This document shows positions 1 through 38,567 of a stretch of 38,567 nt of DNA, one piece after another (the stretch's first letter is position 1; the number at the start of each line of letters is the position of its first letter). Where the stretch lies: contig CAJVWH010000004.1 in assembly GCA_913009575.1 (NCBI GenBank), positions 1-38,567 of the forward strand. The letters run 5' to 3'. The position numbers and the translations under genes are program-made. The stretch is from an uncultured bacterium. Its GTDB lineage: Bacteria; Patescibacteriota; Minisyncoccia; UBA9983. A model generated the notes under the pieces. That model had not been told where the DNA came from, made no database searches, and saw only the letters and a list, made by a program, of their open reading frames with translations.

Positions 1-84
1 GTGGTGGTATGATAAGAAATTGTGATGTAACGAAGGCGATGTGGTAATTGAGGGCGGGAGATTGTATTTTTTCTTTTTTTTTTT

Positions 85-150
85 CAAGCAGAAGACGGCA
101 TACGAGATATATCAGTGTGACTGGAGTTCAGACGTGTGCTCTTCCGATCT
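85..150 (+). other. Illumina P7 adapter, 8-nt index (ATATCAGT) and read-2 primer sequence; not genomic
   Basis: CAAGCAGAAGACGGCATACGAGAT (85-108), ATATCAGT (109-116), GTGACTGGAGTTCAGACGTGTGCTCTTCCGATCT (117-150). Confidence 0.99.
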
Positions 151-2505
151 ATCTTCCACCACTGCCTCAAAGGGAAAATTATTAGTCTTGGAGATTGAAG
201 AATCAACCCATTTTTGAAAAGACGCCAATGTTTTTACATGGTCTTCGGGACTGATATCGTGCGCGGCGACGAATATTTTTTTAAATCTTGGTGGAATGTA
301 AGAAATTTTTGTTATTGAACCATTGTTGACTACAACATCCCTTACGAGCATTTCGTCAAAAAGGCCTTCTCTGAGCATTGCCCGTTCAAAAACGGGGTCA
401 ATATAATAAAAGGAACCCACGGAAACATTTTTTTCAAACGCCAAAGAAAAAAGCGGCTCTATACCGGAAGAACATCCGGCAATCATTGAAATAGAACCGG
501 TGGGCGCGATAACCGTCGTGTAGCTGTTGCGGATACCGAATTTTTTAATTTCTTTCACAAGCTTTGACCAATCAAGACTCCAGGATTTTTTGTCGTAAAA
601 ACCCGCAAAAGGAAGCTTTCCGTCAGGGAAAAAACTTTTTTCGTAATAAGGGAAACTACCTCTCTTTTTAGCTATTTCAACTGATTCGGCTTTTGAATAA
701 TAATTGATAAATTCAATAATTTTCTCCATTAAATTCCTTGCTTTTTGCGAGTTGAAAGGTATTTCCAAGTCATACATTAAACTTCCCACCCCCATTACGC
801 CAAGCCCTATTTTTCTGGTATTGAGAGACATTTTCTCTATTTCCGACAATGGAAAAACATTAATGTCAATGACATTATCTAAAAATCTGACGGCAATCCT
901 TATCGCCTTCTCCAACCGTTCCCAATCTATTGATTTTTTTTCTTTGGAATCGCTTTTAAGAAACGACCAAACATTAAGGGAGCCCAGATTGCAGCTTTCA
1001 TTCGGGTAAAGCAAAACTTCCCCGCAAGGATTAGTGGTTTTAATCGGACCGAGTGATTTAAAAAAAGGATTGTGCTCATTTACGCGGTCGCTGAAAATAA
1101 CACCCGGTTCACCCGACTCCCACGACTGATAGGCAATTCTGTCCAATAAAAACCTCGGGGAAATGTGACTGACCACCTCTCCCGTCCTGGGGCTCACCAG
1201 CGGATAAGGCTTGTTTTTTTTGTAATACTCCCAAAAATCCGGCATTATCATGACTGATATATTAAAATTTTTCAAGGATTTATTGCCCGATTTGGCGGTA
1301 ACGAATTTTTCGATATCAGGATGGTTGGAATCCATAATCCCCATATTGGCTCCCCTTCTTATACCCCCTTGCTTTATCACTTCAGTCATGGTGTCAAAAA
1401 GACGCATAAAAATAAGGGGACCCGAAGATGTACCTCCCGTTGTCCTTATATAATCCCCTTCCGCCCTCAATTGGGAAAAATTATAGCCAAGTCCTCCGCC
1501 CGCTTTAAAAATAATTGAGGCCTTCTTCAGGGTATCCATAATGGAATCAATGGAATCATTTATCTCCAAAGCGAAACACGCGGAACCCATTCCAAGATAA
1601 TTTCCGAAATTGGCGATTGTCGGAGTGTTGGGCAAAAATCGGCGGGAAACCATGATGCCGTAAAATTTCTCAATGGTCTTTTCATGTTCTTTGAATTGGT
1701 TTTTCTTGAGCATTTGCAGTAATTTTTCCCAGCTTACTTTTGCCCGGCCTTCTTTCTCAAGACGAAAAAACATTTTATACAAAGCTTTGATGTGAAAACG
1801 ATTGAGTGAAAATTTTCCGATTTTCAAAAATCCCTCCAACGCCACCGCTTTTTCGTTGCCGATTATCTCTCCCTCTAAAACGGCGACACCGGCGGTTTTT
1901 TTCTTTTTGGAAACCCGCTTGTCATATATGATATCCGGCAAAGAAACGTGCACCGCCACCCTTGTAAAAAGCTCTTTTGGCGATTCAATGACTTTGCCTT
2001 GGTCGTCTTTGCGCAAATATCTGCTTCTCAGGACGCGCAGAGAATTGGCGTCAAAACGCTTATCAACCTCATCAATTTCTTCCTTATCCAAAATCTGCTG
2101 TTTTTCATACCTGACTTCAGCCCTTTTTTCACGATAAAGGATATATGACTTGGCAATTTTTGCGTAACCTCTTTCAATAAGCGTTTCTTCCGCCAAATCT
2201 TGTATTTCTTCAATGCTGGGAATAAATTTCGTCGCACCTTTGTGCTTTTTTATAAGTTTTTCAATCACTATGCCCGCTATTTCGTCAGCCACTTTACGAT
2301 TTGGGTTCCCACTCGCTTCAAATGCCCTGAAAATCGCACTCTCTATTCTTTTAATCTCAAACGAAACAATACGTCCATCCCTTTTCCGTATTTCCTTCGG
2401 GAACCTGTCTATCCGGTAGGCAAGTCCGCCCTTTCGGCTCGCAGGCCTGCCCATCCGACAGGCAGGTTTAAGCGGTTTTAGTGTTTTTTTAGAAGTTTTT
2501 GACAT
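151..2505 (-). CDS. nrdJ: Adenosylcobalamin-dependent (class II) ribonucleoside-diphosphate reductase, C-terminus truncated by contig end
   Basis: ATP-cone N-terminus (RKRDGRIVSFEIKRIESAIFRAF), FLPNTPTIANFG, GGGLGYNFSQLR, NPCGEVLLYPNESCNLGSLNV; last residues of the ORF track (RSEEHTSELQSH) are adapter-encoded; likely start MSKTSKK at 2505. Confidence 0.9.
2402..2467. repeat. Imperfect palindromic segment in frame near the nrdJ N-terminus
   Basis: Minus strand AACCTGCCTGTCGGATGGGCAGGC ... GCCTACCGGATAGACAGGTT, encoding PACRMGRPASRKGGLAYRIDRF. Confidence 0.65.
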
Positions 2506-2608
2506 GGTTATTTCCATCATAACCCATAAGAGCAGAATCAAAAAAAAAATTGTGGATAACCCTAAATTCCGTTCTGAATTAGAACACTTGCGGTAAGATA
2601 TCCATTAA

Positions 2609-2884
2609 AAAACAAAGAAAAGGATATCCAAATTTCAATGGATGAAGATTAAAAAGAGCAAAGGACTTAAAAAATGCGTAACTAACGGATTGAAAAACCG
2701 TTGGAATCCCGATGAAATATCCGGAGTGATAAAAAGAGAAAACAAGCCGTTTTACGCAAGCAAAACATCTATTTATAATTGACTAAGTGGCGATAAGGGC
2801 AATACCGTTGCAAAAAAAGGAGAAAATGGCGAGGAAACAAAAAATGTGCACTGTAAAACCCGCCACTTGCGGGCAACGGAGTAA
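2609..2884 (+). pseudogene. IS30-family transposase remnant
   Basis: Translation LKNRWNPDEISGVIKRENKPFYASKTSIYN*L resembles the IS30 segment (W-x-P-x-x-I-S-x-x-[IL]-K-x-E ... SxxxIYxW); TGA where the IYxW tryptophan is expected, then frame decay (GQYRCKKRRK in another frame). Confidence 0.65.
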
Positions 2885-2892
2885 ATCCGGTT

Positions 2893-3489
2893 TCAACCAA
2901 TTTCGCTGTGTTTAACAGTATTATTTTTCCCGCGGTTTGTTTTTGCTTCATACATCGCCTTGTCCGCCATTGAAATCAAACCCATAACATCTTTGGCTTT
3001 GGATTTTTTAAGAGAGGCAACGCCTATGCTCAAGGTTATTTTTAGGTTTTTGTTTTTTGGAATCAAACACCTTTTTTGAATATGTTTTCTTATCTCTTCC
3101 GCTTTTTCATACGCCTCGTTCTCGGTCGCTCCGGCGAGAACGACAACAAACTCTTCTCCGCCAATTCTTCCAAGTAAATCTATTCCTCTTATTTTTTTCT
3201 TAAAAACCTCCACCGCAACTTTCAAAACTTTATCCCCGGCCGCGTGGCCAAAAGCGTCATTTATTTTTTTAAAATCGTCAATGTCTATAAAGATGACAGA
3301 GATGTTTTCAATCTCTATTTTTCTTTTGGATTTATGCTTCCCTTGTAAGTATAAAGTTTCCTTGAATAAAGTTTCAAATTTCTCTTTAATCCCCCTTCTA
3401 TTTAACACTCCTGTCAATTCGTCCTTTATAATAAGTTTTCGGAGACGGTTTATTTCATCTTTTAATTTTTTAATTTCACTCTTGGGCAT
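2893..3489 (-). CDS. GGDEF-domain protein, putative diguanylate cyclase
   Basis: DELTGVLNRRG, FIDIDDFKKINDAFGHAAGDKVL, RIGGEEFVVVL (GGEEF active site). Confidence 0.9.
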   Translation of the reverse strand: MPKSEIKKLKDEINRLRKLIIKDELTGVLNRRGIKEKFETLFKETLYLQGKHKSKRKIEIENISVIFIDIDDFKKINDAFGHAAGDKVLKVAVEVFKKKIRGIDLLGRIGGEEFVVVLAGATENEAYEKAEEIRKHIQKRCLIPKNKNLKITLSIGVASLKKSKAKDVMGLISMADKAMYEAKTNRGKNNTVKHSEIG

Positions 3490-3502
3490 CGGTTTTATTA
3501 TA

Positions 3503-3537
3503 GCAAAAAAACGGGGGCGAGTATCCTACCCGCCCCC
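3503..3537 (-). terminator. Rho-independent terminator overlapping the end of the upstream small CDS
   Basis: GGGGGCG-N11-CGCCCCC stem followed on the minus strand by G then TTTTTTT. Confidence 0.75.
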
Positions 3538-3714
3538 AACAACTGCTCTATAAATCTTTAACTGAACTATGGTGAGTCTCTTATCAGTGGGAGGGAGTAT
3601 AAACGGATTTTCATCGCAATTTCCGCATTTATCTCCTCCATCCGGGTTCGGTGTGCCGCAATATGGGCATAAAAAACCGAGATAATCAGGAGTCCATCTT
3701 GTTTCTCCCATCAT
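3526..3714 (-). CDS. Small zinc-ribbon-like protein
   Basis: CPYCGTPNPDGGDKCGNCDENP; AAAAAGGAGG Shine-Dalgarno just upstream of ATGATGGGA. Confidence 0.7.
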   Translation of the reverse strand: MMGETRWTPDYLGFLCPYCGTPNPDGGDKCGNCDENPFILPPTDKRLTIVQLKIYRAVVGGG

Positions 3715-3873
3715 AAAAAACACCTCCTTTTTCTACTTTCTTTATAGCAAAAATATTTTGGCTTGTCAACCATTTCACTTTCCGGCCGATAGATTAAGAA
3801 ATGCGTTATTTGACAAATCATTTGTTGTTTTATAATATTGAACTAGAAAAAAGACCAAAAAGGAGGATAAGTG

Positions 3874-4098
3874 ATGGACAAAACCAAAGCAAAAAAAGGA
3901 GGAATTTGTTTTTCTTCAAAAAAAATATTCTTTTGTCCTACCATGGGGATAAGAGGAGTGGTACCTTCTTACTCCGCCGGAGAAGTGTGTCCGGGATGCA
4001 GCCGATTAAAAGGAGATAGAAACCACGAATGTAATTTTTCAATATCTTTTCCCAAACCTCTCAAAGATATGCTTCCTACCAAGGTAGTTTTTATCTAG
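3874..4098 (+). CDS. Small Cys-containing protein of unknown function
   Basis: MDKTKAKKGGICFSSKK...CPTMG...CPGCSRLKGDRNHEC; AAAAAGGAGG SD upstream; terminator directly downstream. Confidence 0.65.
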   Translation: MDKTKAKKGGICFSSKKIFFCPTMGIRGVVPSYSAGEVCPGCSRLKGDRNHECNFSISFPKPLKDMLPTKVVFI

Positions 4099-4103
4099 TT
4101 TTT

Positions 4104-4132
4104 ACGGGACCGCTTGGCGGCCCGTTTTTTTT
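4104..4132 (+). terminator. Rho-independent terminator
   Basis: ACGGGaCCGCTTGGCGGcCCGT followed by T8. Confidence 0.85.
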
Positions 4133-4170
4133 GATATCAAACACGCGATATCCAATAAATTGTAACAACT

Positions 4171-4202
4171 AAAAACCGCCCCTGTTTTAGGGATGGTTTT
4201 TT
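4171..4202 (-). terminator. Terminator downstream of groEL (possibly bidirectional)
   Basis: AAAAACCgcCCCTgttttAGGGatGGTTTTTT. Confidence 0.6.
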
Positions 4203-4240
4203 AATTTCTAAAAACTGGTGATTAAAAACTATAAATTGAT

Positions 4241-5926
<1,686 letters not shown>

Positions 5927-6019
5927 TTACAAATCTTGTACGAATTAATCGTTAACGCAACGGGTGTTTATTTGTATCATTTGTGTTTGTTGCATTTGGA
6001 TACTATTCGTTGATTTGTG

Positions 6020-6328
6020 TTATTCCAGCACCGCTAGAATGTTATCTTCGCTTATAATGTAGTATTTTTTATCACCAACCTTGATTTCATCCGGACCGTA
6101 TTTTGAAAACACCACCTTCTGCCCCTTCTTTACGGACATCGGGATTATTTTTCCATTTTCATCCCGCTTGCCGAGTCCGACCGCCACAACCACGCCCTGG
6201 TCCGGCTTTTCTTTGTCAACTGTTTCCGGAATAAAAATTCCGGCCTTTGTCTTTGAACCCCTTTCCTCCTCAGACAACGGTTCAATTAAAACATTATTGC
6301 CTAATGGCTTGATGTTTATTTTACTCAT
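6020..6328 (-). CDS. groES: Co-chaperonin GroES
   Basis: KPLGNNVLIEPLSEEE...GIFIPETVDKEKPDQGVVVAVG; likely start MSKIN at 6328. Confidence 0.95.
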   Translation of the reverse strand: MSKINIKPLGNNVLIEPLSEEERGSKTKAGIFIPETVDKEKPDQGVVVAVGLGKRDENGKIIPMSVKKGQKVVFSKYGPDEIKVGDKKYYIISEDNILAVLE

Positions 6329-6405
6329 AGTTTTTTTGGTATTTTTTACCTTATAATACATTTATTTTATTCATTTTGTCCGCATTGTCAAGAGTCCGGC
6401 CAATA

Positions 6406-6430
6406 CCATGCGACTTCGGAAGTCGCATGG
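6406..6430. repeat. Perfect short palindrome upstream of groES
   Basis: CCATGCGACTTC-G-GAAGTCGCATGG. Confidence 0.85.
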
Positions 6431-6500
6431 TGGGGTTTATCCACAGCGATTGGCCGATTGCGGTGATATAATAAAATTAGAAATAAAAAGGAGGTGTATT

Positions 6501-6674
6501 TTGGATATCATAAAAGACAATATGTTATCCTTGTTTGACGAAATAAATAAGGAAGCGGAGGTAAAAGAAAGGGAAATTGAAAATAGAGATGAAGAGATTT
6601 GCTCCTCCTGCGGAAGAATTAAAAGTTATACAAATATGGAAACAGGTAAATCTGAATGCTCTTGTTGTGACTGA
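6501..6674 (+). CDS. Small Cys-containing (zinc-ribbon-like) protein, TTG start
   Basis: AAAAAGGAGGTGTATT-TTG; MDIIKDNMLSLFDEINKEAEVKEREIENRDEEICSSCGRIKSYTNMETGKSECSCCD. Confidence 0.6.
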   Translation: MDIIKDNMLSLFDEINKEAEVKEREIENRDEEICSSCGRIKSYTNMETGKSECSCCD

Positions 6675-6675
6675 A

Positions 6676-6708
6676 AAACCTCGGCATCGCGCCGGGGTTG
6701 TTTTTTTT
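6676..6708 (+). terminator. Rho-independent terminator
   Basis: AAACCTCGGC...GCCGGGGTTG followed by T8. Confidence 0.85.
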
Positions 6709-6732
6709 ATGACCTAATGTATAATCTCAATA

Positions 6733-6957
6733 ATGTCTATTTCTACTATTTTATCAGTGGTGCAAATTATAATTTCTGTCATTTTGGTGACGGTTGTTTT
6801 GCTTCAGCAAATCGGCGGTGGGCTCGGTTCCGCTTTCGGAGGGGCCGGCACTTCGTATCACACCAAACGTGGTTTTGAAAAAACGCTTTTCACAATTACC
6901 ATAATTTTTGGCACACTGTTTGTATTGTCCACTCTTTTGGCTCTACTCATTAGATAA
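6733..6957 (+). CDS. secG: Preprotein translocase subunit SecG
   Basis: VVLLQQIGGGLGSAFGGAG...GFEKTLFTITIIFGTLFVLSTL. Confidence 0.92.
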   Translation: MSISTILSVVQIIISVILVTVVLLQQIGGGLGSAFGGAGTSYHTKRGFEKTLFTITIIFGTLFVLSTLLALLIR

Positions 6958-6987
6958 CGGCTTGTTTCCTCTCTCTGCGATTATATT

Positions 6988-8748
6988 ATGTCATATCAAA
7001 AAATTTTCTCCTCACTTAAAAAACGCGCCAAACCCCCAAGAGCCATGGAGTTTGTTTATATTTTGAGAACCCTGGGGCCAAAAGGAAAAATTGTGTTTTT
7101 TGTCATGGCGATTGTTTTTATTTCAAGTGTTTTGGCAATCGCATGGCGAGTGAATAATAATTTTTTGGTGGAAGTGCCGGCAAGTGGAGGTGAATTAACT
7201 GAAGGAATCATAGGAACTCCCCGCTTTATAAATCCCCTCTTGGCAATTTCCGACGCCGACAGAGATATGGTCGGTTTAATTTATTCAGGATTGATGCGGA
7301 CGGATAATAAGGGCGGTTTAATTCTTGATATGGCGGAAAAGTATGAAATTTCCAAAAACGGACTCGTCTATACCTTTACCTTAAAACCTAATCTTGTTTG
7401 GCATGACGGAAAACCGATTACCAGTGATGATATTCTTTTTACCGTGCAACAGGCGAAAGACCCGAATCTTAAAAGTCCAAAGCGAGCAAATTGGGAAGGA
7501 GTAGATGTTAAAAAAACTGATGCCAGAACGGTAAAATTTATTCTGACAAAACCATACGCACCTTTTTTGGAAAACACCACTATTGGAATATTACCAAAAC
7601 ATATTTGGATAAATGCCTCTTCCGGGCGGATGGCTCTCAGTGAATTCAATATCAATCCCATTGGTTCCGGACCTTATAAAATAAAAAGCTCCAATAAAGA
7701 TTCTTCCGGCATTATCACTTCTTTTATATTAAAGCCAAATAAAAAATTCGCTTTAGGCAAGCCCAATATCAAAAAATTAACTTTAAAGTTCTATCCTGTG
7801 GAAGAAAAAATAATATCGGCTTACCAAAACGGCGATATTGACAGTATGAGCGCCATTTCACCGCAAATCGCGGGAAAAATTAAAAAAGATTCAAGTGTGT
7901 TAAAAACCCTGTCTTTGCCTCGTGTCTTCGGAGTATTCTTTAATCAAAACAACGCCAAGGTCTTATCTCATAAAGAAGTGAGAAAAGCCTTAAAATTGGC
8001 GACAAACAAAAAAGCGATTATTAACAAGGTTTTAAGGGGATTCGGAGTGGAACTTAATCATCCTCTTCCACCCGGAGTATTCGGAAGCTCAGAAGAAAAT
8101 ACTGAGAATGAATTCTCCTTGGACGGGGCGCGCGAATTGCTCAAAAGAAACGGATGGGTAATAAATAAAGAAGACGGCATTTGGGAGAAAAAAAATAAAA
8201 AAGAAAAAATACGACTTGAGTTTTCCTTATCAACTTCAAATGTACCCGAATTGAAACAGGCTTCAGAAATGATAAAATTAATGTGGGAAAAATTGGGAGC
8301 CAAAATTGATTTGAAGATATTTGAAATCGGCGACCTTAATAAAGACGTAATCAGGCCGAGAAAATATGACGCCTTGCTTTTTGGAGAAATAGTGGGACGC
8401 GACCCTGATCCGTTTGTTTTTTGGCATTCATCGCAAAGAAATGACCCTGGATTAAATATCGCCATGTACGCGAACATGGCGGTTGACAAAATTCTTGAAG
8501 AGGCGCGTACCATAACTGATAAAAACAAAAGAAGAGAAAAATATCTGCAATTCCAAAAAGAAATAACAAAAGACACTCCGGCAGTATTTTTATATTCCCC
8601 TCGCTTCATTTATCTTATACCAAAATCTTTGAAGGGAATAAAAGGCATCAAGAGTATTACCGTCCCCTCGGAAAGATTTTCTCAAATATATAAATGGTAC
8701 ATTAAAACAGATAAAGTATGGAAAATTTTTGCAAAAAAGGAAAATTAG
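6988..8748 (+). CDS. ABC transporter substrate-binding protein, peptide/nickel type (SBP_bac_5)
   Basis: GGELTEGIIGTPRFINPLLAISDADRDMVGLIYSGLMR...YTFTLKPNLVWHDGKPITSDDILFTVQ. Confidence 0.92.
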   Translation: MSYQKIFSSLKKRAKPPRAMEFVYILRTLGPKGKIVFFVMAIVFISSVLAIAWRVNNNFLVEVPASGGELTEGIIGTPRFINPLLAISDADRDMVGLIYSGLMRTDNKGGLILDMAEKYEISKNGLVYTFTLKPNLVWHDGKPITSDDILFTVQQAKDPNLKSPKRANWEGVDVKKTDARTVKFILTKPYAPFLENTTIGILPKHIWINASSGRMALSEFNINPIGSGPYKIKSSNKDSSGIITSFILKPNKKFALGKPNIKKLTLKFYPVEEKIISAYQNGDIDSMSAISPQIAGKIKKDSSVLKTLSLPRVFGVFFNQNNAKVLSHKEVRKALKLATNKKAIINKVLRGFGVELNHPLPPGVFGSSEENTENEFSLDGARELLKRNGWVINKEDGIWEKKNKKEKIRLEFSLSTSNVPELKQASEMIKLMWEKLGAKIDLKIFEIGDLNKDVIRPRKYDALLFGEIVGRDPDPFVFWHSSQRNDPGLNIAMYANMAVDKILEEARTITDKNKRREKYLQFQKEITKDTPAVFLYSPRFIYLIPKSLKGIKGIKSITVPSERFSQIYKWYIKTDKVWKIFAKKEN

Positions 8749-9320
8749 AAAACAAAAACGGTTACGATGTCTGCCGAGCCGTGGATTGGCGCGGAAGTCT
8801 GCGCTATGACTTCACTCTTCTCTACGCGAAAGATTCGGCAGGGGAACTACCCCGTACTTTCGGACATTATCACACTAAGGGCTTTGCGGAATTGTTTGGC
8901 GTAATTAAAGGAGAGACAATGGCGCTCATGCAAAAACACGGACGAGAGCCGAACGCCATAGAAGAAGTTTATTTAATAGAGGCCGCCACCGGAGAAAACC
9001 TTGTTATTCTTCCAAATTTCGGTTTTACGAACATTAATCCTGACGCTTCGCAAGACCTCCTTCTTTCAAATTGGATAGACAACAATGTTGAAAATCAATA
9101 TGGTTTCATAAAAAAATATGACGGTTTCTGTTATCGCGCCATAAGGGATAGCGGCGGTAATATAATTTTTGAGAAAAATAAGGAATATAAAAAAATTCCG
9201 AAACTTGTCAAGATAAAACCCCGAGTAATCCCAAAAGAATTGCGGAATATGGACTTTTTGAACAATCCCGATAAATATTCTGAACTTTTGACAATCAAAA
9301 ATTTGTACGAAAAAAATTAA
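8718..9320 (+). CDS. Cupin-type glucose-6-phosphate isomerase family protein
   Basis: YDFTLLYAKDSAGELPRTFGHYHTKGFAELFGVIKGETMALMQ (cupin PGI HxH motif). Confidence 0.75.
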   Translation: MENFCKKGKLENKNGYDVCRAVDWRGSLRYDFTLLYAKDSAGELPRTFGHYHTKGFAELFGVIKGETMALMQKHGREPNAIEEVYLIEAATGENLVILPNFGFTNINPDASQDLLLSNWIDNNVENQYGFIKKYDGFCYRAIRDSGGNIIFEKNKEYKKIPKLVKIKPRVIPKELRNMDFLNNPDKYSELLTIKNLYEKN

Positions 9321-9404
9321 GCCGGAGTGGTGAAATTGGCAGACACGCAGCGTTCAGGGCGCTGTGGGCGCAAGCCCGTGGGAGTTCAAGTCTCCCCTCC
9401 GGCA
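9321..9404 (+). tRNA. tRNA-Leu(CAG)
   Basis: Acceptor GCCGGAG/CTCCGGC, anticodon stem-loop CAGCG-TTCAGGG-CGCTG, long variable arm. Confidence 0.95.
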
Positions 9405-9421
9405 ACAGCCAGGGTAACAAC

Positions 9422-9449
9422 TTGACTTTAAAAACATAAAGAATATACT
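9422..9449 (+). promoter_or_regulatory. Sigma70-like promoter upstream of rnj
   Basis: TTGACT-N16-TATACT. Confidence 0.6.
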
Positions 9450-9546
9450 GGAAATAACGACATGCGAACTAAAAATTATTCTATCTTGACGAAACGATTT
9501 GATGGTTGTTTTGTCGCGCCTTTCCAATAAAGACTATCTATTATCT

Positions 9547-11349
9547 ATGATTACAAAAACACAGAGAAAACGGCTTGTCGGAGACAAGGTTTCGCCCAAA
9601 GGAAGTGTAAGCCGCCAAAGGCGGCAGATAAAAACTTATCATCCGAAAACGCAAAAAAACTATCCGCCAAGAGATTCTATTACCGGAAAAGTTCGGGTTA
9701 TTCCTCTTGGCGGAGTTGAAGAAATAGGCAGAAATATGACCGTCATTGAATATAATGGCGACATTGTCATCATAGACGCTGGTCTTCAATTTCCCGAAGA
9801 AGAAACTCCGGGTATTGATTACATTATTCCTAACACCAAATATCTTGAAGAACGCAAAAATAAAATTCGCGGATTGATAATCAGCCACGGCCACTTGGAT
9901 CATACGGGAGGAATTCCTTATCTCATCAATAAAATAGGCAATCCGACAATTTATACCACGAAATTAACAAAAGCAATGATACTTAAACGCCAAGAAGAAT
10001 TTCCGTATAATCCAAAACTTGACATAAAAGAAATAAAATCAGGAGTAAAAATCAATTTGGGGAGAAATCTCTCGGCAAAATTTTTCAACATCACTCATAC
10101 GATTCCGGACGCCATTGGCACAATCGTTGAAACACCGTTTGGAAATATTATTTATCCTGGTGATTTCAAGATTGAATGCGACGCCAAGGGAAACCCTCTT
10201 CACACAGAGGAATATAAAAAACTGGGGAAGGAAAATAATCTTCTGCTTTTGATGGAAAGCACCAATGCCGAGGCACCCGGATTTTCAATTTCCGAAAAAA
10301 TCGTGCGGGAAAATCTTGAAGAAATTTTTAAACAAACAAAAAAAAGAATTATCGTTGGGACTTTCTCTTCACAAATTGAACGCATAACGGAAATAGTGAA
10401 TATCGCGGAAAAAATCGGGCGTAAGGTTTTTATTGACGGATTCAGCATGAAAGCCAATCTTGAAATTTCCAAAGAGTTAAAATTCTTCAACCCTAAAAAG
10501 GAGACAATGATCCCAATTGAAAATATCAACGACTATCCGCCGGAAAAAGTATTGGCAATCTGCACCGGAGCTCAAGGAGAGAAAAATGCCTCTTTGATGC
10601 GTATAGCAAATCGCAAACACAAATATATTAAAATTCACGAGAGTGACACCATAATTTTATCTTCTTCCATTATTCCGGGCAATGAAAAAAGTATTCAAAA
10701 TCTCAAAGACAATCTTTCCCGCCAAGGAGCGCGAATAGTACACTATAAGGTGGCCGATATTCACGCCAGCGGACACGCCTATTCGGAAGAATTAAAATTA
10801 ATGATAAAAATGATAAAGCCGAAATTCTTTGTGCCCGTACACGGACACTATTTTATGCTTAAAACAAACAGCGGTTTGGCTGAGTCGGTAGGCATACCCA
10901 AAAAAAATATAGTTGTTCCTTTCCGCAATGGCACACTTATAGAACTTGACAAAAAAAACATAAGCGTACTCAAAGAAACAGCTCCGTCAAATTACGTAAT
11001 GGTTGACGGACTTGGAGTGGGAGATGTTCAGGAAGTTGTTTTGCGCGACAGACAGATGCTTTCCCAAGACGGAATTTTTGTGATAATAACCGTTATTGAT
11101 TCGCAAACGGGAAAAGTTAAAAATTCCCCCGATATTATCTCGCGAGGTTTCATCTATTTGCGTGAATCACAAGAACTTCTGAAGCAAACTCGTTTCCTCA
11201 TACGAAAAACCATAGAGGACGCGACTGGCAAAATGCACCCAATTAACATTGACTACATAAAAACCTCTTTGCGTGACTGTATTTCCAAATTCCTTTTTCA
11301 AAAAACAAAAAGAAGGCCTATGGTTCTGCCCGTTCTCATAGAAGTATAA
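9547..11349 (+). CDS. rnj: Ribonuclease J (beta-CASP metallo-hydrolase)
   Basis: VRVIPLGGVEEIGRNMTVIEYNGDIVIIDAGLQFPEEETPGIDYIIPN, SHGHLDHTGGIPYL; ORF open from 9499. Confidence 0.95.
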   Translation: MITKTQRKRLVGDKVSPKGSVSRQRRQIKTYHPKTQKNYPPRDSITGKVRVIPLGGVEEIGRNMTVIEYNGDIVIIDAGLQFPEEETPGIDYIIPNTKYLEERKNKIRGLIISHGHLDHTGGIPYLINKIGNPTIYTTKLTKAMILKRQEEFPYNPKLDIKEIKSGVKINLGRNLSAKFFNITHTIPDAIGTIVETPFGNIIYPGDFKIECDAKGNPLHTEEYKKLGKENNLLLLMESTNAEAPGFSISEKIVRENLEEIFKQTKKRIIVGTFSSQIERITEIVNIAEKIGRKVFIDGFSMKANLEISKELKFFNPKKETMIPIENINDYPPEKVLAICTGAQGEKNASLMRIANRKHKYIKIHESDTIILSSSIIPGNEKSIQNLKDNLSRQGARIVHYKVADIHASGHAYSEELKLMIKMIKPKFFVPVHGHYFMLKTNSGLAESVGIPKKNIVVPFRNGTLIELDKKNISVLKETAPSNYVMVDGLGVGDVQEVVLRDRQMLSQDGIFVIITVIDSQTGKVKNSPDIISRGFIYLRESQELLKQTRFLIRKTIEDATGKMHPINIDYIKTSLRDCISKFLFQKTKRRPMVLPVLIEV

Positions 11350-11368
11350 TTTTGCTATCATTAACCTT

Positions 11369-12364
11369 ATGGGGGGAAAAAAGGAAAAAATTATTTTAAC
11401 CGGTTTGAGACCGACGGGCGCGCTCCATATCGGCAATTATTTCGGCGCGCTGCTGCCTTTTGTCAAAATGCAGGAAACCGCTGATAAATTTTTTTTGATG
11501 GTTGCCGACCTGCATGCCTTAACAACCCTTGAAGACAGCAAAAATCTCGGGCAAAATTCCCTTTCACTGGCAATGGCATTCGTGGCCTCCGGCATTGACC
11601 TGAAAAAATCCGTAATTTTTGTCCAATCACAAATTCCCCAGCATTCCGAATTGGCCATTGCGCTTTCCATGATAACGCCTGTGCCGATGCTTGAGCTGAA
11701 CCCAACCTACAAAGAGATGCGGGAGGAACACCCCAAGAACAATAATCTCGGACTTCTTGCCTATCCGATTCTGCAAGCGTCTGACATTCTTATTTACAAA
11801 TCCACCGAAGTGCCTGTAGGCAAAGACCAGTCCCCTCATATTGAGATTGCGCGCGAAATCGCCAGAAAATTCAACAACAGATTCGGAAATGTCTTTCCAG
11901 AACCGAAAACCATTCTCCAAAAAGAAGCGAAGATTTTCTCGCTTCAAGAGCCGTCCCAAAAAATGTCAAAATCGCACGGGGAAAAAACTTATATCGCCCT
12001 GTTTGATTCACCCGATATAATACGCGAAAAAATAAAAATAGCCGTTACCGACTCCGGAAGGGAAATAAAATATGACGAAAAAAACAAACCGGCTATTTCC
12101 AATCTACTGACGATTTACGGTTTATTTGAAGAAAAGCCGATTAAAGAAATAGAAAAAGAATTTGAAGGTAAAACATACGCGGAATTCAAAAAAGATTTGG
12201 CGGAAATAATCATAAAAGGACTGGCTCCTCTGCAGAAGAAATACAAAGAACTGGAAAAAAAGCCCGCTCACATAAAATCAGTCCTTGAAGACGGAGCAAA
12301 AAAAGCCGAAAAAATCGCTTCTCAAACAATGCTTGAAGTTCGTCAAAAAATCGGCCTTATTTAA
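11369..12364 (+). CDS. trpS: Tryptophanyl-tRNA synthetase
   Basis: TGLRPTGALHIGNYFGAL, KMSKSHG. Confidence 0.97.
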   Translation: MGGKKEKIILTGLRPTGALHIGNYFGALLPFVKMQETADKFFLMVADLHALTTLEDSKNLGQNSLSLAMAFVASGIDLKKSVIFVQSQIPQHSELAIALSMITPVPMLELNPTYKEMREEHPKNNNLGLLAYPILQASDILIYKSTEVPVGKDQSPHIEIAREIARKFNNRFGNVFPEPKTILQKEAKIFSLQEPSQKMSKSHGEKTYIALFDSPDIIREKIKIAVTDSGREIKYDEKNKPAISNLLTIYGLFEEKPIKEIEKEFEGKTYAEFKKDLAEIIIKGLAPLQKKYKELEKKPAHIKSVLEDGAKKAEKIASQTMLEVRQKIGLI

Positions 12365-13610
12365 GAAGTTTTGAATAAAGTTTCAAGTGGTCCAAAACCA
12401 TTTTGGGTGTGAGAAAATTTTTCTGAACCGTCTTATGTGCCGAAAGTCCTATTTTTTTCGCCAAGCGCGGATCTTCAACGAGTTTTATAATCAAATCCGC
12501 CGCTTGTTTAATTGAAGAAACGAGGAATCCATTCTTGCCATCCGTAATTTGGGAAGCGATACCGATTGTCTTTCCGCCTATGACGGCTTTTTTCTTCCAC
12601 ATCGCCTCGGTTACGGTCAATCCGAATCCCTCCCGCAATGATTTTTGTAAAACCACTTTACTGATTGTTTGAATAACGTTCACAAGCGTATTATCATTTT
12701 TCGTGATAAGTGTGATGTCGGGATCACCGTTTTCAAAATCTTTAACCTCCGCGAAAATTTCTTTTGCCTCGGGGTCGTCACCGGCAACGGAACCGATTAA
12801 AATCAACTTAAGACCTTTGACTTTTTTTCTCGCGATATTAAAAGCCCTAATTACCCCGATGGGGTCTTTCCACGGGTCAAAGCGGGAAACTTGAGAAATT
12901 ATTTTATCATCGGGATTAATCCCGAATTTTTTCGCCAAGGCGCGTGCGGCGCCGGAAGGCAAAATTTTATTCTTCGGCAAAAGTGGGTCAATTGCCGGAT
13001 AGATTATTTCCGTTTTCGCTTTTGGAAACCATTTTGGGCGATATCTGTCATTACTCACTATCAATCGGTCAAACTTCATGCCAAACGGCTTGATAAAATT
13101 CAACGCTCTCGCGTTTGGCGAAGAAAGGTCAATATGCAAACGGAAAATTGCCTTTATACCGCGTGGCAACGCGTCAATCAAAGGCATGGGCTGGGGATCG
13201 TGTATGACCACAATGTCAGGCTCCAAATCTTTAACAATACTCTTCAGAGCCGGAAAAGCGTTCGTGTTGTGGCGAACATACAACTTCTTTTCGTTTTCAG
13301 TCAGCAAACCCTTTCCTCCCTGCAAAAGGTTGTGAATTTTTTTGGTAATGCTGAAAAACATATCTTCGCTGTCTCCGTTTATCACAATCCAATTACTGTT
13401 AATCCCAAGTGAGCGCTCCATCGGAACCTGGCTTTGCAGCAGCTCCGCCACTCCCCCACCGGCGCAAGTGGAATTAATATGAAGAACGGAAAATTTTTTA
13501 AGTTTTTTCCCTTCGCCAATCAGCGAATTATATGTTTCCGCTTTTATTATTCTCTTGTATTTTGAAAAAGGTTTTTTCTCAACTTTAACCTTGGTCAGGA
13601 TTCTTGCCAT
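12357..13610 (-). CDS. GT4-family glycosyltransferase resembling trehalose synthase TreT
   Basis: INSTCAGGGVAELLQSQVPMERSLGINSNWIVINGDSEDMFFSITKKIHN; SQVSRFDPWKDPIGVIRAF; LREGFGLTVTEAMWK. Confidence 0.8.
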   Translation of the reverse strand: MARILTKVKVEKKPFSKYKRIIKAETYNSLIGEGKKLKKFSVLHINSTCAGGGVAELLQSQVPMERSLGINSNWIVINGDSEDMFFSITKKIHNLLQGGKGLLTENEKKLYVRHNTNAFPALKSIVKDLEPDIVVIHDPQPMPLIDALPRGIKAIFRLHIDLSSPNARALNFIKPFGMKFDRLIVSNDRYRPKWFPKAKTEIIYPAIDPLLPKNKILPSGAARALAKKFGINPDDKIISQVSRFDPWKDPIGVIRAFNIARKKVKGLKLILIGSVAGDDPEAKEIFAEVKDFENGDPDITLITKNDNTLVNVIQTISKVVLQKSLREGFGLTVTEAMWKKKAVIGGKTIGIASQITDGKNGFLVSSIKQAADLIIKLVEDPRLAKKIGLSAHKTVQKNFLTPKMVLDHLKLYSKLLK

Positions 13611-13813
13611 AAAATTTCAACTCTCAATATTTACTGATTATTTTAATGCGGATAGGTTAGCAAAACAACACCCTTTTGTCCATAAGGGTGTGTTGAAAAC
13701 TTTATTAATCATATTGTTTAAACATTCCGACCGAGCTGAACAATCAAAACAATTTTTGTGGTTTTTTTACGGAGATTGTGTTATAAAATAAACATCCCCG
13801 AGTGGGCTAAATT

Positions 13814-13884
13814 TGCCGGATCGTCTAACGGCAGGACACATGCCTCTGGAGCATGGTATCTAGGTTCGAATCCTAGTCCGGCAG
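13814..13884 (+). tRNA. tRNA-Gln(CTG)
   Basis: Acceptor TGCCGGA/TCCGGCA, anticodon stem-loop CATGC-CTCTGGA-GCATG, GGTTCGAATCC. Confidence 0.92.
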
Positions 13885-13905
13885 CATTTTTTCATCAGTA
13901 TTGAT

Positions 13906-14151
13906 ATGTATTACGTTTATTTAATTCAATGCGAAGATAAAAGCATCTATACGGGCATTACCACTGATTTGGAAAGAAGATTTCAGGAACATAAAGACAA
14001 AATTGGCGGGCATTATACCAGGGCTCATAAAGTTGAGAAAATTTTGTACACAGAAAAATTTCAAAACAGAAGTGAAGCGTTAAAACGGGAATCAGAAATA
14101 AAACGAATGAGTAGAAACGCAAAACTTACACTTATTGACCGCACAAGGTGA
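13906..14151 (+). CDS. GIY-YIG nuclease superfamily protein
   Basis: YYVYLIQCEDKSIYTGITTDLERRFQEH. Confidence 0.92.
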   Translation: MYYVYLIQCEDKSIYTGITTDLERRFQEHKDKIGGHYTRAHKVEKILYTEKFQNRSEALKRESEIKRMSRNAKLTLIDRTR

Positions 14152-14162
14152 CACCTTGGTTT

Positions 14163-15086
14163 TTACGCTCTCAAATATCTTTTTATCGCTATCACACTTG
14201 AAATGGCGCCAAGGCCGATTCCGGAGCCAATGAGAATCAAAAATATTTGGGCAAAATTTGAAAGATAATAATTGTAAAGATTAATCCCACTGAAAAATTT
14301 TTCCGTCATCGGCCCCAACCACATAGTGAGAGGATAAAACAAAATAATTGTGGCAATGCCGGCAATAATGCCGTACATCAGCCCCTCCACCACAAAAGGA
14401 CCACTAATAAATTTGTTGCTCGCCCCGACAAGCCGCATCACATTTATCTCTTCCCGAGCGGTATAAATCGCCAAACGGATGGTGTTAAAAACAACTAGAA
14501 TTGAAATGATAATCAAAATGGTGCTAACTGCGAAACCAATTTTTTTGGCCGAATCCAAAATATTCGTAAGACGCTCAATAACCAGTTTATTCTGGCGATA
14601 ATTGATTTTGTCTATGATTGAATCAACTCCGCCCAGTTTTAATTTGTCCTCTAAAAACCTCGCAATAGCGGCATATTGTGTTGTTTTTTTCGCTTTGATA
14701 TTCAAAGCGGCATCAAGAGGATTCCCATCAAGCTCTTCAAGAGATTGGGTAATCAATGCGTTGTCCTTGTGGCGCTCCTTGAAATCCTTTAACGCTTGCT
14801 CTCGCGAAATATACTCAACTTTTTCCACTTCATTTAATTTAAGCAGTGATTCTTTCAAAGAGAAGATATCACCCTCCGGCGCGTCAGTTTTAAAATAAAC
14901 ACTAATATCAATTTTGTTTTGAAGTTCGTCTAATGTGGATATTAAAATCACCCTTGCAAAAAGAATGGAGCCAATAGTGAAAAGAGTGACTGACATCACT
15001 AAAATAGTGGCGAGGGAAACCCATCCATTCCGCCAAAAATCCATAAAACCCGCCCTTAATACCCTTTTGATTTTTGTTAATAACAT
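14163..15086 (-). CDS. ftsX: Cell division protein FtsX
   Basis: FWRNGWVSLATILVMSVTLFTIGSILFA; DISVYFKTDAPE; REEINVMRLVGASNKFI. Confidence 0.93.
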   Translation of the reverse strand: MLLTKIKRVLRAGFMDFWRNGWVSLATILVMSVTLFTIGSILFARVILISTLDELQNKIDISVYFKTDAPEGDIFSLKESLLKLNEVEKVEYISREQALKDFKERHKDNALITQSLEELDGNPLDAALNIKAKKTTQYAAIARFLEDKLKLGGVDSIIDKINYRQNKLVIERLTNILDSAKKIGFAVSTILIIISILVVFNTIRLAIYTAREEINVMRLVGASNKFISGPFVVEGLMYGIIAGIATIILFYPLTMWLGPMTEKFFSGINLYNYYLSNFAQIFLILIGSGIGLGAISSVIAIKRYLRA

Positions 15087-15107
15087 AAGTTTGAAAATTG
15101 AAAACTT

Positions 15108-15794
15108 TTAAAGTATATATCTTCCCTTCTTATCATCCCGCACAATCCTTCCCTTTTCAAGAGTGATTACTCTTTTACCCAAAGAATCAATAACTCCTTT
15201 ATTATGAGTCGCCATTAAAATTGTTGTACCCAGTTCGTTTATTTTTCTCAAAATTTGTATAATTTCCCAACTGTTTAAAGGATCAAGATTCCCTGTGGGC
15301 TCGTCCGCAATAACGACATCCGGCTGATTGACAATTGCTCTGGCGATGGCAACCCTTTGTTTTTCCCCGCCGGATAATTGGTGCGGAAAGTGGGAACTTT
15401 TATCCGAAAGACTCACCAATTCCAAGACTTGCGGAACATCATTGGTGATTTCTTCGTCCATCCTGCCGGCCGCCTCCATGGCAAAAGAAATATTTTCATA
15501 AGTTGTTCTGTTCGGCAGCAAACGAAAATTTTGAAAGACAACTCCTATCTTTCTCCTTATCGCCGGCAATTCTTTTTTGGGTACCGAATCAATATCAATT
15601 GAATCAAAAAAAATTTTTCCGCTTGTGGGTCTGTCTTCCGCAATAAGCAATTTTAAAAGAGTTGTCTTGCCGGCTCCGGACTGACCCACAATGGAAACGA
15701 ATTCCTGCTGTTCTACTGCAAAACTTACGTCTTCCAAGGCCACTGCCGAAGAAGAGTTGGTGTAAATTTTTGAAACTTTATCAAAGTAAATCAT
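15108..15794 (-). CDS. ftsE: Cell division ATP-binding protein FtsE
   Basis: MIYFDKVSKIY; GQSGAGKTTLLKLL; LSGGEKQRVAIARAIVNQPDVVIADEPTGNLD. Confidence 0.96.
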   Translation of the reverse strand: MIYFDKVSKIYTNSSSAVALEDVSFAVEQQEFVSIVGQSGAGKTTLLKLLIAEDRPTSGKIFFDSIDIDSVPKKELPAIRRKIGVVFQNFRLLPNRTTYENISFAMEAAGRMDEEITNDVPQVLELVSLSDKSSHFPHQLSGGEKQRVAIARAIVNQPDVVIADEPTGNLDPLNSWEIIQILRKINELGTTILMATHNKGVIDSLGKRVITLEKGRIVRDDKKGRYIL

Positions 15795-15800
15795 AATTCC

Positions 15801-16292
15801 TCATTTTTCTCGTTTGTCACAAGGGCTTAATCCAATTTTGCCATTCGCCTTCACAACATCATGGTTGCAATTTTTATCATTCCAATTTTTTGAATAATGC
15901 ATATCAGGGCGTTTAGCTTCACTTCCTTGGGGAATCATTTTCAGTACATGTAATTTGTTTACATTTGGAAGCATCGGTAGATTCGCCTCAACGCGAACTC
16001 CCGGCAATATATTGGCATTATACATAATACATTCAATAGCGTTCGTATAAACCGCCACAAAACCTGTCCTTGGCGCAACATGCCGCTTGCAGAAAATCAA
16101 TATTTTGTAAAAATCAGGATGAGATAACGGCTCTCCACCGCTGACATTAATTCTATCATACACTTTTCCCTTAAGTAAGTCTTGTATATAACGAAACGAT
16201 AATTTTGCCTTTTCGTTCGGGCCAGACTCATTAGAACAATAAGAACACTGACTCGGACAATAATTTGTTATTTCAAAAGTTATTTCCGTCAT
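15801..16292 (-). CDS. Short radical SAM protein (163 aa)
   Basis: CPSQCSYC (CX3CX2C), NVSGGEPLSHPDFYKIL; C-terminal extra cysteines CNHDVVKANGKIGLSPCDK. Confidence 0.8.
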   Translation of the reverse strand: MTEITFEITNYCPSQCSYCSNESGPNEKAKLSFRYIQDLLKGKVYDRINVSGGEPLSHPDFYKILIFCKRHVAPRTGFVAVYTNAIECIMYNANILPGVRVEANLPMLPNVNKLHVLKMIPQGSEAKRPDMHYSKNWNDKNCNHDVVKANGKIGLSPCDKREK

Positions 16293-16320
16293 AAGGTTAC
16301 TCCGACTTTTAATTTAATAT

Positions 16321-17193
16321 TTACAATTTCTTTTCCGCTTCAATAAATTCATCAATCTCGCCTTTCAATACCGCCTCAACATCACTTGTCTCAACCCCTG
16401 TTCTATGGTCTTTCACAAGTTTATACGGATGAAAAACATATGACCGTATTTGATGTCCCCATTCCGCCTCCACTGTTTTGCCTAATTTCATTTTTTCTTC
16501 TTCTTTTTTTTGTTCTTCCAGTTTCCGCTTATAAAGCCGTGCGTTTAATATTTCCATCGCCTGCTCTTTATTTTGCTGTTGAGACCTTTCTGAATCCACA
16601 TGAACGGAAATATTGGTGGGTAAATGAACGACTCTCACGGCCGTTTCCCTTTTATTCACATTTTGTCCGCCCGGACCGCTTGCCCTCATAAAGTCTATTC
16701 TAATGTCATTTTCTGAAATTTCAATTTCTTTCGGTTCAACAAATTTCGGAATGACTTCAAGCATAGCAAAAGAAGTATGGCGGAGCTTTTTTGCGGAAAA
16801 TGGAGAAATTCGCACAAGGCGATGCACCCCCGATTCATTTTTTAAAACGCCGTAAACCCCTTTTCCCTTAACTTTAAAGGTGATATTTTTAAAGCCTCCG
16901 GAATCCGGCGCTTTATGTTGATGTAAAATTCTTGTCTCCCATCCTTTTTTTTCAGCGAATCCGGAATACATTTCAAAAAGAATCCGCGCCCAATCTTCGG
17001 CGTCGTCACCTCCGGCCCCGGAAAGAATGGTCAACACAGCATCACCTTTGTCATATTTATGTTTGGCTTTCTGCTGTTCTTTTAAGCTGCTGATTTCTTT
17101 CAAAACTTCTCGCGCCCTTTCTTTATCCTCCCAGAATTCCGGCTTCTGCATTTCTCCCTCAAGCTCATCCAGCTTTTTCCGAATATCTTTCAT
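16321..17193 (-). CDS. prfB: Peptide chain release factor 2, shortened domain 1
   Basis: SGAGGDDAEDWARILFEMY, RISPF (RF2 SPF tripeptide), GPGGQNVNK (GGQ); start MKDIRKKLDELEGEMQKPEFWED. Confidence 0.93.
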   Translation of the reverse strand: MKDIRKKLDELEGEMQKPEFWEDKERAREVLKEISSLKEQQKAKHKYDKGDAVLTILSGAGGDDAEDWARILFEMYSGFAEKKGWETRILHQHKAPDSGGFKNITFKVKGKGVYGVLKNESGVHRLVRISPFSAKKLRHTSFAMLEVIPKFVEPKEIEISENDIRIDFMRASGPGGQNVNKRETAVRVVHLPTNISVHVDSERSQQQNKEQAMEILNARLYKRKLEEQKKEEEKMKLGKTVEAEWGHQIRSYVFHPYKLVKDHRTGVETSDVEAVLKGEIDEFIEAEKKL

Positions 17194-17222
17194 TTCGTAA
17201 TTATATCGTAAAAACAACCATC

Positions 17223-17251
17223 TTGCAATTATGGCGCGAAATAACTAGAAT
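17223..17251 (+). promoter_or_regulatory. Promoter of the tRNA-Thr cluster
   Basis: TTGCAA-N17-TAGAAT, 15 nt before tRNA-Thr. Confidence 0.6.
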
Positions 17252-17265
17252 AATAAGGTGAACAA

Positions 17266-17337
17266 GCCCGAGTAGCTCAGTGGCAGAGCAACTCCATGGT
17301 AAGGAGTAGGCCGGAGGTTCAATTCCTCTCTCGGGCT
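17266..17337 (+). tRNA. tRNA-Thr(GGT)
   Basis: Acceptor GCCCGAG/CTCGGGC; ACTCC-ATGGTAA-GGAGT. Confidence 0.93.
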
Positions 17338-17347
17338 CAATTTATAC

Positions 17348-17419
17348 GCCGGAGTAGCTCAGTGGCAGAGCAATGCTTTCGTAAAGCAGAGGTCGCGAGT
17401 TCAACTCTCGCCTCCGGCT
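17348..17419 (+). tRNA. tRNA-Thr(CGT)
   Basis: Acceptor GCCGGAG/CTCCGGC; loop TTCGTAA. Confidence 0.9.
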
Positions 17420-17476
17420 CATTAATTTTTTATCCAGATATTGCAAAATATGAAATATTATGTAAAATAACAATAT

Positions 17477-17547
17477 AGCGGGGTGGACCAGTAGTAGGTC
17501 GGGAGGCTCATAACCTCCAGACGCTGGTGCAATTCCAGCCCCCGCAA
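17477..17547 (+). tRNA. Initiator tRNA-fMet(CAT)
   Basis: AGCGGGG...CCCCGCA with unpaired 1:72 (A.A), GGAGG-CTCATAA-CCTCC, body similar to bacterial initiator tRNA. Confidence 0.88.
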
Positions 17548-17556
17548 CACTAAAGC

Positions 17557-17596
17557 AAACAAAAAACCGCGTTTTTGAAAACGCGGTTTTTTGTTT
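17557..17596. terminator. Bidirectional terminator between convergent tRNA genes
   Basis: Perfect 19-bp inverted repeat AAACAAAAAACCGCGTTTT-tg-AAAACGCGGTTTTTTGTTT. Confidence 0.85.
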
Positions 17597-17605
17597 CCCA
17601 TTTTG

Positions 17606-17680
17606 CGCAGCCGACCGGATTTGAACCGGCGATCTCCTCCGTGACAGGGAGGCGCGATAACCAAGCTTCGCCACGGCTGC
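17606..17680 (-). tRNA. tRNA-Asp(GTC)
   Basis: Reverse complement GCAGCCG...CTCC-CTGTCAC-GGAG...CGGCTGCG. Confidence 0.9.
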
Positions 17681-17683
17681 AAT

Positions 17684-17757
17684 TGCCGGCGGGAGGGATC
17701 GAACCTCCGACCTCAGCTTTATGAGTGCTGTGCTCTAACCAACTGAGCTACGCCGAC
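17684..17757 (-). tRNA. tRNA with CAT anticodon (elongator Met or Ile2)
   Basis: Reverse complement GTCGGCGTAGCTCAGTTGGTTAGAGCACAGCA-CTCATAA-AGCTGAGGTC...CGCCGGCA. Confidence 0.88.
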
Positions 17758-17789
17758 GATCCAAATTTCACTTACAGTATAAGTTAATT

Positions 17790-18365
17790 TTAAATGTATT
17801 TCAACTCTTTTAGCGCTTCTTCGTATTTTTCTATGGTCTCATCTGCGTCATTTTTGCTGAACTCAAACTTGGCCGGTTCATGCACCAAACGATTTCTGAT
17901 TTTATGCGCTTCCCAGACATTTTGAAGATTATCAAAATCACTCGGTTCAATGCTTTTCAACCGTTCCGCCAAACCCTCCCCGGAATAGCCGATTCTTTTC
18001 ATAATGTCGTCCAAAAGCGAATCCGCCTCAATAACGGCCATTTTCCATTCAATCGGATTGTCGGAATCCAAATGGCGCTTAATCTCATCCCATCTGGCAG
18101 AGCGGGTTTCCGGCAATTCCTCTCCGCTGAAAAAATCCAAATAAGAAGGGATTTTTTTTCTCTGTAAATAAATTATTTTATAAACCACAAAGATTATTCC
18201 TCCGGCAAGCAAAAGAGAAATAATCATAGAAATGAGTCTTGGGTTAAATTTACCAAGCCATTCCAAAAATTCTAAAATCAAAAAGGGTATTGCCTTGAGT
18301 AGTTCAAAAAATTTATTAAACCACCATTCAAGATTAAGGTATTCGGGTTGCGGAAATTGGACCAT
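17790..18365 (-). CDS. Membrane-anchored hypothetical protein with HEPN-like RxxxxH motif
   Basis: Hydrophobic segment LISMIISLLLAGGIIFVVYKIIYL followed by soluble helical domain ending AHKIRNRLVHEPAKFEFS. Confidence 0.7.
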   Translation of the reverse strand: MVQFPQPEYLNLEWWFNKFFELLKAIPFLILEFLEWLGKFNPRLISMIISLLLAGGIIFVVYKIIYLQRKKIPSYLDFFSGEELPETRSARWDEIKRHLDSDNPIEWKMAVIEADSLLDDIMKRIGYSGEGLAERLKSIEPSDFDNLQNVWEAHKIRNRLVHEPAKFEFSKNDADETIEKYEEALKELKYI

Positions 18366-18369
18366 AATT

Positions 18370-19770
18370 TTATGATTGAATTTTTTTGCCTAAGTTGAAT
18401 AAAATATCCTCCTTGAACCATGGAGCGATTAATTGCACTCCTACCGGTAATTTTTCCTTATTTTTCCCAGTCGGCAAAGAGAGCGCCGGTACACCAGCCA
18501 AATTTGCCGATACGGTAAAAATATCTGAAAGATACATTTGAAGCGGTTTTTCAGTCTTTTCTCCGATTTTAAAAGCAACAGTGGGAGAGGTCGGAAGAAT
18601 TATGGCGTCAACTTTCTTAAAATCTTTTTCAAAATCTTTTTTAATCAAATTCCTGACCTTTTGGGCCTTGCCATAATAGGCGTCGTAATAACCGGCCGAC
18701 AAAACATAAGTTCCGAGCAAAATTCTCCGCTTTACTTCTTTTCCAAAACCTTGTGCGCGTGTCTCCATATAATCTTCCAAAAGATTTTTTCCTTGTTTGG
18801 AAAGTCCATATCTAATTCCGTCAAAACGCGCCAAATTTGCCGATACTTCCGCCGGCATAATTATATAATAACATGGAAGGGAATATTCCAGATTTGGCGG
18901 GTCAATTTCCATTATATCATGTCCGATACTCCGTAATTTTTCAACGGACTCGTCCAATGTTTTGTTAATTTCATCATCTACTCCGCTTCTGTCATATTTT
19001 AAAACTCCCACTCTCAATTTCTTATAGTCAACGATCGATGATTGATGGGTGTCCACTGACGTTGAATCCATTTCATCTTGCCCTTTTATTACATTGAAAA
19101 CAATTTCCGCATCTTCAACTGTTTTTGTTATCGGGCCAATCTGGTCAAGCGAAGAAGCCATGGCAATCAGGCCATAACGCGAAACCGCGCCATAGGTCGG
19201 CTTGAGGCCTACAACTCCGCAAAAGCTTGCCGGTTGGCGAATGGAGCCGCCAGTATCGGAGCCAAGCGCGGATAGAGCGCCTCCCATGGCCACTGCCGCC
19301 GCAGAACCACCCGAAGAGCCTCCTGGCACTCTCTCCAAATCGTGAGGGTTTTTAGTGGGGCCAAAAACAGAATTCTCCGTTGAAGAACCCATGGCAAATT
19401 CGTCCATATTGGTCCTTCCCAAAAAAACAGCTCCGGCATTCCGAATTTTTTTGATAACCGTAGCGTCATAAACCGCTTTGTAATTTTCCAGTATTTTAGA
19501 ACTGGCGGACGCTATTTTGCCTTTAATCAAAATATTATCCTTAATGGCAACAGGGATGCCGGCTAAATTTCCAGCGTCGCCGTTCGCTATTTTTTTATCA
19601 ATCCGTTTGGCCTGATCTTCCACATCGTTAAAAACTTCCAAATATGCTTTGATGTCTTTGTTTTTTTCTTCGATTTTTCCCAAAAAAAAATTCACCATTT
19701 CCCAAACGGAAAATTCACGTTTTTTTATCGCTTCTTGCGCTTTTTTAATTGTAAGATTTCCAAAATCCAT
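18370..19770 (-). CDS. gatA: Asp/Glu-tRNA amidotransferase subunit A
   Basis: GIPVAIKDNILIKG, GRTNMDEFAMGSSTENSVFGPTKNPHDLERVPGGSSGGSAAAVA (amidase signature). Confidence 0.96.
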   Translation of the reverse strand: MDFGNLTIKKAQEAIKKREFSVWEMVNFFLGKIEEKNKDIKAYLEVFNDVEDQAKRIDKKIANGDAGNLAGIPVAIKDNILIKGKIASASSKILENYKAVYDATVIKKIRNAGAVFLGRTNMDEFAMGSSTENSVFGPTKNPHDLERVPGGSSGGSAAAVAMGGALSALGSDTGGSIRQPASFCGVVGLKPTYGAVSRYGLIAMASSLDQIGPITKTVEDAEIVFNVIKGQDEMDSTSVDTHQSSIVDYKKLRVGVLKYDRSGVDDEINKTLDESVEKLRSIGHDIMEIDPPNLEYSLPCYYIIMPAEVSANLARFDGIRYGLSKQGKNLLEDYMETRAQGFGKEVKRRILLGTYVLSAGYYDAYYGKAQKVRNLIKKDFEKDFKKVDAIILPTSPTVAFKIGEKTEKPLQMYLSDIFTVSANLAGVPALSLPTGKNKEKLPVGVQLIAPWFKEDILFNLGKKIQS

Positions 19771-19807
19771 TTTTTTATCGGCCTTCCACTCCCAAAAAAT
19801 AAACTCG

Positions 19808-20101
19808 TCAATTCAATATATGCTTAACTTTTATGTATTCTTTTTCAACAGAAGAAGCTTCTTCCAATAAATTTTTTGAGAATTTACCGCTCTCATAATT
19901 TACCTCATCCTCGCGTCCCGCACTTTCAAAAAGCACATTTTTACCGGCACTCTCATCACTAATTCCCGTGATATCAGCTTTTTTTAATTCGGAAATATAA
20001 TCCAAAATTGCTCCAAATTCCTTCTTAAACGCCTCTTTTTCCCGCAAGTTTAATCTAATTCTAGCCAGCAAAGCCAATTTTTCGATATTTATCGTCATCA
20101 C
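19808..20101 (-). CDS. gatC: Asp/Glu-tRNA amidotransferase subunit C
   Basis: INIEKLALLARIRLNLREKEAFKKEFGAILDYISELKKADITGI. Confidence 0.9.
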   Translation of the reverse strand: MMTINIEKLALLARIRLNLREKEAFKKEFGAILDYISELKKADITGISDESAGKNVLFESAGREDEVNYESGKFSKNLLEEASSVEKEYIKVKHILN

Positions 20102-20136
20102 CTTAAATTATATACCCAATGTGGTAAAATATCACT

Positions 20137-21222
20137 ATGTATGGGTTTTTAAAAAAGTATCTTCAATATACTTTCTGGATAACAATCAGTATTTTAACGG
20201 GGATCCTTTTGATGTCTTTGTCAATAAAAACAACACGATACGCTCACGGTCTGTTAAAAAACAGGCAATCTATAGTTCAAAAAATAAAAAATGTGCCGGC
20301 GAATTACGCCACTGCGAATGCACTGTCAGTTTGGGAAATAAAAGAGATAAATCCCCAGACTCAAAAAAATACTTCCCTCCTTTTTGTCGGAGACATAATG
20401 TTAAGCAGAGGAGTTCAAAAATCCGTCATGAAAAATTTCGGGGGAGATTTTTCTCTTTTATTCAAAAAAATAAAACCCTTTATCCAAAAAAGAGACATTA
20501 TTTTTGGAAATCTGGAAGGTCCCGTTTCTCTGTTAGGAAAGGAAATTGGAAATTTATATTCATTTAGAATGACGCCGAAAGCTCTAAAAGCGATTAGAGG
20601 AGCGGGTTTTAGTGCGCTTTCAATTGCCAATAATCATATTGGCGATTGGGGAGTAAGGGCCTTTGAAGACACAATCTTCAGATTAAAAAATTCCGATATT
20701 ATTCCCGTTGGCGGGGGTTACGATTTAAATGATGCAGTTAATCCAAAAATCATCTTTAAAAACGGGCTTAAATTTGGTTTTTTGGGATTCAGTGATGTTG
20801 GGCCGGACTGGCTTGAAGCATCTTCAGATAAGGCCGGCATCTTAATCGCCAATAAATCTTTCACAGATATAATCAAAAAAGCTTCCCAAAAAACTGATGT
20901 TTTAATTGTGTCCATGCACTTTGGTGAAGAATATCACAAACATCCAAGCAAAAGACAAAAGATGCTTGCTAAAGAAGCGATTGACAGCGGAGCGGAAATA
21001 GTCATTGGACACCATCCGCACACTCAGCAAAAAATAGAAATATACAAAAAAGGAATAATTGCTTACAGTCTTGGTAATTTTATATTTGATCAAAATTTTT
21101 CAAAAGAAACTATGCAAGGATTAATTCTTGAAATAATAATTTCTTCAAAGGGAAAAATAAAAACCTTCAGAAGAAAAAATATAAAATTAAACAAATTCTT
21201 TCAACCTGAAGTGGAACAATAA
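20137..21222 (+). CDS. CapA family (PGA_cap) metallophosphatase-like protein
   Basis: LLFVGDIMLSRGVQ, GNLEGPVS, ALSIANNHIGDWG, IVSMHFGEEYHKHPS, IGHHPHTQQKIEIYKKGIIAYSLGNFIFDQ. Confidence 0.9.
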   Translation: MYGFLKKYLQYTFWITISILTGILLMSLSIKTTRYAHGLLKNRQSIVQKIKNVPANYATANALSVWEIKEINPQTQKNTSLLFVGDIMLSRGVQKSVMKNFGGDFSLLFKKIKPFIQKRDIIFGNLEGPVSLLGKEIGNLYSFRMTPKALKAIRGAGFSALSIANNHIGDWGVRAFEDTIFRLKNSDIIPVGGGYDLNDAVNPKIIFKNGLKFGFLGFSDVGPDWLEASSDKAGILIANKSFTDIIKKASQKTDVLIVSMHFGEEYHKHPSKRQKMLAKEAIDSGAEIVIGHHPHTQQKIEIYKKGIIAYSLGNFIFDQNFSKETMQGLILEIIISSKGKIKTFRRKNIKLNKFFQPEVEQ

Positions 21223-21249
21223 ATTTTTTTCGCGCAAAAAAATTATAAA

Positions 21250-21693
21250 CTATTCAAGTAGTTGTTTTACAATCCCGCCAACCAATAAACCATCAGCCCT
21301 GCCTTTAATCTGGGGCATTAAAATACTCATCACTTTGCCGAACTCCCGCATGCCGGAAGCCCCGCTTTCTTTTACAGCCTTCTCGGCCAACCGACGGACA
21401 TCATCCTCCGGCATTTGTTCCGGCAGATAGGCGGATAAAATATCAAATTCCTTTTTTTCTTTTTCAGCCATTTCATTTCGCCCGCCTTTTTCAAAGGCAG
21501 CCATCGCGTCTTTTCTTTTTTTGGATTCTTTGGAGATGGCTTGGATTATCTGCCCGTCATCAAGTTCTCCTTTTTTCTCAATTTCAGCGTTTTTGATTGC
21601 CGCCTGGAGCATTTTCAAAACCGATGATTTTATTTCCTCCCTTGCCTTAAACGCTTCAATAAAATCTTTTTGTATTTTTTCCTTTAAACTCAT
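21250..21693 (-). CDS. GatB/YqeY-domain protein
   Basis: MSLKEKIQKDFIEAFKAREEIKSSVLKMLQAAIKNAEIEKKG...SAYLPEQMPEDDVRRL. Confidence 0.9.
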   Translation of the reverse strand: MSLKEKIQKDFIEAFKAREEIKSSVLKMLQAAIKNAEIEKKGELDDGQIIQAISKESKKRKDAMAAFEKGGRNEMAEKEKKEFDILSAYLPEQMPEDDVRRLAEKAVKESGASGMREFGKVMSILMPQIKGRADGLLVGGIVKQLLE

Positions 21694-23711
21694 GCTTTTA
21701 TTATATCCAAAAAAGCTTTTTCATTCAATATCTTTATTCCCATCTTTTTCGCCTTGTCATATTTTGAGCCGGGGTCTTTGCCCGCCACCACAAAATCTGT
21801 CTTTTGGGAAACCGATTCCGCAACTACCCCTCCTAAGGAACGGACTTTATCCTTCGCCTCATCACGGGACATTGATTCCAAAGAGCCGGTTAAAACAAAT
21901 TTCTTCCCGCCTAACTTGTTAGATATTCGGTGTCTAACAAGTTTGATTTTCACGCGCTTTAACAGTTTGTTGAGAAATTTTTTATTATATCCGCCTCTAA
22001 ACCAATTAAAAACGTCCTTTGCGACTATCCCGCCGATGTCCCGAATTTTTTCCAATTCTTCCAAATCCGTATTCTGCAGATTTTCAATACTGCAAAATTT
22101 TTTTGCCAAATCACGCGCGGTGCTTTCTCCAACATTTGGAATTCCAAGGGAAATTATGAATCTTTCCAAAGTAATTTCTTTCCGCGCGCCAATCGCTTTT
22201 ATTAAATTCTCGGCTGACTTTTCGGCAAAGCGTTCAAGCGGAATCAAATCCCCTTTCTTTAAATCAAAAATGTCCGCCGCGTCATCAATCAGCCCGTTAT
22301 CCAAAAGGACGTCAATGATTTTGGCTCCCATTCCTTCTATGTCAAATCCTTTCTTGGAAACGAAGTAATAAAGTGAACGGCGATGTCTGACGGCGCATTT
22401 TTTATTGGGACATTTTACGACGGGGCTTCCCTTCTCTCTCGCGACCGGAGTGCCGCATATGGGGCATTTATCCGGCATCTTGAAAACTTTCTCTTTTCCG
22501 GAGCGCATCTCCTTAATGACTTTCACCACATCCGGAATCACATCACCCGCTTTTTGGACAACGACCGTGTCGCCCACTCGCACGTCAAGCCTTTTTATTT
22601 CCTCCTTATTATGCAGGGTGGCGCGACTTACCACCGAGCCGGCCACCAACACCGGCCTCAAATGCGCCACCGGAGTCAAAGCGCCTGTCCTGCCAACTTG
22701 CACATCAATATTTTCCACCACGGTTACCGCCTGCTCCGCCGGAAATTTGAAAGCAACAGCAAAACGCGGCGCCTTACCCGTATATCCGAGTTTTTTCTGC
22801 CACTCTCTTTCGTCCAATTTCACCGCCACTCCGTCAATCCAATAATCCATCTTATCGCGCTTTTTCCGCCATTTCCGCCAATAACCAACGATTTCATCAA
22901 CACCTTTGCATAATTCAAAATGAGGATTGACCTTAAAACCAAGTTCTCTCAAAAAACATAATTCATCATACTGAGTTTCTGGAAGTTTGAAATTACCCCA
23001 ACTTAAATCATACATAAAACTGTCCAATTTCCTTGAAGCCGTCACTTTCGGGTTTAATTGACGGATGGAGCCCGCCGCTACATTTCTGGGATTGGCAAAA
23101 AGCGGCTCTCCCTTCTTTTTTCTTTCAAGATTCAATCTTTCAAATTCTTTTTTACCCATCCATATTTCTCCTTCCACCACTACATTCACATCTTTTTCCA
23201 GGCGAAGAGGTATGCTTTCTATCGTTTTTACATTTTGGGTGACATCCTCGCCGATTATCCCGTCCCCTCTGGTGGCAGCGGTCTTCAAAATACCCTTTTC
23301 ATAAGTGAGGACGATTTTAAACCCATCAATTTTCAATTCGCAGGTATATTCCAAGGGTAGTCCTTGGAATTTCCAAGGACTACCCTTGGAAATGGAAATC
23401 TGTTTCTTCACGCGAGCGTCAAATTCCTTAATTTCCTCCTCACTAAAGACGTCTTCAAACGACCATTGCCTCACTCTATGCCGAACTTTGGAAAATTTTT
23501 CCAAAGGTTTCCCACCCACTCTTTGGGTCGGAGAATCAGAAGTGATAAATTCCGGATACTTCTGCTCCAATTTATAAAGTTCATGTTTTAGAGAATCCAG
23601 CGCATCATCGGAAATTTCCTGCTTATCTAAAACATGATAAAGATAGCGATGATAATTTATCGCTTTTCTTAATTTTTCCATTCGTCGTTTTGCCTCTTGC
23701 CTTCCATTCAT
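21690..23711 (-). CDS. ligA: NAD-dependent DNA ligase
   Basis: CELKIDGFKIVLTYEKGILKTAATRGDGIIGEDVTQNVKTI; Zn finger CPICG..KCPNKKC; HhH and BRCT (KFVLTGSLESMSRDEAKDKV). Confidence 0.97.
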   Translation of the reverse strand: MNGRQEAKRRMEKLRKAINYHRYLYHVLDKQEISDDALDSLKHELYKLEQKYPEFITSDSPTQRVGGKPLEKFSKVRHRVRQWSFEDVFSEEEIKEFDARVKKQISISKGSPWKFQGLPLEYTCELKIDGFKIVLTYEKGILKTAATRGDGIIGEDVTQNVKTIESIPLRLEKDVNVVVEGEIWMGKKEFERLNLERKKKGEPLFANPRNVAAGSIRQLNPKVTASRKLDSFMYDLSWGNFKLPETQYDELCFLRELGFKVNPHFELCKGVDEIVGYWRKWRKKRDKMDYWIDGVAVKLDEREWQKKLGYTGKAPRFAVAFKFPAEQAVTVVENIDVQVGRTGALTPVAHLRPVLVAGSVVSRATLHNKEEIKRLDVRVGDTVVVQKAGDVIPDVVKVIKEMRSGKEKVFKMPDKCPICGTPVAREKGSPVVKCPNKKCAVRHRRSLYYFVSKKGFDIEGMGAKIIDVLLDNGLIDDAADIFDLKKGDLIPLERFAEKSAENLIKAIGARKEITLERFIISLGIPNVGESTARDLAKKFCSIENLQNTDLEELEKIRDIGGIVAKDVFNWFRGGYNKKFLNKLLKRVKIKLVRHRISNKLGGKKFVLTGSLESMSRDEAKDKVRSLGGVVAESVSQKTDFVVAGKDPGSKYDKAKKMGIKILNEKAFLDIIKA
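21913..21943. repeat. Palindromic segment inside ligA (HhH-BRCT linker)
   Basis: AACTTGTTAGA-tattcggtg-TCTAACAAGTT, 11-bp arms. Confidence 0.8.
23349..23391. repeat. Perfect nested palindrome in frame inside the ligA adenylation domain
   Basis: TTCCAAGGGTAGTCCTTGGAA-t-TTCCAAGGACTACCCTTGGAA: 21-bp arms, 1-nt spacer; each arm is itself TTCCAAGG-N5-CCTTGGAA. Confidence 0.97.
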
Positions 23712-23712
23712 C

Positions 23713-24183
23713 TTAATACGTTACTTTTAATCCGCGCTCCACTTTTTGAGAACTGTCAGAGCCGCAGGAAACATTATATCCTCTAGATTCAATAACGGTT
23801 GAACCGTTACTCTTGGCGACCGAAACGGAAGAACAACTGCCATCCGGGTAATTCAATTCAAATTGAGTAGTGGCGGAGCTGGAAGTAATATTGGAAATCG
23901 TCCACCCTGAAGCAATATCAGTTCCGGCGCAAACAACGCCACTTGTCGGAGGAGTGGAATTAGAAGATGTCGCGAACACGGTATTATTAAAGCCGGGATG
24001 TTTAATATCCCAATAAAACAAACATTCAACGCCTGTATCGGCAGCGTAAAAACTTATTCTGGATTCACGCGCTGATTCTGAAAGAATTATTTCCTTGATG
24101 ACTATGTCAAACACGCCGGCGGCAATAACCGAGACAATGCTGATAACTATGACTGTGTACAATAACACAAAACCTTTTTTCAT
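23713..24183 (-). CDS. Type IV pilus minor pilin / PilX-like protein
   Basis: MKKGFVLLYTVIVISIVSVIAAGVFDIVIKEIILSESARESRISFYAADTGVECLFYWD. Confidence 0.7.
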   Translation of the reverse strand: MKKGFVLLYTVIVISIVSVIAAGVFDIVIKEIILSESARESRISFYAADTGVECLFYWDIKHPGFNNTVFATSSNSTPPTSGVVCAGTDIASGWTISNITSSSATTQFELNYPDGSCSSVSVAKSNGSTVIESRGYNVSCGSDSSQKVERGLKVTY

Positions 24184-24206
24184 TTTTGTTTCCGTTAAAT
24201 ATTTCA

Positions 24207-24752
24207 TTACCAATTAAAAATATCTTCTTTCAAAACAAAGGATCTATCCCTGTTTTTTTCTTTCCATAAAATTTCCACTCTTATCCGCGCTTCATCCTGC
24301 ACTCCGTTCACGTTAATTTTTGTAATGTTAATTTTCCGGGTAAAGGCGGTATCATCTCCGATGTTATAATTATAATAAAAGCCGGATGTGTCGTCATATT
24401 TAATGGCGGGGCACTGGGATCCGCAAGACGATATGGCGGAAGGAAGTCCACTTGAAAAATAAGTTGGAATATCAACATAACACCCATTGACCGCCAAACA
24501 TTGATCCAATCCCGCCAGCCAATTTTTACCTTGAATAAAATTTGTATCTCTTACATTTTTTACAAATTCAATGGCTTCCTGTGCAAGATAAGAACTGACA
24601 ATTTGATTTTGGGACACACCCACGGATTGAATTGCCCTTGAGGCAAGCTCCATGGGACCCGTTATGGCAAAAGATAAAATCGTGAGCGCTATCAAGGTTT
24701 CAAGCAGGGTAAAGGAAGGGCTTACTTTTCGTTTTTTTGCATTTATTTTCAT
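24207..24752 (-). CDS. Type IV pseudopilin (PilV-like)
   Basis: PSFTLLETLIALTILSFAITGPMELASRAIQS. Confidence 0.75.
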   Translation of the reverse strand: MKINAKKRKVSPSFTLLETLIALTILSFAITGPMELASRAIQSVGVSQNQIVSSYLAQEAIEFVKNVRDTNFIQGKNWLAGLDQCLAVNGCYVDIPTYFSSGLPSAISSCGSQCPAIKYDDTSGFYYNYNIGDDTAFTRKINITKINVNGVQDEARIRVEILWKEKNRDRSFVLKEDIFNW

Positions 24753-24774
24753 AAAAATTGGAATTAATTTGAAT

Positions 24775-25314
24775 TTATGAATCAAGTTCCCGTTGGGAAA
24801 CTGTCGCTTGAACATTCAAATGCGTTTTATTTTTTTCCTTGCTTCCCGAAGAACCGCTAATGATAATTGTCACAATTGGCTGGAGTCCGTCTCCCAAGGA
24901 CTGCCCTCGGACAAAAAACTTAAGATCTGTTATTTTTATTTCCGGAGAAGTCAAAAGCAAAAAATTGACACCGCCGTCATTTGATTTTTCAATCGCATTA
25001 TTATTCAGTCTGTAAACAACCGAAAACCCCTGAGCATTGACAAAACTGAATGAAGACTGTGTACATGAAGAAGCGCAATAAGAAGCGCCTGTCCTTATTT
25101 CTTTTACTATTGTTTCCATAGCGTAGCTTAAATTATCGTTTACAATTTGAAACGACCTTATTTTTTTCTGGACATCACTGATGTTCAGAAAAGAGCTCAA
25201 AGCTACAACCATAACCACGGCAAAAATTCCAACAGCAACCATCATCTCCACAAGAGTAAATCCTGCCCGGCTTTGGCGAAAATTAAAAGTAAAATTTGAA
25301 TTACAATCTTCCAT
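24775..25314 (-). CDS. Type IV pseudopilin (PilW/PulJ-like)
   Basis: RAGFTLVEMMVAVGIFAVVMVVALSSFLNISD. Confidence 0.8.
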   Translation of the reverse strand: MEDCNSNFTFNFRQSRAGFTLVEMMVAVGIFAVVMVVALSSFLNISDVQKKIRSFQIVNDNLSYAMETIVKEIRTGASYCASSCTQSSFSFVNAQGFSVVYRLNNNAIEKSNDGGVNFLLLTSPEIKITDLKFFVRGQSLGDGLQPIVTIIISGSSGSKEKNKTHLNVQATVSQRELDS

Positions 25315-25335
25315 TTCTAATTTTTGACCCTTAGT

Positions 25336-25911
25336 TTATTCTACCGTTATCTGCCCTGTCGACCAAATAACTACAGTTTTCTGATCCCCGGAAGAGGATT
25401 TTATTTCTACTTCCGCATCGGAAAAATTTGAACCTTCCCCGACAAGAATAACAGTCGGATTCGGACGCAAAAAAATGACATCAAGACTGGATAAGCCACA
25501 TGCCCCCGGAGGGGAGGTTTTCGCATTTCCACATAAATTTGATATCTTGTCATTAGAGCCGATATGAAGTGTTTCTACCGCCTCTGATACTCCATCGTAA
25601 GAATTATTGGCGTTAACATCAGCAAATAATATGTATGAATCGGGAATACTGCTGTCAAAATGAATTCCATAACCCGGAAAAACTCCCACCCCCCCTCCAT
25701 ATTTTCTAACGGATGTTCCATAAACCTGCGCCTGACGCACAGATAAGGCAACCTCTTGGGCATCTCTCTTTAAACTCAATGTTGCTCTAAATCGCGGGTA
25801 ATTCGCAAAGAGCATCAAGGTAATCGTAAGAGCAATACTCATTGTCACCAAAAGTTCCACCAAACTAAAAGCGCCTTGGTGAATATTGTTTATATTTCTC
25901 GCGTATCTCAT
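25336..25911 (-). CDS. Type IV pseudopilin (GspH/FimT-like)
   Basis: GAFSLVELLVTMSIALTITLMLFANYPRFRATLSLKRDAQEVALSVRQAQVYG. Confidence 0.78.
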   Translation of the reverse strand: MRYARNINNIHQGAFSLVELLVTMSIALTITLMLFANYPRFRATLSLKRDAQEVALSVRQAQVYGTSVRKYGGGVGVFPGYGIHFDSSIPDSYILFADVNANNSYDGVSEAVETLHIGSNDKISNLCGNAKTSPPGACGLSSLDVIFLRPNPTVILVGEGSNFSDAEVEIKSSSGDQKTVVIWSTGQITVE

Positions 25912-26291
25912 TCAAAACGAAAAGTTACTTTATCAGACGGTTTAACGAACGTGTCAAAAGGCGAAGATGGCTGTTTTTTTCCGTTCACGTAAAAAACCCA
26001 TTTCTTGCCCTGATACCCGTTATAATAACCGTCAATTTTCACGGGGACAAAATCATTGTTCGCTCTTAAATCTATTTTTACCACCGCCGCGGCTTGTTGA
26101 AGAAGATTCCATGCTCGTCTTTTGCCGGAGAAAGTAGTCTGAAGAACATTCTGTTTGTTATTGCCGTAATCTAAAATTAGGGTAACTTTATTCCAGTTAT
26201 GTTTAAAACTGCCACTAGCGGCGAGCAAAAAAAAGAAAGCTAGAACAAAAGCACCAATCAATACCTTTTTTTTAACCTTTTCCAATTTCAT
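25908..26291 (-). CDS. Membrane-anchored DUF4430-like domain protein in the pilus operon
   Basis: N-terminal TM; VTLILDYGNNKQNV...AWNLLQQAAAVV...VKIDGYYNGYQGKKWVFYVNGKKQPSSPFDTFVKPSDKVTFRFE. Confidence 0.65.
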   Translation of the reverse strand: MKLEKVKKKVLIGAFVLAFFFLLAASGSFKHNWNKVTLILDYGNNKQNVLQTTFSGKRRAWNLLQQAAAVVKIDLRANNDFVPVKIDGYYNGYQGKKWVFYVNGKKQPSSPFDTFVKPSDKVTFRFE

Positions 26292-26308
26292 ACCTTGTTT
26301 TTGTTAAA

Positions 26309-27148
26309 TTAAATAATGTGGATAATCACAATATTACCGACCCAAAAAGCAACTATTGACCCAAATGCTAAAAATGGACCAAATGCTATTTTACTTTTTA
26401 AATTATATCTCTTTTTTGCCAAAATTAACAATAGGATACCCACAAAGGCACCTGACCAGAAAGAAAAAAGGATTGCAGACAATCCCTTGGAAAAACCCAA
26501 GAGTAAGCCGATTCCCAAGGCAAGTTTAGCATCACCCAAACCCATAGCGCGTCCATGGGAAGCAAGCCACAGCAGACCAAAAAAACTGAAAAAAATAATT
26601 CCGGACAAAAGCCTGATTGGCAGCCCCGAGATACTGAATACTGAACGCCAAATTCCGGACAAACCCATATGGCTGGAGTCAAAAAACACCGCAAATGCGG
26701 AAAGAAAAATAAAAAGATAAACAAATTTGTCGGGAATAATTTGGTGCCTTATATCATAAACGGCGATTATAATCAGAACCGAAAAAATTGTCCAAAAGTA
26801 AACCAACCCAAGAACCAAAAATAAGGAGCCGGGGAATCTTAAGGTGTTATAATTCCCAATCCATAATTCGTGACTCCAAACGATGACAAAAATTAAACCT
26901 GTTAATAATTCCACCAACGGATATTGCCGGGAAATTTTGGACTTGCAGCCCCTGCATCTTCCTTTTTGCGCGAAAAAACTGGCTATCGGAATAAGTTCAT
27001 ACCACCTTAGTTTGCTTCCGCAGGCAAGGCAGGCGGAGTTGCCGTTTACAATAGATTTCCCCGTGTTGTAACGCAGAATTATCACATTCAAAAAACTGCC
27101 GATAATGGCTCCGAAAATAAATATAAAAATATAGATGGCTATTGGATT
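26309..27148 (-). CDS. pilD: Prepilin peptidase (A24 family)
   Basis: GAIIGSFLNVIILR, CLACGSKLRWYELIPIASFFAQKGRCRGCKSKISRQYPLVELLTG, AVYDIRHQIIPD, GLGDAKLALGIG. Confidence 0.95.
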   Translation of the reverse strand, partial: NPIAIYIFIFIFGAIIGSFLNVIILRYNTGKSIVNGNSACLACGSKLRWYELIPIASFFAQKGRCRGCKSKISRQYPLVELLTGLIFVIVWSHELWIGNYNTLRFPGSLFLVLGLVYFWTIFSVLIIIAVYDIRHQIIPDKFVYLFIFLSAFAVFFDSSHMGLSGIWRSVFSISGLPIRLLSGIIFFSFFGLLWLASHGRAMGLGDAKLALGIGLLLGFSKGLSAILFSFWSGAFVGILLLILAKKRYNLKSKIAFGPFLAFGSIVAFWVGNIVIIHII

Positions 27149-27172
27149 CATTATACTCTCAATTATAACACA

Positions 27173-27203
27173 AACCCCCGCGCTATGCATAAGCGCGGGG
27201 GTT
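27173..27203 (-). terminator. Strong hairpin downstream of the major pilin gene
   Basis: AACCCCCGCGCT-atgcata-AGCGCGGGGGTT, perfect 12-bp stem; modest T-richness follows on the minus strand. Confidence 0.65.
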
Positions 27204-27229
27204 GAACACGGAAAATTCAATCGGAAAAA

Positions 27230-27730
27230 CTAGGGTGTTATGTCGTAACATCCGTCATCCGTACCTGCCGCCGAACAATCAGCGCCTTGCCCGTTAAATC
27301 CAATGGTGCTATCAACATCTGAAGAAAGAGCGGCGTTTCCTCCGGTTCCGCTAAGGGTAGTGCCATTCTCTTCTAAATCGGCGCCCAGATGGTAAGAGGT
27401 GCATGGAGCGGTACTACATACCGCGGTTCCATTAGTTGACTGGTAAAAATATGTTTTACCTGCCAATGGATCGCTGGGAATAGCCGCGATATATCCGCTA
27501 GTTTTAAGCGCAGTAAGAGCAGCTATGTCTCCCGTTGGATATTGATTGTTTGATGAATCAAAATACATCTCCAAAGCCAGTTGAAGTTGTTTGATATCCG
27601 CCACTCTGCGCGCGTCTCTGCCTTTCTTTCTCGCGCTATTCAATGAAGCGAGAACGATTGAAGCGAGAATACCTATGATGGCAATCACAACCAAAAGCTC
27701 AATTAATGTAAAACCTTTATTTTTTCTCAT
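27230..27730 (-). CDS. Type IV pilin (likely major pilin)
   Basis: MRKNKGFTLIELLVVIAIIGILASIVLASLNSARKKGRDARRVADIKQLQLALEMYF. Confidence 0.93.
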   Translation of the reverse strand: MRKNKGFTLIELLVVIAIIGILASIVLASLNSARKKGRDARRVADIKQLQLALEMYFDSSNNQYPTGDIAALTALKTSGYIAAIPSDPLAGKTYFYQSTNGTAVCSTAPCTSYHLGADLEENGTTLSGTGGNAALSSDVDSTIGFNGQGADCSAAGTDDGCYDITP

Positions 27731-27881
27731 TTTTTTTATTGTGTGTTTAATAATTATCGACCGAATTTATAATAAATTATCTTGCTTAATTATACCATTA
27801 TTTCAAATATTTCAAAATCCCATAAAAATAAGTGTGGATATCTTCAAAAAATTAACAAACGCCGATTTCCCAAAAAATCTA

Positions 27882-29090
27882 TCAAATAGCTGAAGTGATA
27901 TTGTAAATCGGCCCAAGTATTGAAACAAGCAGAATACCCACTGCGAGACCCAAAGCAATAATCATCACTGGCTCAATCAAGCTTACTAAATTTTCCACCG
28001 AATTATCAACTTCCCTTTTATAAAAACCTGCCAGTGTTTTCAAGATAAAGCCCAATTTACCAGATTCCTCTCCAACTCTTATCATTTGGGAAACAAGCGG
28101 CGGAATTTCTTTATATCTTGAAAAAACCTCAGAAATAGGGACACCTCCTTTAACTGCTTCTAAAGAATCCTTGAGTATTTTTTCATAAATTCTATTTCCC
28201 ACAACATCAGCCGTTATTTCCAATGCTCTTACCACGGATACGCCGCTTGAAAGCAGTGTCTCAAGGTTATCGGTGACACGCGAAAGATAAAGTTTCTTAT
28301 AGAGCTTCCCGACATAAGGAAATGACAATTGAAGGCGGGATATGACTGATCTTCCGATTTCGGTGCGGGTGTAACGCCATAGAAAAATTATTCCCGCCAC
28401 CAAAGCCATTAAAAAGAAAATTCCATAAGACCGCAAAAACTCGCTTGTGCCAATCACAATTCTTGTATAAATCGGCAAGTCATGCCCGACATCCTTCAAA
28501 ATTTCGCTTAAGCGCGGGATAACAAAAACCATCATTAAAATCATTACGGAAAAAAAAGTAAAAATGACAAAGGCGGGATAATAAAGCGCATTTTTTGCTT
28601 TGGATGTCAACTCGTAAGACCTTTGGAGATAATCGGCAAGATAAGAAAAAACTTCATTCAATTTCCCCGACTCCTCGCCGGACCTGACCATATTCACATA
28701 AAATTTTGAAAAAACATCCGGATGTTTCGCCATTGCGGAAGACATGGGAATCCCCCCCTGAATATCAGCCAAAAGTTCGCTTAATTTCCTGCGCAAAAGA
28801 GGGTTTTCCGCTTCAAGAGCCAAAAGCTTTAAAGAATCCACAACAGGAACTTTTGCTTCAAAAAGGGTGGACAATTGCCTTGAAAGTATGACCACATCAC
28901 GCGCGCTCACTCTTTCAAAAAATTTGATATCTTTTCCCTAACAATGCTCCGTCTTTACGGAAGCATCAATGGAATTATTTATCTAATTTCTTCTTTGCAG
29001 AGAAGAAATTGCAATTTCAACATTGGCCGCTTCAATACTGCCCGATTGTTTTTCCCCTTCTAATGTTGTGGCTTCGTATTTATATAACAT
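27882..29090 (-). CDS. pilC: Type IV pilus inner-membrane platform protein PilC, interrupted by two in-frame UAG codons (28983-28985, 28938-28940)
   Basis: Downstream ORF 27882-28910 has two T2SSF-type halves; upstream same-frame MLYKYEATTLEGEKQSGSIEAANVEIAISSLQRRN matches the PilC N-terminus. Confidence 0.85.
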
Positions 29091-29102
29091 ATCAATAAAT
29101 TA

Positions 29103-30167
29103 TTATATCAATCCTTCCAATCCCTTTGAGTTTAAGGAATAATTATAAGCGTTATCGGCTGAAATTTCTCCCTCTCGGACTAAATCCGCCAAAGAGCGAT
29201 TCAAGCTCACCATTCCCAACTCAAGACTGGTTTCAATAACAATATCAATTTCATGGGTGCGATTCTCGCGAATGAGATTTTTGACAGCCGGAGTGGCAAT
29301 AAGTAATTCATAAGCGGGAATAAGCCCTCCGGAAATGCGAGGCAGCAAACGCTGGGAAAATACACCAACCAAGGCGTTTGAAAGTTGGAGGCGGATTTGG
29401 TTTTGTCTGTCTGTCGGGAAAGAATCAATAATTCTGTCTATGGTTTGGGCGGCATCATTCGTGTGAAGCGAAGAGAATATCAAATGGCCTGTTTCGGCGG
29501 CGGTAACCGCCGCCGATATCGTTTCCGTGTCTCTCATCTCCCCCAACATGGCAACATTCACATCCTCCCTAAACATTGAGCGCAAAGCGTTTTTAAAATC
29601 GTTTGTGTCAATTTTTACTTCTCTCTGGTCAATTATTGATTTATCTTGCGCGAAAATATGCTCAATCGGATCTTCAATAGTGAGTATGTGCTCCGCTCTT
29701 GAATGGTTTATAAAATCAATCATAGAAGCCATGGTAGTTGATTTGCCATGTCCAATGGGACCGACAATAAGGAAAAAACCTTGTTCTTTATTGGCAAAAT
29801 CCGTAAGCACTTCGGGAAGATTCAGTTCCTTAAAAGTCATTATTTTCACCGGAATAAAACGCAAGGCCGCGCCCAAAAAACCGCGTTGATAAAAAGCGTT
29901 TACGCGCAGCCTTGTTTTGTCGCCCAAGACATAGGAAAAATCAATCTCCTTATCGTTTAATAGTTTTCTGCGTTGTTCCTCGTTCAACATGGCAAAAACC
30001 AATCCCTCGGTATCTTCAGGGGAAAGAATTGGATTTTTTACCAAAGGAATCAGCGAACCGGCAATTCTAATGGTGGGATGCCTGGCAACAGTGAAATGCA
30101 GGTCGGAAGCATCCTCCTTCACCGCCGCCATGATTAAATTTGACAATTGTTTTTTGTAATCATCCAT
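29103..30167 (-). CDS. pilT: Type IV pilus retraction ATPase PilT
   Basis: DASDLHFTVARHPTIRIAG, GPIGHGKSTTMASMIDFIN, EDPIEHIF, GEMRDTETISAAVTAAETGHLIFSSLHTNDA. Confidence 0.95.
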   Translation of the reverse strand: MDDYKKQLSNLIMAAVKEDASDLHFTVARHPTIRIAGSLIPLVKNPILSPEDTEGLVFAMLNEEQRRKLLNDKEIDFSYVLGDKTRLRVNAFYQRGFLGAALRFIPVKIMTFKELNLPEVLTDFANKEQGFFLIVGPIGHGKSTTMASMIDFINHSRAEHILTIEDPIEHIFAQDKSIIDQREVKIDTNDFKNALRSMFREDVNVAMLGEMRDTETISAAVTAAETGHLIFSSLHTNDAAQTIDRIIDSFPTDRQNQIRLQLSNALVGVFSQRLLPRISGGLIPAYELLIATPAVKNLIRENRTHEIDIVIETSLELGMVSLNRSLADLVREGEISADNAYNYSLNSKGLEGLI

Positions 30168-30185
30168 AAAAATATAAACAAACTC

Positions 30186-30566
30186 CTACTTTTTCTCTTT
30201 CAATAAATTAATAATTTTATTAACGACCTCGGAGGGGGTAAAAAACGCCTTCACAATATAATCATGCACCCCCATTTTCAATCCTTTCCTAATGTCTTCT
30301 TTTTGCCCCAAATTTGACAAGATAACCAATTTGCTTTTTTCTGCCAAATGTTCTTTTTTTAAATTTTCCAAAAAACCAAAGCCGTCCATATTGGGCATTA
30401 TCAAATCAAAAATGATGATGTCCGGCCTAAGACCGTTTCTTATTTTTTCCAAGGCGTTAACGCCGCCAAAAGCAATCTCAACATCAAAATCGGACTGCTG
30501 GAATTTCAACGAATACATATCCAAAAGAAATTCATCATCATCTATTATCAAAATGGAATATTTCAT
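30186..30566 (-). CDS. CheY-like response regulator receiver protein
   Basis: MKYSILIIDDDEFLLDMY, PDIIIFDLIMPNMDGFGFLENL, VILSNLGQ, GVHDYIVKAFF. Confidence 0.93.
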   Translation of the reverse strand: MKYSILIIDDDEFLLDMYSLKFQQSDFDVEIAFGGVNALEKIRNGLRPDIIIFDLIMPNMDGFGFLENLKKEHLAEKSKLVILSNLGQKEDIRKGLKMGVHDYIVKAFFTPSEVVNKIINLLKEKK

Positions 30567-30630
30567 AATTTCTACCGCAAATTTTTAATTGAATATAATC
30601 ATCTTCCTGAATCATACTGCGTCATTGTAA

Positions 30631-32337
30631 TTATAACCTATCAAGCTCTTCCAAGCCAATGGTTCCCTCAAAAACCTTTAATAAAGCGTTTTCTTTCATG
30701 GTAAGCATCTCTTGCCGACGTGCTTCTTTAAATATTTCCGGTTCAACCGGACTTGATAAAATTATATTCTCAAGTTGGGAACTCTTTGCTAAAACCTCAA
30801 ACACTCCCGCTCTTCCTTTCGCACCCTGCGGGCAAACACTTGAGGGGATGCCTTGATAAATATTGTCGGGAATTTTGATGTCTTTTCTTATTGAGGGAGG
30901 TATTTCAGAAATTTCTTTCTCAATTCTCTCTTTTGCAATTCCCATAAGAGGTATCTTTTTCCGCGAATCTGGACAAAGGGTTCTGACTAACCGCTGGCCT
31001 ATTGCCAAAACCAACGTTGGGGCGATTAAAAAAGGATCCACCCCCATATCCACCAAACGCGGAATAACTCCTATCGCGTTATTCGTGTGTAATGTTGAAA
31101 ACACGAGATGTCCGGTGAGGGCGGCTTGAATCGCCAAGGATGCAGTTTCTTTGTCGCGTATCTCTCCAACCATAATCATATCCGGATCTTGGCGTAAAAT
31201 AGAACGGAGTCCATTCGCAAAATCATATCCTATTTCCGGCATCACTTGAGATTGGCTTATTCCCTCAATGGTATATTCAATCGGGTCCTCCAAGCTGATA
31301 ACATTGTTTTTCTCTCTATCAAGTTCCTGAAGCATGGAATACAGGGTTGTCGTTTTTCCCGAACCTGTCGGACCCGTAAGAAGTATTAATCCATAAGGAT
31401 TTTTTAGGCCGGCCTTAACTATTTTCAAACTGTGGCCGGACAAACCCACTTCTTCCAAGGTCTTAATATTTTTTTCCTGGTCAAGAATCCGAATAACCAC
31501 TTTTTCCCCGAAAAAAGTGGGGAAAGTGGAAACTCTAAAATCAATTGACCTATTCTCTATGCGGGCTTCAAAATGGCCGTCTTGAGGCTTGCGCTTCTCA
31601 TCAAGCTTCATGTCAGTCAAAATTTTTATTCTAGAAACAATCGCCTCGTGCACATTCAACGGGAGCATTAAACTGGTATAAAGAATGCCGTCAACCCTAA
31701 AACGCACTTTCAATTTGTCCTTAAGCGGCTCTATATGGATATCAGAAGCCCCCCCGACAACAGCGTGCCTTAATATCACTGCAACCATTTTGGTGACAGG
31801 CGCGTCTTCTACAAATTTTGAACCGGTCTTAACCGTGTCTTCCGGAGTTATTTCTTTTTCTGTCTCTAATAATGCCGATTCAAGTTCTCCCAAAACCTTA
31901 GTTGCTTCGCCGCTCAAACCTTTATACTCATCTATTACGGAATTAAAATCCTCCTCGGAAATCAAAAGGACTTTGAGGGGAAAATTTAATTTGGAAACTA
32001 TAAATTGTAAAGCTTCTCTGGCCTCAATGTCTTCAGGGTCAACCATACCCATTTCCAAAATTCCTCCTTCAAATCCCAAGGGCACGAATTTATAATGTCT
32101 AGCCGCCTCTTCAGGGATTTGTTTTAATGCTTCAAAAGGAATTTTTTTTTCTGAAAGACTTTTAAAAGGTACGCCAATCGCTTCTGATTTCGCTTTAATA
32201 ATTTCATCTCCCGAAATCCCTTGCGCCTTAAGCAATTTTTCCAGGGATATTTTCCTTTCTCTGGAAAGATTGATGAGTTTAGATAATTCCTCGGAATTGA
32301 TAATCTTTTTTTCTATTAAAATATCTGTAAATTGCAT
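30631..32337 (-). CDS. pilB: Type IV pilus assembly ATPase PilB
   Basis: T2SSE N-domain; ASDIHIEPLKDKLKVRFRVDGIL; GPTGSGKTTTLYSML; VGEIRDKETASLAIQAALTGHLVFSTLHTNNA. Confidence 0.95.
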   Translation of the reverse strand: MQFTDILIEKKIINSEELSKLINLSRERKISLEKLLKAQGISGDEIIKAKSEAIGVPFKSLSEKKIPFEALKQIPEEAARHYKFVPLGFEGGILEMGMVDPEDIEAREALQFIVSKLNFPLKVLLISEEDFNSVIDEYKGLSGEATKVLGELESALLETEKEITPEDTVKTGSKFVEDAPVTKMVAVILRHAVVGGASDIHIEPLKDKLKVRFRVDGILYTSLMLPLNVHEAIVSRIKILTDMKLDEKRKPQDGHFEARIENRSIDFRVSTFPTFFGEKVVIRILDQEKNIKTLEEVGLSGHSLKIVKAGLKNPYGLILLTGPTGSGKTTTLYSMLQELDREKNNVISLEDPIEYTIEGISQSQVMPEIGYDFANGLRSILRQDPDMIMVGEIRDKETASLAIQAALTGHLVFSTLHTNNAIGVIPRLVDMGVDPFLIAPTLVLAIGQRLVRTLCPDSRKKIPLMGIAKERIEKEISEIPPSIRKDIKIPDNIYQGIPSSVCPQGAKGRAGVFEVLAKSSQLENIILSSPVEPEIFKEARRQEMLTMKENALLKVFEGTIGLEELDRL

Positions 32338-32354
32338 ATTCCAATAACTAATAA

Positions 32355-32684
32355 TTAATTGTTTGGCATTGGTTGTTTGCTTATAGGTAAAAACGGGTTT
32401 GGACGACCACTTTCCTCGGGAACCAGTTCTGAAGAAAAATCATTCAGGCTTTTAAAGATCTTACTGTTGAAAAAATCAGTGTCTAGTTTGATAAATTTCA
32501 AATTCATCAAAATTTTTAACAATTTTTCTTCACTGGAAGAAAAAGAAAAAGTGGTGGAATTATTTCCAGAATTCACCGTTACAATCTTTGAAGCGGTTTT
32601 TTGCTTCGCAAAATACATTTCAAAAATGAAAACAGAAACTATGATGGCAAGAATTATCAATAAAATTTTTGTTTTTTTAGACAT
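32355..32684 (-). CDS. Small membrane-anchored pilus protein (PilP-position)
   Basis: N-terminal TM, C-terminal GRPNPFLPI; sits between pilO-like and pilB. Confidence 0.55.
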   Translation of the reverse strand: MSKKTKILLIILAIIVSVFIFEMYFAKQKTASKIVTVNSGNNSTTFSFSSSEEKLLKILMNLKFIKLDTDFFNSKIFKSLNDFSSELVPEESGRPNPFLPISKQPMPNN

Positions 32685-32686
32685 AA

Positions 32687-33226
32687 TTATTCTTTCCAAT
32701 AAGTTAACGCGTCAATATTAAACTCATACGAATCGCTATCACCGACATTAAAATCTATTTGATTGACATCAATCAAAGTTAAATTTTTTTCCAAATCGCC
32801 CAGAAATGAAACAAATGAGGCGTAAGGACCTATTAAAGTCATTCTCAAAATGCTTTTATCAAATTTTTTCTCCTTCTTTCCGAATGAAGCATTGAGGTTT
32901 CCCTTTAATTTTTGAGCATTTATATCCTTAAGCACAAGGCCGTATCTTTTTGCAATGTTATTTATTTCAATAAAAATCCTGGTGGACTGCTCTTTGGGAG
33001 GCAAAATTTTGTCCAAGCGGTTGATGTCATTTTCGTTGACGGAATTATATTCAGACAATAACTTATCTTTGGTCGCCTGAAGTTCCTTGGATTTGGCAAG
33101 CACACTATTAAAAGACCCCTCCCGAAGATTAAGAGATTTAATTTCATTAAAAACGGGAATTGTCCAGACGAAGAAAATCATTACCGCCGCCGCAAGAAAA
33201 ATTGAAATTATGATAATACGTATCAT
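32687..33226 (-). CDS. pilO: PilO-like protein
   Basis: N-terminal TM, coiled coil, LPPKEQSTRIFIEINNIAKRYGLVLKDI; operon position. Confidence 0.7.
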   Translation of the reverse strand: MIRIIIISIFLAAAVMIFFVWTIPVFNEIKSLNLREGSFNSVLAKSKELQATKDKLLSEYNSVNENDINRLDKILPPKEQSTRIFIEINNIAKRYGLVLKDINAQKLKGNLNASFGKKEKKFDKSILRMTLIGPYASFVSFLGDLEKNLTLIDVNQIDFNVGDSDSYEFNIDALTYWKE

Positions 33227-33231
33227 TAAAA

Positions 33232-33795
33232 TTATTTTACGCCATACTTAATAAAATCCGGTTCTAAAACAAGATGGATATTAAAATTAATCATACCCCC
33301 GTCTTTCAAGGAAATCTCGGAAACTGAAACATTTTTTACGTTTTTGCTGTCTTGAAAACTTTCCGACTGCAAGGCGAGAGAAGAATAACTTTTAGCCATT
33401 CCTCTCATGGAAACCTCCGGCTCCTTGTCCTTTAAAAATTTATAACTAAAACTGGAAAATCTTACATTTTTTAAAGTTTTTTCTTCAAGAAATCTGAAAA
33501 TCTTGCTGGGGGACTTATGTTGCCCCAACAAAACTTTTACCACGTCAATTCTTTTGGAAAGGTCGTTCAATTTTACAATAAGTGACGGGTCAAAAGCGCT
33601 TTGTACCCTTTTAAAAGATTCGGACAAGGAACTAGCACGTTTTTCAAGTGTGTTTTTATAGAAATAGGCACCTGCTAAAACCAAAGCTGAAATAAAAAAC
33701 AAAGCGACGGCAACCCCTAAAAACAGTCCGATACTCCTTCGCCTGTAAACGGGCTTGGAAAAGCTTTTTTTGGGAATAAACGATGTTGTTTCCAT
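33232..33795 (-). CDS. pilN: PilN-like protein
   Basis: Single TM after basic N-terminus, downstream of pilM and upstream of pilO. Confidence 0.65.
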   Translation of the reverse strand: METTSFIPKKSFSKPVYRRRSIGLFLGVAVALFFISALVLAGAYFYKNTLEKRASSLSESFKRVQSAFDPSLIVKLNDLSKRIDVVKVLLGQHKSPSKIFRFLEEKTLKNVRFSSFSYKFLKDKEPEVSMRGMAKSYSSLALQSESFQDSKNVKNVSVSEISLKDGGMINFNIHLVLEPDFIKYGVK

Positions 33796-33813
33796 TGTTT
33801 TTTATTTTGTTAT

Positions 33814-34935
33814 TTATTGAAGACCCCTCAACGCTAAGCCAATCGCGACGGAAAATATTGGACCGGATTCTTTCAAAGACTCATTCAGAAAAGCGGGATA
33901 CTCGGTTCTGGAAAATGGATTGGATAATTCTGCTTCTATTGCCAACTGTTTCACCGCAAAAGGAACTAATCCTTTCAAAAGAGAACCTCCGCCCGTTAAA
34001 ATCACTCTATTAATGCTTCGTCCGCGTTTCTTTTGGTAATTTTTGATAATGGTTTCCGCTTCTGAAAAAATATAACCTAACATGGGCTCAATGATACTGA
34101 CAATTTCCTTATGTTCCGGTAAATCAGAAAGCCCCACCTCTCTTTTCATCTCCTCGGCCCTGTTAAAATCAACTCCCAATGAATGTGAAATAGCTATACT
34201 TAAGTCCTGTGATCCTTTGGTTATTGAGTGTGAAGCCATCATTATCCCAAAATCAACGATTGACATTTTTATGGAAGAGGCACCGAAATCCATCACCGCC
34301 ACAGGTGAAGTCTCCCTTTTGGTTGATGCACGTATCATACTGAAAGATTCAATTTCAAAAGATGATATATCAAGCCCCGCCATAGAAATAATTTCTTTGT
34401 ATTTACTAATAATATCTTTATGTATCGCAACCAAAAGGACTTTGGCAAACTTCCTTTTATTATTTCCATCATCACTCCCGTTATTCATACTCCTTTCAAC
34501 CACCTCCGGAAGAATCCACCAATCCATCTTCACTTCTGAAACAGAAAGTGGAATATAGCGCCTTGCTTCCAGTTCTATTATTTCTGAAATATTCTTGCCG
34601 TTTACCACCGGAATATCTATAATAGTGACAAAACTGGATTTTAACGCGATGGAAACCGAAGCATTTTTTGATTTTACGTTTGCCTCCCTTAAAACATCTT
34701 TAAGGACTTCAACTACTTTCTCCTCAGAAAGTTTCGCCGATTGACCAACACCAAGATTAGCGTAAGGACCAACTGCAATCTCTCCATATGTTTCCAAAAT
34801 GGCACGTTCTTTTTCTTTCCTTAATTGGACCACTTTTATTCCTGAAGACCCAATATCAACACCCAAGACACTTCCTTTTTTTTTAAAGAAACTCAATTCC
34901 TTCAAGGAAAATAACTCTTTGAAACTAAAACCCAT
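33814..34935 (-). CDS. pilM: Type IV pilus assembly protein PilM
   Basis: VLGVDIGSSGIKVVQLRKEK, EARRYIPLSVSEVKMDWWIL, VILTGGGSLLKGL. Confidence 0.92.
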   Translation of the reverse strand: MGFSFKELFSLKELSFFKKKGSVLGVDIGSSGIKVVQLRKEKERAILETYGEIAVGPYANLGVGQSAKLSEEKVVEVLKDVLREANVKSKNASVSIALKSSFVTIIDIPVVNGKNISEIIELEARRYIPLSVSEVKMDWWILPEVVERSMNNGSDDGNNKRKFAKVLLVAIHKDIISKYKEIISMAGLDISSFEIESFSMIRASTKRETSPVAVMDFGASSIKMSIVDFGIMMASHSITKGSQDLSIAISHSLGVDFNRAEEMKREVGLSDLPEHKEIVSIIEPMLGYIFSEAETIIKNYQKKRGRSINRVILTGGGSLLKGLVPFAVKQLAIEAELSNPFSRTEYPAFLNESLKESGPIFSVAIGLALRGLQ

Positions 34936-34976
34936 ATCATATACTATAGCATATAATAACATAAAAATAATATTTT

Positions 34977-35675
34977 ATGGCACAAATACTTATCCACAGC
35001 ATTATAAATTCTGCGAAACGGGTTCCCAAAAAGGTTCATTTGGCAACACGATTTTTTTTAAACATCATTTTTCCTCAAAAATGTTTTGTTTGTGGCGCAA
35101 AAAATAAAATTTTATGTGAAAAATGCCTTATGAAAATTGATTACCCCTCCTTACCCGAATCAAACAAAATTTTTGCAGCAACGGATTATAATGACGAGTT
35201 TGCCAAAAAAGCAATATGGCTCCTGAAATACCGGGGTGTCAAACTGTTAGCAGAGCCATTGGCGGAATTAATATGCCGGCGCTTGCCGCCCTCCGTTAAA
35301 TACTCAATATCTGACGCCTTAAACTGGGTAATTATTCCCATACCCCTTTCAAAAAAACGCCTGAAGCAACGGGGATACAATCAAACAGAATTGATTGCCC
35401 GATATTTGTCCAATAAAATGTCCGTTAAAACTAAAACGGGTGTCCTTTATAAACTAAAGGACACACCGTCTCAAGTGAGCATCAAGGACAGAGAAAAAAG
35501 GATGAATAATCTAAAGGACAGTTTTGGAATTAAAAACGCGGAAGCGATAAACGGCAAAAACATAATCTTGATTGACGATGTGAGCACCACCGGCGCCACC
35601 ATCCGCGAAACCCGCAAGATTCTCCGCAGCGCCGGCGCCAAAAAAGTAATCGCGATGGTTGTGGCAAGAGGATGA
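34977..35675 (+). CDS. comF: ComF family protein (phosphoribosyltransferase-like)
   Basis: IIFPQKCFVCGAKNKILCEKCL, RLKQRGYNQTELIARYLS, ILIDDVSTTGATIRETRKILRSAGAKKV. Confidence 0.93.
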   Translation: MAQILIHSIINSAKRVPKKVHLATRFFLNIIFPQKCFVCGAKNKILCEKCLMKIDYPSLPESNKIFAATDYNDEFAKKAIWLLKYRGVKLLAEPLAELICRRLPPSVKYSISDALNWVIIPIPLSKKRLKQRGYNQTELIARYLSNKMSVKTKTGVLYKLKDTPSQVSIKDREKRMNNLKDSFGIKNAEAINGKNIILIDDVSTTGATIRETRKILRSAGAKKVIAMVVARG

Positions 35676-35719
35676 AAAAACGCCGGGGATGTTTTTAAAC
35701 GCTCACTTTTTTATGGAAA

Positions 35720-35899
35720 CTACTTGAACATTTTCTCAAAATCGTTAAACCGTAATTCAAATATCTTTTTCCACCGGAAATTTACCGAAAACATTCGGAC
35801 AAAACTTTTTTCTCCATTTTGTTCATATTTAATTTTATCAATTGTAATCATCTCACGCCAGTCTAAATTGGCGGTGTTTTCTGAATGAAGTTCGAACAT
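35720..35899 (-). CDS. Small basic/aromatic ORF (59 aa), below the ORF-track cutoff
   Basis: MFELHSENTANLDWREMITIDKIKYEQNGEKSFVRMFSVNFRWKKIFELRFNDFEKMFK*; same frame stays open upstream (SNFKIQNSGFRRK). Confidence 0.4.
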   Translation of the reverse strand: MFELHSENTANLDWREMITIDKIKYEQNGEKSFVRMFSVNFRWKKIFELRFNDFEKMFK

Positions 35900-36005
35900 T
35901 TTTCGCCGAAAACCCGAATTCTGAATTTTAAAATTTGAAATCCAATCGCTCGGGCGGGCAAAAATTCCTTCCCCCAGATCCCCTTCCTTTTTGCCCTTTT
36001 GCTTT

Positions 36006-36026
36006 TCGGGCTTCGCCCGATTTTTT
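36006..36026 (+). terminator. Rho-independent terminator-like hairpin
   Basis: TCGGGC-ttc-GCCCGA followed by TTTTTT. Confidence 0.65.
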
Positions 36027-36131
36027 GGCAGGCGAGCAGGAAAAATTCCTCACCTTAACTTTACTGCTTTTTTTCTTTCTATCCACTGTTTTGTTGACAA
36101 GTAGAATATTGAATATTGTATAAAAAACTCC

Positions 36132-36917
36132 TTAGGTTTTTTTGTTAAACGCTAAAACTGCCGCAAAAAGCATCACTATAGAGAAAATCAAAAGAAATAG
36201 CAGGTCAATATGGATAGGGAAAAGAACGATTTTATTAAGAACTTGGCTTGGTATTTGGGGACTAAGAATTATTTGCCGCATGGCGTCAACCCCGTAAGTT
36301 AAAGGATTAATTTTCGCAATCCAAAGCATCCATGAAGGCACGGCGGTAAGAGGAAAGAAAGCGCCTGAAAGAAAAAACAGCGGGAAAATGAGAATTTGCA
36401 TAAGCAATCCGAAACTTTCCATTGTTTTCATTAGAGAGGCAATCAGCAGGCCCATGCCGGCTATGGCAAACGAAAGCAGAACCATAAAGAAAACGAGTTC
36501 AGGGACAAAGCTGAGATGAATAGTGATACCAATAAAAGGCGCGAGAATCAAAAGAATAAGCGCTTGCGAAGAAGCAATTGTAGCCGCGCCGAGAGATTTA
36601 CCAATAGCAATCGCGGTTCGTGAGATAGGCGCGACAAGAATTTCTTTCAAAAAGCCGAATTCTCTGTCCCAAACAGTGGAAATTGTAGAAAAAAACGCCA
36701 CTCCCATCACTGCTATAGCAATAATGCCCGGATACATAAATTGAATAAAATCAACGCCAAAATTGCCCATAGCCATAGTTTGTCGGAGCCCAACGCCAAA
36801 AATAACGAGAAACATCAATGGCTGCACTAGAGTTGAAACAATTCTTGTTTTCTCTCTTATGTAGCGAATAATTTCCCGTTGCCAAATTGTAATAACTGTC
36901 TGAATAAAATGAATCAT
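36132..36917 (-). CDS. ABC-2 type transporter permease (DrrB-like)
   Basis: REKTRIVSTLVQPLMFLVIFGVGL, VWDREFGFLKEILVAPISRTAIAIGKSLGAATIA. Confidence 0.93.
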   Translation of the reverse strand: MIHFIQTVITIWQREIIRYIREKTRIVSTLVQPLMFLVIFGVGLRQTMAMGNFGVDFIQFMYPGIIAIAVMGVAFFSTISTVWDREFGFLKEILVAPISRTAIAIGKSLGAATIASSQALILLILAPFIGITIHLSFVPELVFFMVLLSFAIAGMGLLIASLMKTMESFGLLMQILIFPLFFLSGAFFPLTAVPSWMLWIAKINPLTYGVDAMRQIILSPQIPSQVLNKIVLFPIHIDLLFLLIFSIVMLFAAVLAFNKKT

Positions 36918-36933
36918 TATGATATTTATTAAC

Positions 36934-37911
36934 TTATCTTGGACCATGCCGCATTTTTATTCGTTGGCGCATCATATCTTTTGCTGAAGCGTCTTCTTTT
37001 CTGATAGCCCGGCCGGTTAAATGCAAAAAGACATCGTCAAGAGTCGGTTTTCTTAATTCTATAGAATCAATTTTTGTATTAAGCTCGTTAAAAAGCTGAG
37101 GAAGGAATTTTTCTCCGTCAACAACTTTCAGTTGAATCACTCCGTTTTCTTTCTTAATTTCTTGTCTATATCTTTTCTCTAACTCCAGTTTTAACAGTTC
37201 GTTTTGTTGACTTCTAATTTTAATTACATCTCCGCCTACTAATTTTTTAAGATTCGCAGGGGTATCCAAAACGACAATTTTTCCGTAATCAATAACAGCA
37301 ATGCGGTCGCAGTTTTCGGCCTCTTGCATATAATGAGTGGTCATAAATATAGTCATGTTTTCCTCATTCTTGAGTTTCAGAATATAATCCCATAAATGAG
37401 CGCGGGTTTGCGGGTCAAGTCCCAAGGTCGGTTCGTCTAAAAAGAGAACTTGAGGGTAATGGATAAGGCCTCGGGCGATTTCCAGCCGCCGTTTCATTCC
37501 GCCGGAAAATGTTTTAACAATATTTTTTCTGCGTTCCCAGAGTTCAACTAAATTGAGCACCTCTTCCATCCGTTTTTTATACTCTTCTCTTGGCACATCA
37601 TAGAGTTTTGCGTGAAAGCGAAGGTTTTCTTCTGCGGTTAAACGGTCATCAAGTGAAGGGTCCTGAAACACCATGCCAATTGATTTTCGTACTTTATTTC
37701 TTTGGCTAAGAATATTAAAACCATTTATCAGAGCTTCTCCGCTAGTCGGCGTGAGGAGGGTAGATAGCATGTTAATAGTAGTTGACTTGCCGGCGCCATT
37801 TGGCCCCAAAAAACCAAAAATCTCTCCCTTTTTAACATTAAAGGAAATATGGTCAACGGCTATAAGTTCGTTGAATCTTTTCGTAAGATTTTTTACTTCA
37901 ATGATGTCCAT
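36934..37911 (-). CDS. ABC transporter ATP-binding protein (DrrA-like)
   Basis: GPNGAGKSTTINMLSTLLTPTSGEA, FSGGMKRRLEIARGLIHYPQVLFLDEPTLGLDPQTR; start MDIIEVKNL preceded by GAGGAGG; ORF open to 38028. Confidence 0.95.
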   Translation of the reverse strand: MDIIEVKNLTKRFNELIAVDHISFNVKKGEIFGFLGPNGAGKSTTINMLSTLLTPTSGEALINGFNILSQRNKVRKSIGMVFQDPSLDDRLTAEENLRFHAKLYDVPREEYKKRMEEVLNLVELWERRKNIVKTFSGGMKRRLEIARGLIHYPQVLFLDEPTLGLDPQTRAHLWDYILKLKNEENMTIFMTTHYMQEAENCDRIAVIDYGKIVVLDTPANLKKLVGGDVIKIRSQQNELLKLELEKRYRQEIKKENGVIQLKVVDGEKFLPQLFNELNTKIDSIELRKPTLDDVFLHLTGRAIRKEDASAKDMMRQRIKMRHGPR

Positions 37912-38186
37912 ATTTTTATCCTCCTCTGTTTTATTTTTCGCACTTTCCACATCGCCGGTTTCTTGTTTCGTGATTTCCGCATTATCCGTTTCCGGTTTTA
38001 TAAAATTGTTAGGATTTTCAAATTTCATAATTTTTTAATTATTTTATATCTTTTTGTTGAAACAAATCTTTCCAAAAATGCTGAAATTGTAAATTGGCGG
38101 TACCTTTTGGACGAAATCCGAACTTTTTTTGAAGAAAACCCAGAATAATCAATTTCACCGCGCCATCGCCCTCATACTTCGGGTGA

Positions 38187-38290
38187 CCGACCGACAAAAC
38201 CATTTCCTTTTCAATTTTTTGTTCGGCTCCTCCCCAGACCCCTCCGCCGATAGGCGAAAAGAAAGGCAAGGAAATGGTTTTGTCGGTCGG
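38187..38290. repeat. Long perfect inverted repeat near the contig end
   Basis: CCGACCGACAAAACCATTTCC (38187-38207) and GGAAATGGTTTTGTCGGTCGG (38270-38290); pairing continues 2 bp inward. Confidence 0.92.
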
Positions 38291-38432
38291 GTTCGCTTCA
38301 GAAATTCCAAAAAGGCTTATAAAAGTATAATAACATATTTTGCTTATTTATCGTCGCCTTTTTCTCCATTTCTTAGCGAACTATGGCGCTACGCCTGTGG
38401 TAAATCGTCCGTCCGCTCACTCACGCGAGACG

Positions 38433-38490
38433 AGATCGGAAGAGCGTCGTGTAGGGAAAGAGTGTAGATCTCGGTGGTCGCCGTATCATT
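38433..38490 (-). other. Illumina P5/universal adapter (reverse complement); not genomic
   Basis: AGATCGGAAGAGCGTCGTGTAGGGAAAGAGTGTAGATCTCGGTGGTCGCCGTATCATT. Confidence 0.99.
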
Positions 38491-38567
38491 AACAAAAAAA
38501 GCAAAAGAGACAAAAGGCAGGTGATCACAAGACACATGTGTTGAGCATATGACACATATACCGTGTC

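Follow-up and report, generated by a model that had tools for sequence, protein, structure and literature searches.

Two in-frame UAG codons in a patescibacterial type IV pilus platform gene: a possible recent loss of the N-terminal domain of PilC

Introduction

Platform proteins of the ComGB type contain no N-domain. By contrast, PilC/GspF proteins (T2SSF, PF00482) such as PulF and the PilC of T. thermophilus carry an N-terminal domain of beta-beta-alpha-beta topology in addition to two Cyto domains and membrane helices. The gene described here has the two Cyto domains, the membrane helices and the operon position in common with them; the frame of its N-terminal domain is broken by two UAG codons. 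PulF from Klebsiella lacking residues 2-54 is stable, oligomerises and is partly functional, and N-domains that are dispensable in P. aeruginosa PilC and N. meningitidis PilG are cited in the same study (PMC10790770). The Saccharibacterium N. lyticus TM7x has two type IV pili, a thin nonessential and a thick essential one, and it encodes pilT in locus one, not in locus two (PMC12206443). Moreover, there are reports from prokaryotes of in-frame stop codons that evolve under purifying selection (PMC7918605).

Here we analyse pilC on a contig of 38,567 nucleotides (C4, in the following called the window) from a very small uncultured bacterium of the Patescibacteriota, whose genome assembly was obtained from an environmental sample and comprises 652 kb on 39 contigs with a completeness of 94.6%. 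A preliminary description, made from the sequence alone, had reported two in-frame UAG codons in an otherwise intact pilC and had offered four options: a sequencing or strain error, truncation with a restart at a GTG, a two-protein PilC, or stop-codon readthrough controlling pilus assembly.

The pil locus

The genes pilB, pilT, the pilin gene and pilD surround pilC in an operon, which comprises the following features and further pseudopilin-like genes:

30631-32337, minus strand: pilB, assembly ATPase with MshEN and T2SSE domains, intact
30186-30566, minus strand: intact gene for a single-domain response regulator, placed between pilB and pilT here and in the pil loci of the family
29103-30167, minus strand: pilT, intact gene for the retraction ATPase, separated from pilC by 12 nt on its upstream side
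27882-29090, minus strand: pilC, platform protein of the type IV pilus in the inner membrane; its full homologous frame spans 402 codons, two of them internal UAGs, and is recognised by Pfam and NCBIfam
27230-27730, minus strand: pilin with N-methylation motif, intact, ending with TAG
26309-27220, minus strand: pilD, prepilin peptidase, intact

All neighbours of pilC are intact, and alignments with their relatives cover them fully or for the most part. Downstream of pilD lies a gene for a small DUF4430 protein (25908-26291, minus strand), homologs of which occupy the same place in relatives. The pilT coding region contains a G+C-rich 10-bp hairpin, TCGGCGGCGGTAACCGCCGCCGA (29494-29516).

The pilC reading frame and its two UAG codons

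The pilC frame starts with ATG at 29090 and terminates with TGA at 27884-27882 on the minus strand, and it is divided as follows:

28986-29090, minus strand: codons 1-35, the open stretch before UAG 1, coding for the beta-beta-alpha portion of the N-domain
28985-28983, minus strand: UAG 1, codon 36, first residue of the predicted strand 3 of the N-domain
28940-28938, minus strand: UAG 2, codon 51, in the disordered linker between N-domain and core
27882-28910, minus strand: intact ORF from GTG 28910 (codon 61), PilC core of 342 aa with both T2SSF domains

Coordinates, frame and both stops agree exactly with the preliminary description, as does the observation that the ORF caller reports pilC from GTG 28910 onward, as a protein of 342 aa; the automatic call thereby hides the broken 5' part of the gene. 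The NCBIfam GspF/PilC profile matches residues 3-402 of the frame, and Pfam T2SSF matches twice. Together with a structure model of the frame read through both stops (pLDDT 84), these matches reveal the T2SSF pair with its membrane helices. The modelled N-domain consists of strands 2-9 and 14-20, helix 24-33 and strand 36-43; it is followed by a disordered linker (residues 45-58, pLDDT below 50), and the core starts with helix 63. According to this model, UAG 1 takes away the last strand of the N-domain and GTG codon 61 is located at the border of the core.

With 402 residues compared to 400-404 in orthologs, the frame shows no change in length, as had been stated before, which indicates that substitutions rather than indels are behind the stops. 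The proposal that each UAG is one change away from a UUG Leu codon is possible at codon 36, a column with Leu or Phe and one Tyr across 26 relatives; codon 51, however, falls into the variable linker and aligns to Trp in the two nearest relatives. Similarly, the sequence had been described as PilC-like on both sides of and between the stops. This holds for the flanks, which both appear fully constrained, and does not hold in this simple form for the segment between the stops, where this gene has Asn at position 38, occupied by I, V or L throughout the 26 relatives (I38N), an unusual Asn at position 39 (V39N), and Ala at position 43, where Pro is invariant in the family (P43A).

A truncated platform protein as the preferred explanation

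The explanation that we tentatively put first is a recent, genome-specific double-nonsense lesion that removes the N-domain, while the core may still be produced from GTG 28910. The two UAGs would have hit the coding sequence of the beta-beta-alpha-beta domain and the linker recently and in this genome only. Since UAG is a normal stop in this genome (see below), ribosomes starting at ATG 29090 would release a fragment of 35 residues. The complete core, with both T2SSF domains and membrane helices, may be produced from GTG 28910, either by restart or by direct initiation independent of a Shine-Dalgarno sequence, and the product would be an N-domain-less, ComGB-like platform protein working at reduced efficiency. 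Truncation with a GTG restart accordingly ranks first among the four options offered initially, with 28910 as the proposed start of the core.

As the N-domain of PulF can be deleted and ComGB has none, the lesion lies in the one part that PilC can spare. The PulF deletion removes nearly the same part and leaves a partly functional protein; however, that deletion was constructed in the laboratory, in a type II secretion system, and came with its own start codon, while the present case is natural and known from sequence alone. The layout of ComGB (NF041012) appears to be matched by the ORF from GTG 28910, with 342 aa, two T2SSF domains and no N-domain, and the ComGB profile matches PilC only from residue 72 on; yet this ORF is by descent an N-truncated PilC in a locus with pilT, and the profile score of 127.7 bits stays below the NCBIfam cut-off of 240. 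As in recent bacterial pseudogenes and other nonsense-interrupted genes, in-frame stops occur in an otherwise intact conserved frame; in contrast to the usual cases, both stops are confined to a dispensable domain. If real, the lesion represents a natural counterpart of the laboratory deletion of the PulF N-domain and implies that a platform protein can lose this domain.

Constraint on pilC and the second pilus system

The next explanation to be considered is that pilC is freshly dead, i.e., that both stops are genuine and no useful core results, the gene has had no time to decay, and a second PilC runs a separate pilus system. A second pilC-pilB locus is indeed present on contig C18. Its PilC, however, is just 33% identical, and relatives also have the second system and keep both intact. 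Moreover, pilB, pilT, the pilin gene and pilD of the same locus as the interrupted gene are intact, which further argues against a null. In N. lyticus TM7x it is the thick pilus that is essential, while that of the second locus is not (PMC12206443), and by this analogy a complete loss of pilC would probably come at a high cost; a null is then less likely than a working core or an error.

The sequence surrounding the stops carries no sign of decay. By profile score, residues 1-35 rank first and residues 61-402 third among 27 sequences, and singular departures in the flanks of the UAG patch amount to 0/12 and 1/100. Within the core, this gene and its nearest relative have about the same number of substitutions of their own with each of three outgroups (24/29, 23/23 and 21/25, respectively), so that the core from GTG 28910 shows neither acceleration nor decay. 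The same balance is seen in three other pil genes, pilT and pilB among them. The lineages compared are old, given that four-fold sites are near saturation. We also considered a long-standing pseudogene with uniform decay, and constraint was not relaxed over the whole gene; judged from these substitution patterns, long neutral decay of the whole pilC is excluded. The clean flanks mean that the lesion is young, or that the core is still selected, or both. A recent null would leave clean flanks likewise. The freshly dead gene is the first of the alternatives, albeit an unlikely one. Compared with it, the truncation put first above would include a core that is possibly translated.

Comparison with orthologs and the possibility of an assembly error

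The preliminary description had suggested a comparison with related pilC genes. Ten genomes of the same family contain a pilC ortholog (59-76% identity), nine of them full-length and the tenth truncated at a contig end; all ten are free of internal stops. A class-wide draw of 289 genomes yielded 260 with a pilC match at E <= 1e-70, and among the best matches listed, about 150, no stop was found in pilC besides the ones in this gene. The frame aligns to intact orthologs over residues 1-402, with 76% identity to the nearest one, and as none listed has a stop, this agreement is more than chance. All class relatives among the matches listed keep the N-domain, which speaks against the preferred explanation. 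A loss of the N-domain elsewhere in the class was considered and rejected, as the sole truncated match among the ortholog rows listed (G064) is explained by a contig end.

These comparison genomes belong to other genera of the family or to the class-wide draw, and the stops are present in one genome of 39 contigs alone. This would also fit a consensus or assembly error, namely a short mis-resolved patch around 28938-28985, all the more as the odd residues are confined to one patch of ~50 nt with clean surroundings. For an error, however, it would be an odd pattern to have two distinct in-frame substitutions and neither an indel nor a frameshift, and the other genes of the locus align to relatives over their full length. 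The error option of the preliminary description survives below truncation; we regard it as unlikely too, and place it behind a freshly dead gene. If it were to apply, the locus would call for caution on stop codons in metagenome-assembled genomes. The lesion preferred here is more probably located in the organism than just in its assembly, and it is presumably recent.

The GTG start of the core

Two points speak against a start at GTG 28910: GTG starts are rare in the window, and the distance from UAG 1 is about 75 nt. In its favour, it is preceded by the A+T-rich sequence ATATCAAATTTTTTGAAAGA, which is comparable to the upstream sequences of this genome's own starts: most genes of the window, including pilC at its ATG, have no Shine-Dalgarno match and are A+T-rich upstream. 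One could go further and assume a natural N-domain-less PilC that is translated via the Shine-Dalgarno-free GTG 28910 and maintained by selection, with the N-terminal piece made as a separate peptide or lost; extension and retraction of the pilus would then be balanced differently. We consider this quite unlikely.

The segment between the stops

Alternatively, pilC might be a maintained split gene, in which the N-terminal peptide of 35 aa and the core are made separately while the segment between them drifts. The outer pieces are conserved, and I38N, V39N and P43A fall in between. Against this, the N-terminal piece would, according to the model, be without the last strand of its fold, no class relative listed shows such an arrangement, and departures between the stops are few: one of three strictly conserved columns is affected (Fisher p = 0.06, stops not counted). 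The two-protein PilC suggested earlier is thus conceivable in principle and weak, given a beta-beta-alpha fragment of 35 aa that is short of a strand, and we rate it as improbable. That damage is strongly clustered between the stops was also rejected; it is true at family level (P43, L36, I38) and weak against class-wide variation, as seen from the same Fisher test and from a few other relatives that score about as low over residues 37-43. The local excess of unusual residues is modest, with relatives further out varying here too.

A hairpin is located exactly between the UAGs:

28946-28964, minus strand: hairpin GCTTCCGTAAAGACGGAGC, core of a larger fold of codons 33-60

As predicted, it extends into the sequence just upstream of GTG 28910, which speaks against initiation there. 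Relative to shuffled sequences, the fold of codons 33-60 reaches z = -4.4, the lowest value of 28 orthologs; a stop-free relative reaches z = -3.5 for the same pilC region. There is no second copy of the hairpin in the window, it was found in this genome only, and a terminator scan returned no Rho-independent terminator at 28946-28964. With the value of this relative, the single copy and no terminator, we assign no function to the hairpin. The inter-UAG patch likewise has no second copy in the genome, and a diversity-generating template or mobile origin was rejected on account of the single-copy patch and hairpin and of no match to viral contigs. A templated (quasi-palindrome) mutation was rejected as well: the left arm could copy the right arm, but the changes in codons 36-39 are not explained in this way, and the relatives are too diverged for a reconstruction of the ancestor.

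Decoding of UAG

Regulated readthrough or recoding of UAG would yield low amounts of full-length PilC, perhaps aided by the hairpin between the stops. The frame past the stops is open and conserved, codons 33-60 form the most stable fold among the 28 orthologs relative to shuffled sequences, and selected in-frame stops have the prokaryotic precedent mentioned above. Nevertheless, the search for a CUA-anticodon tRNA proposed in the preliminary description found none among the 42 tRNA genes that pass the Rfam cut-off in this 94.6% complete genome. An ORF for release factor 1 (RF1) is present on contig C7 (L115:1501-2223), and TAG ends 5 of the 35 main ORFs of the window, including a pilin and the response regulator, the homologs of which match up to or near their ends. 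In view of the tRNA set, RF1 and the TAG-ended genes, a genome-wide reassignment of UAG was rejected; UAG is a normal stop in this genome. Furthermore, two UAGs in a row, 15 codons apart, would multiply the loss, the read-through segment contains residues absent from relatives, and the in-frame UAGs are conserved neither in the family orthologs nor in the class-wide matches listed. Controlled readthrough thereby becomes very improbable, and pilC provides no evidence for a new use of UAG.

Ribosomal bypassing of codons 36-51, resembling the hop in T4 gene 60, is hardly credible: a stop is positioned at the putative take-off site and the hairpin lies within the gap, but by alignment these codons are no insertion compared with homologs, so that a hop would remove strand 3, and just past UAG 2 the sequence offers no matching in-frame landing codon for AAT.

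The RF1 of this genome has a length of only ~240 aa, with a PxT motif (here PTT) and a GGQ motif and without the N-terminal domain 1, a combination of features for which a literature search returned nothing. Its orthologs in the family (L118-L127) are similarly short open frames of about 243-287 aa. The reduced RF1 was rejected as a cause of the stops, because the family orthologs equally lack domain 1 and yet have no stops in pilC. Release factor 2 (16321-17217, minus strand) is also shortened in its N-terminal part, with ~300 aa and a score just below the curated cut-off.
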